Source: Bacteroidota bacterium (GTDB lineage: Bacteria > Bacteroidota > Bacteroidia > B-17B0 > Aurantibacillaceae). From it: DNA of 64,000 nt. Positions 1 through 64,000 of the stretch are shown here, piece after piece. Each line of letters begins with the position of its first letter. Within the stretch, counting starts at the first letter, position 1. The notes below the pieces were generated by a model. The model worked only from the letters and a program-made list of their open reading frames with translations, had not been told where the DNA came from and made no database searches. The DNA lies in NCBI GenBank assembly GCA_029237825.1, contig JAQZBQ010000003.1, positions 62,001 through 126,000 on the forward strand, given 5' to 3'. Position numbers and translations under genes: made by a program.

Positions 1-93
1 ATCCATTTTGAATCTGTCGAAAAACAAAATGAATTTCTCGCAGCGCTTTCAAAATCAGGAATTAATAATGATGTGTGTGACCTGAGTATTTGA
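1..93 (+). CDS. C-terminal end of an unidentified protein (partial)
   Basis: An open frame runs from base 1 to a TGA at 91-93, about 30 codons, with ordinary protein-like composition (ends ...NNDVCDLSI). It converges with the minus-strand gene that ends at 110. The rest lies left of the window, so no function can be given and the call rests only on the open frame. Confidence 0.45.
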   Translation: MHFESVEKQNEFLAALSKSGINNDVCDLSI

Positions 94-109
94 TTTGAAA
101 ACAGCTCTG

Positions 110-421
110 CTATTTAAAAGAAGTCTTTTCGCCAAGTATATGCATACTAAAACTATTATCACCTACAAAAACAACACACATTTTTGAAGGCTGGTGAACA
201 ATGGCGTGCTTGATATTGTCAGGTAATGTATGGAATTCATCCGCGTTGTGAGTTGGAGAAACCGGAATGCAATCGATGTATTGATTTTTACCAGCCAGGC
301 GGGCCTCGCTTAATTTAACAAGTAAAACAGAATTGTTACCCTTAATCGTATCCTGATAGGTTTTAATTAAAGAATATTTATTCTCATGGACAATTTTTTC
401 GGATAATGCTTCGAAATTCAT
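110..421 (-). CDS. Hypothetical protein, 103 aa
   Basis: A 103-residue soluble protein of unknown function starting at ATG 421. No signal peptide or membrane segment is visible; the C-terminal half (KMCVVFVGDNSFSMHI) looks like a buried beta-strand core. It is the last of four minus-strand genes after cyanophycin synthetase, the helical protein and the Cys-rich bundle, but the 78-base gap to the previous gene means it may have its own promoter. I do not recognise the family. Confidence 0.6.
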   Translation of the reverse strand: MNFEALSEKIVHENKYSLIKTYQDTIKGNNSVLLVKLSEARLAGKNQYIDCIPVSPTHNADEFHTLPDNIKHAIVHQPSKMCVVFVGDNSFSMHILGEKTSFK

Positions 422-499
422 TATTCAAATGATTGTTTATACTCAAAAATAGAAAAAAATTCATTGGGTTTCTATTTGTATCTCACTTTTTCATGCTTT

Positions 500-817
500 T
501 CATTTCCTACACGCATCGGCACATTTTCTGCACACCTCTGCGCATTTCTGACAATGGCTTACTTCATGTTTTCCGCATTCTTCTGCACATTTCATACAAA
601 TTTCAGCGCACTCATTCAGTAAATGAATAGCGTGGTCTGAACGTCGCGCCACAAAAGCAGCCGTTACTGAGCAAAACTGTGCGCAATCCATATCCAGCTT
701 AATGCATTCCGCCATCATGTTCACATCCGGTTCATTTAAACATGCCGTCAGGCACCGTTGACACTCCGCAGAACACTCTGCAAGCGTTTCAAGTAATATC
801 GTATTTTGTTTTTCCAT
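500..817 (-). CDS. Cys-rich four-helix bundle protein, copper-storage (Csp/DUF326) type
   Basis: A 105-residue protein with 16 cysteines, mostly in C-x2-C and C-x3-C spacings along predicted helices (AECSAECQRCLTAC near residues 13-26; CQKCAEVCRKCADAC at the C-terminus). This is the hallmark of the DUF326 / Csp family, four-helix bundles that line their core with cysteine thiolates to hold many Cu(I) ions. There is no signal peptide, so a cytosolic Csp3-like form is inferred. It starts at ATG 817, 19 bases after the helical protein at 837-1322, and is probably co-transcribed with it and cyanophycin synthetase. Copper binding follows from the family; the link to cyanophycin is unexplained. Confidence 0.85.
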   Translation of the reverse strand: MEKQNTILLETLAECSAECQRCLTACLNEPDVNMMAECIKLDMDCAQFCSVTAAFVARRSDHAIHLLNECAEICMKCAEECGKHEVSHCQKCAEVCRKCADACRK

Positions 818-836
818 CAGTATGCAATTATTGATT

Positions 837-1322
837 TTATTTCATAGCAAGTTTTCGTTCAAGTACCTGGAGTCGGTGGTAGCGTCTCTTTAATAATTCG
901 AGTTGAGCAAGTAGTAGGTTTTTAGGTCCTTCTGAAATCGGATTATCCAAAACCTGACGGTAAAAACTCATAGTGTTTTCTTCAAACAACTTAATATTTT
1001 TTATCAATGATCCCAAATCATCTTTATCATAATCTGAAAAAAATTGTTCATGCGGATTTAAACTGTTTTTGATAACGTTCAGAGCATTGCGTTCGCCAAG
1101 GTGAACCAACAGTAATTGATTAATTTCTTCCCAGAACGCTTTACTTTGGCTTAATCCCTCGAGTAAAATAACTTTCAACGCCGGAAAATTTATATTTTCG
1201 TTAATGAAGTGAAAACGGTTAATCGTATCCATCTGGCATTCACGGAGCTCCCACAGCATTTCATGCTCATTCGACCCATTGATGGAGGAAGCTACATTTT
1301 TTAGGCCTCTGAGCTTGTCCAT
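837..1322 (-). CDS. Predicted all-alpha protein in the cyanophycin synthetase operon
   Basis: The reading frame opens further upstream, but ATG 1322 (MDKLRGLKNV) is preferred because it lies one base after the TAA of cphA, a typical coupled junction; the longer frame would overlap cphA by 62 bases. The 161-residue product has no signal peptide and appears almost wholly helical, with long amphipathic stretches (for example NKLFEENTMSFYRQVLD-like segments near residues 115-135). The profile resembles DUF2383/ferritin-like bundles, but no metal-ligand motif is clear. Function unknown; position suggests a role tied to cyanophycin or stress storage. Confidence 0.75.
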   Translation of the reverse strand: MDKLRGLKNVASSINGSNEHEMLWELRECQMDTINRFHFINENINFPALKVILLEGLSQSKAFWEEINQLLLVHLGERNALNVIKNSLNPHEQFFSDYDKDDLGSLIKNIKLFEENTMSFYRQVLDNPISEGPKNLLLAQLELLKRRYHRLQVLERKLAMK

Positions 1323-1323
1323 A

Positions 1324-3900
1324 TTAATAGTTGCTTTGAAGTTCTTTTTGGCGTTTGGCCCGTTGAACAATTGCCAGCGTATCATCTACACTATCGGCAT
1401 TTAATATCACATAATTTCCGGGCTGAGACTTTTCAAGTGCAAAATTAAGCGCCTCTTCAAGGTCAGGAATCACAGTAACTACCAAATTAATATTTGTGTT
1501 GTAAATTCCCTTTTTGATGAGTGTGATAATTTCGTTGCTGTTTCTTCCGCGGGTATCTTTATCCACGCGAATTATAATTTCATCGTAAATTTCAGCTGCT
1601 AATCGCCCTACTTCTTCAATATCTTCATCGCGCCTATCTCCCACTCCGGTAATTATTCCAATCTTATACTCCTCCATGTTGTTCATCAGTTCAGCAAACG
1701 CCTTTATACTGTGAGGATTGTGTGCATAATCAACCATCACATGTACATCACCGACGTCGATTATGTTTAACCTGCCCGGTGTTTGTTCGGCACTAGGAAA
1801 AAACGAACGTAGAGCCTCACGGGTAAGACGCATCGAAAAATTCAGTATGTATGCGGATAAAATAACAGGCAGCACGTTTTCAATCTGAAATCCTGCTTTT
1901 CCTTTCATTGTGATGGGGATATTTTCTACATGCTCCACCGTAGTTTTTTTATCGCCTTCCTGGATAATTAAATTTCCTTTTGCGTCTTTAAAAGCCGCTA
2001 ATCCACCGTTTTTGCAATGCTCTCTTATCACCTCGTTTTCATCCTGACTGAATAACGCAATTTTACATTTTAAACTATCACGCATTTTTAGCACTAAGTC
2101 TGACGATGCGTTTAAAATCGCGTAACCATCATGTTTTACCGATTGAGGTACCACTTTTTTAACCCTGGCCATATCCTCCACCGTATAAATATCTTTTAAA
2201 CCAAGATGGTCGGCTGCAATGTTTGTTACAATACCAATGTCACATTGGTCAAATGCCAAACCCGATCGGAGGATTCCTCCGCGGGCGCATTCAAGCACTG
2301 CAAACTCTACCGATTTATCCTGTAAAATTACGGCGCTGCTCCTCGGGCCGCTGCAGTCACCCTTGATTATCTGATGTCCGCCGATGTAAATCCCTTCTGT
2401 TGTAGTTAAGCCGGTACATACTCCCTGCGCCTGCGCCACGTGGGCCATCAGTCTGCTGGTAGTGGTTTTGCCGTTAGTTCCCGTAACCGATACAATTGGA
2501 ATTCTTCCATTTTTTCCATCGGGAAACGTCATATCCATAATGGCTTTTCCAACATTTCTTGGTGTACCTTCCGAAGGGGAAACATGCATGCGCAATCCCG
2601 GCGCAGCGTTCACCTCAATTATAGCACCATCCTGGGTGTGCAAGGGTTGCCGAATGTCCTCGGCCATGATATCGATACCACAAATATCAAGTCCAATAAT
2701 TCGAGCTACCCTTTCTGCTAAACGGATGTTCTCAGGATGAACATCATCGGTAACATCAATCGCAGTTCCCCCGGTACTCAAATTGGCTGTATCTTTTAAC
2801 ACCACAATTTCATCTTCAGGTAAAACAGAATCAAGATTCATGTTTTTAATTTCCAGTAATTTCAATGAAATTTCATCAATTTCAATACGGGTTAGTACAT
2901 TACCATGGCCAATGCCTCTGGCAGGATCTTCATTGGTTTTATCAACAAGCTGCTGAATAGTTGATTTACCGTCACCTTTAACAAATGCCGGTAAACGCTT
3001 AGCTGCAGCTACAAATTTGTTATTGATGACAAGGAAACGGAAGTCATTTCCTTTTATAAATTTTTCAATGATAACATAGTTAGAATAACTTTGCGCAAGT
3101 TTAAAGCCCTGTTGCAGTGTTTCAAATGTGGTGATATCGGTTGTGATGCATTTTCCCTGATGCCCGTTCAAGGGTTTTGTTACCAAAGGGTATCCAAGTT
3201 TTTCAACTGCACGTAACAACTGATCTTCGTTCCTTACCACAACACCCTGGGGAACAGGTATCATAGCATCTTCAAGCAATTGTTTGGTTAAATCCTTATC
3301 ACCGGCAATGTTTACCGCTATCTGACTTGTTCCGTCACCAATGGAAGCAGAAAAACGTGTTGTATATTTTCCATAACCGAATACGGTAAATCGCCCGTCA
3401 CCAGAAGATGAGACAGGGACATTTCGCTTCTTCGCCTCCTTTATAATTTCAAATGTACTGGGACCATGCTTATGACGGTTATATAAGCGCTGAAGCGTTT
3501 CCAGATCCTTTTCCAGCCTAATGTTGCTTTTACCATCTAATAAAGCACTTAATGATTCAGATACAATTTCGGCAGCTTCTACTCCATGCTCCTTCAACTC
3601 ATACTCAAATATTGCGTAATAGGATGACTCCCCTAAAAGTTCAGCCTGTGCATATTTTACATCAGCTCCATTCTTACGTTGAAGAAATAAACCAAGTTTT
3701 GCAAATGAATTTGCCAAGGAGAGTTTTGAATCATGCTCTGTTAGATTTGCATCAAAATCAGGCCATAAAGTTGAAAGTTTTTCTCGCAGTAATTCAACAT
3801 CGTATTCAGTTTTCTGAAGGTCGAGTTTAACCACAATTAACTGATGTACATCGGGAGACCAGATATTTGGTCCGGACATTACTTTTAGTTCGTTTATCAT
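1324..3900 (-). CDS. cphA: Cyanophycin synthetase
   Basis: The 858-residue length is normal for CphA1, which makes cyanophycin (multi-L-arginyl-poly-L-aspartate, a nitrogen reserve) from Asp and Arg with ATP. Visible order: N-terminal domain (about 1-160), ATP-grasp domain (about 200-450, with GYPLVTKPLNGHQGK and IIEVNAAPGLRMH), then a Mur-ligase-like domain with P-loop VTGTNGKTTT (K478) and the C-terminal lobe containing VMVDYAHNPHS. The ATP-grasp half adds Asp and the Mur half adds Arg in characterised homologues. Full length argues against the shorter CphA2. No cyanophycinase gene lies nearby in the window. First gene of a minus-strand operon. Confidence 0.93.
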   Translation of the reverse strand: MINELKVMSGPNIWSPDVHQLIVVKLDLQKTEYDVELLREKLSTLWPDFDANLTEHDSKLSLANSFAKLGLFLQRKNGADVKYAQAELLGESSYYAIFEYELKEHGVEAAEIVSESLSALLDGKSNIRLEKDLETLQRLYNRHKHGPSTFEIIKEAKKRNVPVSSSGDGRFTVFGYGKYTTRFSASIGDGTSQIAVNIAGDKDLTKQLLEDAMIPVPQGVVVRNEDQLLRAVEKLGYPLVTKPLNGHQGKCITTDITTFETLQQGFKLAQSYSNYVIIEKFIKGNDFRFLVINNKFVAAAKRLPAFVKGDGKSTIQQLVDKTNEDPARGIGHGNVLTRIEIDEISLKLLEIKNMNLDSVLPEDEIVVLKDTANLSTGGTAIDVTDDVHPENIRLAERVARIIGLDICGIDIMAEDIRQPLHTQDGAIIEVNAAPGLRMHVSPSEGTPRNVGKAIMDMTFPDGKNGRIPIVSVTGTNGKTTTSRLMAHVAQAQGVCTGLTTTEGIYIGGHQIIKGDCSGPRSSAVILQDKSVEFAVLECARGGILRSGLAFDQCDIGIVTNIAADHLGLKDIYTVEDMARVKKVVPQSVKHDGYAILNASSDLVLKMRDSLKCKIALFSQDENEVIREHCKNGGLAAFKDAKGNLIIQEGDKKTTVEHVENIPITMKGKAGFQIENVLPVILSAYILNFSMRLTREALRSFFPSAEQTPGRLNIIDVGDVHVMVDYAHNPHSIKAFAELMNNMEEYKIGIITGVGDRRDEDIEEVGRLAAEIYDEIIIRVDKDTRGRNSNEIITLIKKGIYNTNINLVVTVIPDLEEALNFALEKSQPGNYVILNADSVDDTLAIVQRAKRQKELQSNY

Positions 3901-4093
3901 ATCTACGTTATTTTATAGCGTCGGGAAAAAACATAATCCTCACTGCCGAAGATAATTTAGGGAAAGATCTAGATGCTGGAATATCGTTAAAAGTAGGTTT
4001 GGAATCGCCTGAATAGATACCTGAACCATGCGCTTATACAATATGAAATATCTTTGATTTGTATCAGAAAAATATAAATTTTAACGCAATATT

Positions 4094-6631
4094 TTAGCTC
4101 TGTGAATTTAAGAAGTCGTTTAAATAAGGTGCCGTTTTACTGGTCCGATCTTTTGCAACTTTAATTGGCTGCCCTTCAACCACAATATTTCCTCCGTCCA
4201 ATCCTGCGCCGGGTCCCATGTCAATTATCCAATCGCTGTCGGCAATCACCTGCATGTCGTGTTCCACAACTACCACTGTATTTCCCGCATCAACAAGAGC
4301 ATGTAATTGCTTTAATAACTTTTCCACATCCGAAGGATGCAAACCAGTTGTAGGTTCATCAAGAATATATAAAGTATTACCACGCTGTGTTTTCTGCAGT
4401 TCCGTTGCAAGCTTAATCCGTTGAGCTTCGCCACCGGATAATTCGGTAGCCGGTTGGCCAAGCCTTATATAACCAAGACCAACCTGACGCAATACATCCA
4501 ATGCGCGATTCAAGGAAGGCTCATTTTCAAAAAACTGGTGAGCGGTATCCACCGTCATATTTAAAACATCGGCGATATTTTTTCCTTTATACCTTATGGC
4601 CAGAGTTTTTTCATTGTAGCGAGTTCCTTTACAAACCGGACATGGTGTGTAAACACTAGGTAAAAAGAGAAGCTCAACCATCACAAATCCTTCGCCCTCA
4701 CAATGCGGGCAGCGACCTTTCACGACATTAAACGAAAACCGTCCAACATCATAACGTTTGGATTTTGCATCTGGTGTTGCAGCAAACAACCGTCTTACAT
4801 TGTCAAAAAGACCTGTATAGGTTGCAAGGTTCGATCGAGGCGTGCGGCCAATCGGCTTTTGATCCACTAAAACCATTCGTTTAATAAAATCTGCACCGCC
4901 GGTAATGTGACCTTCCAATACTAAATCCTCTTTTTCCAATTCTTCATTATCAGGATCCGCAATCCGATCAATCTTTTGCCCAAGATGGCCAGCCACAAGC
5001 TCAACGAGTACCTGGCTTACCAAACTACTTTTGCCCGAACCAGACACTCCGGTAACACTAGTGAAAACACTAAGAGGAATCGCAACCCTTAAATCCTTTA
5101 GATTATTTCGGCTGATCCCGCTTAAGGTTAACCATTCAAATGGTTTACGAATACTCCTCTTTACCAGACTATGTTGTTTCGAAAGGTATTTAGCGGTTAA
5201 CGAATCGGAGTTCTTAAAAAGCCCATTTAGCGTACCGCTGTATAATATTTCTCCCCCTTTCTCGCCCGCCATGGGACCAACATCTACAATCCAATCGGCA
5301 TGTTTTATTACATCTATCTCATGCTCAACAACAAACACAGTATTACCAGAAGCTTTTAAACCGTCGAGTGTTCTTAGTAGTGCTTTGGAATCTGCAGGAT
5401 GTAAACCTGCCGATGGCTCATCTAAAACATATACAACTCCAAATAAGTTTGAACGAACCTGAGTTGCCAAGCGCAGGCGTTGTAATTCACCTGGCGATAA
5501 TGTGGGCGTACTTCGTTCCAGGGTTAAATATCCAAGTCCTAAGTCGAGTATTACGCTCAGCCGCGACTGCAGGTCTTCGGCAATAACCTTTGCAACATTA
5601 GCCTTTTCCGGATGCTGTTGAATCAATTGTTGAAGTCGTGGTGCTTTTCCATTCGCATAGGTCTCAAAGATTGCATATAGGTCGGATAAGGTCAATTTTG
5701 AAATCTCAGAAATATCGTAACCTGCAAATTTCACCGACAGAGCTTCCTTTTTGAGTCTTTTTCCTTCGCATGTCGGACATTCTGTACTAAGCATAAATTT
5801 TGAAACCCTTTTTTTCATTAACTGACTTTGGGTAGTAGAGAATGTCTGAAGTACATATTTCCTTGCACTTGTAAATGTTCCCATGTAACTTGGCTCAGCT
5901 TTGTTTTTTAATGCACGTTTGACTTCAGTAGCAGAAAAACCAGAATAAACCGGAACGGTTGGTTGCTCTTCTGTAAATAAAATCCAATCCCGGTCCTTTT
6001 TGGGAATTTCACGCCATGGTTTGTCAACATCATAGCCAAGTGTCATTAAAATTTCGCGAAGGTTTTGTCCCTGCCATGCTGAAGGCCAGGCAGCTATCGC
6101 TTTCTCCCGAATGGATAACGAATCATCCGGTACCATTGATTTTTCGGTTACTTCAAATACTTTTCCTATTCCGTGACATTGACTACATGCGCCTTCAGGA
6201 GTATTGGGAGAAAAAGCCTCTGCATAAATGATCGACTGACCTTTTGGATAATCGCCCGCTCTGGAAAACAACATCCTGCATAAATTTGAAATTGTGGTAA
6301 CACTCCCTACGCTTGATCGTGAAGATCCCTGACTTCTTTGTTGCTGCAAAGCAATAGCCGGTGGCAAGCCTATAATATCATCCACTTTTGGAACGGACAT
6401 TTGATGAAACAAACGGCGAGCGTATGGCGATACAGATTCCAGGTATCTTCGTTGTGCTTCAGCATAGAGCGTTCCAAATGCAAGCGACGATTTGCCTGAT
6501 CCTGAAACACCTGTAAATACAACAAGGGCGTCTCTTGGAATTTGAAGGCTAACATTTTTGAGGTTATTTTCCCTGGCACCTTTAACTATTACATATCCAT
6601 CTCCAGATGCGTTGATTTTGCTATGTTCCAT
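4094..6631 (-). CDS. UvrA paralogue (class II type) lacking the UvrB-binding domain
   Basis: This 845-residue ABC-ATPase has two UvrA-type nucleotide-binding halves: Walker A GVSGSGKSSLAF (K47) and a second GVSGSGKSSL near 527-534, ABC signatures LSPGELQRLRLA and LSGGEAQRIKLA, and the C-terminal zinc module CPHCEGEG...CPVCKGTRY. It is about 100 residues shorter than canonical UvrA. Between TTISNLCRMLFSRAG and ACSQCHGIG only about 20 residues remain where UvrA carries its UvrB-binding domain and the first CxxC pair. It therefore resembles UvrA2-type proteins linked to damage or drug tolerance rather than the main repair UvrA. A perfect inverted repeat lies upstream at 6664-6680. Confidence 0.88.
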   Translation of the reverse strand: MEHSKINASGDGYVIVKGARENNLKNVSLQIPRDALVVFTGVSGSGKSSLAFGTLYAEAQRRYLESVSPYARRLFHQMSVPKVDDIIGLPPAIALQQQRSQGSSRSSVGSVTTISNLCRMLFSRAGDYPKGQSIIYAEAFSPNTPEGACSQCHGIGKVFEVTEKSMVPDDSLSIREKAIAAWPSAWQGQNLREILMTLGYDVDKPWREIPKKDRDWILFTEEQPTVPVYSGFSATEVKRALKNKAEPSYMGTFTSARKYVLQTFSTTQSQLMKKRVSKFMLSTECPTCEGKRLKKEALSVKFAGYDISEISKLTLSDLYAIFETYANGKAPRLQQLIQQHPEKANVAKVIAEDLQSRLSVILDLGLGYLTLERSTPTLSPGELQRLRLATQVRSNLFGVVYVLDEPSAGLHPADSKALLRTLDGLKASGNTVFVVEHEIDVIKHADWIVDVGPMAGEKGGEILYSGTLNGLFKNSDSLTAKYLSKQHSLVKRSIRKPFEWLTLSGISRNNLKDLRVAIPLSVFTSVTGVSGSGKSSLVSQVLVELVAGHLGQKIDRIADPDNEELEKEDLVLEGHITGGADFIKRMVLVDQKPIGRTPRSNLATYTGLFDNVRRLFAATPDAKSKRYDVGRFSFNVVKGRCPHCEGEGFVMVELLFLPSVYTPCPVCKGTRYNEKTLAIRYKGKNIADVLNMTVDTAHQFFENEPSLNRALDVLRQVGLGYIRLGQPATELSGGEAQRIKLATELQKTQRGNTLYILDEPTTGLHPSDVEKLLKQLHALVDAGNTVVVVEHDMQVIADSDWIIDMGPGAGLDGGNIVVEGQPIKVAKDRTSKTAPYLNDFLNSQS

Positions 6632-6663
6632 CGTTACTGTTCAAAATGCATCCTACAAATAAC

Positions 6664-6680
6664 AACATGTATAACATGTT
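6664..6680. promoter_or_regulatory. Inverted repeat upstream of the UvrA paralogue
   Basis: AACATGT-ATA-ACATGTT is a perfect 7-base inverted repeat with a 3-base spacer, 33 bases upstream of the ATG at 6631. Its length and position fit an operator for a dimeric repressor, but no regulator gene is adjacent and the binder is unknown. Confidence 0.4.
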
Positions 6681-6743
6681 AACCTTTATACATCATTAAT
6701 ATAATCTTATAAGTTTGCGATAATCATCACAAATAGTAAAATG

Positions 6744-8033
6744 TCAATTAAAATCCGGCTGAGGCGTGATCAGAATTTCATCAATCTTGTTCCCATCCAT
6801 ATAAACGATCTCAAATTTGTAGCCAAGAAGTAAAAAGCTTTCTCCTTTTTTAGGAATGCTTTTTAAGTGGCTAAGGATGAAGCCGCCAAGAGTTTTATAA
6901 TTTCCCTCTCCCGGTAATTCAGAAATTTTTAATAAATCCTTCAATTCTTCAATATTTAAGCCAGCATCAACAAGAAAGGACCCATCTTCCCGGACGATAA
7001 TCTCTGGTTCACTTTGTTCCTTTGTATCCGGAAATTGCCCGATAATATTCTCCACAAGATCGTGTAGTGTAATAAGGCCCATCGTGCCGCCATATTCATT
7101 CACAACAAAACCAATATGAATATGCTTCTTTCGGAAAATGTCCAGTATTTTAAGGGCAGTGGTATTTTGAGGAAAAAAAAGGGGTTCCGAAGCCATTTCT
7201 TCCAAATTAAATTTTTTTCCCTCGTGTATTGAAAAGAGAACATCTTTTAGTGAAACCGTGCCGATGATTTTATCAATGCTATTATCGCCAACCGGAAACT
7301 TGGTGAAAGATGATTTTTGAATGACAGAAAGAACTTCTTCTTTTGAATGATGGATATTTAACCAGGCGATGTCGTGCTTTCTTGTCATCACATTTTCTGC
7401 GGTTCTGTCACCAAACTTAAAAACGCCGTTAATGATATCACCTTCCTGTTTTTCAATAATGCCGAACCTTGAACCTGTTTCAATCATGTATTTTAATTCG
7501 TCTTCCGTTACGGGCGGCTCCTTATTTTCTTTTATCAGTAAAATTTTAAGAAAAAACTTTGTAGAAACACTCAGAAAATATACAAACGGATAAGTAATAA
7601 TAGCCAGAATCCGCATGAAGGGCGCAAATGCAATTGTTATTTTCTCAGGGTTATTTAAGGCAATTGACTTTGGAACTAGCTCGCCGACAATTAAGGAAAA
7701 GTAAGTAATGATAACAATTACCAAGATAAAGGCAGCTTCCTCGGAATAAGGTTTTAACCAACCTATATTTTCAAAAAAGGGCTTTACATCATCCGTAAAA
7801 GCTTCGCCGCCATAAGCCCCAGCAATAATGCCTACAAGCGTGATCCCAATTTGCACAGTCGATAAAAACTTTTCAGGCTCGGTTAGCAAGTTGAGTGCAA
7901 TCCTGGCGCCTCTGCTGCCCTGCTTACTTTTTTGCTCCAAACGTGACGGCCGTGATGAAACTAATGCAATTTCACACATCGCAAATACGCCATTCAAAAC
8001 CAAGAGAAGAATTATAATGATGATCTCAACCAT
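6744..8033 (-). CDS. CNNM/DUF21 + CBS-pair + CorC_HlyC membrane protein
   Basis: A 429-residue inner-membrane protein of the hemolysin-C/CorC-like family. The first ~190 residues form the DUF21 (CNNM) module with hydrophobic helices and the typical SRPSRLEQKSKQGSRGA and LVGIIAGAYGGEAF segments; a tandem CBS pair spans about 205-335 (VMTRKHDIAWL, then IHIGFVVNEYGGTMGLITLHD), followed by a CorC_HlyC domain. Relatives export Mg2+/Co2+ or, as GldE in gliding Bacteroidota, support gliding-motility lipoproteins. No gld gene is adjacent, so a divalent-cation role is the safer inference. It starts at ATG 8033, with the His-rich gene divergent from it. Confidence 0.88.
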   Translation of the reverse strand: MVEIIIIILLLVLNGVFAMCEIALVSSRPSRLEQKSKQGSRGARIALNLLTEPEKFLSTVQIGITLVGIIAGAYGGEAFTDDVKPFFENIGWLKPYSEEAAFILVIVIITYFSLIVGELVPKSIALNNPEKITIAFAPFMRILAIITYPFVYFLSVSTKFFLKILLIKENKEPPVTEDELKYMIETGSRFGIIEKQEGDIINGVFKFGDRTAENVMTRKHDIAWLNIHHSKEEVLSVIQKSSFTKFPVGDNSIDKIIGTVSLKDVLFSIHEGKKFNLEEMASEPLFFPQNTTALKILDIFRKKHIHIGFVVNEYGGTMGLITLHDLVENIIGQFPDTKEQSEPEIIVREDGSFLVDAGLNIEELKDLLKISELPGEGNYKTLGGFILSHLKSIPKKGESFLLLGYKFEIVYMDGNKIDEILITPQPDFN

Positions 8034-8141
8034 AATCTCAGTAAATATACGAGAGTTTGTGAGGTATCACCTTTCAATATTACAAATTCATAATCATGGA
8101 ATGTGCCGGCTGTTAAATGGTTTCAAATTTTAAATTAATTG

Positions 8142-8149
8142 TATATTTG
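8142..8149 (+). promoter_or_regulatory. TAnnTTTG -7 box before the His-rich gene
   Basis: TATATTTG matches the Bacteroidota -7 consensus and lies six bases before the GTG at 8155. Transcription would begin near the start codon, implying a very short or absent leader. No clear -33 TTG is present. Confidence 0.35.
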
Positions 8150-8154
8150 TTTTA

Positions 8155-8550
8155 GTGATCAGAAAGTATATCATCATAACAATACTGATGTTAACCTATA
8201 CAATTGTATTGGCACATAGTATCATTCCTCACCATCATCATGACGATCATAAAATTGAACATTCCTCTCCGATTCATGATGAGGCAGAAAATTCTTTTTT
8301 AAAAGGGGAAGATGGTTTTGCTCATCAGTTTGGTAATTACATGCATTCAGTAAACACATCTGATGTTTACCCGCAACCCGAATCCTTCAATTTTTCAGAG
8401 GTTAATTTTGTTTTATTCATTTTCAAGTTTTGTGAATTCTATAAAGAGGAAGATGATGAAACAAAGGTTAGTTTAACACATGATTTTTTTTATAGGGCCA
8501 AACGCTACGTTTTTTTCAAAGGTCTTCGGGCACCACCAATCTTAAGTTAA
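8155..8550 (+). CDS. Small exported His-rich protein upstream of metal efflux genes
   Basis: A 131-residue protein, start GTG 8155. Residues 1-20 form a signal peptide or N-anchor (YIIITILMLTYTIVLAHS), followed by a metal-binding-looking cluster IIPHHHHDDHKIEHSS and scattered further His residues. Small His-rich periplasmic proteins often precede CzcA-type genes in Bacteroidota and are thought to buffer or sense Zn, Co, Cd or Cu. It lies 57 bases before czcA on the same strand; a small inverted repeat (GATTCT/AGAATC) falls in that gap. The metal role is inferred from composition and context. Confidence 0.7.
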   Translation: MIRKYIIITILMLTYTIVLAHSIIPHHHHDDHKIEHSSPIHDEAENSFLKGEDGFAHQFGNYMHSVNTSDVYPQPESFNFSEVNFVLFIFKFCEFYKEEDDETKVSLTHDFFYRAKRYVFFKGLRAPPILS

Positions 8551-8607
8551 GCATGATTCTCGGATTCTCATTAGAATCTTATCTTTCCATTTCTTAATTT
8601 TTTTCAA

Positions 8608-11600
8608 ATGCTTACTACAATCATTGAGTTCTCCATAAAGAACAAACTCATCATAGGTTTATGCGTTTTTTTCCTTATCGGATTTGGCGCTTATGAACTG
8701 AACAGGCTTCCCATTGACGCTGTGCCCGACATTACAGATAATCAGGTACAGGTAATAACAGTTACACCATCACTTGGTGCTCCGGATGTTGAACGTTTGA
8801 TTACTTTTCCGATTGAACAGGCTAACAGCAATATTCCCGGACTTAAAGAAATAAGGAGTTTTTCGAGGTTTGGTTTATCATTAATAACACTTGTATTTGA
8901 AGATGAAATTGATATTTATTGGGCCCGGCAGCAAGTAACAGAAGGGCTAAAAATTGCTGAACACCAAATACCCGACGCCATAGGAGCCCCCGAGCTAGCA
9001 CCAGTTACCACAGGGCTAGGGGAAATTTACCAGTATGTTGTAAGGGCAAAGCCTGGATACGAAAATCGCTTTAATGAATTGGAATTGCGCACAATTCAGG
9101 ACTGGGTTGTGCGCCGCCAACTCCTCAATGTGAAAGGAGTAGCAGATGTTAGTAGCTTCGGGGGAAGACTAAAACAATATGAAATTGCGGTAGACGTTAA
9201 TAAATTAAAATCATTCAATATTACGATCAATGATGTTTTTTCCGCAATTGAAAAAAACAATGAGAACACAGGCGGATCTTATATTGAGAAAAAATCAACT
9301 GTACTATACATCCGTTCCGAAGGCTTGATTGGCAGCATAGATGACATTAAAAACATTGTTGTGAAGAATACCGTTGACGGAACGCCACTTTTGATAAACG
9401 ATGTAGCTGAAATAAATATTGGGCATGCCCCCCGCTTTGGTGCGATGACGTATAATAGCGAAGGTGAAGTGACAGGTGCAGTGGTAATGATGCTCAAAGG
9501 AGACAATAGTAACAGGGTTATTGAAAATGTAAAAGAAAGAATTTCTCAAATTGAAAAAACACTGCCCGAAGGGGTAGTGATTGAACCATTTTTAGACAGG
9601 ACGAAAATGGTAAATAACGCTATATCTACTGTGACTAAAAACCTATTAGAAGGCGCTTTAATTGTCATCTTCGTTTTGGTTTTATTCCTTGGTAATATCA
9701 GAGCCGGTCTCCTGGTTGCATCCGTGATACCGCTGGCAATGCTGTTCGCAATCATCATGATGAATGCGTTTGGCGTAAGCGGCAACCTCATGAGTCTCGG
9801 AGCACTCGACTTTGGGCTCATAGTTGATGGCGCGGTTATAATTGTGGAAGCTGTAATGCATGGAATTCATAATAATAAAACCAATTCCATCTTAACTTTT
9901 CGACAGCAAGAAATGGATAAAACTGTAAGTTCAACAGCAAGCAAAATGATGAACAGTGCTGTTTTTGGCCAGGTAATCATCTTGGTGGTATATGTACCGA
10001 TTTTTGCACTTGAAGGAATTGAAGGAAAAATGTTTAAGCCGATGGCACAAACCGTAGCTTTTGCCCTACTCGGTGCATTTATCCTTTCACTTACTTACAT
10101 TCCCATGATGAGCGCATTATTATTAAATAAAACAATCAATCATCAGAAAAACTTTTCAGATAAAATGATGGATCAATTTATTCATATTCATCAAACCTTC
10201 TTAGCCAAAGTACTTAACTTTCCTAAAGCGGTAATGCTTACTGCGGGAATACTCATGCTTTTATCAGTATTTATATTTTCAAGAATGGGGGGAGAATTTA
10301 TTCCAGAAATACCCGAAGGCGACTTCGCGGTGGAAACCCGTGTTCTCACAGGAAGCAACCTTCATACCACTGTTGAATCGTGTTTAAAAGCCTCCCATAT
10401 ATTGAAGTCAAAATTTCCTGAGGTAATTAAAGTTGTGGGAAAAATAGGCAGTGGTGAAATTCCGACAGACCCAATGCCAATGGAGGCGGCTGATTTAATG
10501 ATTATCCTAAAAGACAAGGATGAATGGACTTCAGCCAGTACATGGGATGAATTAGCCGAAAAAATGCATGCAGCCCTACAGGAACTACCCGGGGTAACAT
10601 TCGGTTTCCAATATCCTGTAGCAATGCGATTTAATGAATTAATGACGGGATCAAAACAAGATGTTGTTTGCAAAATATTTGGTGAGAATTTAGATACGCT
10701 TTCCCGCTATTCAAAAATTTTAGGTGAAATCGCAGGTTCTATATCGGGCGCAGAATCCATTTATGTTGAGCCAATGGACGGAATACCACAAGTAGAAATA
10801 AAGTACAACCGCAGCGCAGTTGCCCAGTTTGGGTTAAATATTTCTGATATCAATCGGGTGGTAAATACTGCTTTTGCCGGGCAGTCGACGGGACAGGTGT
10901 TTGAAGATGAGAGACGTTTTGATCTGGTTGTAAGACTTAAAGACGAAAAACGGAAAAACCTTGACGACATTCAAAATTTACTTATACCAACGTTGAATGG
11001 GTCTCAGATTCCACTGTACCAGGTGGCTGAAGTATCCATTAAAGAAAGTATAAATCAGATACAACGCGAAAACGCAATGCGTAGGATAATCGTTGGTTTT
11101 AATATACATAATAGTGATGTCCAAACTGTAGTCAATAATCTTCAAAAACGGGTTGAACAGAAAATGAAACTGCCATCAGGTTACTATATCACCTATGGTG
11201 GATCATTTGAAAATCTGGTGGCAGCGAAGAAACGCCTGGGAATTGCGGTACCGGTTTCACTACTGTTCATTTTCCTACTACTCTATTTTGCCTTTAAATC
11301 TATCAGGCAAAGTTTATTGATATACACCGCTATTCCGTTATCGGCAATAGGCGGAATCTTTTTCCTTTTTGCCCGTGGATTACCATTTAGCATTAGCGCA
11401 GGAGTAGGCTTTATTGCTCTGTTTGGGGTAGCTGTGTTAAACGGAATTGTTTTACTGGCAGAGTTTAACCGATTAAAGAAAGACGGAGTAATGGACCCAC
11501 AAAAACGCGTTCTTCAAGGCACCAAAAGCAGGCTAAGACCTGTACTAATGACAGCTCTTGTAGCTTCATTAGGATTTTTGCCCATGGCTTTAAGTCATGG

Positions 11601-12959
11601 AGCAGGTGCTGAAGTTCAAAGGCCGTTAGCAACCGTTGTAATTGGGGGGCTATTAGTTGCTACATTTCTTACCCTATTCGTGTTACCTGTACTGTATATT
11701 CAATTCGAAAAAATTAAGCCCATGAAAATTAAGACTACGTCTATACTTTTGTCATTCGCTCTAACGATCGGAGTTATCGGTAACCCAACGGCAACTGCGC
11801 AACACAGAATTACTTTGCAGCAAGCAATTGATACTGCTTTAGAAAATAATTTTTCGGTAAAGAACGAAAGGCTTAAAGCGGAGTACCAGAAAAAATTAAT
11901 CGCATCCTCGATCAGTATTCCACAAACTAATGTTGTGGGAGAGTACGGTCAGTTGAATTCCATTTATACAGATACCAAATTTACCATCAGTCAATCAATT
12001 AATTTTCCAACGGTTTATACTAAACAGAAAGCGTTACAGAATCATGAGTGGAAAGGATCAGTTTTGCAAATTGCTTTGAAGGAGTCTGAACTAAAAAGAG
12101 ATGTAACAATGGCCTATGCTTTTTTAGTGTACCTGCAGCAAAAAGAAAAATTACTGAATAAAAACGATAGCATTTATACAACATTCCTGGAGAAAGCAAA
12201 ACTACGATTTTCAAAAGGCGAAAGTAATATTCTCGAAAAAGCCAGTGCCGAAACGCAGCGTGGCCAAATTGCCATGCAATTGAACCAGCTCAAAAATGAC
12301 CTGGAAATTATGCAGCTGCAATTCAGATTATTATTAAATACACCTTCCATCGTACTTCCTTCCACTGATCAACTGAGATTGGATTTAAAAGATATTGCTG
12401 AGAGCACCGGAGCAATAAATCACCCATCATTATTAATTTTAGAGCAGCAAAAGAAACTGGCATCTGTAAATACCCAGCTCGAAAAATCAAAGCTCTTGCC
12501 AGACCTAACATTTGGTTATACCAATATGAGTATACAAGGTACGGGGCCGACAATGTATATTACCCAAGAAGTACAAGGTTCAATGCATTTCAGCTTGGAT
12601 TGGGAGTTCCTCTATTCTTTGGCTCTCAAAAAGCGAAAATTAAATCTTCTAAAACACTTCAGTTGTATCATGAAAAGAGTTACGAAATGGCCTTGCAAAA
12701 TTATAATGCCGAGATAGAAGCGGCGAAAAAACAGTACCAAACTGACCTGGATAATGTGAAGTATTTTGAAGAACAGGCATTGGAAAATGCTGAAATAATT
12801 AGTAAAACAGCAAATCAACAATTCTTAAATGGTGAAATAAATTACCTGGAGTGGACAATGCTCATCAATAATGCAGTAAACATTGAAAACGATTACCTCA
12901 ATGCATTAAAAAATCTGAATTTTGCCAGTGCTAACCTGACTTTCTTATTATCAAAATAA
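8608..12959 (+). CDS. czcA: CzcA heavy-metal RND transporter fused to CzcC outer-membrane channel, frameshifted near 12585
   Basis: The first frame (8608-12717) codes 1369 residues. Residues ~1-1035 are a CusA/CzcA-type RND pump with the conserved SLGALDFGLIVDGAVIIVE helix; it exports metal ions using proton motive force. From residue ~1039 a signal-peptide-like segment (MKIKTTSILLSFALTIGVIG) leads into a TolC/CzcC-like part (ITLQQAIDTALENN). The first frame then ends in an unrelated tail, while the frame one base back carries the true ending from about 12585 (FQLGLGVPLFFGSQ) to TAA 12959. Restoring one missing base gives about 1450 residues, the usual length of this fusion in Bacteroidota. 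The pump domain is intact; the channel is broken unless the indel is a sequencing error. Confidence 0.88.
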
Positions 12960-12965
12960 ATTACC

Positions 12966-14099
12966 ATGAAAAACTATCTTTCAATTGTACTCATTCTAAT
13001 CCTTATTACCGCGTGTAACGGAAAACCAACGGAAAAGGAAACGGAAACCAAAATAAATGATGTTAAACTCATAGAACTTACTGCATCCCAGTTAAAAAAC
13101 GCAGGAATAAAAACTGGCAGATTAGATCAAAAGGCCATTAACTTAAAACTAAAGGTAAACGGGGTGATCGATGTTCCACCTCAAAATATGATATCAGTAA
13201 GCGCCCCGTTAGGCGGGTACCTTAAATCAACGAAATTATTGGAGGGCATGCACATTTCAAAAGATGAAGTCATTGCGACGATGGAAGATCATCAATATAT
13301 TGAGCTTCAACAGGAGTACCTTACTTCAAAAGCAAGGTTAAGCCAGGCAGAAAAAGAATTTCAACGCCAAAAAGAATTAAACCAAAGTAAAGCTAGTAGT
13401 GATAAAATTTTTGAAAACGCGGAAGCAGAATACATGTCTCAAAAAGTGTTAGTTAAATCGTTTTATGAAAAGTTAAAACTCATTGGCATCCAGCCGGAAA
13501 ATTTAACAGAAAATTCTATCTCGCGTACGGTGCCAATCCATTCCCCCATTAACGGATATGTGTCGTCTGTGAAAATGAATATCGGAAAATATACCGCCCC
13601 CACAGATGTTCTGTTCGAACTTGTCAATCCCGAAGACATTCATTTGTCACTTACAGTATTCGAGAAAGATTTAAATAAGCTTTATTTAGGACAAAAAATT
13701 ATTGCTTACAGTAACCAACCCGATGCTAAAAGATACAACTGTGAGATCATACTAATAGGACAAAACATTTCTAACGATAGAGCTGCAACAGTACACTGCC
13801 ACTTTTTACAATATGATAAAACATTAATTCCCGGCATGTATATGAATGCTGAAATTGAAATCCCATCTGATAAAGCCTTTGCTATACCCAATGATGGTTT
13901 GGTGCAGTACGAAGGAAAGTACTACGTGTTTGTACAATTGAGTGATGCAAAGTTTGTAATGGAGGAAGTCCTGCCGCTAAATTCTGCATCTGATTTTACA
14001 CAGATACAATTTGTTCATCAAAAAAATCCAGGAGATAAAATGTGTGTTACAAAAGGGGCTTATACACTGCTCATGACCATGATGAATTCCCCTGAATAA
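12966..14099 (+). CDS. czcB: CzcB-type periplasmic adaptor (membrane fusion protein)
   Basis: A 377-residue HlyD/CusB-like adaptor that connects the RND pump to the outer-membrane channel. It begins with a lipoprotein signal (MKNYLSIVLILILITAC, lipobox ITAC). The order is typical: split biotinyl-lipoyl motif (ISVSAPLGGYLKSTKLLEGM near 75-95 and VPIHSPINGYVSSVKMNIGK near 190-210) flanking a coiled-coil hairpin (about 105-165), then beta-barrel and membrane-proximal domains. It starts six bases after the true stop of the CzcA-CzcC fusion, so the two are one operon. No CopZ/HMA domain is present; Co/Zn/Cd or Cu is possible. Confidence 0.9.
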   Translation: MKNYLSIVLILILITACNGKPTEKETETKINDVKLIELTASQLKNAGIKTGRLDQKAINLKLKVNGVIDVPPQNMISVSAPLGGYLKSTKLLEGMHISKDEVIATMEDHQYIELQQEYLTSKARLSQAEKEFQRQKELNQSKASSDKIFENAEAEYMSQKVLVKSFYEKLKLIGIQPENLTENSISRTVPIHSPINGYVSSVKMNIGKYTAPTDVLFELVNPEDIHLSLTVFEKDLNKLYLGQKIIAYSNQPDAKRYNCEIILIGQNISNDRAATVHCHFLQYDKTLIPGMYMNAEIEIPSDKAFAIPNDGLVQYEGKYYVFVQLSDAKFVMEEVLPLNSASDFTQIQFVHQKNPGDKMCVTKGAYTLLMTMMNSPE

Positions 14100-14115
14100 A
14101 ATAAATTAGATCGTT

Positions 14116-15678
14116 TTACGGACAATTTTCAGGAAAATATACATTGAACCGGGCACCTGATCCGGGCTGGCTCTCTGCAGTGATAAAACCTTGGTGGTTT
14201 TCGACTATTTTTTTACACAGTGCCAATCCTATTCCTGTTCCGGGATATTCCTGTTTTCCGTGTAATCGTTGAAATAGCGAAAATATAACTTTATCGTATT
14301 GCTGTTCAAAACCTATTCCATTGTCTTCGAACATAATCTGAAAATAAGATTTATACAAAAGGGTTTCTGGTGCATTCAAAATTTTACCTATTTCAATAAC
14401 TGCTGATCTGATTTTAATAACGGGTTGAACCCTTGAAAACTTAAGGGAATTACTAATCAGGTTAGAGACCAGTTGCGCTATTTGCATCCTATTTCCGCTG
14501 ATTAAAGGTAAATGATCGGAAATAAAAACGGCTTTTTTCTCGCTGATAAGAAGCTCAAGATCCTGCTTTACTTCAGCTAAAACTTCGTTCAAATCAATCG
14601 GCCCCTTTTCTGAATTCAAACTTTCATTATGAAGCTTGCAATCCTTGGTGAGCCGGCTATAATTTAACAGGGATTTAATCAGGTCTGACATTCGTTGCGC
14701 GGACGCGTCCAGTTTTCCAAAATACCTTTTTACGAAATCCTCGTCAGCATAATTCTCCTGAATTAATTCAACGAACGTTCTGATCTTTCTTAGTGGTTCC
14801 TGCAAGTCGTGGGACGCGATATAGGCAAATTGTTCAAGTTCCGAATTTTGAATTTTGAGTTCAGCATTGTACGCATTTATTTTATCTTCCGTTAACTTTT
14901 TCTGAGTGAGGTCTCTGGTTACTTTTGTAAATCCAATAATATTTCCATCTTTACCGTGAAGCGCGGTAATTACAATTGTACCCCAAAAGCGGGATCCGTC
15001 TTTTCTAACTCTCCATCCTTCCTGTAATGCTTTTCCTTCAATTCTGGCCTGGTTCAATAATTTTTCCGGAAGGCTTCCTGCACGATCCTCCGGGGTATAA
15101 AACAATTCGAATTTCTTTCCGATGACTTCCTTTGACGAGTAGCCTTTTATTTTTTCGGCTCCCATATTCCAATTTTCAATAATTCCATCCGGACTAAGTA
15201 AAATAATGGCATAATCCTGAACTTCAGCAATCATTTGGTGATAACGTTCCTCACTGCGTTTCAATTCATCCTCGGCATATTTTTTTTCGGTAAGGTCCCG
15301 TGTAACTTTGCTGTATCCAATTACACGATTCTTTTCGTCATGTAACGCAGTTATAGTTATACTACCCCAGAACTGAGCACCGTCTTTCCTTTTTCTCCAT
15401 CCTTCGTGCACCGCTTTTCCATTTTTCTCTGCCTCACGTATCAGCTGATTTGGTAAATCAATGGCAAGATCATCGGAGAAGTAGAAAATACTAAAATGCT
15501 TCCCAACAATCTCAGGCTCTGAATATCCTTTTATTCTTTCAGCTCCCCTATTCCAATTTTGAATAATTCCCTGGGTGTCGAGAGAAATAATGGAATAGTC
15601 TTCTATTTCCTCAATCATCTTCTGATAAAGATTGGGTCGCTCGTTAAAATGACTGTGAGAATAAGTGGCAGAGGTCAT
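14116..15678 (-). CDS. Histidine kinase with two PAS domains
   Basis: A 520-residue soluble sensor kinase without membrane segments. Two closely similar PAS/PAC units occupy about 15-140 and 145-270 (GIIQNWNRGAERIKGYSEPEI and GIIENWNMGAEKIKGYSSKEV), then a HisKA domain with phospho-acceptor ASHDLQEPLRK (H290) and a HATPase domain (EDNGIGF, GTGIGLALCKKIVE). The PAS repeats probably arose by internal duplication. The architecture is that of bacteriophytochrome-like light/redox kinases, but the ligand is not deducible. Its ATG overlaps the TAA of the upstream response regulator by one base, indicating translational coupling. Confidence 0.92.
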   Translation of the reverse strand: MTSATYSHSHFNERPNLYQKMIEEIEDYSIISLDTQGIIQNWNRGAERIKGYSEPEIVGKHFSIFYFSDDLAIDLPNQLIREAEKNGKAVHEGWRKRKDGAQFWGSITITALHDEKNRVIGYSKVTRDLTEKKYAEDELKRSEERYHQMIAEVQDYAIILLSPDGIIENWNMGAEKIKGYSSKEVIGKKFELFYTPEDRAGSLPEKLLNQARIEGKALQEGWRVRKDGSRFWGTIVITALHGKDGNIIGFTKVTRDLTQKKLTEDKINAYNAELKIQNSELEQFAYIASHDLQEPLRKIRTFVELIQENYADEDFVKRYFGKLDASAQRMSDLIKSLLNYSRLTKDCKLHNESLNSEKGPIDLNEVLAEVKQDLELLISEKKAVFISDHLPLISGNRMQIAQLVSNLISNSLKFSRVQPVIKIRSAVIEIGKILNAPETLLYKSYFQIMFEDNGIGFEQQYDKVIFSLFQRLHGKQEYPGTGIGLALCKKIVENHQGFITAESQPGSGARFNVYFPENCP

Positions 15679-16109
15679 TACAAACGGTTATATAGTTTTT
15701 TTGAGGGATCTATTTTTGAAACAATATCAAAGATGACAGAAAGCTTATCTTTTAATTCACTAGTTTTGGCTGATTTAATAATAAAGTCGTAGGCGCCAAT
15801 CTTAATACTTTCTTTTACAATATCGCTTTCAGAACTTGTCGAATACATTAAAATTCGTGTATCTGTTAAACGTTTTACCAATTTTAATGACTTCAAACAA
15901 TCAATCCCGTTCATTTTGGGCATATTTACATCAAGAAAAATGAAATCCGGAGTATAATGAGGATTATCTTTCAATAGTTTAAGTGCTTCTACACCGCTAT
16001 TTGAAGTCAAGCAAACAACGTTCGGACAAATTTTACGAACACACATCATAAAAATTTCCTGATCGTCCGGATCATCATCAACTATTAAACAATGTATCAG
16101 CTCATTCAT
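15678..16109 (-). CDS. Single-domain response regulator
   Basis: A 143-residue CheY-like receiver: acidic pocket at residues 11-12 (LIVDDDPDD), phospho-acceptor D60 in IFLDVNMPKMNG and conserved lysine in DFIIKSAK. There is no output domain. The frame stays open upstream to 16205, but ATG 16109 begins exactly at the canonical receiver start and avoids overlap with the previous gene. It overlaps the kinase start by one base and is likely its direct partner. Confidence 0.9.
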   Translation of the reverse strand: MNELIHCLIVDDDPDDQEIFMMCVRKICPNVVCLTSNSGVEALKLLKDNPHYTPDFIFLDVNMPKMNGIDCLKSLKLVKRLTDTRILMYSTSSESDIVKESIKIGAYDFIIKSAKTSELKDKLSVIFDIVSKIDPSKKLYNRL

Positions 16110-16138
16110 TTTTAAGTACGGTATTGTAAATACGTTGT

Positions 16139-16603
16139 TTATCGAAAGCTGCTTTGCATTTTCGAATGAGATTTCGATTGATGAATTATGTGGGCTCCAA
16201 TGCATTCTGTCCAGTATTCAATCAGCAAAGCCAGAATACGTTCAAGGCCTGCAGCACTATCCGTCTTTTTGAAAAAACCCTGAACGGGAAGATCGTAGGC
16301 TTCTTTTATATTGGCTATTGTCGGCGATGAAGATATGAACACAAAAGGAATGGATTTTCTTTTCAGGTCGGGATTTGCTGCTATCTGGTGCCTTAAATCC
16401 ATCCCGTGAATCTGCGGAATGTTGATGTCGCAGATGATCATGCAAGGTGTTTCTTTTTCGCTGATTAAATAATCAAGCGCTTCTTTTCCATCCTCGAAAA
16501 AAATCACGGGATTATTCAGCTTTAAATTCTGAAACGCAATCTGGTATAAAAGCTGTTCTTTTTTATTAGCGTCGATGATTATAAACGGTCCTGTTTTTGA
16601 CAT
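16139..16603 (-). CDS. Single-domain response regulator
   Basis: A 154-residue receiver starting at ATG 16603. D59 in MIICDINIPQIHGMDL is the phospho-acceptor and FFKKTDS supplies the conserved lysine; the first acidic pair is reduced to IIIDANK. Regulators of this shape with a double-PAS kinase are common in Bacteroidota as phosphate sinks or relays. It lies one base after the upstream small frame and 29 bases before the second regulator, in the same operon as the kinase. Confidence 0.88.
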   Translation of the reverse strand: MSKTGPFIIIDANKKEQLLYQIAFQNLKLNNPVIFFEDGKEALDYLISEKETPCMIICDINIPQIHGMDLRHQIAANPDLKRKSIPFVFISSSPTIANIKEAYDLPVQGFFKKTDSAAGLERILALLIEYWTECIGAHIIHQSKSHSKMQSSFR

Positions 16604-16604
16604 G

Positions 16605-16763
16605 TTAATTATTTTTTAAGCCCTGATATACTGTGGAACCACAGTATACGCAGACCTTGTCCATTGTTTTCGGATTAATTTTAAGGTATTGATGGTAACA
16701 TTTGTGATTCTTGCTTAAATCGTATTTAACCTCGTTCCCAATTTCCGGCAAAAGCATTTTCAT
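16605..16763 (-). CDS. Putative small Cys/His protein upstream of the two-component operon
   Basis: A 52-residue frame (ATG 16763) whose TAA is separated by one base from the response regulator ATG at 16603, the tight spacing of an operon. It carries HKCYHQYLK and VCVYCGSTVY, which could bind zinc through Cys/His ligands. A longer start at 16796 is possible. I do not recognise a family; its reality rests on spacing and the CxxC motif. Confidence 0.5.
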   Translation of the reverse strand: MKMLLPEIGNEVKYDLSKNHKCYHQYLKINPKTMDKVCVYCGSTVYQGLKNN

Positions 16764-16892
16764 AAAACTTATTTTTACACAATAATACGTGATCAACCCC
16801 GATCAGTTTTGGTTAATGGTTGAAACCCAGGAAAAAATCGCCAAAAAAAGGATTTATACAATTCAATGCCGTATTCATTCCGGGTAATTTAC

Positions 16893-16935
16893 TACCCTGA
16901 CTAGGGTATTTATAGCTATTGCTACATTTTGTAGC
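16893..16935. promoter_or_regulatory. Two perfect dyads upstream of the 74-aa gene
   Basis: TACCCT-GACT-AGGGTA (16893-16908) and GCTACA-TTT-TGTAGC (16921-16935) are two unrelated perfect inverted repeats, 45-85 bases before the ATG at 16980. Also upstream of the divergent small gene at 16763, they could control either side. The regulators are unknown. Confidence 0.4.
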
Positions 16936-16979
16936 CATGTTGCACCAAAAGTGGCTGTATCTTGGTGGCAGATTAGAAA

Positions 16980-17204
16980 ATGAAATTACTAAACGAACAA
17001 GTATTGTTAGAATTCGGTTTTAGGGAGGCACCCCACCTTGTAAAGGAAAACGACTTGAAAGTAATGACGAAACATTCAGTTATTCTCGTTATCCGGGATG
17101 ATGGAATATATTATAGAAATATGGGATTTCTTTACCCTTTAAAATATATTTCAGATTTGAAAAAACTGTACAAAGAGCTAAGGCGTGAAGAGCTGCAACC
17201 TTAA
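16980..17204 (+). CDS. Hypothetical protein, 74 aa
   Basis: A small soluble protein starting at ATG 16980, with an apparent alpha/beta pattern: VILVIRDDGIYYRNM followed by a basic helix (SDLKKLYKELRREEL). No signal peptide or metal motif. It converges with the 88-residue gene ending at 17216, leaving 11 bases between stops. Two dyads upstream suggest independent regulation. Function unknown. Confidence 0.6.
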   Translation: MKLLNEQVLLEFGFREAPHLVKENDLKVMTKHSVILVIRDDGIYYRNMGFLYPLKYISDLKKLYKELRREELQP

Positions 17205-17215
17205 TAACTCGGGGG

Positions 17216-17482
17216 CTAAAAGGCCTTTAATATGAGGTCTACCAGGTAAACAAGCTTTCTGTATATATCTTTAAAGTTTTCAGGGTTGGATTCTGAACCA
17301 GTTTCAATTGTTAACATGAGTTCATTCAAATGTCCGTGAACTTTCTGATCCTGATAATTAAAAGCCTTAATAACTTTTTGAACGTAATCTTTTAACATAC
17401 CTGGATCATTCTCCGGAATATTTTGCAATTCAATTTTGATCGTTTGTAACATTTGGTAATCTGATACTGGCATCCTGTTCAT
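17216..17482 (-). CDS. Hypothetical helical protein, 88 aa
   Basis: An 88-residue protein starting at ATG 17482, predicted mostly helical with regularly spaced hydrophobics (MLKDYVQKVIKAF and DIYRKLVYLVDLILKAF). No signal peptide or recognised domain. It stands between a convergent small gene and the TonB receptor gene and has no obvious operon partner. Confidence 0.6.
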   Translation of the reverse strand: MNRMPVSDYQMLQTIKIELQNIPENDPGMLKDYVQKVIKAFNYQDQKVHGHLNELMLTIETGSESNPENFKDIYRKLVYLVDLILKAF

Positions 17483-17586
17483 TTTTACCGAATATAATAC
17501 CTAATTATTTGTTTGTTCAATAAAATTTGAAGAATGTAATAACTTCAGTTATACAGGAAACAATGTTATTAAAATCAATCGCTCAT

Positions 17587-19866
17587 TTAAAATTTAAACC
17601 TGATTCCTAAAAAGCCTCTAATTCCCTGGTTCGGGGCAAACATATAGGTGGGATCGAAACTCATTGCGTAAGGATTTGTTGCTGTTGATATAATTTGTCC
17701 ACTACTATTGTATTGAACATTTTTATCGAATGCATCGAATGGTCGTGCAATACTATTGGCAGGAGGAGTGAAATCCAAAAGGTTTTTTACTCCACCATAA
17801 AATTCAAACCGTTTCATTTTCTTCGTTAGCTGTAAATTTTGTAAACTCCACCAGGGCGAATATTCTGAACGAGGATCGAGATCTCCCAGGAGTGGTAAAC
17901 GCATTGGACTATATATGTTCCCGGTGTAATCGAAACTCAGTGCAAGTTTTTTCCATTCGTAGCTTAATGCCCATGTTGCTGTAAAATTTTCCGTTAATAC
18001 CTGACGCTGTTTGAAGCCTCCTTCAACCTTAAAATTATCCATATACGTTCCGCCTAACAATAATTTTATCGGAACTTGATTGAGTCCAAGATCAATATTC
18101 GCGGATATGCCTTGAGAAATCGCATAACCATTCAGGTTATTGAAGAAAATTTTATTCGGGTCGGAATCATAGTCGGCAATGATGCGATTGCTAAACCGTG
18201 TCCAAAAAACTGATAGATCGAAACCAAGAAGGAATTTTTCATAGTTAAACTTCTTAATGTAATTGAGATTAGCATTCACACTTTGTTCAGGTTTAATTTT
18301 ATCGAGAAAAACAACCTCCCTTGATCCTGTGAGCGCAGCATGGTCTTCACTAAAAACATTGGCTACACGAAAACCGGTTCCCGCATTTAGCCGCAAAATA
18401 TTTGTTGAGTTTAAAGTCCATTTATAGGCTAAGCGTGGGGTAAAAATATTGCCATGGAGAGTATTATAATCATACCTGCCTCCTATTAATAATTTATGGT
18501 TACAATCAAACTTTACTTCATCCTGAACAAAAATCCCCGGAAGACTAACGCGGTTTGGCAAATTTTCAGGGTTTAAAGAATCATTGCCCTGCGTAATCAG
18601 TGTATTATCATCATACCAGGTATTTCTATACGCAACTCCTACTAAAAATGAATGAATTCTAATGTCTTTTTCCCAATATAACTGATTAAAAAAAATACGC
18701 TGCTGCGCATTAAATTTTATTACGCCGTAATATGAATTCTGATCGTGATTATTGAACGATACGTTATAAAACAACCGCTCTTTCAAAGGCAATTGGTATT
18801 TCCCAATCACTTCATACCGGCTGGTAAAAATACTTTCACCATAAATACTATCGGTTCCCCTCCAGCGTGGACTCCATTTCATGTCTCCTCCCCAGCGGTC
18901 TTCATAATAATATCGCAAGGCTACCGAAGCCTCACGATTCTCTTTGCGATCAACATTTATTTTATTAAATATTGAAAAACGATGTTGCAGCGTAACGTCG
19001 GTAAAACCATCCTTGTTATCATCCACTGGCTTCTGATAATTGTAATAATTCATTCCAAGCAATGAATTTATTTTCTTCGTCAATTGGTATTTCACACCGG
19101 CATCTACATTATACTCCTGGTAGGAGGTTGCCATAACATCCAACGATAATTTATCAGCATTGGAAGTTTTTTTTGTGATAATATTTATGAGGCCGCCTAC
19201 TGCTTCGCTTCCGTACAGTGAAGATGCCGGACCTTTTACAATTTCTATACGTTCAACCAAACTATTAGGAATACCAGATAGCCCATAAACCGATGACAAT
19301 CCGCTTACGATTGGCATTCCATCAATCATAATCATCGTATAAGGCCCTTCCAAACCATTAATATGAATATCGCCGGTATTACATACATTGCAGTTCAATT
19401 GCGGACGAACACCATTGACTGCCTGCAAGGCATCAAAAATATTTGGTGTCGGGTTCTTTTTAAACATAGCTGGGGTATAAACTTCAACCGGTACAGGGCT
19501 CTCGAGTTTTGACATTTCCTTCATCGTTCCGGTAACGACTACCTCATTTAAATTAGTTTCTTGCTCTTTTAATTGAATTACTAACAAATTGTCCGGCTTC
19601 AGTTCTGAAATGGTGATTTTCCTGCTCTGCTTTTCGTATCCAACAGCCGTAACAATAAGTTCGTAGGTACCAAAAGGGATATTCTGAATTTCGAAAGCGC
19701 CGCTTGTATTGGTATTAGTGCCCATCGACGTTTTTGAAATACCAACAGAAGCAAATGGGATACCCGCTCCGTTAACCTGAACGGAACCACGAATTGTTCC
19801 GGTAGATTGCGGGTAAAGAATTCGCGATGTGAATATCAAACATAAAAAAGTGATAAATCTTCCCAT
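17587..19866 (-). CDS. TonB-dependent outer-membrane receptor, probably metal-regulated
   Basis: A 759-residue receptor when started at ATG 19866 (MGRFITFLCLIF), which gives a proper signal peptide; the longer frame to 19893 would run into the operator. Order: carboxypeptidase-like regulatory domain (about 20-105), TonB plug (about 110-230, with MIMIDGMPIVSGL and RIEIVKGPASSLYGSEAVGG), then a beta-barrel ending in ...RGFLGIRFKF with terminal Phe. A CNVCNTGDIHINGL motif in the plug holds two cysteines that could form a disulfide or bind metal. The divergent DtxR-family gene and the shared palindrome point to uptake of iron, haem or manganese; the substrate is not proven. Confidence 0.9.
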   Translation of the reverse strand: MGRFITFLCLIFTSRILYPQSTGTIRGSVQVNGAGIPFASVGISKTSMGTNTNTSGAFEIQNIPFGTYELIVTAVGYEKQSRKITISELKPDNLLVIQLKEQETNLNEVVVTGTMKEMSKLESPVPVEVYTPAMFKKNPTPNIFDALQAVNGVRPQLNCNVCNTGDIHINGLEGPYTMIMIDGMPIVSGLSSVYGLSGIPNSLVERIEIVKGPASSLYGSEAVGGLINIITKKTSNADKLSLDVMATSYQEYNVDAGVKYQLTKKINSLLGMNYYNYQKPVDDNKDGFTDVTLQHRFSIFNKINVDRKENREASVALRYYYEDRWGGDMKWSPRWRGTDSIYGESIFTSRYEVIGKYQLPLKERLFYNVSFNNHDQNSYYGVIKFNAQQRIFFNQLYWEKDIRIHSFLVGVAYRNTWYDDNTLITQGNDSLNPENLPNRVSLPGIFVQDEVKFDCNHKLLIGGRYDYNTLHGNIFTPRLAYKWTLNSTNILRLNAGTGFRVANVFSEDHAALTGSREVVFLDKIKPEQSVNANLNYIKKFNYEKFLLGFDLSVFWTRFSNRIIADYDSDPNKIFFNNLNGYAISQGISANIDLGLNQVPIKLLLGGTYMDNFKVEGGFKQRQVLTENFTATWALSYEWKKLALSFDYTGNIYSPMRLPLLGDLDPRSEYSPWWSLQNLQLTKKMKRFEFYGGVKNLLDFTPPANSIARPFDAFDKNVQYNSSGQIISTATNPYAMSFDPTYMFAPNQGIRGFLGIRFKF

Positions 19867-19896
19867 ATCGCAAAAATAAGCATGTACTATCACATA

Positions 19897-19916
19897 AAAT
19901 TAGGTTACCCTAATTT
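19897..19916. promoter_or_regulatory. DtxR/MntR-type operator between the TonB receptor and repressor genes
   Basis: AAATTAGG-TTAC-CCTAATTT is a perfect 20-base palindrome that closely follows the DtxR/IdeR core TTAGGTTAGCCTAA. It lies 30 bases upstream of the receptor ATG (19866) and 25 bases before the repressor ATG (19942), so one bound dimer pair could shut off both genes and give autoregulation. Confidence 0.75.
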
Positions 19917-19941
19917 AGAGTAATATTCTTATATTTAATAT

Positions 19942-20625
19942 ATGAAAACATACCGTGAAGAAAATTATTTAAAGGCCATTTATCAATTAGCCAGTCATGA
20001 TAAAACCAGGACGGTTAGTCCAACAGATATTGCACACTGGCTCGAATTAAAACCGCCCACTGTACTTGAAAAACTTGGCATTTTAGTAAAAAAAGGTTTG
20101 GTTACCTATAATAAATTTGATGGTGCTAAACTGAGTCCGAAAGGCAACGAGGTAGCTCTGAATATTGTAAGAAGACATAGAATTTGGGAGACCTATTTAT
20201 ACAAACAATTAAAATTTAGTTGGAGTGAAGTCCATGAAATTGCCGAACAATTAGAACATGTGAACTCGGAAAAATTGATCGATCGCATTTATGACGTTAT
20301 TGGACGACCTGATTTTGACCCACATGGAGATCCCATCCCGAACAAGCAGGGAAAATTACCCAAATCAGACAGGAGGCCTTTGTCAGAAAGTATCAAAGGC
20401 TGCAAGTGCGTAGTATTAGGAGTGAGTGAACATAGCGAGCTTTTCCTGAATTACCTTACCGAACTTAACATTCGTTTAAATGATAAGCTCGTTGTTGAAC
20501 AAATAAATTCCTACGATGACACATTGAAACTCAGTAGCAAGAACAACGAAACGGTGCTCATGTCTTCCAAAGCTGCACAGCAAATTCAAGTACAGTGCGT
20601 GAAGCCTAATTGCGCATGCAAATAA
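19942..20625 (+). CDS. DtxR-family metal-dependent transcriptional repressor
   Basis: A 227-residue regulator with an N-terminal winged helix (about 1-62, SPTDIAHWLELKPPTVLEKLGILVKKGLV), a metal-binding dimerisation domain (about 63-140, containing RRHRIWETYL and HEIAEQLEHV with the His/Glu ligands usual for the family) and a C-terminal FeoA/SH3-like domain (about 150-222). It ends in a Cys-rich tail VQCVKPNCACK. Members bind Fe2+ or Mn2+ and then repress uptake genes. It is divergent from the TonB receptor across a matching palindrome. The sequence alone does not distinguish iron from manganese. Confidence 0.92.
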   Translation: MKTYREENYLKAIYQLASHDKTRTVSPTDIAHWLELKPPTVLEKLGILVKKGLVTYNKFDGAKLSPKGNEVALNIVRRHRIWETYLYKQLKFSWSEVHEIAEQLEHVNSEKLIDRIYDVIGRPDFDPHGDPIPNKQGKLPKSDRRPLSESIKGCKCVVLGVSEHSELFLNYLTELNIRLNDKLVVEQINSYDDTLKLSSKNNETVLMSSKAAQQIQVQCVKPNCACK

Positions 20626-20719
20626 TGATAGAATATTAAATTCGTTTGAAATTTACAAGTCTCAATTCCATAACCTAATGTATTTTAGGTCAAAAGAGTA
20701 TGGTTTACGCAGCGTCAAA

Positions 20720-21793
20720 ATGGAAATTTTAAAAATTAGCATTTACATTATATCATTCGTGCATTTTGTAACGATTGTGCTGGCGCTTATCAAAAAAGAC
20801 TTCTGGATATTCAGGATATTTGATTATCCCCGTATGCAAAAGTTTGTAATACTTTCTCTACTCCTTTCCACATTCATATTTGTATTTAAAAATAACCTCT
20901 CGCTAACAGATTGGATCCTTATCTTTTTATTAGTGATCTCACTAATATATCTTGCTTTTCTGATTTTACCTTTTACCGTACTTGGAAAGAAAATGATTAA
21001 ACAGGAAAAGGCACATTCATCCAAAGTGATTAAAGTGCTTGTGGCCAACGTGTACCAGGAAAATCAGAAGTATGCTAAGTTATTGGATCTCGTTTCTCTT
21101 AAAGATCCGGATATTGTCTTCCTAGTAGAGACAAATCATCAATGGCATGAAAAAGTAAAAAAACTAGTAGCAAAATATCCTTATACTATTGAAGTCCCAA
21201 AAGAGAATACTTATGGAATGCTATTCTTTAGCAAATATAAAATTTCTTCATCTCAAGTAAAATACCTTATTGATCCTGAAGTTCCTTCAATTGAGACGGA
21301 TGTAGAATTCGACGGGCAAATTATAAGAATTTTTGCGCTACACCCTACTCCGCCAACACCAAACGAAAACCTTTACAGTACCGATCGCGACGCTGAAATT
21401 CTCACTGTAGCAAAACAGGTAATGAAACTCACACAACCTTGTATGGTAATTGGAGATTTAAATGATGTGGCCTGGAGTTATACCACCGAATTATTCTTAA
21501 AAACCAGTGGATTGTTGGACCCAAGAAGAGGCCGAGGCTGTTTCAATACCTTCCATGCGAAATATCCTTTGTTAAGATGGCCTCTCGATCATTTTTTTGT
21601 AAGCGCCCATTTTAAATTAATTGACATCCGAGTGGAAAGTCCAATTGGATCCGACCATTTTCCTATAAGTATTTCACTGGTACTTTCAGATTATGATGAT
21701 AGCGGGAGAATGAAATCGAGCAGGGATGATCAACAGCTTGCATCTGAAAAAACATCAGGACAAAAGCCAGATTCAATTAATTATAAATCCTGA
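20720..21793 (+). CDS. Membrane-anchored endonuclease/exonuclease/phosphatase family protein
   Basis: ATG 20720 (MEILKISIYI) is chosen because it opens directly into the first of three N-terminal membrane helices (to about residue 95). The rest is a periplasm-facing EEP domain: VLVANVYQEN, DIVFLVETNHQW (catalytic Glu), GDLNDVAWS (Asp/Asn) and the C-terminal SDHFPISISL (Asp-His). The family hydrolyses phosphodiesters of DNA, lipids or inositol phosphates; the substrate here is unknown. The protein has about 357 residues and stands alone between the DtxR gene and the repair cluster. Confidence 0.85.
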   Translation: MEILKISIYIISFVHFVTIVLALIKKDFWIFRIFDYPRMQKFVILSLLLSTFIFVFKNNLSLTDWILIFLLVISLIYLAFLILPFTVLGKKMIKQEKAHSSKVIKVLVANVYQENQKYAKLLDLVSLKDPDIVFLVETNHQWHEKVKKLVAKYPYTIEVPKENTYGMLFFSKYKISSSQVKYLIDPEVPSIETDVEFDGQIIRIFALHPTPPTPNENLYSTDRDAEILTVAKQVMKLTQPCMVIGDLNDVAWSYTTELFLKTSGLLDPRRGRGCFNTFHAKYPLLRWPLDHFFVSAHFKLIDIRVESPIGSDHFPISISLVLSDYDDSGRMKSSRDDQQLASEKTSGQKPDSINYKS

Positions 21794-21925
21794 TTAAATA
21801 GAATGATTAGAAAAGTGGATTTATATAATCCGCTGACGAAACAAAATATGTGGTTATCGAAAAGCTGAAAGCTAAATTATCGAAGGAATGTATTTTTAAA
21901 GAAATCCCTGGGATAAACAAATAAA

Positions 21926-22954
21926 GTGCTGATTCAATTTACAAATAGAGGTATATTTTGCCCGCGGGCCAATATTTATATTGACCCCTGGAAACCAGTT
22001 GATAAGGCTATAATTACACATGCACACTCCGACCATGCAAGATGGGGAAGTAAACATTACCTCTCACACAAAGACTCTGAATTTATTTTGCGTTACCGTT
22101 TAGGAACTATATCCCTTGAAACACTTTCTTACAATCAGCCAATACAAATAAACGGAGTCAAAATAAGCTTGCATCCTGCAGGACATATTACCGGATCTGC
22201 CCAGGTAAGGCTCGAGCACAATGGTGAAATCTGGGTAGTATCAGGTGACTATAAGGTAAAGCCGGATGGCTACTCGGTTCCATTTGAGCCGGTACGATGC
22301 CAGCATTTTATTACTGAGTCAACCTTCGGATTACCCGTGTATAATTTTCCGGAGGTGAATGAACTGAATATTCAACTCAATCAATGGACAAAAGAAAACG
22401 CCACGCAAGGATTTAATTCTGTTTTAATTGGTTATGCATTAGGCAAGGCGCAACGCATCCTGAGTGCCCTTACTACCGATCAGCCTATTCTGCTACACTC
22501 TACCATTTACAATACCAACAATGCTTTAGGTTTCGATAATTCACCATATATAAAGTTTACCCAGGAATTTAAAAAGGAACAGCTTAACCCAGGGATCGTA
22601 GTGGCAACAGGCTCAGTCATAGGCAACCCATGGCTTAAGCGCTTCGACCCTTATCGTCTCGCCTTTTGCAGTGGATGGATGCAGCTACGTGGGGCAAGGC
22701 GAAGACGGAATGCAGATAAAGGATTTATTATGAGCGATCACGCTGACTGGCAGGGCCTAAATGAAGCCGTTTTAGCAACAGGTGCAGAAAACGTATATGT
22801 AACTCATGGATATAAAACGGTATATGCAAAATGGTTGCGTGAAAACTATAAGTTAAATGCTTATGAAGTCGAAACTTTATTTGAGGGGGAAAGCATAGAA
22901 ACGGAATCCTCTGAAACCATAGGTGAACAAACAGAGACGGGACAACAATCATGA
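21926..22954 (+). CDS. Ligase-associated DNA exonuclease (metallo-beta-lactamase fold)
   Basis: A 342-residue protein starting at GTG 21926. It has the beta-CASP/MBL signature THAHSDHA (H32, H34, D36, H37), then HPAGHITGSAQV and VSGDYK, as in SNM1/CPSF-like nucleases. In many Bacteroidota this gene sits with an ATP-dependent ligase, an Lhr-like helicase and a metallophosphoesterase, exactly as here. Its TGA overlaps the ligase ATG (ATGA at 22951-22954), so the two are translated in a coupled way. It probably trims DNA ends or crosslinks before ligation; that function is by family inference. Confidence 0.93.
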   Translation: MLIQFTNRGIFCPRANIYIDPWKPVDKAIITHAHSDHARWGSKHYLSHKDSEFILRYRLGTISLETLSYNQPIQINGVKISLHPAGHITGSAQVRLEHNGEIWVVSGDYKVKPDGYSVPFEPVRCQHFITESTFGLPVYNFPEVNELNIQLNQWTKENATQGFNSVLIGYALGKAQRILSALTTDQPILLHSTIYNTNNALGFDNSPYIKFTQEFKKEQLNPGIVVATGSVIGNPWLKRFDPYRLAFCSGWMQLRGARRRRNADKGFIMSDHADWQGLNEAVLATGAENVYVTHGYKTVYAKWLRENYKLNAYEVETLFEGESIETESSETIGEQTETGQQS

Positions 22955-24537
22955 AAGGTTTCGCAAACTTATATATGGAGCTTGACCAGACAACAAAAAC
23001 CAACGAGAAGATAACGTTGATGGCAAAATACTTCTCAAGAACGAGGGAGGAAGATTCAATTTGGGCAATTGCCTTGTTAACTGGCAGAAGGCCCAAACGA
23101 CCTATCCGTACAAGTGATCTAAAATTATGGGCAACTGAGTTAGCTGCGATTCCTTATTGGCTGTTTGAAGAATCCTATGACGTGGTAGGAGACCTGGCGG
23201 AAACCATCAGTTTGCTCATTCCCCTCCAAAAAAGCGACCAGGATAAACCGTTAAATAAAGTGATGATTGAAATCCTGGAGATTGCCTCTCAACCGGAAGA
23301 AGTGAAAAAAAAGTGGTTGTTAAATTATTGGAGTCAGTTTTTAAGAGATGAACTTTTTGTATTTAATAAGCTTATCACTGGCAGTTTTCGCGTTGGAGTT
23401 TCCCAACAACTGGTTTTTAAAGCAATAGCTAAAGCATATAACCTTGACGATAAAGCGGTAGCGCATAAACTTATGGGAAACTGGCTACCGCAAACCACAA
23501 AACTCCAGAATCTTTTGTCTGCCACTTCTTCATCATTCGACGATTCAAAACCCTATCCATTTTATCTTGCCTATCAATTAGATATTCAATTTTCTGAAAT
23601 GGATAAACTGGAAGACTGGCAATTCGAACGCAAGTATGATGGGATCAGAGGGCAAATCGTTGTCCGTAATAAGCAGGTACACGTTTGGAGCCGAGGCGAA
23701 GAGCTCATGACAGATAAATTTATTGAATTTGCTGCGCTTGGTAACATTTTACCTCATGGAACAGTGATTGATGGTGAAATTCTTCCTTTCAAAAACGGAT
23801 CTATCCTTTCCTTTAACGAAATGCAAAAACGAATCGGTAAAAAAAACGTTACCCAAAAAGTACTCACCGACGTGCCGTTGTGCATGATGTGCTATGATCT
23901 TTTAGAATACCAAGGCGACGATATCAGGCAAAAACCAATGCATGAGCGAAGAGCTTTATTGGAAACGATTGTAAAAACCGCAAACACCGAACTTCTCCAT
24001 CTATCAACACTTTTAATGCCAAAATCCTGGGATGAACTCGACTTCCTACGAAATGAATCAAAAAAATTAGGATGCGAAGGACTCATGATCAAACATAAAA
24101 ACAGCATTTATGAAACTGGTCGCCGTCGGGGAAAATGGTGGAAATGGAAAGTAGATCCTTACACGGTTGATGCGGTCCTTATTTATGCGCAATCCGGCCA
24201 TGGAAGGCGCGCAAATTTATACACAGACTACACGTTTGCAATATGGGACAATGAAAACCTTGTTCCGTTTACAAAAGCCTACAGCGGCTTAACAGACAAA
24301 GAACTTATCGAAGTTGACAGCTGGATTAAAAAAAACACCATAGAAAAATTTGGGCCAGTTCGAAGTGTTCGTGCCGAATTGGTTTTTGAAATAGCATTTG
24401 AAGGCATTAATTTATCGCCACGTCACAAAAGTGGTATTGCCTTGCGGTTTCCAAGAATACTGCGATGGAGAAAGGATAAAAACAAAGAAGAGATCAACAC
24501 AAAAAAAGATCTGCTACAATTATTAAATTCAGTTTAA
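22951..24537 (+). CDS. ATP-dependent DNA ligase (repair-cluster type)
   Basis: A 528-residue ligase resembling archaeal/eukaryotic ligase I. An N-terminal DNA-binding domain (about 1-190) precedes the adenylation domain with nucleophile lysine K228 in ERKYDGIRGQ, followed by DGEILPF, LMCYDLLEY, EGLMIKHKNSIYETGRRRGKWWKWK and an OB-fold domain. It is separate from the NAD-dependent LigA used in replication. It overlaps the exonuclease gene by four bases and is two bases ahead of the helicase. No Ku gene is present, so classical LigD-type NHEJ is not indicated. Confidence 0.95.
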   Translation: MKGFANLYMELDQTTKTNEKITLMAKYFSRTREEDSIWAIALLTGRRPKRPIRTSDLKLWATELAAIPYWLFEESYDVVGDLAETISLLIPLQKSDQDKPLNKVMIEILEIASQPEEVKKKWLLNYWSQFLRDELFVFNKLITGSFRVGVSQQLVFKAIAKAYNLDDKAVAHKLMGNWLPQTTKLQNLLSATSSSFDDSKPYPFYLAYQLDIQFSEMDKLEDWQFERKYDGIRGQIVVRNKQVHVWSRGEELMTDKFIEFAALGNILPHGTVIDGEILPFKNGSILSFNEMQKRIGKKNVTQKVLTDVPLCMMCYDLLEYQGDDIRQKPMHERRALLETIVKTANTELLHLSTLLMPKSWDELDFLRNESKKLGCEGLMIKHKNSIYETGRRRGKWWKWKVDPYTVDAVLIYAQSGHGRRANLYTDYTFAIWDNENLVPFTKAYSGLTDKELIEVDSWIKKNTIEKFGPVRSVRAELVFEIAFEGINLSPRHKSGIALRFPRILRWRKDKNKEEINTKKDLLQLLNSV

Positions 24538-24539
24538 AA

Positions 24540-26969
24540 ATGGGCCTCGCAATAGACTGGTTTAAACTCAAAAAATGGAAACCATTTGCTTTCCAGAAAG
24601 CAACATGGAAAGCCATTTCTGACGGAAAAAGCGGCTTACTTAACTCGCCAACAGGAAGTGGAAAGACCTATGCCATTTGGTTTGGCATATTAGAGTGTTA
24701 TTACATTCAACAGACAAAAAAAAAGAAACCAAAAGACAGCGGCTTGCATTGCTTATGGATAACCCCACTACGCGCGTTGTCGAAGGAAATATTATTATCT
24801 ACACAAAAGGTTTCAAAAGACATGAACCTTGATTATAAGATTGCATTGCGCACCGGCGATACAAGTGCAGCGGAAAGAACCAAACAACGAAAAAAATCTC
24901 CTCAAGCACTTATTACTACCCCTGAAAGTATCCATGTATTGTTAGCTTCAAAAGAGTACGACAAATTTTTTTCAGGACTCGAATTTATTATTGTTGATGA
25001 GTGGCATGAATTAATGGGAAGTAAACGGGGTGTTCAGGTTGAACTGGCAATTTCACGTCTTAAAGCTCATAATCCGAATTTAAAGATTTGGGGCATTTCG
25101 GCAACAATTGGTAACCTCGAAGAAGCAAAAGAAATATTACTCGGAAATAAAACAGAAAATTCCGTGACTATTAAAACGGACCTCGAAAAAGAGATTGTCA
25201 TTGAAACATTGTATCCAGATGTTGTTGAAAAATATTCCTGGGTAGGTCATCTGGGAATCCAGTTGCTGCCGAAGATAATTCCCATTGTAGATTCAAGTAA
25301 TACAACGCTCATATTTGTAAATGTAAGGTCTCAAGCTGAAATCTGGTACCAACGCTTGTTGGATGAAGCTCCGCATCTTGCTGGGTTGGTTGCATTGCAC
25401 CATGGTTCTTTGGCAGATTCGACACGGAAGTGGGTTGAAGATAATTTACACACAGGTAAATTAAAAGCGGTTGTGTGTACCTCGAGTCTTGATTTGGGAG
25501 TTGACTTTCATAGTGTGGACACTGTAATTCAAATCGGATCCCCAAAAGGCATCGCAAGATTCATTCAACGGGCAGGAAGAAGTGGCCATCATCCTGGCGC
25601 TACCAGTAAAATTTATTTTGTGCCTACAAATTCATTAGAAATTATTGAAGGTAGTGCCATTCGCTATGCAATAGAACATGGTTTAGTGGAAAGCCGTATT
25701 CCTTATATCCGTTCATTTGATGTATTGGTACAATACATGGTAACACTTGCCGTTTCTGATGGGTTCACTGCAGAACAGCTATTTAAAGAAGTAAAGGACA
25801 CGCATTGTTTTAAAAGCATAACCTGGGAGGAATTTTCATGGTGCCTTAACTTTATTACAACCGGAGGAAATTCATTGAAAGCGTATGAGGAATACCATAA
25901 AGTAGTAATAGTAGATGGTGTTTATAAAGTTATAAATAGAACAATTGCGCAACGGCACCGTTTAAATATTGGAACAATCGTGAGCGATAGCATGATGCAT
26001 GTAAAATTCATGAGTGGAAAAAAAATAGGTTTGGTTGAAGAAAACTTTATATCGCGGTTGAAGCCTGGTGATGTTTTTTGGTTTGGCGGCAAAAATCTTG
26101 AATTAAAACTAGTACGCGATATGGAAGCACGGGTGAAAATCAGTACACGGAACTCGGGAAAAGTCCCTGCATGGCTCGGAGGGAGACTTCCTCTTTCCTA
26201 CCAACTTTCTAATAGTATTCGCAAACAATTGGATGATTACAAAAATGATCAGGTTCACTATGAGGAGCTAAAACGGTTGTCTCCACTATTAGAACTTCAA
26301 AATAAAGTTTCTCACCTGCCTGACAAGAACGAATTGCTAATAGAACAATTTAAAACACGGGAAGGTTTCCATCTGTTTATTTATCCTTTTGAAGGCCGGT
26401 TTGTTCATGAAGGGATGGGTGCCCTTCTTGCTTACAGGATAGGCTTATTAGAACCTTTCACTTTCTCAATTGCCATGAATGATTACGGTTTTGAATTACT
26501 CAGTGATAAGGAAGTTGACGTTAATCTTATTCTTGACAATAATTTATTTTCTCCAGAATTCATTCATGACGATATTTTAAAAAGTATGAACTCAATTGAA
26601 TTGGCAAACCGAAAATTTCGGGACATTGCAACGATAGCTGGATTGATTTTTACAGGATATCCCGGTCATCAAAAAAAAACACGCCATTTACAAGCTTCCT
26701 CACACCTGTTTTTTAAAGTGTTTGAAGATTATGAAAAAGATAATTTACTGTTGCGTCAATCCTACGCAGAAATACTTGACTTTCAACTTGAAATAAATCG
26801 CATGCAATCCGCATTTAACCGTATTTCTCAACAAAAAGTTATTGTCACTCATCCTGAAAAACCTACGCCTTTTTCTTTTCCGATTCTGGTAGATACTTTA
26901 CGGGAAAAATTCAGTAATGAAAGTGTGCAGGCACGAATTGAAAAAATATTAAAGTCGTTGCAAACGTGA
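24540..26969 (+). CDS. Ligase-associated Lhr-like DEXH-box helicase
   Basis: An 809-residue SF2 helicase: motif I SPTGSGKTYA (K42), Ia TPLRALSKE, II DEWH (153-156), III SATIG, and helicase C motifs TSSLDLGVDFHSVD and QRAGRSGHHPG, followed by a long Lhr-type winged-helix and C-terminal region. DEWH replaces the usual DEVH. The Lhr core translocates 3'-5' on single-stranded DNA and unwinds RNA:DNA hybrids in studied bacteria. The start ATG 24540 lies two bases after the ligase stop, and the end overlaps the phosphoesterase ATG by four bases. Confidence 0.94.
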   Translation: MGLAIDWFKLKKWKPFAFQKATWKAISDGKSGLLNSPTGSGKTYAIWFGILECYYIQQTKKKKPKDSGLHCLWITPLRALSKEILLSTQKVSKDMNLDYKIALRTGDTSAAERTKQRKKSPQALITTPESIHVLLASKEYDKFFSGLEFIIVDEWHELMGSKRGVQVELAISRLKAHNPNLKIWGISATIGNLEEAKEILLGNKTENSVTIKTDLEKEIVIETLYPDVVEKYSWVGHLGIQLLPKIIPIVDSSNTTLIFVNVRSQAEIWYQRLLDEAPHLAGLVALHHGSLADSTRKWVEDNLHTGKLKAVVCTSSLDLGVDFHSVDTVIQIGSPKGIARFIQRAGRSGHHPGATSKIYFVPTNSLEIIEGSAIRYAIEHGLVESRIPYIRSFDVLVQYMVTLAVSDGFTAEQLFKEVKDTHCFKSITWEEFSWCLNFITTGGNSLKAYEEYHKVVIVDGVYKVINRTIAQRHRLNIGTIVSDSMMHVKFMSGKKIGLVEENFISRLKPGDVFWFGGKNLELKLVRDMEARVKISTRNSGKVPAWLGGRLPLSYQLSNSIRKQLDDYKNDQVHYEELKRLSPLLELQNKVSHLPDKNELLIEQFKTREGFHLFIYPFEGRFVHEGMGALLAYRIGLLEPFTFSIAMNDYGFELLSDKEVDVNLILDNNLFSPEFIHDDILKSMNSIELANRKFRDIATIAGLIFTGYPGHQKKTRHLQASSHLFFKVFEDYEKDNLLLRQSYAEILDFQLEINRMQSAFNRISQQKVIVTHPEKPTPFSFPILVDTLREKFSNESVQARIEKILKSLQT

Positions 26970-27619
26970 AACCTTCGTTCGAAGAAATACAACTAGTGGG
27001 CGAAACATTCCTGTTGTTGCCACAGCGTGCTTTATTCCGTCCAGGTAAGGAGCAGTTAATTGTCAGCGACATTCATCTGGGAAAAGCATCCCATTTTCGA
27101 AAACAAGGAATTGCATTTCCTCCACAGAGCCATCTTAAAGACCTTGATAAACTTCATTATCTTTTAAATACCTGGAAGCCCTCATCGGTATTAATCCTGG
27201 GCGATTTATTTCATAGTTCATATAACAAGGAATGGTTATGGTTCAAATCATTACTAATGCACTTCTCTCAAATAAACTTCATTTTAGTGGAAGGAAACCA
27301 TGATATATTGGATAAAACGTTTTATGCCATATCAAATTTACTTGTAACTGATGTTTTGGAAGAAGAACATCTCATATTTTCTCATAAACAGCTTAATGAA
27401 TTAACAAAGCTTAATATTCATGGGCATATTCATCCAGGAGTTGAAATATTTGGGATGGCGAGACAATCCATACGCCTGCCTTGTTATTACCTAGCAAGGA
27501 GGCAATTTATTATGCCGGCATTTGGACACCTCACTGGCCTCCACGTTTTGAAGCGTGAGGATGATACTGTGGTATACGCGATTTTGGAAAATTCAATAGT
27601 AAAACTTAATGGCCGTTGA
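26966..27619 (+). CDS. Ligase-associated metallophosphoesterase
   Basis: A 217-residue calcineurin-like enzyme with the full metal-binding set: SDIHLGKASHF (D35, H37), LGDLFHS, EGNHD and HGHIHPG. It is the fourth gene of the repair cluster and overlaps the helicase end by ATGA. It may remove 3'-phosphate or other end blocks, or act as a nuclease, but the substrate is not known from sequence. Nothing on the plus strand follows; the next gene converges from the other side 10 bases on. Confidence 0.92.
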   Translation: MKPSFEEIQLVGETFLLLPQRALFRPGKEQLIVSDIHLGKASHFRKQGIAFPPQSHLKDLDKLHYLLNTWKPSSVLILGDLFHSSYNKEWLWFKSLLMHFSQINFILVEGNHDILDKTFYAISNLLVTDVLEEEHLIFSHKQLNELTKLNIHGHIHPGVEIFGMARQSIRLPCYYLARRQFIMPAFGHLTGLHVLKREDDTVVYAILENSIVKLNGR

Positions 27620-27629
27620 AGCGAAAAAA

Positions 27630-28193
27630 CTACAGGTATTGTTTTATCCAAACCTTAGCCTCTTCTCTTGAAGTAAAGATTTTTGAAGGAATTTTACTTT
27701 CAAATATTGGGAATACACGGGCTGTATTTTCATCAATTTTTGAACCGGTAACAAAAGCAATTGCTTTATAAAATTGATCAAACGAATCTTTCGTGTACTG
27801 AAGACCTTCCTCCGACAAGGTGGCCTCACGCAAATCAGTAATACAGCACAATTTGCCATTAGTAAGATTATCTTTGATAATCTCCCTGTAGTAATTCAAA
27901 TTTTCAGCTGTTTGCATATGGCTGGTAGCGAGTCCATGTAAAATACCGTCAGTATCAAACCAAAACTGTCCCGTTGGCACTTCCCCCGGTAACTCCCGCG
28001 CTGTGTTAGTAAAGCCGACAACAGTATTGTCTTCATTTTTTACTGCAGTAATTTCAATTTTTCCCAAAAAAATCGTACTGTTCTTTCTCATGCGCTTACC
28101 AATATGAAACGCCCGCCCTGTCCTTTTCGCCTCCTCCAACAATAGTGGTAAGCTGTGCCGATCTTGGAAGATAAAACATATTGATATTTTCAT
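27630..28193 (-). CDS. 5'-truncated PAS protein with C-terminal STAS-like domain
   Basis: From ATG 28193 the product has 187 residues. Residues ~5-70 match only the last part of a PAS/PAC domain (LPLLLEEAKRTGRAFHIGKR, KIEITAVKNEDNTVVGFTN), clearly parallel to the PAS units of the kinase at 14116-15678, but the first ~60 PAS residues are absent. The C-terminal ~110 residues (FWFDTDGILHG ... VWIKQYL) form a compact alpha/beta domain like the STAS-like units attached to PAS domains in Bacteroidota. It begins 29 bases after the UbiA-fusion stop. It is either an eroded gene or a reduced one; function is uncertain. Confidence 0.65.
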   Translation of the reverse strand: MKISICFIFQDRHSLPLLLEEAKRTGRAFHIGKRMRKNSTIFLGKIEITAVKNEDNTVVGFTNTARELPGEVPTGQFWFDTDGILHGLATSHMQTAENLNYYREIIKDNLTNGKLCCITDLREATLSEEGLQYTKDSFDQFYKAIAFVTGSKIDENTARVFPIFESKIPSKIFTSREEAKVWIKQYL

Positions 28194-28222
28194 CTTAAAT
28201 GAAAAAAAGGTTGTAGCGGCTG

Positions 28223-29740
28223 TTATTTTACCAAATTTATAAGTGGAATTATACCAAACCACATCAGGTAAGTTAACGCGGCAATTAAAAGTGAATCAAT
28301 TCGTTTTTTCGAATCTTTATTTTGTTTGTACCGAATTAACATTCCGGTTAATAAAATCGCATGAGGGATTATAAAATATAAAACGATGCTAAATATGGTA
28401 GTATATACTTCAAAGGTCGTTAATATAGTTACAGCCAAAACAGCTAGCCATGTAAATACAATGGCAAGTGATGAGGAGGTATTTGTTCCAAATCTTACGG
28501 TCAGCGTTTTTTTGTTCGCAAGTTGATCTGCGTCCTTGTCAGGAATACCAGCGAGAATTATAGATGGCAAAATAGATAAGAATAGAGGTAAACTTAACAG
28601 CCATGGAAAGGCATCTGAAAGGTGGCCACCCATAAAAAGATACCCGCTTATTACTAAGGAAAAGCTGTGAGTTATTCCTACAACAAGCTCACCCATCGTC
28701 CGGTAAGAAAATTTTAATGGCCATGCAGTATACCCAAGTGCCAGGATAATAAGTGAAGAACAAGCTATCAAAATTTCTAAATAATTGCCTGAAATATTAA
28801 CAAAAAGTACCGTTAGAAACAGGAATGAAAGGAAAAGTGCAATACTGATGCCTCTTTTGATTTCAGAAAAGGTTAATAAATCATCTACTATAACTCTTGA
28901 GCCCCCAGTGAATGGTCCAAAATACCGGTTTTGCTTATCAGTTAAATAATCTGCTTTTTCATTTATGAGGACTGTTGCTACTTCCAGAAAAAATATCCAT
29001 CCAAGGCCCATCCAGAATAAATCTTGTTTAAAATAATATCCTGCCTCATTAGCCCCCCATGCTCCCAGGCAATAAGCAACAATAGCCATAGGGTAAAACT
29101 GAAGTCTAATGGCTTTAAGCCACAAGCAGATTTTGATGGATATAAGCTGTCGTTTTGATAATGCAGTATTTTGTATTTTACTCGCGCGGGTCTCAATTTT
29201 ATTTAACCACTTTTCCCTTTGGCTTAACGTTGAGCTTTTTAAGGTAGCTAGGGTAACAATACGTGTCACATGGAAACCACAAAACTTAAGAATGGACCTC
29301 CGCAAACAATTGTGGCCTGGTGCACGATAAATTAAATTGTACACCCATGTAGGCGTATCCATTGTTGTGATGGCTTCTGCCGTTTTTCCTTTTAATAAAG
29401 GTTGATATCCAGTGCCCCCTTCAATTTCATTAAATGCAAAACCTTCAGTGAAAACCCGGTCGAAAAATCCTTTAAGTAATGCCGGCATTGTACCCCACCA
29501 CGTTGGATAGATAAAAACAACATGGTCTGCCCAAGTTAATAAAGACTTTGCATGATTAATGTCTTGTTCATGAAATTGTGCTTTAGGACTGTGATGTATA
29601 ACATTTGGATTAAAGGTCAGGTCGGCAAGGATCAGGGTTTCACTATGGATAGAATTTGAAAGCCCGGATACATAAGCATTTGTAATAGCCTCAGAAAAGC
29701 TTCCTTTTCTCGGATGCCCATTAATTATTAAAATATTCAT
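28223..29740 (-). CDS. Fusion of NAD(P)H:quinone-oxidoreductase-like flavoprotein and UbiA-type prenyltransferase
   Basis: A 505-residue single frame joins two enzymes. Residues 1-195 are a flavodoxin-like NQO/KefF-type domain (MNILIINGHPRKGSFSEA; FIYPTWWGTMPALLKGFFDRV), expected to bind FMN/FAD and reduce quinones. Residues ~205-505 are a polytopic UbiA-superfamily domain with eight or so membrane helices and two Asp-rich motifs, NEKADYLTD and DKDADQLANKKTL, which hold Mg-prenyl diphosphate and mark it as prenyltransferase-like (MenA/UbiA relatives). The link suggests coupled prenylation and reduction of a quinone-like or aromatic compound. No menaquinone gene is adjacent. Confidence 0.88.
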   Translation of the reverse strand: MNILIINGHPRKGSFSEAITNAYVSGLSNSIHSETLILADLTFNPNVIHHSPKAQFHEQDINHAKSLLTWADHVVFIYPTWWGTMPALLKGFFDRVFTEGFAFNEIEGGTGYQPLLKGKTAEAITTMDTPTWVYNLIYRAPGHNCLRRSILKFCGFHVTRIVTLATLKSSTLSQREKWLNKIETRASKIQNTALSKRQLISIKICLWLKAIRLQFYPMAIVAYCLGAWGANEAGYYFKQDLFWMGLGWIFFLEVATVLINEKADYLTDKQNRYFGPFTGGSRVIVDDLLTFSEIKRGISIALFLSFLFLTVLFVNISGNYLEILIACSSLIILALGYTAWPLKFSYRTMGELVVGITHSFSLVISGYLFMGGHLSDAFPWLLSLPLFLSILPSIILAGIPDKDADQLANKKTLTVRFGTNTSSSLAIVFTWLAVLAVTILTTFEVYTTIFSIVLYFIIPHAILLTGMLIRYKQNKDSKKRIDSLLIAALTYLMWFGIIPLINLVK

Positions 29741-29798
29741 ACCAGTGACGAATAATATTGTGCCGACTTAGAAATTTCCTGTGGACAAATTACAGATA

Positions 29799-29806
29799 CA
29801 AAACTA
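29799..29806 (-). promoter_or_regulatory. -7 box for the quinone reductase-UbiA fusion
   Basis: On the minus strand this reads TAGTTTTG, a full TAnnTTTG match, placing transcription start near 29792 and giving a leader of about 50 bases before ATG 29740. The -33 element is not clear. Confidence 0.35.
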
Positions 29807-29917
29807 AGCCGTCCGTTGCAAGGAAACTTATAAAAATAAACTTTAAGTTTACATGCTTTTTAGCCTGGTAGCTTTTCTTGATCAAATAATTAAACATTTC
29901 TTTTCTCATTTAGTAGT

Positions 29918-30522
29918 TTAACTTTGCTTATACGCCCTGGAATTTTTGTTGCTTCTGGAAATACTTTGTTTTTCATTAAGGGATGCGATGGAGTTGTTCA
30001 CTATCGCTATAGCTTCATGGAATAATTCTTTGTGGCCGAGGGTTAATTTTTGGAGATTTGATCGGCATTCAACTAAAAATATTCTGGCAAAGCCTGGATC
30101 ATATTTCACAATTTCAACTGAGTTATCAATGATATCGGCATATTTAATAGTTTGTGAGTCAGCACTGGTTCTCTCAAGTCGCATCTGCTCTTTCGCCTTT
30201 CTTTCTCGGCGGTTAAGTTGAGGATAATCTTTTTTAATATAAACGTCCGTTAGATCGACCACCAGCTCAAGGGTGCGTCGTGCTTGATCCTCTGGAAGAA
30301 GAGTTTTCAAAAAACTTCCATTTCGTTGCCATGAATGGCCGTATCTTCTAATACATCATGCAAAAGCGCAGCAGCTAGTATGCAAATGTCATAGGTAACG
30401 CGCTTGCAGGTATTCATAACCCTGATGGGGTGAACAATATAACGCCCGGGAGTGTATTTCCGCATCTGTTCACCATGAGCCTTATCTGCAAACTCCCTTA
30501 TTTGGTCAAGTATTATTTCCAT
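29918..30522 (-). pseudogene. HD-domain (RelA/SpoT-hydrolase-like) protein split by a one-base deletion
   Basis: Two adjoining frames make one protein. 30307-30522 (71 residues) carries the start of a SpoT/MESH1-like HD hydrolase: HPIRVMNTC and ALLHDVLEDT. 29918-30310 continues it (DQARRTLELVVDLTD ... KYADIIDNSVEIV). At the junction the minus strand reads GAAGTTTTTTGAAAAC: six Ts give a TGA stop, whereas seven would read ...EVFLKTLLP straight through. The rejoined protein would have about 200 residues, normal for small (p)ppGpp-hydrolase-like HD proteins. The lesion may be a sequencing error, a real mutation, or a slippage site; the gene otherwise looks healthy. Confidence 0.75.
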
Positions 30523-30642
30523 TTAAAGCCAGTAAAGGTCTGCTTTTATCTAAATAAACCCCTACAAAAATCAAATGAAACCTTATAAAAACCACGTTTC
30601 GTATGGGTTTCTAATTATTGCATAATTTTCTTAAATTGAAAT

Positions 30643-31082
30643 ATGGCGTTAAGTTGTAATGAAATTAAAAGACCGTGCTTAAGTTCTCCAACGAATGGAA
30701 AGATGATGCCAGTCTTGAAAAAGGCTTCTAACATTGTTCACGGAAACGCTTTAAAAACAAATTGGGAATTTATTGTATCAAAAAACGAGTTGCCATACAC
30801 AATTGGCGAACCTCCTTTCATTGGTTATCATTTGAGAATGATGAGCAAAAAAAAGAAATGGAAATGATTTTTGAAAATGCAAAGGGAACAAGTGGATTAG
30901 ATTATGTTTGTGCATGGTATGTTAGAGCACCGCATTTTATGCAGAATTCAAAAATTAAACTTCATTTGTTTCTACAAATTCCATTTCACAAGGTGAGAAA
31001 ACTGGGATACTATGGAATGTATTATTCAATAGGTCTAATAAAAAAATTCATTTTGCGCATAGGTTATAGTTTGGATTCATAA
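30643..31082 (+). pseudogene. Relic of a class I N6-adenine DNA methyltransferase (MmeI-like)
   Basis: Three successive frames carry consecutive pieces of one conserved methyltransferase. Frame 1 (to about 30833): NIVHGNALKTNWEFIV and GEPPFIGYHL, where EPPF replaces the catalytic NPPF. Frame 2 (about 30834-30957): NDEQKKEMEMIFENAKG and GLDYVCAWYVRAPHFMQ. Frame 3 (about 30959-31063): SFVSTNSISQGEKTGILW then KKIHFAHRL and a TAG. Each change of frame corresponds to one missing base. Only the central catalytic part (about 145 residues of a protein near 900) is recognisable; both ends are gone. It is a dead restriction-modification remnant. Confidence 0.75.
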
Positions 31083-31323
31083 ACGGAAATAGATAATCTT
31101 AAGAATATTAAAACCGGAAATAAATAAGTGAAGGAAGAAACCTTAGATAAACTTTTGGATTCGGTTACCTTTTAATAATCATTTAAAAGCTTTGGTATCA
31201 GAACATGAAATTCTGTCCGATCTTTCCTGAAAAGTTGAAATTTGATGGAGGAAATTGTCGAACACCCTCTTGTAGTAAAGTTCTTCACCTGATACTCACT
31301 GTTGAAAAGGGTCTTGAAGGAAA

Positions 31324-31364
31324 TAAAAAAAGGGACAAACTCAAAAACATTGGTTTGTCCCTTT
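31324..31364 (-). terminator. Rho-independent terminator of tmRNA
   Basis: On the minus strand GTTTGTCCC-type arms (31332-31340 with 31353-31361, extended by AAA/TTT) form a stem of at least nine pairs followed by TTTTTTTATTT. It begins two bases after the tmRNA 3' end. Confidence 0.85.
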
Positions 31365-31365
31365 C

Positions 31366-31733
31366 GGTGGACCCGGAGAGATTCGAACTCTCGTCCAAAC
31401 AAGGAATTAATATGCTTTCTACGAAGTTTAGAACATAATTGATTTTCGATTTAAGTCCGGCTTATATTCATACCAAACTTAAACTTAGATGCTAATATTG
31501 TTTCAGCTAACATCATCACAGAAACAATTTGCTAATTTATGATGCAAAATTCCCGTCGCTAAGCAAAGACGCTACGGGGTTTGCAAAGGTTGCTAAATCT
31601 TGGATTAAGCAGCCATAGCGTAAGAATTCTCTTCGCCGAATAAAAGTTTGAGAGTTGAGTTTTAGGTGCCATATCCACAACGCACCACCTGCTTACATAT
31701 CAATCGCGCTCGCTGTCAAAACCGGTCGGGCCC
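31366..31733 (-). ncRNA. ssrA: tmRNA
   Basis: About 368 nt. The 5' end GGGCCCG (31733 downward) pairs with CGGGTCC near the 3' end, including the G3-U70 wobble that alanyl-tRNA synthetase recognises. The D-like region reads GACCGGTTTTGACAGC and the T arm GAGAGTTCGAATCTCTC. The tag frame at 31637-31605 reads GEENSYAMAA then TAA, similar to Bacteroidota tags ending in YA(L/M)AA. The CCA end is not encoded: after discriminator A only CC precedes G. It rescues stalled ribosomes with SmpB. It lies 44 bases downstream of the serine hydrolase gene and may share its transcript or use an internal promoter. Confidence 0.95.
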
Positions 31734-31777
31734 ATAATGTTACTGATACAAAGATACATCAAATTCCTACCCTTCAC

Positions 31778-33316
31778 TTATTTATTTACTGGAAATGGAA
31801 AAAAATCATCACTAATTTTTGTGAAAATATAGGTTTCCTGGTCAATAAAATCATTCACTTTTATTTCCATTATACTTCCTACTCCCTTTGATTCAATTCG
31901 TAATTCTTTCGTTCCTAATGTGGATTCATCAGCATACTCTACCATTACACGATCTATATTGATGAAACGAATTTTACCATTGTATTGAGGATGAAATTCG
32001 AACCGTACAACAGCATAAGCATCAAAGGCTTCGATCGAAATTTTTCCATACACCTCATTCCTATAAATTCCCTCAATTTTTTTATAGTCCTTTGGTGCTG
32101 CACGGTAAGCATCAGCTTCAGTCTTTAATTTTATTATAGTTTTCTGTTCCTCATTATAATTCTGCATAAACCCATTATAATACATCGCACTCACATTTTG
32201 ATAAGACTGCTTGGTTAAATCATTTATGATTTGCCTGGATAATGCATCATAAAAATACTGACCATCACTATTGGTAAGAATCACATAACCCAGGTTTTCT
32301 TCTGGAATTAAAACCGTCTTACTTAAAAAACCATTTGCCCCTCCATCGTGTTCAACTACTTTTTTACCATACGCATCTTCCATAAACCAACCAAGTCCGT
32401 AGGTGCTGAAGTTTTGACCTTTACGGCTTTTTCCATTCACGATGGTATTTGAAACACGGGTTTCCTGTATCACTTTTTCAGGAATAATTTGTTTTCCGTT
32501 AAACACGCCGTTATTTAATTGAAGGATTATCCATTTGCTTAAATCATCAACATTGGAAGTGATAGACGCTGCAGGGCCTAAATTATCTATTCTTGAGGGT
32601 GTTATTTCCAATAACTTACCCTGCAAAAGGGTATAAGCTTTAGATGTATTTGGCGCGTTAATAAAATTGTCATAATACGTGTCTGTACTATTCATCCCCA
32701 AAGGAATAAAATAATGTGCTTTCAGATATTCATCCCAAGTGGTATCAGTAACTGCCTTTATCACTTCCCCCGCTGCAACAAATCCAATGTTACAATACCC
32801 GTATTTTTCACGAAAGCCATATTTAGGAATAGCATTTGCCATGTTTTCAACTAACTGTTTACGGCTTTTTGTAGATGCCCAATTCAATAAATCGCTTTGG
32901 AACGTTTCAAATCCTATTCGATGAGTCAACACATCTCTGATGGTAATATTTTCCGTGAGGTAATCATACTTCATTTTAAAATATGGCAGATACTTTTTTA
33001 CCTTATCATCGAGTTTGAGTTTGCCATAATCCTCAAGCAAAGCTAAGGAAGTTGCGGTAAATGCTTTCGAATTTGAGGCAATTTGGAACCTCGTGTGTTC
33101 ATCAACTTTACTTTTCCTTACAATATCAGTATAACCGTACCCTTTCATGTGAATTACCTTGCCATCTTTCACAATAGCTATGGCAAGTCCTGGTAAGTTC
33201 CAGCGTTGCATTTCACGTTGAATATAGGAGTCCAGACTATCTTTGATAAAATTTTGAGCGCTGGCCGCGGAAGTAACAACACAGAAAACCAGAATTCTAA
33301 AAAGGTGTTTTTTCAT
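31778..33316 (-). CDS. Secreted serine hydrolase of the class C beta-lactamase/PBP4* family
   Basis: A 512-residue protein with signal peptide (MKKHLFRILVFCVVTSAASAQ). The beta-lactamase-like domain has the SxxK nucleophile motif SNSK (S81, K84), the tyrosine motif YGYCN (near 166) and HDG in place of KTG (VVEHDGGANGF). A C-terminal ~120-residue beta domain of the DUF3471 type follows. Such enzymes are esterases, D-aminopeptidases or transpeptidase relatives rather than drug-resistance enzymes; the substrate is unknown. A TATATTTG box lies 20 bases upstream (33343-33336, minus strand). Confidence 0.9.
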   Translation of the reverse strand: MKKHLFRILVFCVVTSAASAQNFIKDSLDSYIQREMQRWNLPGLAIAIVKDGKVIHMKGYGYTDIVRKSKVDEHTRFQIASNSKAFTATSLALLEDYGKLKLDDKVKKYLPYFKMKYDYLTENITIRDVLTHRIGFETFQSDLLNWASTKSRKQLVENMANAIPKYGFREKYGYCNIGFVAAGEVIKAVTDTTWDEYLKAHYFIPLGMNSTDTYYDNFINAPNTSKAYTLLQGKLLEITPSRIDNLGPAASITSNVDDLSKWIILQLNNGVFNGKQIIPEKVIQETRVSNTIVNGKSRKGQNFSTYGLGWFMEDAYGKKVVEHDGGANGFLSKTVLIPEENLGYVILTNSDGQYFYDALSRQIINDLTKQSYQNVSAMYYNGFMQNYNEEQKTIIKLKTEADAYRAAPKDYKKIEGIYRNEVYGKISIEAFDAYAVVRFEFHPQYNGKIRFINIDRVMVEYADESTLGTKELRIESKGVGSIMEIKVNDFIDQETYIFTKISDDFFPFPVNK

Positions 33317-33335
33317 TATAAAAGCGTATGAATTT

Positions 33336-33343
33336 CAAATATA
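33336..33343 (-). promoter_or_regulatory. -7 box for the serine hydrolase
   Basis: The minus strand reads TATATTTG, an exact TAnnTTTG box, about 20 bases before ATG 33316, giving a leader of roughly 12 bases. Confidence 0.4.
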
Positions 33344-33402
33344 CAGGAATTAACATGGATCTATCCGGTAAATCGAAAATACCGGGCTCAGGAATAAATC
33401 TG

Positions 33403-33410
33403 TATATTTG
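33403..33410 (+). promoter_or_regulatory. -7 box for the AlaDH/saccharopine dehydrogenase-like gene
   Basis: TATATTTG matches TAnnTTTG; the expected start near 33417 leaves a 35-base leader to ATG 33452. It mirrors the divergent box of the serine hydrolase. Confidence 0.4.
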
Positions 33411-33451
33411 CCACTAACCCTGTTGTTGGAAGAACCAAAAACTAAGAAAGC

Positions 33452-34657
33452 ATGGCTAAAATTAAAATAGGAGTTTTTAGAGAAGAAAAAACACCTCCTG
33501 ATAAAAGAGTCCCATTAACACCCTTGATTTGTACTGAGCTTCTGCGTACCTATCCTGAGCTTGAAATTGTGATACAACCAAGTAAAATTCGTTGTTATAC
33601 AGATGAAGAATATCTGGCGTTTGGCTTGACCTTGCAGGAAGATTTAAGCGATTGCGATGTATTGATGGGTGTAAAAGAGGTTCCCAAGGATAAACTCATC
33701 CCTGGAAAAAAATATTTTTTCTTTTCCCATACTATTAAAAAGCAGCCGCATAACATTTTTTTAATGAAGGCGCTGATCGAGAAGAAAATTCAGATGGTTG
33801 ACTATGAAACCCTTACGGATAAAAATCACAACCGGATTATTGGATTTGGCCGTTATGCAGGAATTGTTGGTGCATACAACGGAATCCTGGGTTACGGAAA
33901 AAAATATGATCTATTTCAAATAAAGCCTGCGCACCTTTGCCGGGATCGGGCTGAAATGGAAGAAGAATTAAAGCGTGTAAAATTGCCTAATATAAAAATT
34001 GCTTTAACAGGTGGCGGCCGCGTAGCAAATGGCGCAATCGAAACCTTATCTGCATTAAGGATTCGGAAAGTGACACCAGAAGAGTTTTTAATGGCATCAT
34101 TTCGTGAACCGGTATATTGCCAGTTAAACCCACGAGATTATGTCGAAAGACCAAACGATCATAACTTTGACCTGAACGACTTTTTCCAGCACCCGGAGCA
34201 TTTTGTTTCTAAATTTTCTCCTTTTACAAAAGCAACCGACATTTTTATTTCTGCTCACTTTTGGGACCCACGTTCTCCAAAAATGTTTACAAGGGAAGAC
34301 ATGAAAGCCAGCGACTTCAGAATGAGTGTGATAGCAGACATTACCTGTGATATTGACGGTTCTGTACCTACAACATTACGGGCAAGTACCATCGCTCAGC
34401 CGTTTTATGGTTACAATCCCAAAACCGATAAAGAGGATGTACCGTTTAACAAGGAAACCATTTGCGTAATGGCGGTAGATAATTTGCCTTGCGAATTACC
34501 CCGGGATGCCAGCGATGACTTTGGTAAAGATTTAATGGAGCGCGTTTTACCGTTTTTATTTGAAGAAGATGTGGATGGTGTAATTGAAAGGGCGAGTATC
34601 TGTAAAGATGGTAGATTGACCAAGAATTTCGAATACCTGAGCGATTATGCTTATTAA
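33452..34657 (+). CDS. NAD(P)-dependent dehydrogenase of the alanine dehydrogenase/saccharopine dehydrogenase fold
   Basis: A 401-residue cytosolic enzyme. It begins like AlaDH/PNT proteins (KIGVFREEKTPPDKRVPLTP, with conserved Arg and Lys), keeps the substrate-loop FFFSHTIKKQPHN, and has a Rossmann segment (IKIALTGGGRVANGAIETL) near residues 185-203. The FSHT...Q region and length are closest to fungal-type lysine-forming saccharopine dehydrogenase (LYS1-like), and Bacteroidota homologues are variously named alanine dehydrogenase or saccharopine dehydrogenase. I favour an amino-acid dehydrogenase of unknown substrate. Monocistronic. Confidence 0.82.
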   Translation: MAKIKIGVFREEKTPPDKRVPLTPLICTELLRTYPELEIVIQPSKIRCYTDEEYLAFGLTLQEDLSDCDVLMGVKEVPKDKLIPGKKYFFFSHTIKKQPHNIFLMKALIEKKIQMVDYETLTDKNHNRIIGFGRYAGIVGAYNGILGYGKKYDLFQIKPAHLCRDRAEMEEELKRVKLPNIKIALTGGGRVANGAIETLSALRIRKVTPEEFLMASFREPVYCQLNPRDYVERPNDHNFDLNDFFQHPEHFVSKFSPFTKATDIFISAHFWDPRSPKMFTREDMKASDFRMSVIADITCDIDGSVPTTLRASTIAQPFYGYNPKTDKEDVPFNKETICVMAVDNLPCELPRDASDDFGKDLMERVLPFLFEEDVDGVIERASICKDGRLTKNFEYLSDYAY

Positions 34658-34705
34658 GCTCTGAAATTTAGACTAGTTTCACGCTGTGTGCAAGAATGAG
34701 AGGCA

Positions 34706-34990
34706 TTACTTTTCTACAAATACAAATACATCTTCATTATCGCGTTTCATGAGGTATTTTTCGCGTGCAAATGTTTCCAGACTTTTCTTATTATTTTGAA
34801 GTTCTACAATTTCCTTTTTATTCTTTTCAATCTCTGAAATATAATATTCCTTCTCGGCGTTTAGTTTATTGCATTTCCTGATCAGATCAAATTGGGTAAA
34901 CACATCGTTTTTATCAAAATATAAAAGCCAAACGAATAAACCGATGGTAACTAGAAAATATTTGTTTTTTAAAATTTTTAAAATAACCAT
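34706..34990 (-). CDS. Septum-formation-initiator (DivIC/FtsB-like) protein
   Basis: A 94-residue bitopic protein: one membrane helix (about 10-25, YFLVTIGLFVWLLYF), then a coiled coil (KCNKLNAEKEYYISEIEKNK) and the C-terminal TFAREKYLMKRDNEDVFVF segment typical of FtsB/DivIC. It joins FtsL and FtsQ in the divisome. It is divergent from the L,D-transpeptidase gene with 47 bases between start codons, placing two cell-wall genes back to back. Confidence 0.88.
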   Translation of the reverse strand: MVILKILKNKYFLVTIGLFVWLLYFDKNDVFTQFDLIRKCNKLNAEKEYYISEIEKNKKEIVELQNNKKSLETFAREKYLMKRDNEDVFVFVEK

Positions 34991-35037
34991 TTCAGAAAAA
35001 ATCCTATTTTTAAAAACAAATTTAATAAACAGAAAAC

Positions 35038-35859
35038 GTGCTTACTGTGCAAATAAAAAATGTTTTAAATAGGAGTTTGTTAGTTCTTTTTCTGACTTTA
35101 TTTTCTATTTCTGAGGCACAGGTAAAGACCCTGGCTTATAAAGCCGGCCAACTCAAGAGCAAGCGCGTTAAAGATGCTTATGAAACCAAATGGCCTCAGC
35201 TACAGGAAGATTTGAAAGGGATATCGGTAAATCCCGATGCGTTTGATATTTACCTGAGGGCGTTTAAATACGAACGAAAAGTTGAAGTTTGGCTTAAAAA
35301 TACCGGTGATGTAAGGTATAAACTATTCCGAACCTACGATATATGCGCCAGTAGCGGTGATCTGGGCCCTAAGCGTAAAGAAGGTGATGGACAGGTACCT
35401 GAAGGTTTTTATCGGATTGATCTTTTTAATCCTTCCAGTGATTATTACCTGAGTATGAGAATTAGTTATCCCAACACAAGTGATGTTATTTTAAAGGAAG
35501 GGCCAAGTGCGGGTGGCGCAATCATGATGCACGGGGATTGTGTTACAATTGGTTGTTTACCAATGACGGACGAAAAAATAAAAGAACTTTACGTATTGTG
35601 TCTGGAAGCAAGAAACAGAAATAACCCAATATACATTGACATTTATCCAGTGAAATTCACACCGGAAAATATTAAAATGTTAGAGGCTAATTATCCGAAA
35701 AGCAAAATCAATTTTTGGAAAACTTTAAAAACCGGGTATGATTATTTTGAAACTAACAAATGGCTTCCTGTTATAAACATTGACTCTAAAGGAAATTACT
35801 TTTTGGATGAGGAATTAACAAAAACCAAACCTACATCTAAACCCGACAAAAAATTATAA
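35038..35859 (+). CDS. L,D-transpeptidase (YkuD/YafK-like) family protein
   Basis: A 273-residue exported protein starting at GTG 35038 (signal NVLNRSLLVLFLTLFSISEAQ). The YkuD catalytic motif is present as MMHGDCVTIGCLPMTDE, with His and the nucleophile Cys in the HG...xGC arrangement; the YafK-like form hydrolyses or forms peptidoglycan-protein or meso-Dap crosslinks. Preceding LFRTYDICASSGDLGPKRKEGDGQVPEG is also typical. It is divergent from the DivIC-like gene. Confidence 0.88.
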   Translation: MLTVQIKNVLNRSLLVLFLTLFSISEAQVKTLAYKAGQLKSKRVKDAYETKWPQLQEDLKGISVNPDAFDIYLRAFKYERKVEVWLKNTGDVRYKLFRTYDICASSGDLGPKRKEGDGQVPEGFYRIDLFNPSSDYYLSMRISYPNTSDVILKEGPSAGGAIMMHGDCVTIGCLPMTDEKIKELYVLCLEARNRNNPIYIDIYPVKFTPENIKMLEANYPKSKINFWKTLKTGYDYFETNKWLPVINIDSKGNYFLDEELTKTKPTSKPDKKL

Positions 35860-35989
35860 CATCCAGTTCCTGAACTAATAATACATTGTGCATAACATTG
35901 TGCCATGATAAATAATTAGGATTATTGATTCCTTATTTTAGCAAAAGATAAGCTGTATAAACCTTTAATCAGCTTTGCTATTTAATATT

Positions 35990-37117
35990 ATGCGCCTCAC
36001 TCAAAGGCTACAATTGATAAAATTAATAACCTTGATCGGCCTTTTGGTCTCGGTGCTTTGTTGTCATCATTTGTGGGCGGGCCACCGTTACTTTCCAAAA
36101 GCATCAATTCTGGAAGATTTTGCCGGTGTACCAGCACCCTGGGATTACTTACATCTGGTAGTATTGGTTTTATTAATTATTCTATCATCTTTAACTCAGA
36201 AAAGGCTTCCTTCAATCCTGCTTATTTTATTTTCGGTTTATTTATGCCTTGAGGATCAGAACCGTTTGCAGCCTTGGTTCTTCAATTACATCATCATACT
36301 TTTTGTGTTGCTTTTTTATCGGTACCGTGTAGATGAGTCCAACAATTATACTACAGTTTTCATATCCCTTCAGGTTTTAGTTTCGCTCATTTACATTTTC
36401 AGCGGCATTCAAAAAATGAATGAATCTTTTGTGCCTGATACATTTCTTTGGATGGTAAGTTCCTTTGATACTGTATTATCTGAACGCCAATTGCAATTGG
36501 CAACCCGGTTTGGTTATATCGTCCCTTATTTTGAAATGAGTGTGGGAATTCTATTACTTGTTAAACCTTTACGTTTCATAATTGTACCTCTTGTCATAAT
36601 TATGCACGTGTTAATTCTGGTAATGCTTGGCCCAATGGGGAGAAACCACAATATGGTAGTATGGCCCTGGAATATGGTTATGATCGCTTTAGTACTTTTG
36701 TTGTTTGCAAATATTAAGCACGAACGTTTTTTTGACATTTCTTTTTTATTTAAAAGCTTCAGTTTCTACACTGTGTTAATCACAATGCTTGTATTACCCG
36801 TTTTTAGTTTAAAAAACCAGTACGATTCCTACTTGTCAAGTTCGCTTTATTCGTCAAACCTACACGATTGCCAATTAATATTATCCAATAAGGCATACGC
36901 GCAACTCCCCTACTACATCCGACATTTTACAACAGATTCCGAAAATCACCACGTTCTATACATCAAGCGCTGGGCACAACAAGAGTTAGGTGCACCCTGC
37001 GTACCGGAATACAGGGTTTTTAAAAAGGTTCATCATTACATTATTAATTTAACCCGTACTAATGACACAGAAGTTGAGTTCAATTTTATTGAACGCGATA
37101 AAATTCTGGACTTTTAG
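35990..37117 (+). CDS. Polytopic membrane protein, HTTM/DoxX-like
   Basis: About 375 residues from ATG 35990 (MRLTQRLQLI). Eight or nine hydrophobic segments occupy residues ~12-290, with FNYIIILFVLLFYRYRVDE, a conserved-looking IYIFSGIQKMNESF and a His pair region MHVLILVMLGPMGRNHN that recalls vitamin-K-carboxylase-like HTTM and DoxX-type proteins. The last 90 residues are hydrophilic. Function unknown; the HTTM resemblance is tentative. It precedes the secreted endonuclease by 74 bases. Confidence 0.72.
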   Translation: MRLTQRLQLIKLITLIGLLVSVLCCHHLWAGHRYFPKASILEDFAGVPAPWDYLHLVVLVLLIILSSLTQKRLPSILLILFSVYLCLEDQNRLQPWFFNYIIILFVLLFYRYRVDESNNYTTVFISLQVLVSLIYIFSGIQKMNESFVPDTFLWMVSSFDTVLSERQLQLATRFGYIVPYFEMSVGILLLVKPLRFIIVPLVIIMHVLILVMLGPMGRNHNMVVWPWNMVMIALVLLLFANIKHERFFDISFLFKSFSFYTVLITMLVLPVFSLKNQYDSYLSSSLYSSNLHDCQLILSNKAYAQLPYYIRHFTTDSENHHVLYIKRWAQQELGAPCVPEYRVFKKVHHYIINLTRTNDTEVEFNFIERDKILDF

Positions 37118-37191
37118 TAAAGTATTTGAGCAGGGTTTTTCCTTATCTTTAACGAACTCAACCAGGTTGGGGAATTTTAAAACAGATTCCA

Positions 37192-38253
37192 ATGAAAAAA
37201 TTAGCACTCTTTTTTATACTTATAACAACGGTTGCATCAGCCCAAATTCCGCCAGGATATTATAATTCGGCACAAGGTTTAACGGGTAGCTCCTTAAAAA
37301 TTGCTTTGCACAATATTATAGATAACCATACACAGATATCATACAACAATTTATGGACAGCCTTCCAAAAAACAGACCGAAAGCCTAACGGGAAGGTTTG
37401 GGACATGTATAGCGATGTACCGGGAGGAACTCTTCCTTACCAATATTCGTTTGTCTCAGATCAATGTGGAAATTATTCAGGCGAAGGAGATTGTTATAAC
37501 CGTGAACACAGTTGGCCGAAAAGTTGGTTCAACGATGTCGCCGGTCCATATTCCGATCTTTTTCATGTGGTAGCAACGGATGGCTATGTTAATAACCGAA
37601 GAGATAATTACCCTTTTGGCAATGTGGCAGCTCCTACCTGGACTAGTCTAAATGGAAGTAAACTAGGACCATGTTCAAATTTGGGATATAATCAAGTTGT
37701 ATTTGAACCCATTGATGAATATAAAGGTGATTTTGCCCGAGGGTATTTTTATATGAGTACACGCTATTATTCGGAAGATGCTACCTGGACAAATTCACCG
37801 GCAACAAACAAATCTACCATTTTACCGTGGCAAATGAATGTGTTATTACAATGGCACCATCTCGACCCCGTAAGCGCAAAGGAAATTGCACGCAATGACT
37901 CCATTTATTATAGATTTCAACATAACCGAAATCCCTTTATTGATAACCCGCAATGGGCCGATAGTATCTGGACAATGGATAATTCAGTTTTTGTAAAGGA
38001 GCATTCCCAGTCAAATTCGTTCGATGTATTTCCAAATCCAGTATGCAGTTCATTCGAAATTCGCTCCTTAAATTCTCTTCAGGGCATAACACGAATTGTA
38101 ATTACCGACCTAAATGGCCACGTAATTGAAGATAGGAATTATATGTTCTCAGGCACACTGGAAGTTAAATGTGATCAATGGCTTTTAGGTGTATATTTTA
38201 TTCAACTCATTTCCGAAAATTCTAGTGGACATTTTAAAGTGGTGAAAATGTAA
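37192..38253 (+). CDS. Secreted endonuclease I family nuclease with type IX sorting domain
   Basis: A 353-residue protein: signal peptide (MKKLALFFILITTVASAQ), endonuclease I/NucM domain (about 25-265) with the signature CYNREHSWPKSWF and FHVVATDGYVNNRRDNYPFG, and a C-terminal T9SS type A domain (about 275-353, FDVFPNPVCSSFEIRS ... HFKVVKM). It should cross the outer membrane by the Por/T9SS route and degrade extracellular DNA for nutrients or biofilm turnover. TATCTTTA at 37144-37151 is a possible -7 box. Confidence 0.93.
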   Translation: MKKLALFFILITTVASAQIPPGYYNSAQGLTGSSLKIALHNIIDNHTQISYNNLWTAFQKTDRKPNGKVWDMYSDVPGGTLPYQYSFVSDQCGNYSGEGDCYNREHSWPKSWFNDVAGPYSDLFHVVATDGYVNNRRDNYPFGNVAAPTWTSLNGSKLGPCSNLGYNQVVFEPIDEYKGDFARGYFYMSTRYYSEDATWTNSPATNKSTILPWQMNVLLQWHHLDPVSAKEIARNDSIYYRFQHNRNPFIDNPQWADSIWTMDNSVFVKEHSQSNSFDVFPNPVCSSFEIRSLNSLQGITRIVITDLNGHVIEDRNYMFSGTLEVKCDQWLLGVYFIQLISENSSGHFKVVKM

Positions 38254-38533
38254 CAATTTCGCTATTTACCACGTTTTAAATAGTCTTATTCAGAGGAACT
38301 TTTTACCTGAGACGAAAAACTGTATACGCTCTGCGGTATAAAGTATAATCCATTGGAAGTTTACACAATCTCTATCTTGCTTTTATATTGTCTAACCGGA
38401 TTTTTCTTTATCTCAAATAAAGTTTGATAAAGAACCATTAAAACATGGTGCTTACCGAAATCTTAAACAGAACGCCCTCATATGAATGTAATTTTATAGT
38501 ATAAGACAAAACTTAACATTTAAATTTCCTGTC

Positions 38534-38617
38534 ATGAAAGCCTCCAACATTCCATACCAAAAAGCGAAATCAAATCCGAAAGTTTTATTTTGGAAATTTG
38601 TAATGCAATTCATTTAA
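38534..38617 (+). CDS. Possible small protein, 27 aa
   Basis: ATG 38534 opens a 27-codon frame (starts MKASNIPYQKAKSNPK, basic, with a hydrophobic-aromatic end), closed by TAA and followed 24 bases later by a strong terminator. Short frames arise by chance in AT-rich DNA; only the placement right before a terminator supports it. Confidence 0.25.
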   Translation: MKASNIPYQKAKSNPKVLFWKFVMQFI

Positions 38618-38641
38618 TAGTATTAAACTATTATAAACAGA

Positions 38642-38669
38642 AAATCCCCAACTTTTGGGGATTTTTTTT
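38642..38669. terminator. Bidirectional terminator between endonuclease I and YitT genes
   Basis: AATCCCCAA-CTT-TTGGGGATT forms a 9-base-pair GC-containing stem flanked by A-rich sequence on the left and TTTTTTTT on the right, fitting factor-independent termination from the plus strand and, less strongly, from the minus strand. Confidence 0.8.
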
Positions 38670-38697
38670 GTAAAATGCCTAAAAAAATTTTCGATTC

Positions 38698-39675
38698 TTA
38701 GTGGTTGAAAGGGCGCTTTTTAATCATCCCACCCTTGGTATCTTTCACGCTACTCATCACCACAAACGCATTGGCATCAATTTTTTCAATTTCGGTATTT
38801 AATTTATTCAGTTCCAGCCGTGTAACAACCGTGTAAATAATATCAATTTCATCCGAATCACCTTTCTTTCCAAAACCACGTTTTCCATTATAAACGGTCA
38901 CACCTCTTCCCAGGCTTTCAATTACCATACGACGCATTTTTTCCGATTGGGGAGAAATTATAGTTACGCCAATATATTCATCGATTCCTTCAATAATAAA
39001 ATCAAGGGTTTTAGAAGCAGACAAATAAGTAATCATCGAATAAAGGGCGATTTCAATGGATAGGAAATAAGCCGCCGTTGAAAAAATTAAAACATTTATG
39101 ATGATTATGACATCACCTATTGTCGTACCCAATTTTCTACTTAAATAAATTGCAAGGACTTCTGTTCCATCAATTACAGCACCGCCTCTTACTGAAAGTC
39201 CAATTCCGGCACCTAGAAAAAAACCTCCAAACAAAGCTACAAGAAGGCTGTCATGGGTAATATCGGGAAACTGAAGCGTGGCAAGGCAAACGGCGAGCCC
39301 TGTAATTGCAAGCGCAGTTTTTATGGCGAAGGTTCTCCCCAGAATATTATAAGCCAACACAACAAAAGGTATATTAACCCCAATGATTAGTATATAAAGC
39401 GGTATTTTTGTTAACGCCGAAATTAAAAGTGATATCCCTGTAGCACCACCGTCGATAAAGTGGTTGGTTAATAAAAACCCTTTAAAGCCAAAGGATGCCG
39501 AGATTATACCTAAAGAAATGAGACCAAAATCTTTAAGATAACGGACAAGCATCAGTTTGAATTCGCGCTGCTTCTTGGCAATCTTATATTCAGATTGTTT
39601 GATTTTCACTTCTTCTTGTAACTGACCTTGTTCAACCATTGTTAATATGCGCATTTGTGTCCAGTAAGGATCCAT
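38698..39675 (-). CDS. YitT-family (DUF161/DUF2179) membrane protein
   Basis: A 325-residue protein. After a ~45-residue hydrophilic N-terminus it has five or six membrane helices beginning at LKDFGLISLGIISASFGFKG, with the family landmarks GGATGISLLIS and GGAVIDGTEVLAIYLSRK, then the cytosolic DUF2179 domain (about 235-315, GVTVYNGKRGFGKKG and DIIYTVVTRLEL). YitT proteins are widespread; their substrate is not established. Monocistronic, convergent with the nuclease gene. Confidence 0.9.
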   Translation of the reverse strand: MDPYWTQMRILTMVEQGQLQEEVKIKQSEYKIAKKQREFKLMLVRYLKDFGLISLGIISASFGFKGFLLTNHFIDGGATGISLLISALTKIPLYILIIGVNIPFVVLAYNILGRTFAIKTALAITGLAVCLATLQFPDITHDSLLVALFGGFFLGAGIGLSVRGGAVIDGTEVLAIYLSRKLGTTIGDVIIIINVLIFSTAAYFLSIEIALYSMITYLSASKTLDFIIEGIDEYIGVTIISPQSEKMRRMVIESLGRGVTVYNGKRGFGKKGDSDEIDIIYTVVTRLELNKLNTEIEKIDANAFVVMSSVKDTKGGMIKKRPFNH

Positions 39676-39846
39676 CAGTTCAAAAAAATGAAGTTCCTTT
39701 AAATATAGTTCCTCAAATTACAAAATAAAAGGGATTCTACCGTGAACTAATGGCATTTAAACCATCAAATACAGAAGATAGTTGACATATGCAACTAACA
39801 TAAACCAAAAAACAGAAAGAATCTTATCGGTGTTCGACAAATTATT

Positions 39847-41235
39847 TTACAGATGAATCACTTCTCCATAAGCCGCAGCGGCTGCTTCCATAATAGCTTC
39901 GCTCATAGTTGGATGCGGATGAATTGTTTTAATCAACTCATGCCCTGTAGTTTCAAGTTTACGAATCGCCACAATTTCAGCAATCATTTCAGTAACATTT
40001 GCACCGATCATGTGAGCGCCCAATAGTTCTCCATACTTTGCATCGAAAATTAGTTTTATAAACCCATCTTTTGCTCCCGAAGCACTTGCTTTACCAGAAG
40101 CTGAAAAGGGAAATTTCCCAACTTTTAACGTATAGCCTTTTTCCTTGGCTTGCTTCTCTGTTAATCCTACACTGGCAACTTCGGGCTGGCAATAAGTACA
40201 GCCAGGAATGTTGTTATAATCGATTGCCTCAGTATGAACCCCTGCAATTTTTTCAACGCAAGTGATTCCTTCCGCTGAAGCAACATGGGCTAAAGCCTGT
40301 CCGCCAACACAGTCGCCAATTGCATAATAACCAGCTACATTGGTTGCGTAATATTTGTCAGTCACTATCTTTCCCTTATCAGTTTTAATACCTAAAGCTT
40401 CTAATCCTAAATTCTGAATATTGGCTTCGATTCCCACGGCAGACAATACAATTTCTGCTTCAAGAACTACATTACCTGATTTGGTTTTTACATTAACTTT
40501 ACTGATGTCGCTTTTAGTATCAACGCTTTCCACAGAAGCTTCCGTCATTATTTCAATGCCAATCTTTTTGAAAGATTTTTCCAACTGTTTAGATACTTCT
40601 TCATCTTCCACCGGCACTATATTTGGCAAAAATTCAACAATGGTCACTTTGGTTCCCATTGTAGCATAGAAATAGGCAAACTCAACTCCTATGGCCCCGG
40701 AACCAACCACAACCATTGATTTAGGCTGCTTCGGCAAACTCATGGCTTCCTTGTAACCGATAATTTTTTTACCGTCCTGCGGCAAGTTTGGTAACTGGCG
40801 CGATCTGGCACCAGTAGCTATGATGATGTGTTTCCCTTCGTGAGTTTCTGTCTTTCCATCGTTGAGTTTCACTTCTACTTTTTTACCGGCTTTCACCGTA
40901 GCAGTACCCATAATCACATCAATCTTATTTTTCTTCATAAGGAACTGAATTCCTTTGCTCATTCCGTCCGCTACTTCCCGACTACGCTTAATGACAGCAT
41001 TAAAATCGGCTTTTATATTATCAGCACTAATGCCATACTCTTTAGAATGGTTAAGGTATTCGAAAACCTGTGCACTCTTTAAAAGCGCTTTGGTGGGGAT
41101 ACAGCCCCAGTTCAAACAAATACCACCAAGATTTTCCTTTTCAATAATTGCAGTTTTTAAACCTAACTGAGAAGCCCGGATTGCCGTAACATAACCGCCC
41201 GGTCCGCTTCCTATAACAATAACATCGTAGTTCAT
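39847..41235 (-). CDS. lpdA: Dihydrolipoyl dehydrogenase
   Basis: A 462-residue flavoprotein disulfide reductase, the E3 component of pyruvate/2-oxoglutarate dehydrogenase and glycine cleavage complexes. FAD-binding VIGSGPGGYVTAI (8-20), redox disulfide GGICLNWGCIPTKAL (C40, C45), NAD-binding VVVGSGAIGVEFAYF (near 175), AIGDCVGG, and the C-terminal active-site HPHPTMSEA all match. No E1/E2 genes are adjacent, so it is probably the shared housekeeping E3. Confidence 0.96.
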   Translation of the reverse strand: MNYDVIVIGSGPGGYVTAIRASQLGLKTAIIEKENLGGICLNWGCIPTKALLKSAQVFEYLNHSKEYGISADNIKADFNAVIKRSREVADGMSKGIQFLMKKNKIDVIMGTATVKAGKKVEVKLNDGKTETHEGKHIIIATGARSRQLPNLPQDGKKIIGYKEAMSLPKQPKSMVVVGSGAIGVEFAYFYATMGTKVTIVEFLPNIVPVEDEEVSKQLEKSFKKIGIEIMTEASVESVDTKSDISKVNVKTKSGNVVLEAEIVLSAVGIEANIQNLGLEALGIKTDKGKIVTDKYYATNVAGYYAIGDCVGGQALAHVASAEGITCVEKIAGVHTEAIDYNNIPGCTYCQPEVASVGLTEKQAKEKGYTLKVGKFPFSASGKASASGAKDGFIKLIFDAKYGELLGAHMIGANVTEMIAEIVAIRKLETTGHELIKTIHPHPTMSEAIMEAAAAAYGEVIHL

Positions 41236-41363
41236 AAATGTGTTTTTTAGTGGGGCTAATATAAAGTTTTTTATTTAATTGATATGATAGCAAACGAAGT
41301 TAAGCAAACATTTAGCGCCTGAAAATGAGCCATAGCATTTTTTTGACCCTTGCAATCACAGGG

Positions 41364-42389
41364 TTATGTTCGTGAAATGATTGAAGTAGGTAAAATAATT
41401 TTCTGAAAGGCTGTATCAGATGTTTTTTGTTCTATTAATTGCAAGGCTAGGTTTGCGGCTTCAATACCAATCTGTTCAACAGGTTGGGAAACGGATATAA
41501 TGTTTGGTTTAACAAAATCGAATAAACTAATGTCGTCAAATGATGCAAGGTAGACACCTTCCTTCTTTGCGTCAAAGCCAATTTCATTAAACACATTCAG
41601 GCAGGCTGTTGCAATATTATTATTGAGGGTATAAATCGCGTCGATTTTGCTGCCGGATTTTAAACGCTTTAAAAGTTTGTTTCTAACATCCTTCTGGATA
41701 TCGTTAAACGAAATTTCCATGAGGTTTTCTTCTTTAAATGGAATACCATATTTCTCGAGCGCGTCTTTATAACCTTTAACACGATCGGATAACGAACTAA
41801 TATGTGAAGGAGTAAGGTTGAGTGCCAGAATATCCTTGCACCCTTTATGGATTAGCAAATCCGTTAGTTCAAACGATCCTTGGTAGTTATTGGCAACCAC
41901 GTAGTTAGATTCAATATCGGTCAAATACCTGTCAATAAATACGATAGGAAAATTCCGTAAACGTTCTTTCTTAAAAAAGCCGCCGGAGGTGCTTGTAGTT
42001 GCAATAATCAGTCCGTCAATAATATGTTGTTCTGCAAATAAACTAATTAATTTTTCTTCGCGGTCAATGTTTTCGCCAGTACTGCAGATCATAAGGTTAT
42101 ACCCTTTCGAAGCAAGTTCACGTTCGACATGTTTGGCAATATGTGAGTAAAAAGGGTTGGAAATATCTGCCACTAACAGGCCTACAAGATGGCTTTTGCC
42201 CGTTCTCAAAGCGCGGGCAAAAACGTTTGGGGTGTATTCCATTTCACTCGCCTTTGCCAGTACCTTCTCCTGAGTTTTTTTGCTAATACCGTAGGCGTCC
42301 CCTTTTCCATTAATAACCATGGAGACTAATGTTTTAGAAACATTCAGTTCTTTCGCGATGTCTTCAAGCAGGGTTTTTTTTATCGGCAT
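41364..42389 (-). CDS. LacI-family transcriptional regulator
   Basis: A 341-residue repressor: LacI helix-turn-helix with hinge at residues 6-65 (LEDIAKELNVSKTLVSMVIN, YTPNVFARALRTGKSH), then a periplasmic-binding-protein-like effector domain. In the usual reading such proteins respond to sugars or other small molecules; no catabolic gene is next to it, so the target is unknown. A TATATTTG box at 42419-42412 and two palindromes just upstream suggest it represses itself. Confidence 0.92.
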   Translation of the reverse strand: MPIKKTLLEDIAKELNVSKTLVSMVINGKGDAYGISKKTQEKVLAKASEMEYTPNVFARALRTGKSHLVGLLVADISNPFYSHIAKHVERELASKGYNLMICSTGENIDREEKLISLFAEQHIIDGLIIATTSTSGGFFKKERLRNFPIVFIDRYLTDIESNYVVANNYQGSFELTDLLIHKGCKDILALNLTPSHISSLSDRVKGYKDALEKYGIPFKEENLMEISFNDIQKDVRNKLLKRLKSGSKIDAIYTLNNNIATACLNVFNEIGFDAKKEGVYLASFDDISLFDFVKPNIISVSQPVEQIGIEAANLALQLIEQKTSDTAFQKIILPTSIISRT

Positions 42390-42411
42390 CTGGATAATCT
42401 TCAGTGTAAAC

Positions 42412-42419
42412 CAAATATA
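42412..42419 (-). promoter_or_regulatory. -7 box for the LacI-family gene
   Basis: The minus strand reads TATATTTG, an exact match to TAnnTTTG, with a predicted start near 42405 and a leader of about 16 bases before ATG 42389. Confidence 0.5.
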
Positions 42420-42423
42420 GTAA

Positions 42424-42460
42424 TTCTAAACAAGTTTAGAAAGGTATTCTAAAAATTTAG
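42424..42460. promoter_or_regulatory. Tandem palindromes, candidate LacI autoregulatory operators
   Basis: TTCTAAAC-AA-GTTTAGAA (42424-42441) is a perfect 18-base palindrome; CTAAA-AA-TTTAG (42449-42460), preceded by the same ATT, repeats the pattern. LacI-family sites have this size and TAAAC/GTTTA core. They lie immediately upstream of the -7 box of the LacI gene and overlap the end of the NUDIX gene. Confidence 0.55.
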
Positions 42461-43065
42461 GTTACATCTTTAATGACTTGAAGAATCGCAGGATATGTAT
42501 TTGGTTTTACAATGGATTGGATTTCTTCGCGGGTAAACCACTCTACTTTTTCAATATGTTCTTCGGTTTGAGGCACCAGTTTACCCGTATGCTCAGTTTC
42601 CATAACATACCAGTAAGTTTTTTTCAGTGCGTAACTACCTTTATGATCGTAAATGTGGTAAGTAGGCTCAAGGGTTTTTGTAATGGATAGCCTGGTAATT
42701 CCGCATTCCTCCTCACATTCTCTTATGGCTGCATGTTCCGGACCTTCGCCTGCATCGAGTTTACCTTTAGGAAGATCCCATTTCTTTAATCGAAAAATAA
42801 ATAAGAATCGGTCATCTTTTTCTATCAGGCCCCCGGCTGCATATATATATTTAAATGGTTTACGGAATTTTTCGAGGGCGTTTTCGATATCAGAGGTAAC
42901 AAAATGTAAAATAGTCTCTGTATCACTTAAAGCAAAGTCTTTAAAACGATCCATTAACTCTGATTTTTTTAACGAATCGATATTTACGTGTGGTTCATCA
43001 TTCAATAGCCCCTTGATTTTCTGTAGGATAACTTTTTTTGACAAATAATATATGGTGATGTTCAT
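42457..43065 (-). CDS. NUDIX hydrolase
   Basis: A 202-residue protein with a Nudix box at 101-123 (GKLDAGEGPE...RECEEECGI), which binds Mg2+ and hydrolyses a nucleoside diphosphate linked to another moiety. The N-terminal ~75 residues are a separate small domain of unknown role. The Leu-Pro-Lys-Gly lead-in (WDLPKG) is typical of Ap4A or nucleotide-sanitising members. It is divergent from pyrE with 46 bases between starts. Confidence 0.9.
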   Translation of the reverse strand: MNITIYYLSKKVILQKIKGLLNDEPHVNIDSLKKSELMDRFKDFALSDTETILHFVTSDIENALEKFRKPFKYIYAAGGLIEKDDRFLFIFRLKKWDLPKGKLDAGEGPEHAAIRECEEECGITRLSITKTLEPTYHIYDHKGSYALKKTYWYVMETEHTGKLVPQTEEHIEKVEWFTREEIQSIVKPNTYPAILQVIKDVT

Positions 43066-43096
43066 AATTTGATGCTTTAAATAGCGTTAAACCTCT

Positions 43097-43104
43097 TATT
43101 TTTG
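43097..43104 (+). promoter_or_regulatory. -7 box for pyrE
   Basis: TATTTTTG matches TAnnTTTG seven bases before ATG 43112, so the mRNA would be nearly leaderless. The closest TTTG upstream (43068-43071) is spaced somewhat too far to be convincing as -33. Confidence 0.4.
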
Positions 43105-43111
43105 TGCCCCT

Positions 43112-43756
43112 ATGACCATGACACCATTCGATTCTGCGCATAAAGTTGCCGAATTTTTATTACAAATCAAAGCCATCAAATTACAACCCGATCAACCATT
43201 TATATGGGCTTCGGGCTGGAAATCTCCTATTTACTGCGATAATCGCAAAACCCTGTCGTATCCTCAAATCAGAACCTACATCCGTCAGCAATTTGTAAAT
43301 GTTATTAATGACCAATTTGCGAAGCCGGACGTAATTGCAGGAGTCGCAACCGGCGGCATCGCCCAGGGTGCGCTTGTTGCTCAGGATCTGGGCTTGCCCT
43401 TTGTTTACGTTCGAAGTGAAGCAAAAAAACATGGACTTTCAAATATGGTTGAAGGCGTTGTGGAAAAAGGACAAAATGTAGTTGTCATTGAGGATCTAAT
43501 TTCCACCGGCGGAAGTAGTCTAAAAGCGGTATCTGCCTTACGAGAAATGGGTTGTAATGTAAAAGGCATGGTTGCTATTTTCACATATGGTTTTGATGAG
43601 GCAACCGAAAATCTTAAAAAAGCAAATTGCCCTTTAACAACATTATGTGACTACAATACATTGATTGAAGTGGCACTAAAGCATAAATATATTTCTGAAA
43701 ATGATTTAGACTCCTTGAAAGAATGGAGAAAAAGTCCATTTTCATGGAAACAATAA
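43112..43756 (+). CDS. pyrE: Orotate phosphoribosyltransferase
   Basis: A 214-residue enzyme converting orotate and PRPP to OMP in pyrimidine synthesis. Markers: FIWASGWKSPIYCDNRKTLSYP (opening region), ATGGIAQGALVA, VRSEAKKHGL, and the PRPP-binding loop VIEDLISTGGSSLKAV near 124-138. It is followed 11 bases later by a SRPBCC-domain gene, then the CCA-adding enzyme, forming a short plus-strand operon. Confidence 0.95.
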   Translation: MTMTPFDSAHKVAEFLLQIKAIKLQPDQPFIWASGWKSPIYCDNRKTLSYPQIRTYIRQQFVNVINDQFAKPDVIAGVATGGIAQGALVAQDLGLPFVYVRSEAKKHGLSNMVEGVVEKGQNVVVIEDLISTGGSSLKAVSALREMGCNVKGMVAIFTYGFDEATENLKKANCPLTTLCDYNTLIEVALKHKYISENDLDSLKEWRKSPFSWKQ

Positions 43757-43767
43757 AAATCTATTAA

Positions 43768-44169
43768 TTGGCACATTTTACAATACCGAGCGAGACCCAT
43801 TCAGTTCAATCATCCACAGATCATCTGTTTGATTTTATGGGCGACTTTAATAATTTTAAACATCTGTTACCGGAAGATAAAATTGAACGCTTTGAATGTA
43901 CAGCTGAACAATGTTCCTTTAATATAAAAGGATTAACCGCACTCACTATTAAAATTAAAGAGCGAATCCCAAAAAGCAGAATCACTTTTGAAACAACAGG
44001 ACTAGCTAAATTTGTTTTTACACTTCATATTCATTTATATGAAAATCAAACAACGAATGTTGAACTGGAAGGTGACATGAATCCGTTTATTAAGGTTATG
44101 GCGGAAAAGCCCTTAAAAGACCTGGTTAATACAATGGCAACAAAACTCGCAGCATTGAAGCTTTCGTAA
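43768..44169 (+). CDS. SRPBCC (START-like) family protein
   Basis: A 133-residue protein starting at TTG 43768 (MAHFTIPSET). The pattern SSTDHLFDFMGDFNNFKHLLP, alternating strands and a long C-terminal helix (EKPLKDLVNTMATKLAAL) is that of polyketide cyclase/START-like lipid- or ligand-binding folds. It lies between pyrE and the CCA enzyme with gaps of 11 and 17 bases. The ligand is unknown. The non-ATG start follows from lack of an in-frame ATG near the domain start. Confidence 0.8.
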   Translation: MAHFTIPSETHSVQSSTDHLFDFMGDFNNFKHLLPEDKIERFECTAEQCSFNIKGLTALTIKIKERIPKSRITFETTGLAKFVFTLHIHLYENQTTNVELEGDMNPFIKVMAEKPLKDLVNTMATKLAALKLS

Positions 44170-44186
44170 CTAAAAATTATTGTTAC

Positions 44187-45575
44187 ATGGACAAGCACTT
44201 ATCGCATCCCATCTTTAATCTTCTGGCTGAATGTGCTGATAAGCTTGGTGTGGATGCATATGTGATAGGCGGTTTTGTACGCGATATTTTTTTGGGCAGG
44301 GAAAGTAAGGATATTGATATTGTTACGATTGGGAAAGGTATTGAATTAGCAGAACTTGTTCATCAAAGATTAGGTTCCGAGGCACATTTATCTGTTTTTA
44401 AAACGTTTGGAACGGCCCAGGTTAAAATTGATGATCTCGAAATTGAATTTGTCGGCGCAAGGAAGGAGTCGTATAACCGTGAATCCCGTAAACCCATTGT
44501 GGAAGATGGAACCCTGTCGGACGACCAAAACCGAAGGGACTTTACTATAAATGCCCTCGCTATTGGCTTAAGCAAAACAAATTTCGGGCAGCTGCTCGAT
44601 CCTTTTGGAGGTGTGAAAGACATTGAAAACAAAGTAATCCGCACACCGCTCCAACCTGATATTACTTATAGCGACGATCCTTTAAGAATGATGAGGGCGA
44701 TAAGATTTTCGTCTCAACTGGGATTTAAAATTGATGCGGAGTCGTTTGACGCAATCTCTAAAAATAAAGAGCGTATTAAAATTGTTTCAAAAGAACGTAT
44801 TACAGATGAGTTGAATAAAATTGTTCTTTCACCTATTCCATCAATTGGTTTTAAACTTTTGTCAGACACCGGAATATTAGAAATTATATTCCCTGAAATG
44901 ATGAAGCTCCATGGAGTAGAAACCCAACAGGGTAAGAGTCATAAGGATAATTTCTATCATACACTTGAGGTGCTGGATAATGTTGCAGCGAAAAGTACGA
45001 ATTTATGGCTACGATGGGCAGCTATTTTGCATGATATTGCAAAGCCTGCAACAAAGCGCTTTGAAGCAGATCATGGCTGGACCTTTCATGGACATGAAGA
45101 CAAAGGCGCGCGAATGGTTCCAAAAATTTTCGAGGCGCTTAGACTTCCGTTAAACGAAAAAATGAAATATGTACAAAAACTTGTATTACTTCATTTACGT
45201 CCCATAGTGCTTGCTAAAACAGAAATTACAGATAGTGCAGTGAGAAGAGTTTTATTTGAGGCTGGCGACGATATCGAAGATTTAATGGCATTATGTGAAG
45301 CCGATATTACTACAAAGAATCCTTTTAAAGTTAAGCGTTACCTCCAGAACTTTGAATTGGTAAGGCAACGGCTTAAAGAATTGGAAGAAAAGGATAAACT
45401 CAGAAACTGGCAACCGCCTGTGTCGGGTGAAGAAATCATGTCTTTATTCAATCTCCCACCGAGCAGAAAAGTCGGGGATTTAAAAAACGCTTTAAAGGAT
45501 GCTATTCTGGATGGCATAATAGCAAATGACCGGGAGCAGGCACTCCGCTTTCTTCAGGATAAGGCTAAAGAATAG
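44187..45575 (+). CDS. CCA tRNA nucleotidyltransferase with HD domain
   Basis: A 462-residue class II nucleotidyltransferase: GGFVRD (29-33 region) and DID (42-44) bind metal and nucleotide, RRDFTINALAIGL and ITYSDDPLRMMRAIRFSSQLGF follow, and an HD phosphohydrolase domain occupies the C-terminal part (LRWAAILHDIAKP, HGHEDKGA). It completes or repairs the CCA ends of tRNAs, which fits the CCA-less tmRNA gene here. Its stop overlaps by 11 bases with the convergent CDF gene. Confidence 0.93.
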   Translation: MDKHLSHPIFNLLAECADKLGVDAYVIGGFVRDIFLGRESKDIDIVTIGKGIELAELVHQRLGSEAHLSVFKTFGTAQVKIDDLEIEFVGARKESYNRESRKPIVEDGTLSDDQNRRDFTINALAIGLSKTNFGQLLDPFGGVKDIENKVIRTPLQPDITYSDDPLRMMRAIRFSSQLGFKIDAESFDAISKNKERIKIVSKERITDELNKIVLSPIPSIGFKLLSDTGILEIIFPEMMKLHGVETQQGKSHKDNFYHTLEVLDNVAAKSTNLWLRWAAILHDIAKPATKRFEADHGWTFHGHEDKGARMVPKIFEALRLPLNEKMKYVQKLVLLHLRPIVLAKTEITDSAVRRVLFEAGDDIEDLMALCEADITTKNPFKVKRYLQNFELVRQRLKELEEKDKLRNWQPPVSGEEIMSLFNLPPSRKVGDLKNALKDAILDGIIANDREQALRFLQDKAKE

Positions 45576-46569
45576 GATTAGCGGTATGTTTTTCGTCGGG
45601 TAAAACATTTTCCATTGTCCATTGGAGCCGTTTAACGAAAGCATCTCTTCTCACTTTGCAATCATAAATTTCGCAAATTGAACATGACTTTGGAACGCAT
45701 GGATCCGCATGTATAAAAAATTCAATTTCGTGACTGAATTCAGTTGTAACTAATTTATCTAAATCATCCACTTCTTTATGTGACTCTTCCAATGTATAAT
45801 ACCAGGGTAAAGTCATGTGGCAATCAACATGAACCACAGCGCCATATTTAACCACTCTTAAGTTATGGATATCAATCCAACTCGGATTACGTTTGGTATT
45901 TAATACATTGATCAAATGTTCAATTTTGATGTAGTCTGCCTTATCCAGTAGATTAAAAATGGATTCACGAATTAGTCTAATCCCTGTAACCATAATGAAT
46001 ACTCCTAAACCTATGGTTATAACAAAATCGATCCAAAACAAGTTGGTAAAATAAATAAGGACTAGGCCACATACCAATCCTATGCTACTCCAGGTGTCAG
46101 TCATCAGATGCTTGCCATCTGCCACCATTGTTGAAGAATGTAAACCTTTTCCTTTTTGAATGAGCATGCGTGCAAGAAAATAATTTACTGTTCCTGAAAA
46201 AATAGATATTCCCAATCCTATATCTATATTATGAAGTTCATGCTTTTCGAAAAAAGAAAGAATGCCTTTTATGGTCATCGCCAGGCCTGCAAGAGTTACC
46301 ATTCCCCCCTCAACTCCAGTGGAGAGGAATTCAATTTTTCCATGCCCATAAGGATGGTCTTCATCCCGGGGCTTAGCGGCATAAAATACACTATATAATG
46401 CAAATGTGCCAGCAAGCACGTTCACTATCGACTCGATCGCATCCGTAAGTATAGCATTAGAACGTGTTAAATAATAAGCAAAAAATTTCAAGCCCATTAA
46501 TATGAAACCAACTACTAGTGTAAGTTTCATAGCGTTAATCTTGAGTTGGTTGTAGGACATAATGGGCAT
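45565..46569 (-). CDS. Cation diffusion facilitator (CDF) transporter
   Basis: A 334-residue metal exporter with six membrane helices (from residue ~10) and a cytosolic C-terminal domain (about 215-300). The Zn-site motifs appear as LTDAIESIVNVLAG and DGKHLMTDTWSS (DxxxD/HxxxD type). The tail holds a Cys/His cluster, DPCVPKSCSICEIYDCKVRRD, suggesting metal sensing. Typical cargo is Zn2+, Fe2+, Mn2+ or Co2+. ATG 46569 is used; ATG 46560 (MSYNQL) is also possible. Its end overlaps the cca end. Confidence 0.92.
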   Translation of the reverse strand: MPIMSYNQLKINAMKLTLVVGFILMGLKFFAYYLTRSNAILTDAIESIVNVLAGTFALYSVFYAAKPRDEDHPYGHGKIEFLSTGVEGGMVTLAGLAMTIKGILSFFEKHELHNIDIGLGISIFSGTVNYFLARMLIQKGKGLHSSTMVADGKHLMTDTWSSIGLVCGLVLIYFTNLFWIDFVITIGLGVFIMVTGIRLIRESIFNLLDKADYIKIEHLINVLNTKRNPSWIDIHNLRVVKYGAVVHVDCHMTLPWYYTLEESHKEVDDLDKLVTTEFSHEIEFFIHADPCVPKSCSICEIYDCKVRRDAFVKRLQWTMENVLPDEKHTANPIL

Positions 46570-46634
46570 CAAAAATTAAAAGTAATGATTTTTAATATAT
46601 CCCAACCAAACAATAATCCCATTTTCACGACACA

Positions 46635-47060
46635 TTAAACCATCGGATGAAACCGTTCCTTCACAATTTCATCAATGAGATAGCAACTTTCCATTAAAGC
46701 ATCGCGGTCTTTCATAATAAAGGTGTAAGCACCTTCATTAAGGGTTTGCATAGATGTTTTCAGATTACTTTCCCTTGATATGATGACAACTTTGCAATCA
46801 GGACTTTTTTGTTTAATCTGCTTTAAAACATCCAACCCGTTTTTATTTTCACCAAGATAAAAATCAATGAAAGCAATATCCGTTTGAGGATCCATGTTTT
46901 TCAAACAATCATTTGCATTGGTGAATGATAAAATATTAAAATAATACCCTTTATCGTGTGCAATCTCATCGGTGTAACTCTGAATTTGTTGAGTCATCAA
47001 GTTGTTATAAAAATCGTTATCCTCCAGAACAACGATTTTAAATTCATGTTTGACTTCCAT
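46635..47060 (-). CDS. Single-domain response regulator
   Basis: A 141-residue receiver with acidic pair E13/D14 (VVLEDND), phospho-acceptor D66 in IAFIDFYLGENKNGLD and the lysine in FIMKDRD. No output domain. It is the last gene of a three-gene minus-strand set with the universal stress protein (23-base gap) and the GNAT-nitrilase protein, so a stress-signalling role is plausible; the kinase is elsewhere. Confidence 0.9.
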   Translation of the reverse strand: MEVKHEFKIVVLEDNDFYNNLMTQQIQSYTDEIAHDKGYYFNILSFTNANDCLKNMDPQTDIAFIDFYLGENKNGLDVLKQIKQKSPDCKVVIISRESNLKTSMQTLNEGAYTFIMKDRDALMESCYLIDEIVKERFHPMV

Positions 47061-47083
47061 AGCGATATTTTTTTTAATTATTA

Positions 47084-47905
47084 CTAATGAATGGCGAGGA
47101 TGGGTTTATGAGCATGAAATGCCAACTCCTTTGTAACACTTTTATGGAACAGATTATAAAAAATATTGTGTTTTTTGGGACTCACCATAACAATATCCGT
47201 ATAATGCGAATTAAAATAATTTTCGAGTTCTTCTTGAACATCCTTACCAGATAATTGTGTTCTGTCATGCTTAACAGTTTCCAGTTTACGTTCTACAAAT
47301 AAATTCGTAACCGCCTTATCGATTGTAATTTCCTTTTCAGGATCGTCGACATTAACAATTTCAAGTTCAGCATGGAACTTCTCAGCAAAATATTTGGCCA
47401 CATACACCAGGTCGGTTTTCTCAGTTTTATCGAGGTCGCAAGCAAAAGATATTTTGTTTACTTCATGATAGGTTACGCCCTCAGGAATAATAAATGTGGG
47501 AACCTCCAGATTTCTAGCGACTTCTACAGCCGTACTCCCGATAAATCGTTCTTTTAATTTACCAGCCGTACCAACAATACCCATTACAACTAAATCTGCT
47601 CGTTTATCCCTCACAACGGCATCTATTACTCCGTAGGGATGGCCCATATCTGAATAACATTCGATATTTAATTGTGGTGCATTTATTAAAATTTTGTCTC
47701 TTAACTGTTCTAGGTTGTCCAGAGACACATCCTTTAAGGTAGATAAAAGTTCAAATGAACCACCCATCTCGTAATGGGTTTCTGGAATGGGATAAGCATT
47801 AACTAAAATAATTTTTGCTGAAAAATATTTTGCCAGTTCTACGGCGTAGTCAACAGCGTTGCTTGCGGAATTGGAAAAGTCGGTTGGTGCTATTATCGTT
47901 TTCAT
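47084..47905 (-). CDS. Tandem universal stress protein (UspA family)
   Basis: From ATG 47905 (MKTIIAPTDFSNSASNAVDY) the product has 273 residues and two Usp halves. The first ends with VVMGIVGTAGKLKERFIGSTAVEVAR, the ATP-binding G-x2-G-x9-G(S/T) motif; the second half (about 150-273) lacks a clear version of it. Double-Usp proteins are common in Bacteroidota and respond to starvation or redox stress. It begins 10 bases after the GNAT-nitrilase stop. Confidence 0.9.
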   Translation of the reverse strand: MKTIIAPTDFSNSASNAVDYAVELAKYFSAKIILVNAYPIPETHYEMGGSFELLSTLKDVSLDNLEQLRDKILINAPQLNIECYSDMGHPYGVIDAVVRDKRADLVVMGIVGTAGKLKERFIGSTAVEVARNLEVPTFIIPEGVTYHEVNKISFACDLDKTEKTDLVYVAKYFAEKFHAELEIVNVDDPEKEITIDKAVTNLFVERKLETVKHDRTQLSGKDVQEELENYFNSHYTDIVMVSPKKHNIFYNLFHKSVTKELAFHAHKPILAIH

Positions 47906-47915
47906 AATATTAAAT

Positions 47916-49550
47916 TTATTTTGTTTTTTGTTTGGATTGAACTGCAGGATAAGTCTCACCAAGGTATTTTTTTAAAATTTCAAGTCTGCCGTTTGGCCGT
48001 AACTGTTTCAACTGGTATAAATCCAGTCGTCTGTCAATTAGATTATGGACACTGCCCTGCAGCCTCAGCCTTTTAAGAAGATCAAGCTCGACATCCACAA
48101 CCAAAACAGCTTCTGTATTTGCTGTTGCTTCTGCTTTTACTCCATTGGTAGGAAAAGCAAAATCTGCCGGCGTAAATACTCCGGATTGAGCGTATTGAAT
48201 ATCCATATTGTGTACCTTAGGAAGGTTACCTACCCCACCGGCTATTGCCACGAAACATTCGTTTTCAATAGCTCTTGCCTGTGCACACGTTTTTATTCGT
48301 GTAAAAGCGTTTTGGGTATCCGTTAAAAACGGGATAAAAAGTATTTCCATTCCTTCCAATGCCAGTAATCGTGCAAGTTCAGGGAATTCGGCATCATAAC
48401 AAACCAGAACGCCAATTTTTCCCGCGTCGGTATCAAACACCTTCAACCTGTTTCCGCCTACTATTCCCCAACTTGCACTCTCATTTCGTGTGACATGAAT
48501 TTTATTATACGTTTCAATCGATCCATCGCGTCTACATAAATATCCTACATTATACAGGTCCCCATTTTTAATATACGGCATGCTTCCCGTAATAATGTTC
48601 ACGTTATATGCGATCGCATAATCGATAAATTTCTTTCTCAGCGGTTCTGTAAACGTAGCAAGGCTTCTTATGGCCTGTGCTTCAGTTTGATGATTAAAGT
48701 CGGCCATTAATGGAGCCATGAACAATTCGGGAAAAAGCACAAAATCAGAATGGTAGCCGGAAACTGCGTCAACAAAAAACTCAATTTGTTCACATAATGC
48801 TTCAAAATTACTAAACGGACGCATTTCCCATTGAATCAAACCTATCCTGGCGGTGCTCTTTTTCTGAAGAATTTGTTTGCTTGGCAAAGTATACAACACA
48901 TTATTCCATTCCATTAATGTGGCACATTCCTTCGATTCTTCGTCATCAGGCATATAATTCGTCAGAATCTTTTTAACATGGAACTCATTGGACAATTGAA
49001 ATGATAATACCATGTCATGAATCTCTTTAGATTTGACTTTATTAATATATTCTTTCGGTGTGAGCTTTGCCGCATGTGCCGAGTAGTTGGGAATCCTTCC
49101 TCCAAACACAATTGATTTTAAATTGAGACGTTCACATAATTCTTTTCTTGCATCGTACAACCTTCTGGCAAGACGCAGTCCTCTATATTCGGGATGAACA
49201 AAAACCTCTATACCGTAAAGTACATCGCCATTATCTGTATGGGTCTTAAAGGTATAGTTCCCCGTAATTTGTTTATAGGTATGATCATCCCCAAAATCGG
49301 CGTAGTTCACAATAATTGATAATGCCACTCCAACAACTTTGTCATTAAATAGTACCACGATTTGGCCTTCAGGGAAAATCTCCAATAAAACCCTTATCTG
49401 ATTCTTTGTCCATAAAAGCCCGTGCCAGTTTTTGTAGGCTTCAGTCATCGAACCATATAATCCCAGATAATCGTGTAACTGCAAATGCCTTACTTCAATC
49501 CGCTTTTCTTCAGAAATATTTTTCTTGCTATTTTTTTTGGTACGCTGCAT
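47916..49550 (-). CDS. Bifunctional GNAT acetyltransferase / carbon-nitrogen hydrolase
   Basis: A 544-residue fusion. Residues ~15-210 form a GNAT domain (VHPEYRGLRLARRLYDARKE is the acetyl-CoA loop). Residues ~235-525 are a nitrilase-superfamily amidase with the Glu-Lys-Cys triad: LFPELFMAPL, YNKIHVTRNES and VLVCYDAEFPELARLL. This architecture is known in Bacteroidota and other phyla but its substrate is not established. First gene of the set with the Usp and response regulator genes. Confidence 0.93.
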   Translation of the reverse strand: MQRTKKNSKKNISEEKRIEVRHLQLHDYLGLYGSMTEAYKNWHGLLWTKNQIRVLLEIFPEGQIVVLFNDKVVGVALSIIVNYADFGDDHTYKQITGNYTFKTHTDNGDVLYGIEVFVHPEYRGLRLARRLYDARKELCERLNLKSIVFGGRIPNYSAHAAKLTPKEYINKVKSKEIHDMVLSFQLSNEFHVKKILTNYMPDDEESKECATLMEWNNVLYTLPSKQILQKKSTARIGLIQWEMRPFSNFEALCEQIEFFVDAVSGYHSDFVLFPELFMAPLMADFNHQTEAQAIRSLATFTEPLRKKFIDYAIAYNVNIITGSMPYIKNGDLYNVGYLCRRDGSIETYNKIHVTRNESASWGIVGGNRLKVFDTDAGKIGVLVCYDAEFPELARLLALEGMEILFIPFLTDTQNAFTRIKTCAQARAIENECFVAIAGGVGNLPKVHNMDIQYAQSGVFTPADFAFPTNGVKAEATANTEAVLVVDVELDLLKRLRLQGSVHNLIDRRLDLYQLKQLRPNGRLEILKKYLGETYPAVQSKQKTK

Positions 49551-49773
49551 ATCACATCAATCCTATTATTTAGTATACCATCATTCACGATTGTTATGCC
49601 AACTAATAAATTATTCATATTCAACGAGATACACAAATAAACACTATCAAAAATTCTCAAATCGAGAAGTATTTCTCATTTTGAAATTCACATAATCTAA
49701 CGTAATTTGTATAACCGGAATCCATTAATTATAGGATAATTTTACTGCCGGGCTAATCCTTACCAAATTGTAA

Positions 49774-50658
49774 ATGATGAAATACGTAAATAAACATGAG
49801 GTAAAATCGCAAATTAAGGAAAAGTCAGTTCCCAAAAAAGTGAAGAAAAAAGCGATTGTTTTAGAATCGATTCAACCCGAGCCTTTAAGTTCATTTACAC
49901 AGATTCCATTAAACAAAGAAAAAAAAGACGTCCTAATAGCAGAGTCGGAAGAAATGAGCATGATTGTTCTCAAAGCAATTTTAGAAAAAAATGATTTTAC
50001 TTTTGAACTTGCTAAAACGGAAAGTGAAGCACTCATTGCATTCGACAAATATCAATTTCGCATTGTATTAATCGGAACAACCGTTACAAATTCCTGGAAC
50101 AGTTTGGTTGACAAAATTTGGCAGGAAAATAATAAAGTACCTGTATCTTTTTTAATGGCGCTTACTCTTACTCCCGAGGGATCAGATTATGCAGATTTCC
50201 TCAATAATAATTTTGATAAGATTATTATTAAGCCCTATAAAGAATCGGAGTTAGTCAGAATTTTAAAAAAATACAGAAAGCTGATCCCAAAGCGCAAAAA
50301 TCCCAAAAATCACTACACCTTTAAGCTAGATCAATTGCTAAGGATCAGCAATAATAATGAAGAATTCGTTAAAACTATGCTGGGAAAATTTATCGAAACA
50401 GCACAGGAATGTGAATCCGCTTTAAATAAATTTCTAGTACCCTTTAATAGTGAAGAAATGAAAAGAGCTGCACATAAAGGTATTCCTTCCTATTCCGTGT
50501 TAGAATTAAAAGAGCTTGCCAATTTACTTATATACTTCGAGCGAAATCAGTTTTCTGAAAAAGACCTGAATGATCTATCTGAGAAAATTTCATTTTTCTC
50601 CGCAAAAAACCAGCAAGTTATTTCTGAGATTAAAAAATTTCTTAGACTTCGAAAATAA
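49774..50658 (+). CDS. Degenerate receiver fused to an HPt domain
   Basis: A 294-residue protein. After a basic ~45-residue N-terminus, residues ~48-165 follow the receiver fold (DVLIAESEEMSMIVLKAIL, FDKIIIKPYKESEL with the lysine) but the phospho-acceptor Asp is replaced: RIVLIGTTVTNSW has Gly at position 101. The C-terminal ~100 residues are HPt-like with a candidate phospho-His, H234 in MKRAAHKGIPSYSVLELKEL. Such a protein could act as a phosphate carrier with a regulatory pseudo-receiver. No kinase is adjacent. Start ATG 49774; ATG 49777 is equally possible. Confidence 0.75.
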   Translation: MMKYVNKHEVKSQIKEKSVPKKVKKKAIVLESIQPEPLSSFTQIPLNKEKKDVLIAESEEMSMIVLKAILEKNDFTFELAKTESEALIAFDKYQFRIVLIGTTVTNSWNSLVDKIWQENNKVPVSFLMALTLTPEGSDYADFLNNNFDKIIIKPYKESELVRILKKYRKLIPKRKNPKNHYTFKLDQLLRISNNNEEFVKTMLGKFIETAQECESALNKFLVPFNSEEMKRAAHKGIPSYSVLELKELANLLIYFERNQFSEKDLNDLSEKISFFSAKNQQVISEIKKFLRLRK

Positions 50659-50875
50659 TATCTGCAAATACGCTGAATTTTTAAACGTTCGCTTAAAGAG
50701 CTCTATTGCTTAAAACTATTACACTTTAATTTAGTTGGATTCAACTATCCTGCATTATCGTTTAACGAATATCACTTAATTGCCCAATCTCGGGAATTAA
50801 TTTTGTTTTAAAATGTAGAACAGGATCTTGACGATACACGTCATAATATACATTTAATAAAAAATTACAGTTACA

Positions 50876-51259
50876 ATGAAAACTTCAATTTACATTTTGC
50901 TTTTTATGTTAATGTTTAACTTTAATAGCATAGCTCAAAGGGCAAGCAAACAGGAAAAAATCAGCAATAATACTTCGATGCGAGGAAAAAAATTATTGCG
51001 TAAAGAAAACAAAATTCATGCGTCTGTTGAAAATCTCGCAGAAAAAAACGAAAACAAATCCCGCCGTAAACACAAATTAGGTACTCTTTCGAACTATAAG
51101 TCACAGAAAAAAATAGTGACCAGGGAACGGAAGAGAGCAAGAAAAGAACAGGAAAAATCGGAGAAACAGGCTTTAAGAAAAGAAAAAGGCAGAGGAAAAG
51201 AAAGCAAAGAAACATCGAAGGAACCTGTTGTAGCAACAATGGGTCCCGAAGAGAGTTAA
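50876..51259 (+). CDS. Small exported, highly basic low-complexity protein
   Basis: A 127-residue product with signal peptide MKTSIYILLFMLMFNFNSIAQ, then a mature part made almost entirely of Lys, Arg, Glu, Ser and Asn (KRARKEQEKSEKQALRKEK near 95-113), net strongly positive and probably helical or disordered. I recognise no family. It lies 28 bases before an acidic small protein gene. It could bind DNA, anionic surface sugars or the acidic neighbour, but this is speculation. Confidence 0.7.
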   Translation: MKTSIYILLFMLMFNFNSIAQRASKQEKISNNTSMRGKKLLRKENKIHASVENLAEKNENKSRRKHKLGTLSNYKSQKKIVTRERKRARKEQEKSEKQALRKEKGRGKESKETSKEPVVATMGPEES

Positions 51260-51287
51260 TATTAAGTAATCCTAAAAACTAGAAATT

Positions 51288-51596
51288 ATGAAACCTACTA
51301 ATAAAGAAACTGACACAGTTAAAAGGGTTAAGTTACCAGGTTATAAACATTATCCTCCTTCTGAGGATATTTACAGACAAGAAAAAGAAGAGAAAGACAT
51401 TGACCCGGAGGATCCCACACATCGAAAAAGCCCTAATGAATATCCTGGTAAAAGAAATGAAAAAGATTTTAAAGACGATTATTCAGGATCGGACCTGGAC
51501 ATACCAGGCTCAGAGTTAGATGACACTATGGAGGATATAGGTAGCGAAGACGAAGAAAATAATTATTACAGTATTGGAGGTGACAATCACTTCTAA
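51288..51596 (+). CDS. Small acidic low-complexity protein
   Basis: A 102-residue protein without a signal peptide, rich in Asp, Glu, Pro and Lys; the C-terminal half is strongly acidic (DDTMEDIGSEDEENNYYSIG). Likely disordered. Segments such as LPGYKHYPPSEDIYRQEKEE resemble small conserved Bacteroidota stress-type proteins, but I cannot name the family. Directly after the basic exported protein gene and before a shared terminator. Confidence 0.7.
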   Translation: MKPTNKETDTVKRVKLPGYKHYPPSEDIYRQEKEEKDIDPEDPTHRKSPNEYPGKRNEKDFKDDYSGSDLDIPGSELDDTMEDIGSEDEENNYYSIGGDNHF

Positions 51597-51621
51597 CTTG
51601 AAGCAAAGTGCAGATAAAGCA

Positions 51622-51666
51622 CAAAAAAAAAATCATTTTTAGATTTCTAAAAATGATTTTTTTTTG
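51622..51666. terminator. Bidirectional terminator between convergent genes
   Basis: AATCATTTTTAGA (51631-51643) and TCTAAAAATGATT (51646-51658) form a 13-base inverted repeat bounded by A10-like and T9-like runs, so it can end transcripts from both the acidic-protein gene and the HPt gene whose stop is at 51667. Confidence 0.8.
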
Positions 51667-52041
51667 TTATGAAATAACCGAAGAAACCGGACTGAGTTCA
51701 ATATAGGCTTTTTCACATGCAGATTTAATCTTACTAAATCGTGAACTGATTTCTTGTAAATCACCTGATTGAGCAGCGAGGGATTCTATTTCCGCCACTT
51801 CTTTCTCAATAACTTTATCCAGTCCCATAAAAGGTATAGTGGATCTTAATTTATGCGCAACGGATTTAATCGCTTTATAATTTTTCTCCGCGATTCCTCT
51901 CTCTAGCGCTTTAATTTCTTCAGGGTTTTCTGAAAGAAAAAGCGAGATCATTTCTTTCACAAACGTTTTGTTTCCATCTGACAACTCCATTAAATAGGAG
52001 AGATTTGTGGTCTTCTCGATTTTTTCCGTTTTAGTTTCCAT
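51667..52041 (-). CDS. Stand-alone HPt (histidine phosphotransfer) protein
   Basis: A 124-residue helical protein with the phospho-histidine motif IKSVAHKLRSTIPFMGL (H63), matching HPt domains of phosphorelays. It lies 36 bases after the response regulator at 52078-52512, the likely partner on the same transcript. Residues 19-35 (ELSDGNKTFVKEMISLF) form the usual first helix. Confidence 0.9.
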   Translation of the reverse strand: METKTEKIEKTTNLSYLMELSDGNKTFVKEMISLFLSENPEEIKALERGIAEKNYKAIKSVAHKLRSTIPFMGLDKVIEKEVAEIESLAAQSGDLQEISSRFSKIKSACEKAYIELSPVSSVIS

Positions 52042-52077
52042 GCAGTTAAATTTTAGTGTGTATAGAAATTCTCAATA

Positions 52078-52512
52078 TTAGTGATAAAGATTTTCTGGAT
52101 TTTCAACCACTGTTGTAAATAAGTAGTTTACAGTCAAATTATAAAGATCCTCTTCTACAATTGGTTTCGCAATGTAATCTACCATTCCTGATACAAGGCA
52201 ACGTTGGCGTTCTTCCTCGGTAGCATTCGATGTCATTGCAATAATGGGCAAGCCAAGTTTTAAAGTATTTCTTATATATTTCGAAGCTTCATGCCCATCC
52301 ATTTCCGGCATTTGTATATCCATTAGGATAAGATCATACTTGTTTATTTTCATATTTTCCAGCGCAAGCTTTCCGTTTGCACAGGTATCGTACTGAAATC
52401 CCCATTTTTTCAACAGGAAACCAATCATTTTACGTCCTAAAAGATTATCCTCCACCACTAAAATTCTAATTTTAGCCTTAATTTCATCGGGAATTACTCT
52501 GTCTGTAAGCAT
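52078..52512 (-). CDS. Single-domain response regulator
   Basis: A 144-residue receiver: VVEDN (E21, D22), phospho-acceptor D65 in LILMDIQMPEMDG, IIAMTSNA and IAKPI lysine. The sequence is close to receivers attached to hybrid kinases, so this protein and the HPt protein may be separated modules of a hybrid kinase relay. Confidence 0.92.
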   Translation of the reverse strand: MLTDRVIPDEIKAKIRILVVEDNLLGRKMIGFLLKKWGFQYDTCANGKLALENMKINKYDLILMDIQMPEMDGHEASKYIRNTLKLGLPIIAMTSNATEEERQRCLVSGMVDYIAKPIVEEDLYNLTVNYLFTTVVENPENLYH

Positions 52513-52824
52513 AGATTAATTTAACTATATGTTAAAGAATAAAACAAAGGAAGCCTTTCCTTTTGTTATTCGAAGATAGTTTTCGGATAGGTGAAAAATT
52601 AAAGCATTCGATAAGCGGGCATAATCAATAGCCCGATAAAGGAAGATTACACGTGAAATATTTTATAATGTTCTCCTAGCTTTATTGGCCGAGGCAGGCT
52701 ATTTCAGCTAGTTAAAATACCCTATCACCGAAATATAAATTATTTGGCTCCTATCATAATTAATTTTGTATGTGCGCATTTAAATTATTAGAAACCGGCA
52801 TTTAATAAACATTAAAATTTTGTT
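52513..52824. other. Divergent promoter region between two response regulators
   Basis: 312 bases without a convincing gene. It holds a CGGGC...GCCCG inverted repeat (52616-52620 with 52631-52635) and, toward the plus-strand gene, a TAATTTTG -7 box at 52761-52768. No other signal was seen. Confidence 0.5.
52761..52768 (+). promoter_or_regulatory. -7 box for the response regulator at 52825
   Basis: TAATTTTG matches TAnnTTTG, predicting transcription near 52775 and a ~50-base leader. Confidence 0.4.
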
Positions 52825-53211
52825 ATGAATATTTTGGTAATTGAAGACGATAAGCTGACCTTACACTCACTTAAACACGTAATTGAAAGTTTAGGTCATA
52901 AAGTTATTGTTGCGGAAAATGCTGAGGAAGCAATGAACAAAATTGTTGATGGGCAGTTTGACGTAGTTTTTAGTGATATTATGATGCCCGGAATTTCAGG
53001 TTTGTCGCTGTTAACTATATTAAGAACTGTACATCTTTGCAAAACGCCAATCGTGGCAATGTCGGTGTTAAATGACAAGCCTGTTGTGGAGGCAGCTTTT
53101 GCAGCGGGAGCTAATGATTTTTTGGTTAAACCCTTCACTTTGGAAAGTATTGCTGAAACGTTAAATAAATTTGACGGCACTATCCATAATGATGTTAAAG
53201 CAACACATTAA
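52825..53211 (+). CDS. Single-domain response regulator
   Basis: A 128-residue receiver: IEDDK acidic pair (E7-D9), phospho-acceptor D51 in VVFSDIMMPGISGL, and KPF lysine (FLVKPFTLES). It has no output domain and no adjacent kinase, the fourth stand-alone receiver-type gene between 46.6 and 53.2 kb counting the degenerate one. Confidence 0.92.
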   Translation: MNILVIEDDKLTLHSLKHVIESLGHKVIVAENAEEAMNKIVDGQFDVVFSDIMMPGISGLSLLTILRTVHLCKTPIVAMSVLNDKPVVEAAFAAGANDFLVKPFTLESIAETLNKFDGTIHNDVKATH

Positions 53212-53285
53212 TTCCGTTCCACCCTCTTTTACCGATTAAAAGAATACGGTCACCGAATATTGAATTTATACAAGACTGAACTAAT

Positions 53286-53293
53286 TAGATTTG
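53286..53293 (+). promoter_or_regulatory. -7 box for the TPR/OmpA-like gene
   Basis: TAGATTTG matches TAnnTTTG and lies upstream of ATG 53315, arguing that the TTG at 53291 inside it is not the start. A second match (TAATTTTG, 53305-53312) is too close to the ATG. Confidence 0.4.
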
Positions 53294-53314
53294 TTGCAAC
53301 AACCTAATTTTGTA

Positions 53315-55180
53315 ATGATGTTCAGGGCAATATTCTCTTTCACCTTAGTTTTTCATGGGTGTGTTGCTATAAGTCAGATTCTTACACCCGAAACGGCTCA
53401 GGAACTATTTAATAAAAAATATTACGGAGCTGTATGGAAATTCTATCATAAGCAATTACAGAAGGATTCGTTAAATGCAGACCTGAATTATAAAATGGGT
53501 ATATGCTACCTGAATTCTCGGTCACAAAAGGAAAAATCTATTCCTTATTTAAGAAAGGCATTAACAATCAGTGACATCAATTCTGTTCAACAGGCAAAGA
53601 CTATAAAATTATTAGGTGACGCCAGTTACATTACCGAAGACTATGAAAAAGCGATTGGATATTATGAATCCTATCAGAAACTGTCTATGCAAAATCCGGG
53701 CTTTGCCCTATCGGATCTTTCACGTGAAATAGAAATGTGCCGAATGGCAACAGAACTCAAAGAATTAAAAGCGATTACCCAACAACTGGTCAAACAAAAA
53801 TCCCAAACAAAAAAAATAAAAGCATCACACGGGCTAGAAAAAATCGGATATAGCGTTTCAAACACGTCTCCGGTATTTGTTAAAAACGAACTTTCCCTAA
53901 AAGAAAAAATTCATGACGCCTATTTCGAGGTTCAAAATTTTTCAATACCTACTCAAACTGCCACCACTATCCCTACTGATACCAGTTCAACTAAAATGGA
54001 ATCTACAGTGGCGTCATCTACGGACGGGCAAATAATATTAATATATAGGGACGAGGAAGGCGAAGCAGATTTATATACCTCTGTTTTACGCGGGAACGAG
54101 TGGGCTACACCCGAAAGGATGAGTAAGATGATCAGTAATATCTACTGGGAGCCTGACGAATACGTTTCGTCCGACGGGAAAGCTCTTTATTTTGCAAGTA
54201 AGAGAGACGGTGGGTTTGGAGGAAAAGACCTTTACAAAAGTGAAAAACTGGAAAATGGCGAATGGGGAAAAGCTGTCAATCTTGGGCCAACGGTTAATAC
54301 AATGTTTGATGAACAGGCACCATTTATCTTTCCGAATGGCAAAACGCTCCATTTCAGTTCTAACCGAAACCGACCAAAAGGAGGATTTGATCACTTTACC
54401 AGTTCATTAACAGACAGTTTACAATGGACTAAGCCTTTAAACGTAGGATATCCAATGAATGAAAATAGTAAAGAATTATCTACAGACACTAATTCTGTAA
54501 GGGAAAATTACATTGCCACCTTTATCAATCAGAAAAACATTCCGATTAATATTATAAAAGGGCGGTTAATAAACTCCACTGGAAGTGACTTGCCATCTGA
54601 CGTGGAAATCATCATCACAAATAATGAAACCGGTGAAGTTGCGGGCATTTACCGTCCTGATACACAAACAGGAAAATACGCCTGTATCATACCTTCCTGG
54701 TCAAATTTAAACCTTACAATATTGGCAAAAGGGTATTTGATCCGCACAGAAAACATTTCTATACCCAAAGAGGGAGGGCTATACAAGCTGCAACGTCCTA
54801 TAGTTCTAAGACCATTAGCCCCAGAACAAACTAGCGAAATCAATAATATATTCTTTGATCCGCAAAAAGCGACCATAAAACCCGTGTCACAAATTGAACT
54901 CACAAGGCTTTATTCATTTCTAAAAGAACATTCACAACAACATTTCGAGATTTCTGCCACGTTACCACGAAAAACGCCTTCGGATGAAATGAAGATTGCT
55001 GAAGAGAGACTGCAATCAGTGATACAATATCTTACACAACATGGAATCGACCCTTCAAATCTTAACGCAAAGGTTTATAAAGCATCTAAGAAAAAACAGC
55101 AAGGAGCCGAGCTGGCTTCTTCTGAAAACGCAAACCATCCCATTACATTGAAAATGACAGAAAAGAAAAACAAACGATAA
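53315..55180 (+). CDS. Exported TPR / PD40 beta-propeller / OmpA-like protein
   Basis: About 621 residues from ATG 53315 (MMFRAIFSFTLVFHGCVAIS signal). Order: TPR-like helices (about 25-150, ELFNKKYYGAVWKFYHKQLQ), a linker, PD40/WD40-like propeller repeats (about 225-370: YVSSDGKALYFASKRDGGFGG, FIFPNGKTLHFSSNRN), a small CarboxypepD-like beta domain (about 395-480) and a degenerate OmpA-like C-terminus (NNIFFDPQKATIKPVSQIEL). The order matches PorE-type proteins that tie the type IX secretion machinery to peptidoglycan, but the OmpA part lacks clear peptidoglycan-binding residues. Probably a cell-envelope scaffold. Confidence 0.8.
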   Translation: MMFRAIFSFTLVFHGCVAISQILTPETAQELFNKKYYGAVWKFYHKQLQKDSLNADLNYKMGICYLNSRSQKEKSIPYLRKALTISDINSVQQAKTIKLLGDASYITEDYEKAIGYYESYQKLSMQNPGFALSDLSREIEMCRMATELKELKAITQQLVKQKSQTKKIKASHGLEKIGYSVSNTSPVFVKNELSLKEKIHDAYFEVQNFSIPTQTATTIPTDTSSTKMESTVASSTDGQIILIYRDEEGEADLYTSVLRGNEWATPERMSKMISNIYWEPDEYVSSDGKALYFASKRDGGFGGKDLYKSEKLENGEWGKAVNLGPTVNTMFDEQAPFIFPNGKTLHFSSNRNRPKGGFDHFTSSLTDSLQWTKPLNVGYPMNENSKELSTDTNSVRENYIATFINQKNIPINIIKGRLINSTGSDLPSDVEIIITNNETGEVAGIYRPDTQTGKYACIIPSWSNLNLTILAKGYLIRTENISIPKEGGLYKLQRPIVLRPLAPEQTSEINNIFFDPQKATIKPVSQIELTRLYSFLKEHSQQHFEISATLPRKTPSDEMKIAEERLQSVIQYLTQHGIDPSNLNAKVYKASKKKQQGAELASSENANHPITLKMTEKKNKR

Positions 55181-55208
55181 CAAATAAAACAAACGTAAAT
55201 TTCAACTT

Positions 55209-56663
55209 ATGAAACCAATTAAATTCGGTACAGACGGCTGGCGGGCTATAATCGCGGAAGACTACACAGTAACTAATGTAGCGAGAGTTGCAGAGGCAAC
55301 AGCACTTTGGCTTTTAAAATCATCTACAACTCCAAAAGTGGTAATCGGGCATGACCCCCGGTTTGGAGGACAGTTATTTGCGGAAACAACAGCAAAAGTA
55401 CTATGTAGCCACGGTATTAAAGTGTTACTTGCCAAAGGGTTTGTTTCTACGCCTATGGTTTCTTTAGGAACCGTACAAACTAAAGCAGATCTTGGAATTG
55501 TAATTACCGCAAGTCACAATCCTCCATCTTACAATGGATTTAAACTGAAAGGGTCTTACGGAGGCCCTCTATTACCCGAAAAAGTTGAAGAAATCGAGAA
55601 TTTAATTCCTTCAGAAAATCCACACGACTTAAATAAATTAAGTTTAACGGAATTCATTGAGAAAGGAATGGTTGAATACATTGATCTGGAAACAATGTAT
55701 TGCAAACATATTGAATCCAATTTCGACCTGGAATTAATCAGAAAGTCGAAACTTAACCTTGCCTACGACGCGATGTTTGGTGCAGGACAAAACGTAATAA
55801 GTCGATTACTGCCGAATACTGCACTTATACATTGTGAAAATAATCCTTCCTTTAATGGTCAGGCTCCTGAACCTATTCATAAAAACCTTAAAGAATTTTC
55901 TATGTTGATTAAGAGGCAAAAAAATATTGATTGCGGCTTAGCAACTGATGGGGATGCTGACAGAATTGGGTTATATGACAAAGAAGGAAATTTCATTGAC
56001 TCCAACCACATTATCTTAATCCTCATAAAATACCTTTATGAAACAAAAGGTATGCGTGGGAATGTAGTTACAGCGTTTTCTGTTACGCCTAAAGTATCTA
56101 AAATGTGCGAACATTTCGGACTGAAACACCAGGTTACGAAAATTGGTTTTAAACACATAGCGGGCAAAATGGTTAACGAAGATGTATTACTTGGAGGGGA
56201 AGAGTCTGGAGGAATAGCAATTAAAGGACATATACCGGAGAGAGATGGCATTTGGATGGGTTTAACCATTTGGGAATGTATGGCTAAATCCGGAAAATCA
56301 TTGCAGGAACTAATTAAAGATGTTTACGCGATAGTTGGGCCATTTACATTTGAGCGTTCCGATCTGCACATTAATGATACCCTTAAAAATGCAATCATTG
56401 AAAATTGTAAACAAAATATTTATAAGAACTTCGGCGATTACATCATTCAAAAAACCGAAGATTTGGATGGGTTTAAATATTTTTTCACAAATGATGAATG
56501 GTTAATGATCAGGGCTTCAGGAACAGAACCTGTTCTGAGAAATTATGCTGAATCAAGCTCTCCAAATAAAACTAATTCGATTTTAAAAGCAGCAGAAAAG
56601 GCGTTAATGGCAGCTTTGGATAATGCAAAAAAAGGAAGCAACAATCAGTTTTTAAATGCATAA
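55209..56663 (+). CDS. Phosphoglucomutase/phosphomannomutase family protein
   Basis: A 484-residue alpha-D-phosphohexomutase. The phosphoserine loop TASHNPP (S102), metal loop LATDGDADRIG (near 245), sugar loop GGEESGG and phosphate loop RASGTEP are all intact. It interconverts hexose 1- and 6-phosphates, feeding glycogen or surface sugar synthesis. It begins 28 bases after the OmpA-like gene and is followed 8 bases later by the DUF2383-type gene. Confidence 0.94.
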   Translation: MKPIKFGTDGWRAIIAEDYTVTNVARVAEATALWLLKSSTTPKVVIGHDPRFGGQLFAETTAKVLCSHGIKVLLAKGFVSTPMVSLGTVQTKADLGIVITASHNPPSYNGFKLKGSYGGPLLPEKVEEIENLIPSENPHDLNKLSLTEFIEKGMVEYIDLETMYCKHIESNFDLELIRKSKLNLAYDAMFGAGQNVISRLLPNTALIHCENNPSFNGQAPEPIHKNLKEFSMLIKRQKNIDCGLATDGDADRIGLYDKEGNFIDSNHIILILIKYLYETKGMRGNVVTAFSVTPKVSKMCEHFGLKHQVTKIGFKHIAGKMVNEDVLLGGEESGGIAIKGHIPERDGIWMGLTIWECMAKSGKSLQELIKDVYAIVGPFTFERSDLHINDTLKNAIIENCKQNIYKNFGDYIIQKTEDLDGFKYFFTNDEWLMIRASGTEPVLRNYAESSSPNKTNSILKAAEKALMAALDNAKKGSNNQFLNA

Positions 56664-56671
56664 ATCATACC

Positions 56672-57124
56672 ATGGAAAAAGTATCACAGCAGTTTTTAGA
56701 AGCCATTAATTTATTGATTGAAATTAATCAGTGCAGGGCGGAAGGATATAATGCCGTTGCAGATGAAATTTCGGGATCAACAATGAAAACATTGTTTTCG
56801 AGGTTAGCTGAAACTAGCTGGGAATGTCATGAAGAATTACATGCTGAGCTCCGCCGCCTTGGTGGAATAAAAGAATATATTTCTAAACCCGACATGTACC
56901 TCCCGTGGCAAGACCTAAAATCCATGGATATTAACAATAATAAGAAGCTTGTTTTTACATCAAGTGTGTATTGCGACCATGTGGTTAAGATGGCATACGA
57001 GGATGCACTGAAAAAAGCCGAGGAATCGATGATTAGCAATAAAGATCTGATATCACGACATTATTATATGATTACGGAAGACATAAACCGAGTCTCAAAT
57101 TTAAAAAAAGCGTTTGTATCCTAA
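56672..57124 (+). CDS. DUF2383/PA2169-type four-helix bundle protein
   Basis: A 150-residue helical protein (EAINLLIEINQCRAEGYNAV; CHEELHAELRRLGG; DHVVKMAYEDALKKAEES) with Glu/His positions like those of ferritin-like DUF2383 proteins, a family linked to stress and sporulation coats. Metal binding is possible through E..EELH..E but unproven. It follows the phosphoglucomutase gene by 8 bases and ends at a strong terminator. Confidence 0.85.
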   Translation: MEKVSQQFLEAINLLIEINQCRAEGYNAVADEISGSTMKTLFSRLAETSWECHEELHAELRRLGGIKEYISKPDMYLPWQDLKSMDINNNKKLVFTSSVYCDHVVKMAYEDALKKAEESMISNKDLISRHYYMITEDINRVSNLKKAFVS

Positions 57125-57149
57125 AAAAGGCCTTCGGGCCTTTTTTTTT
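57123..57149 (+). terminator. Strong Rho-independent terminator
   Basis: AAAAGGCC-TTCG-GGCCTTTT with a T9 tail: an 8-pair stem capped by a UUCG tetraloop, beginning at the TAA of the DUF2383-type gene. Confidence 0.95.
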
Positions 57150-57366
57150 GATCTTATCCTTACTTTAACATCGGTTCCTTTGATTAAATAAAAATAATTT
57201 AAGCGATGTATATATTATAGCAATGATTTAAATACATCTATCTAAACTGAAGGTTAATCTCTAAAGAAATCCATTTATACCTAACATGGTAAAATAGTAC
57301 AAGTAACTGATCAGTTAAACTAGTATCTAAGTAAATATTAATTGAGGTACAAAGTTTCATAAATGC

Positions 57367-57401
57367 AAAAGATCGGGATACCAGTGGTATTCCGATCTTT
57401 T
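57367..57401. terminator. Long hairpin, likely bidirectional terminator
   Basis: AAAAGATCGGGATACC and GGTATTCCGATCTTTT pair over about 16 bases with one G-U position and a 3-base loop, with A/T runs at both ends. On the minus strand it would end transcripts reading through from the beta-propeller gene and the repeat array; on the plus strand it would separate the array from upstream readthrough. Confidence 0.75.
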
Positions 57402-57438
57402 GACGGCTCCTGATTTTGAAACTCTTTTCATTATTAAG

Positions 57439-57819
57439 CCTTACGGGGCTTTGCGGAAAGTAGAATAATAAACCAGGTCTGGAAAAAATGTCTGCCTTAC
57501 GGGGCATGCCAATCATTCCTACATTATGTCGTCTAACAGCTTAAAGTAACCTTACGGGGTTTGTCAATAAACGGTTTCGACTACTTAGATTTCCTAACCT
57601 TACGGGGTTAGATAATTATATTCTAATTGATATTATATTCGAGCCTTACGGGGCTGAGTATATAACAACAATCATATTTAAAACGTCATAAGCCTTACGG
57701 GGCTAGTGACACTAATTTTTGTTTAACATGTAATAGTCACTTAATCGGCCTTACGGGGCTTGCTTGTTGCGCCTATTTCATGTTAAACAGTTTTGAAAAA
57801 ATTGGTCGGCCTTACGGGG
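57439..57819 (+). repeat. Array of eight CCTTACGGGG hairpin repeats
   Basis: Copies start at 57439, 57495, 57550, 57598, 57644, 57693, 57749 and 57810 (periods 56, 55, 48, 46, 49, 56, 61). The 10-base core is invariant. Flanking bases pair in every copy although they differ: AAGCC/GGCTT, TGCC/GGCA, AACC/GGTT, CTAACC/GGTTAG, AGCC/GGCT twice, and GGCC/GGCT twice (G-U allowed). On the plus strand the core folds as CCU-UACG-GGG, a UNCG-type tetraloop. The wobble pairs favour a plus-strand RNA. Spacers are AT-rich and mostly unique; GTTTAACATG in spacer 6 (57721-57730) is inverted in spacer 7 (57779-57788). Spacings are not multiples of three and stops abound, so it is not coding. Function unknown. 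Confidence 0.85.
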
Positions 57820-57881
57820 CTTGCCCAATCCTATGTGATTTTAAAGAACGTTCTGCAATTTCAATCTTAAAAGAAAACCAA

Positions 57882-59546
57882 TTATTTGTTCACCACAACC
57901 TTTCTAGTGGTGATCGTTTTGTCATTGTTTTTAATTTCCATAAAATAAATACCGCTATCCATATTAGAAATGTCCACATTGATTTTAGTATTATGCTTTG
58001 CTATTTTAGGATCTACCGTTTGGCCCAGGCAATTGGTTACACATACACTAACTTTTGATGTACTTTGCGCCACATCTACAGTAAACATTCCTGAACCTGG
58101 ATTTGGATAGATATGGACATTTTTTGATGTCAATGGTAAATCATTTATTCCAACCATCTGGGACATCTGGGTTACAAACGCATCTGTTCGGTCATAGTTA
58201 GTCACACTGATTGTTCCAAAATTTCCACCATCAAGCAAGCCACCGGTCGCATACACATTACCAATTCCATCCGCACAAATAGCTACACCCGATTCATATC
58301 CGAGTGATTCAACCCCATCAGGTGCACCACCAACCGCAATCGCACTAACAAAATTTCCCGAGTTATTAAAGGCCGCAAAGAACACATCCGAACTATCCGC
58401 AGCAGTTACTGTGGAAGACCCAAAACCTGCTGTTCCACCAAACTGGCCAGTAATGAAAAGGTGACTGCCATCAGTGCCGATACCTCTTGCACGGTCAATT
58501 AAAGGTCCACCAGCACGCTTGGCCCATTGTGTATTTCCATTTGCATCATAACATGCGATAAATACGTCAGCGTTTCCACCAGTAATCAACTGTGTTGATC
58601 CAAACATAGCAGAGGCGTTAAACTCTCCCGTTGTATAAATCATGCCCGCATTATCAATAGCCAAATCCCAGGCAACTTCATCATAATCCCCGCCAGCTGT
58701 TGTTACCCAAAGCAGGTTACCATTACTTGAATATTTAGCTACAAACGCGTCATAATAAGATCCGCTGCTTACAGAATAAGTCTGACTTCCGAATACAGCT
58801 CCATTCGAATAGAATCCGCAAACATAGACATTACCACTTGCGTCACATTTTATATTTTTCATTTCGTCACGGCCAGATCCGCCAGCTTTTCTTACCCATT
58901 GGAAATTTCCATCAGCATCATACTTAGCAATAAACATATCACTGTCTCCCGAACCATAAATTGTTGTAGTTCCACCGAAGGTGCATGTGTCTTTATAGTA
59001 TCCACACATATAAACGTTTCCTGAGTTGTCATATGTTACTCCTAATGATTTCTCACTGTAATGACCACCTTCCGTTCTTGCCCAGAGTAGGTTCCCGTTT
59101 AAATCATATTTGGCAAGCAAAATATCATTGTCACCTTTAGCGGTCACTGTCACGGTTGATCCTGGGAAAGATATGATGTGGCCAGCGCCCTCAATTTCAC
59201 CAGACACGTACAGGTAATTAGATCCATCACAATCCAAATCATGTGCATAATCACCGAGTGAACCACCACAAGTGCGGATCCAGGTTAACGCACCTGCAGG
59301 CGTATACTTTGCCAGAAATAAATCATGATTACAATCTGGAACACCATTACATGGTAACGTAGTTCCACTAAAGTTAGCGGCCATTTCATACTTGCCGGCT
59401 ACGTAAACATTCCCCGCATTGTCATTGACAATTCCCATTCCATAATCATAGGCCCAAAGACCTTCTCCCTTTGCCCAACCAAAGGTTTGCGATTTCAAGT
59501 TAATGTAAGCTATGCTTAACAAAATTAGTAAGTAGGTTTTTTTCAT
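57882..59546 (-). CDS. Secreted SBBP-type beta-propeller protein with type IX sorting domain
   Basis: 554 residues from ATG 59546 (MKKTYLLILLSIAYINLKSQ signal). About ten repeats of the form GNLLWARTEGG...D...G.DNSGNVYMCGYY run through residues 25-460, the SBBP beta-propeller pattern. The C-terminal ~75 residues are a T9SS type A sorting domain (VHIYPNPGSGMFTVDVAQ ... ITTRKVVVNK). It should be displayed or released at the cell surface; binding partner unknown. Its 3' end is followed by the UACG hairpin array. Confidence 0.93.
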   Translation of the reverse strand: MKKTYLLILLSIAYINLKSQTFGWAKGEGLWAYDYGMGIVNDNAGNVYVAGKYEMAANFSGTTLPCNGVPDCNHDLFLAKYTPAGALTWIRTCGGSLGDYAHDLDCDGSNYLYVSGEIEGAGHIISFPGSTVTVTAKGDNDILLAKYDLNGNLLWARTEGGHYSEKSLGVTYDNSGNVYMCGYYKDTCTFGGTTTIYGSGDSDMFIAKYDADGNFQWVRKAGGSGRDEMKNIKCDASGNVYVCGFYSNGAVFGSQTYSVSSGSYYDAFVAKYSSNGNLLWVTTAGGDYDEVAWDLAIDNAGMIYTTGEFNASAMFGSTQLITGGNADVFIACYDANGNTQWAKRAGGPLIDRARGIGTDGSHLFITGQFGGTAGFGSSTVTAADSSDVFFAAFNNSGNFVSAIAVGGAPDGVESLGYESGVAICADGIGNVYATGGLLDGGNFGTISVTNYDRTDAFVTQMSQMVGINDLPLTSKNVHIYPNPGSGMFTVDVAQSTSKVSVCVTNCLGQTVDPKIAKHNTKINVDISNMDSGIYFMEIKNNDKTITTRKVVVNK

Positions 59547-59660
59547 AACATTTAATTTTAGTGCTTTGATTTGTTGTAAACTTACTTTACTAAAAACCAA
59601 TTATCTTTATAATTTCGGTGATTGCGTATTTACAATAGCCGGATAAATGAAATATTTATT

Positions 59661-60884
59661 TTAATCGTTTTTTGTATTTACGTCAGCTATAATTATCTCA
59701 GGGACATAATCCTGAACATTTCCTTCTTCAAGTTGTTCCTCTGCAGACTTTGAACTGGCGCCACTTTGAATGACCGCATATCTTTCTTTAAGGGCAAGAA
59801 ATGGCATCTCCAAAAAGCGATAAGACAAGTAAGTTGAGATTGCAAGCAATACATGAACCGCGACTAAAAAATAGAGATAGTTTTGGACTCCATACTTTTC
59901 GAATAAACATATCACAAGAAAAATGATCACTGGATTAAACATGTAGATTCCGTAGGACACTTTTCCAAAAAGATGAAAAATATTAGGACGGTCGACGGCA
60001 AACACAGCATTCTTATGAAACAGAAAGTTGCCTAACCAATAAGAAAAAGGAATAACAAACAGATACTTCTTCATTGTATCAATCAAGAACGAACCACTTT
60101 CAACGTAATTGACATTAAAAAATATCAGAAGAAAAAGTGTATAAATAATCAGTCTTACTGAAAGGGAATGATTGAATTTGATACGTTTATGATAGTATAA
60201 ATAACCAAAAAGCCCGCCCAGTGCAAGAATATCTATACGACTTAGGGTATGCACGTAATATGACATCCCATAATCACTGGTAGAATTTAAGAAGAAGCCG
60301 CGGAAAATGATGCAGACAAGAATGATACTAAGTAACGTTTGCGGAAGTTTCTTCATGGGTATAAATCCAATTAATAACGGACAAAAAAGATAAAAATGCT
60401 CTTCGATACAAATTGACCAGAGGTGGTTTGTGGCGACAGACTTCGGGCCGTTCTCAATTAAATCGAAGTTGCCTGCGAATAAAAAATGATAGAGATAGGT
60501 TGGACTTTGCTCGTAAAGAAAATAGCTTAATAGCGGAGCCAGCAAAATCATAAAAAAGTAAAGTGGCCAAATCCTAAAAGCCCTTCTAATGTAAAATTTG
60601 ATGACGTCAACTTTTCCGGTTTTCTCCTTCTCTGCAAGCAATAAATAAGTAAGAAGGAATCCACTGACAATGAAAAATATATCTACGCCAAAAGAAAAAT
60701 TATGCATCACGAGTTCAAATTTTTCAATAGAGGCAGGAGAAAAGGAATCCACTAACCCTTTAGGATTCCCAAATTTTATTTGCCATCCAAAAAAACAATG
60801 GAGCAAAACAATCATATACGCCGCCAAAAATCTTAATATGTCTAAATTTTTAAAATAAATTCGTTGTGTATTTCCGTTTTCCAT
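59661..60884 (-). CDS. Acyltransferase family 3 (OafA/YrhL-like) membrane protein
   Basis: A 407-residue polytopic enzyme of about ten helices. It opens with the family signature KNLDILRFLAAYMIVLLHCFFG (catalytic His) and has IFFIVSGFLLTYLL, FYIRRAFRIWPLYFF and NHLWSICIEEHFYLFCPLL. Members O-acetylate or otherwise acylate surface polysaccharides or exported sugars. The last ~45 residues are hydrophilic. It follows the exported protein at 60899-61627 by 14 bases. Confidence 0.93.
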   Translation of the reverse strand: MENGNTQRIYFKNLDILRFLAAYMIVLLHCFFGWQIKFGNPKGLVDSFSPASIEKFELVMHNFSFGVDIFFIVSGFLLTYLLLAEKEKTGKVDVIKFYIRRAFRIWPLYFFMILLAPLLSYFLYEQSPTYLYHFLFAGNFDLIENGPKSVATNHLWSICIEEHFYLFCPLLIGFIPMKKLPQTLLSIILVCIIFRGFFLNSTSDYGMSYYVHTLSRIDILALGGLFGYLYYHKRIKFNHSLSVRLIIYTLFLLIFFNVNYVESGSFLIDTMKKYLFVIPFSYWLGNFLFHKNAVFAVDRPNIFHLFGKVSYGIYMFNPVIIFLVICLFEKYGVQNYLYFLVAVHVLLAISTYLSYRFLEMPFLALKERYAVIQSGASSKSAEEQLEEGNVQDYVPEIIIADVNTKND

Positions 60885-60898
60885 AATCTTAATTTTTA

Positions 60899-61627
60899 TT
60901 ATTCTTTAATTCTACCAGTTGTAAAACATATAAAGTCAAAATACCAGTTGTGTTCCGGTTTGTATTTCTCAACCTGATCAAACGAGAAAATAACGGTATG
61001 CAAACCACCTTTACGGGATATATTCAACAAACTATCGCCACCCGCATTTGCATCAGCAAAATCGGTAAGGGGAATTGAAATTAATTGCCATTTATCCTGG
61101 GGTTTTAGTTTAACCGTATAGGTCCAACTGTCATCTTTGGCTTCGTCCAAAATACCATTGCTGTTATCATCTTCTTCTAGCCTCACTATCAGAGTTTCTT
61201 CTGCTCCAGAACTTTTAGGAACCAGCACACGAAAATTCAGAAAATCGGTATATGTATTTATATCAATATTTTTACCAACGCCTTTCCCCCACCCCGCATA
61301 TCCATCTGACCCGCGCCAGTCAATTTTCATACAGGTTTTTGATGCAGTTAAATTTCTATCCAGATGAGCAGTATCCAGCGATATCTTTGCCCTTCCATAA
61401 CCAAAAAATCCCGCTTTTTGAACAGAAACAGAATCAGAAGCGAGACCTTCAAAATCATCAATTAAAAGTACTATTTGGTCAATCCAGGAAATGCTGCTGT
61501 AATTACTTAATGTTTCGCCGCGGATTTCTGCAACCAGATATTTCCTTTCCACAAAAAAGATTAGAACCGCAGTTACAAATAAAGAGAATAAAATTTTAAT
61601 TGCTGGTTTGTTTGATTCTTCTTTCAT
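60899..61627 (-). CDS. Membrane-anchored protein with carbohydrate-binding-like beta domain
   Basis: 242 residues from ATG 61627 (MKEESNKPAIK), with one N-terminal membrane helix (ILFSLFVTAVLIFFV) and an exported domain that reads as a beta sandwich: LLIDDFEGL at the start, WRGSDGYAGWGKGVG in the middle, WQLISIPLTDFAD and WYFDFICF at the end. This order resembles CBM11/CIA30-like glycan-binding folds. The tie to glycans is supported by the adjacent acyltransferase. The name is tentative. Confidence 0.65.
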   Translation of the reverse strand: MKEESNKPAIKILFSLFVTAVLIFFVERKYLVAEIRGETLSNYSSISWIDQIVLLIDDFEGLASDSVSVQKAGFFGYGRAKISLDTAHLDRNLTASKTCMKIDWRGSDGYAGWGKGVGKNIDINTYTDFLNFRVLVPKSSGAEETLIVRLEEDDNSNGILDEAKDDSWTYTVKLKPQDKWQLISIPLTDFADANAGGDSLLNISRKGGLHTVIFSFDQVEKYKPEHNWYFDFICFTTGRIKE

Positions 61628-61650
61628 AGGCAATGATTATAGGGTTTGGC

Positions 61651-61658
61651 CAAAATTA
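61651..61658 (-). promoter_or_regulatory. -7 box for the anchored protein/acyltransferase pair
   Basis: The minus strand reads TAATTTTG, a TAnnTTTG match about 24 bases before ATG 61627. No good -33 was found. Confidence 0.35.
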
Positions 61659-61859
61659 TAATGCGATTGCAGTTGTGTATACTAGTATTCGTTCACACTG
61701 GCATTTAGATAGGCTAAACCTCGTTCTGAAAGATTATAATTCATGAGCTTTACGCAATTCCAAAAAATGTCAATCATTTCTTTCATATGTTCGTACAACG
61801 GTGTAAATAAATTAAGTCAATCCCTGGCTATCAGAAATAAGCAATTAACGAATTGTAGG

Positions 61860-61888
61860 TTGAAGCCTCATAGGCGTGTGTATTTTTG
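61860..61888 (+). promoter_or_regulatory. Complete Bacteroidota-type promoter for the STAS-glycosyltransferase operon
   Basis: TTG (61860-61862), 18 bases, then TATTTTTG (61881-61888), predicting a start near 61895 and a ~38-base leader to ATG 61933. This is the best -33/-7 pair noticed in the window and rules out the longer frame from 61876. Confidence 0.6.
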
Positions 61889-61932
61889 CCACAAAGACAT
61901 TATTTCGTCAGATCACTAAAAAAAAAGAAATC

Positions 61933-62280
61933 ATGGAAACTAAGGTTGAGAATATAGTGGACCAGAAAGATAAACTCCAATTCGCCACAAACGAACCAGG
62001 GCTATTCTTATTAAATGAGCAAGTGTATGATCACGGAAGCATACAAATAAATGATGAAGAAGAAAAAGAAAAAGCACTCGCAGGTGTTCTATGTCAAGGG
62101 GTTCAATATTATGACTTTAAAAATGTACCCTATATAAACAATAACGGCCTTGCAAGTTTAATCCGCATCCTGAAAGCTTCTCTCAAAAATGGTATAAAAC
62201 TGAGATTTGTAAATGTAAATAAGCGAATTCAGATGAAGATAAAAACAATGGGGTTAGATAAATTCATTAACTGCAGTTAG
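61933..62280 (+). CDS. STAS-domain protein
   Basis: 115 residues from ATG 61933 (METKVENIVDQ). The STAS/anti-sigma-antagonist fold is suggested by YYDFKNVPYINNNGLASLIRILKASLKNGIKLRFVNV split across residues ~55-95: a strand, the S/N-x-G-L turn where the phospho-Ser usually lies (here NNNGL), a helix and a strand. Ser is replaced by Asn, so it may not be phosphorylated. It ends three bases before the glycosyltransferase ATG, implying a regulatory or structural link with it. Confidence 0.8.
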   Translation: METKVENIVDQKDKLQFATNEPGLFLLNEQVYDHGSIQINDEEEKEKALAGVLCQGVQYYDFKNVPYINNNGLASLIRILKASLKNGIKLRFVNVNKRIQMKIKTMGLDKFINCS

Positions 62281-62283
62281 TAT

Positions 62284-64000
62284 ATGGCTGGAAAAGAATT
62301 TTACTTTAGCAAATTTGATGATAGATTGCCGTACAAAGCAATTCCGGACAATAAATTCCGCACATGGCTATTCCAATTTTCAGGAATCGTTACAATTGCA
62401 TTAGGCATCGCATACCTAAACTGGAGGTGGCGTTATTCGTTTAATTATGATGTTCTGTGGTTTTCATTACTCTTAGTAATCGCCGAAACGCTCAGCTTCG
62501 TAAGTACAATTTTACTGGTATTTAATTTCTGGGCCAATAAAGATCCCGAAAAGACACCACCGGTTCATTTTCTTTCTGAAATAGAGGACTTGGAAGGTCG
62601 CCCGGACAGGCCCATAAAAATTGACATATTTATTGCTACTTACAACGAGGAAGTTGAACTGGTGCGACTGAGTATTATAGACGCCAAGAAAATCAAATAC
62701 CCATATCCCGACGTGGAAGTGAAAATATATGTTTTGGATGATGGAAGGCGTGACGGAAGAAATCCTGCAAAAGAAAATATGAAAAAAGTTGCCGAAGAAG
62801 AAGGTGTGAACTATCTGATTCGGGAACATAACGAAGGCTACAAAGCGGGAAACCTTAAGAATGCATTGGAACACACCGACGGAGATTTGTTTGCCATACT
62901 TGATGCAGATACACGTGCATTTCCTGATTTTTTAAACAATACAACCGGGTATTTTAAACGAAAAAAAGTTGCCTGGGTTCAAACTCCGCAATGGTTTTAC
63001 GATACTACAGAGGCAGAAAAACTGAGTGATGTTATAATATCAAATCTTAACATTAAAAATAAACCCATTTCACGGTTTCTAGATTTTGCTTTCGGTAAAA
63101 TTATGGTGAATGAGGATATTTATGGGAATGATCCACGACTTTTTTATGATGCCATACTTCGTAAGAGAAACTTCCATAACGCTGCCTTTTGCTGTGGGGC
63201 AGCATCGGTACACAGACGTGAGGCGATTATGAGTTTGGCAGTAAAAGATTTTTCGGAAGAAATTTTAAAATTGGAAGAAGATCTTAAAAGTCAGCATAAA
63301 TCAAAAAAAGAAATAAAACAACAAACAGACCAGTTAATTCTTAATCAAGACGTAATTCCATTTAAGTTTCACGCCTCTGAGGATATTTACACTTCCATTA
63401 TGCTCCATGCGGACCGTGAAAACCGATGGGAAAGTATCCAGCATGCTGATATAGAATGCAAAATGTTGTCAACTCAGGATTTAGATAGCTGGATTAAACA
63501 ACATAAACGATATGCGGAAGGCTCCCTTGATATCGCACTTAAAGACAATCCGGTTTTTAAAAATGGGTTAACGTTTAGCCAGAAAATATGCTATTTTAAT
63601 ACCATCTGGTCCTATTTCGCGCCATTATGGATCCTAATATTCCTAATTAGTCCAATCATCTTTTTCTTCACCCTTAATTTACCGGTACGGGCATACAGTT
63701 TCGATTTCTTTAAGCATTTTCTTCCTTTCCAATTTATGAACACGCTAACAATTACGCTTGGATGTTGGGGAATTTCAACAAAACGTGGAGATCAGTACTA
63801 TATATCAAGTTTTTGGTTCATGCTCATGTCATTGATATCGGTTATTCGCGGTAAAAAAGTTGAGTTTAATGTTACGCGGAAAGATCTGCAGTTCAGTAAT
63901 AACAACCTTAAACACGTTATTCCTCATATGGTAATTATTGCGCTTATATTCCTGGGAATATTCTATAATATCATTCTCATATTAACCGATCACCACCCTA
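62284..64000 (+). CDS. Cellulose-synthase-like family 2 glycosyltransferase (partial, runs off the window)
   Basis: The first 572 codons are present from ATG 62284. Two N-terminal membrane helices (FQFSGIVTIALGIAYL; VLWFSLLLVIAETLSFVS) precede the catalytic GT-A domain with DD (152-153, VLDDGR), DAD (207-209), SED (365-367) and QHKRY (406-410), which stands where QxxRW is found in BcsA. Further membrane helices follow. It probably polymerises and exports a beta-linked glycan from a UDP-sugar. The Trp to Tyr change in the last motif is noteworthy. Whether a PilZ c-di-GMP domain follows cannot be seen. Confidence 0.9.
   Translation, partial: MAGKEFYFSKFDDRLPYKAIPDNKFRTWLFQFSGIVTIALGIAYLNWRWRYSFNYDVLWFSLLLVIAETLSFVSTILLVFNFWANKDPEKTPPVHFLSEIEDLEGRPDRPIKIDIFIATYNEEVELVRLSIIDAKKIKYPYPDVEVKIYVLDDGRRDGRNPAKENMKKVAEEEGVNYLIREHNEGYKAGNLKNALEHTDGDLFAILDADTRAFPDFLNNTTGYFKRKKVAWVQTPQWFYDTTEAEKLSDVIISNLNIKNKPISRFLDFAFGKIMVNEDIYGNDPRLFYDAILRKRNFHNAAFCCGAASVHRREAIMSLAVKDFSEEILKLEEDLKSQHKSKKEIKQQTDQLILNQDVIPFKFHASEDIYTSIMLHADRENRWESIQHADIECKMLSTQDLDSWIKQHKRYAEGSLDIALKDNPVFKNGLTFSQKICYFNTIWSYFAPLWILIFLISPIIFFFTLNLPVRAYSFDFFKHFLPFQFMNTLTITLGCWGISTKRGDQYYISSFWFMLMSLISVIRGKKVEFNVTRKDLQFSNNNLKHVIPHMVIIALIFLGIFYNIILILTDHHP

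Follow-up and report, generated by a model that had tools for sequence, protein, structure and literature searches.

An intergenic array of fixed-loop hairpins with covarying stems recurs in class Bacteroidia, with single copies in queA leaders: a possible multivalent RNA

A run of short repeats in a 64,000-nucleotide stretch of DNA (hereafter, the window) from contig C13 of a 3.55-Mb, Bacteroidota-type genome (G000) raises the question of whether such repeats act as DNA or RNA and, if as RNA, from which strand and to what end. The repeated core, CCTTACGGGG, is present on the plus strand of the window in eight exact copies, as compared to none expected by chance, spaced 46-61 bases apart and together spanning positions 57439-57819 (Table 1). 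When up to one mismatch was allowed, 10 matches were found, as compared to a mean of 1.36 and a maximum of 4 in shuffled sequences. The eight exact copies and their spacing agree with an earlier, sequence-only reading of this DNA. Elsewhere in the 3.55-Mb genome, the exact core appears in two single copies, one forming an intrinsic terminator hairpin and the other lying within coding sequence. The array is intergenic, being located between the ends of a DUF2383 gene, which is followed directly by its own terminator (at about 57125-57150, as read from the sequence), and a gene encoding a secreted beta-propeller protein. It sits immediately 3' of the latter and on the same strand, namely, in the position of a 3' untranslated region (UTR).

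Table 1. Positions of the array hairpins, the adjoining palindrome and the flanking genes in the window. Bit scores of the hairpins come from R1, a covariance model of the hairpin.
Feature	Core	Position	Strand	Basis
Hairpin 1	57810-57819	57802-57827	-	R1, 24.2 bits
Hairpin 2	57749-57758	57741-57766	-	R1, 23.6 bits
Hairpin 3	57693-57702	57685-57710	-	R1, 26.8 bits
Hairpin 4	57644-57653	57636-57661	-	R1, 26.4 bits
Hairpin 5	57598-57607	57590-57615	-	R1, 28.2 bits
Hairpin 6	57550-57559	57542-57567	-	R1, 23.7 bits
Hairpin 7	57495-57504	57487-57512	-	R1, 24.5 bits
Hairpin 8, last on the minus strand	57439-57448	57431-57456	-	R1, 25.6 bits
Near-perfect 18-bp palindrome past hairpin 8		57366-57402	-	Repeat search, fold
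DUF2383 gene, convergent neighbor		56672-57124	+	Pfam
Gene for secreted beta-propeller protein with type IX secretion sorting tail		57882-59600	-	Pfam (Por_Secre_tail, SBBP)

The sequence-only reading had maintained that the bases flanking each core differ between copies and still pair. For the eight copies in the window, Watson-Crick pairing is seen at stem pairs 2-3 in 14 of 16 cells, as compared to 9.5 expected (exact permutation test, P = 0.006), with pairing further out being weak (P = 0.03 for pairs 2-4 and P = 0.13 for pairs 2-5). The evidence for pairing is overwhelming only when other genomes are added. Across 227 hairpins from 41 arrays, shuffling the right flanks within each array (2,000 shuffles) lowered the number of Watson-Crick cells from 1032 to 767 ± 16, with a maximum of 822. 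Likewise, in an alignment of 102 distinct hairpins gathered by exact core, 83% of the cells are paired (61.5% upon shuffling), double changes number 198 (85 expected from shuffles), the covariation score is 0.569 (0.208 when shuffled and at most 0.144 when slid) and two-sided change is seen in six of the seven stem pairs. Such covariation reveals selection on a hairpin with a fixed loop and bears out the earlier proposal that a nucleic acid structure is being maintained here.

Because these hairpins were collected by exact core, invariance of the core in the alignment is by construction, and loop conservation was hence measured separately, by tallying any hairpin in the array spans whose loop has six bases and whose stem contains five or more Watson-Crick pairs, whatever the sequence of the loop. 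Read from the minus strand, the loop is the hexaloop CCGUAA, found in 78 of the 107 hairpins so tallied; the commonest variant, CUGUAA, accounts for 10 (from nine genomes) and a few single changes were seen, such that the family consensus is CYGUAA. As the array spans were anchored by the core, some excess of CCGUAA is to be expected in this tally, with the variants still showing which changes are tolerated. A general preference of terminators for this loop was rejected, since CCGUAA was absent from all 181 terminator-like hairpins (0 of 94 and 0 of 87) in 864 kb sampled from two genomes.

In the sequence-only reading, the hairpins were assigned to the plus strand, where they would be capped by a UACG tetraloop, with G-U pairs being said to fit that strand alone. 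Both strand and loop were probably misassigned, given that the UACG tetraloop arises only on the plus reading and that the minus strand is well supported by the position of terminators, linker composition, folding and the sense of the queA leader hairpins described below. The last hairpin on the minus strand carries a U-tract in 18 of 41 arrays, as compared to 14 of 196 internal hairpins (Fisher P = 5e-8), and has a stem of 8.6 pairs, as compared to 5.9 for internal hairpins; at the plus-strand end of the 41 arrays, no comparable signal combining a long stem and a U-tract was detected. The folding z-score is lower on the minus strand in 21 of 25 arrays (P = 0.0009), and 166 of 191 hairpins are formed in the minimum-energy fold of that strand, as opposed to 113 on the plus strand, where 78 are lost. 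Outside the genus of the window, the minus-strand linkers of most arrays are rich in A and poor in U (e.g., A 0.55, U 0.11), with those inside the genus not being A-rich (A 0.34, T 0.40). Wobbles at pairs 1-2 favor the minus strand, by 19 to 3 when counted by hairpin and by 10 to 3 when counted by genome (P = 0.09), an asymmetry that is mixed and fades beyond pair 2; the window array itself has two wobbles, both of the plus type and both at pair 3, in its two rightmost hairpins. Promoter patterns were also considered. The strict pattern TANNTTTG showed no strand preference (6 versus 7 arrays, with about 5 expected for each), and a looser one, [AT][TC]CTTTGT[AG]TC, which was picked after inspection, was found upstream on the minus strand in four arrays and on the plus strand in none.

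For the window array, inclusion of the palindrome past hairpin 8 yields a minus-strand z-score of -5.07, with the hairpins formed, as compared to -1.38 for the plus strand without the palindrome; over equal spans, the difference between strands is small (-2.72 for minus versus -1.96 for plus). This palindrome is probably an intrinsic terminator marking the end of a minus-strand transcript, and is possibly bidirectional. At the opposite end of the array, hairpin 1 has an outer stem, AUUGG/CCAAU, followed by U6, and is a possible terminator of the secretion-tail gene. Hairpin 2 forms the tip of a long stem generated by an inverted repeat (57720-57736 and 57773-57789; repeat search and fold), and no other hairpin of the array has a contiguous inner stem as long as that of hairpin 5, at seven pairs.

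Orthologous arrays were found at the end of the same gene in two congeners among 20 genomes of the genus, with eight hairpins in G008 and 10 in G016, where the secreted beta-propeller protein orthologues share 78 and 80% identity, respectively, with that of the window. The hairpin nearest this gene is near-identical in the three genomes, with the sequence of hairpin 1, AAAAAATTGGTCGGCCTTACGGGGCTTRCCCAATCC, being identical in G008 and G016. As another secreted-protein gene intervenes between the DUF2383 gene and the array in G016, the array has remained linked to the first secreted-protein gene. By eye, the array hairpins of the genus also share, beyond the inner stem, a small internal loop in which RYA (5' side of the minus-strand RNA) faces GA (3' side), and then an outer stem.

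When the contigs of 84,980 genomes were scanned for pairs of cores lying 36-66 bases apart, the matches listed were mostly CRISPR arrays of other phyla, recognized by their identical flanks, together with a set of Bacteroidota loci in which the flanks are variable yet pair. Some CRISPR repeats of Firmicutes, Thermus and cyanobacteria indeed carry CCTTACGGGG, and CRISPR explains most of the non-Bacteroidota matches but not the present array, where only the 10-base core is identical and the flanks, unlike those of CRISPR, vary with compensation. Among the non-Bacteroidota loci of L054-L133, repeats containing CCCCTTACGGGG, a CCCC/GGGG hairpin, were seen in CRISPR arrays from Firmicutes, Thermus, Synergistales and cyanobacteria. 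Coding repeats were also rejected, since ORFs over the arrays, upon inspection, cross the core in different frames and differ between genomes; on both counts, the sequence-only reading had judged correctly.

Within the class Bacteroidia, two cores 14-44 bases apart were found in 29 of 395 genomes (18 genera), as compared to two for the reversed pattern, and core triplets in 14 of these 395 genomes, as compared to none. Paired flanks, whose absence elsewhere the sequence-only reading would have taken as refutation, are present in other genomes, and arrays with the same core are present in many families of the class. Genome-wide totals of the core do not exceed those of the reversed-pattern control, with each genome having its hairpins gathered in one cluster or a few, at odds with a neutral repeat scattered in high copy. 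The genes next to the arrays differ among families, such that conservation of position does not extend beyond genera or families. From their translations, we take these neighbors to be ribBA (G058, f61, L091, L110), thyA (Flavisolibacter and G144), panB (f4), ychF (f58) and others. Some arrays, those of G058 and G232, lie between divergent genes, and others, those of f58 and f61, are antisense to the flanking genes.

Several further observations were made on these loci. What we read as ribBA adjoins arrays or single CCGUAA hairpins in several families (L001, L091, L110, L177, L178, L181, L283, L319). Arrays of f4 (L198, L200, L007) are interleaved with a second type of hairpin, with a loop of CAACCC or CAGCCC and a stem of GAGCG/CGCTC or similar. 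Those of G385 (L174, L203) and G198 (L204) are enlarged by exact or near-exact 63-bp tandem duplications of two hairpins each, and a single genome, G144, prompted the idea of an array near the replication terminus.

Searches with R1 also returned one isolated match in many genomes of the genus. In seven of the 10 isolated loci read, the match takes the form AUUAAUC-CCGUAA-GAUUAAU, or one close to it, and this hairpin opens the leader of queA just past a TTTG-type promoter, with the identity of QueA being backed by Pfam. In the class, a CCGUAA hairpin of at least four pairs lies no more than 300 bases upstream of queA in 9 of 30 genomes, where about 0.05 would be expected from a background of 0.0025-0.005 per kb and strand; this count takes related genomes as independent, with at least four families remaining. 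The families concerned are f1, f4, f21 and f28, across which the stems differ (AUUAAUC/GAUUAU, AUUAAG/CUUAAU, AAAAAUUA/UAAUUUUU), and similar leader hairpins were seen by eye in f23 and f36. The leader hairpins have the sense of the minus-strand array, that is, the sense of the mRNA. Most hairpin-bearing leaders contain, nearer the start codon, the motif CUUAY, complementary to GUAAG of the hairpin, and pairing between the two would allow a switch between two structures. In the window genus, queA leaders were also seen to contain a second hairpin, GAAAURGC/CUAUUUC, and conserved queA leaders were noted in several Bacteroidia families (L236-L242, L249-L252, L254, L255, L284, L285, L287, L291). 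The conserved 5' leader is a candidate cis-regulatory RNA for which Rfam holds no match. The window genome has lost the leader hairpin and its CUUAY partner (L248) while keeping the array, and the leader hairpin is absent in most array-bearing genomes outside f1, f4, f21, f23 and f36. As such, queA cannot be the sole target of whatever reads the arrays. Isolated copies elsewhere are mostly terminators.

The explanation that we favor, with a probability of about 0.4, is that the array is a multivalent structured RNA of the minus strand for a loop-recognizing factor, with queA as one single-copy target. A loop that is kept while the stems are rebuilt, many copies in some RNAs and a single copy in a leader together favor such a binding RNA. 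The array would be transcribed from the minus strand, either forming the 3' UTR of the secreted-protein gene or yielding a small RNA, separate or processed, with its end near position 57366; in the window genus, its location 3' of that gene and on the same strand suggests expression within the 3' UTR or through processing into a small RNA. The arrays of f58, f61, G058 and G232 would need promoters of their own, as no co-directional gene is found directly upstream. The RNA would offer eight copies of a recognition hairpin, each comprising a short variable stem, a C-G closing pair and the hexaloop CCGUAA, with the fixed loop being read by a factor acting in trans, for which an RNA-binding protein is the likeliest candidate. 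Since the stems would need only to pair, they could drift with compensation. Repetition would make the array a multivalent platform, able to titrate or concentrate the factor, and the factor would regulate queuosine synthesis by targeting the single copies in queA 5' leaders. The earlier idea of an RNA with repeated binding hairpins, or a sponge, survives as the best reading, shorn of its plus strand and UACG loop. That a post-transcriptional system of this kind, with a factor reading CYGUAA hairpins, arrays serving as sponges, queA-type leaders serving as targets and a tie to queuosine, operates across the class Bacteroidia strikes us as rather unlikely.

Among the alternatives, the first is that the array acts in cis as a 3' UTR, providing stepwise termination and protection of the secreted-protein mRNA from 3' exonucleases, or separating convergent genes, with the loop having spread by terminator duplication. 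We consider this to be somewhat improbable. Stability alone does not demand that a loop remain fixed while stems are rebuilt, the same loop is found in queA 5' leaders, and arrays between divergent genes (G058, G232) or antisense to flanking genes (f58, f61) are hard to place in such a scheme, even if the array of the window genus does follow a gene on the same strand. Terminators argue both ways. The U6 tract of hairpin 1, the intrinsic terminators that, with the loop unchanged, form the final hairpin of many arrays, and the isolated copies elsewhere all speak for a role in termination, yet a U-tract follows so few of the internal hairpins.

A second alternative, an element acting at the DNA level, with the palindromes being read as single-stranded DNA or cruciforms by a transposase or recombinase, is quite improbable. 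It draws on the tandem, intergenic arrangement of the palindromes, as sometimes seen in REP/BIME elements with RAYT transposases, on the 63-bp duplications in G385 and G198, and on a tandem C-CTTACGGGG-GC repeat that adjoins a Y1 transposase gene in G397 and G414. The REP-like family entertained in the sequence-only reading found no support, however, as a repeat driven by RAYT, given that neither G000 nor G016 contains a Y1 transposase and that dispersed copies are few. Moreover, this transposase is not specific to array genomes, being found in 28 of 33 genomes with arrays and 26 of 32 without, and the asymmetry between strands in linkers, terminators and queA leader sense points to an array with the polarity of a predicted transcript, unlike REP elements. 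Tandem GTCGCCCCTTACGGGGCTTTGGGTGT repeats that adjoin a Y1 (REP-type) transposase gene at L190 and L191 are probably unrelated to the arrays.

The anticodon loop of tRNA-Tyr is CUGUAAA. CYGUAA corresponds to positions 32-37 of that loop, up to C or U at position 33, and the link to queA is strong, such that the hairpins could be thought to mimic this loop, binding the queuosine enzymes Tgt or QueA in feedback on queA. Bacterial Tgt can modify an mRNA hairpin, that of virF, according to work cited in PMC3660597 and PMC8136771. Still, the minimum requirement of the E. coli enzyme is described as UGU in the loop (Nakanishi, 1994, cited in PMC3660597). Tgt substrates present this UGU in a seven-base loop, whereas the loop here has six bases and contains CGU in 78 of 88 cases. 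As the main loop lacks the required UGU, such mimicry is given little weight and is held to be very improbable. Least probable is an RNA transcribed from the plus strand, with U-G pairs closing UACG tetraloops, for although UACG does lie within the invariant core and the wobbles of the window are plus-type, a C(UNCG)G-type loop is not conserved, the commonest variant reading UACA on that strand and so breaking the UNCG motif, and folding, terminators and queA leaders point the other way.

At gathering score, Rfam matched none of the hairpins in the window, 20 array loci and eight queA loci, with the tmRNA of the window being the sole match; this gene lies at 31365-31733 on the minus strand and specifies the tag peptide GEENSYAMAA. 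A literature search that took in few subscription journals turned up no account of arrays like these or of a queA leader in Bacteroidota, which is weak evidence of novelty. Even on a conservative reading, an uncatalogued, strongly covarying family of RNA hairpins and an uncatalogued queA leader element are added.

Of known systems, intrinsic terminators account for most isolated copies and for the hairpin that ends many arrays, but internal hairpins mostly lack a U-tract and the fixed loop differs from that commonly seen in terminators of these genomes. PreQ1 riboswitches similarly lie in the leaders of queuosine genes and offer a parallel to the possible loop-tail pairing of GUAAG and CUUAY, although the queA element matches no Rfam family and the arrays have no CUUAY partner. 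Also akin to the RNA proposed here are the sponge RNAs CsrB/CsrC and RsmX/Y/Z, which contain many short hairpins per RNA with variable stems and a fixed loop, as the arrays do at the level of sequence, and for which a few targets have single copies. The loops are, however, GGA there and CYGUAA here, the phylum is another one, and the arrays occupy various loci; the likeness to CsrB concerns the mode of working, not homology, and the partner of the array is one that we infer. Were the proposal correct, Bacteroidota would possess an RNA-sponge architecture comparable to CsrB, with a different loop and a concrete candidate target in queA, and the CCGUAA hairpin would offer a precise bait for pulling down the partner.
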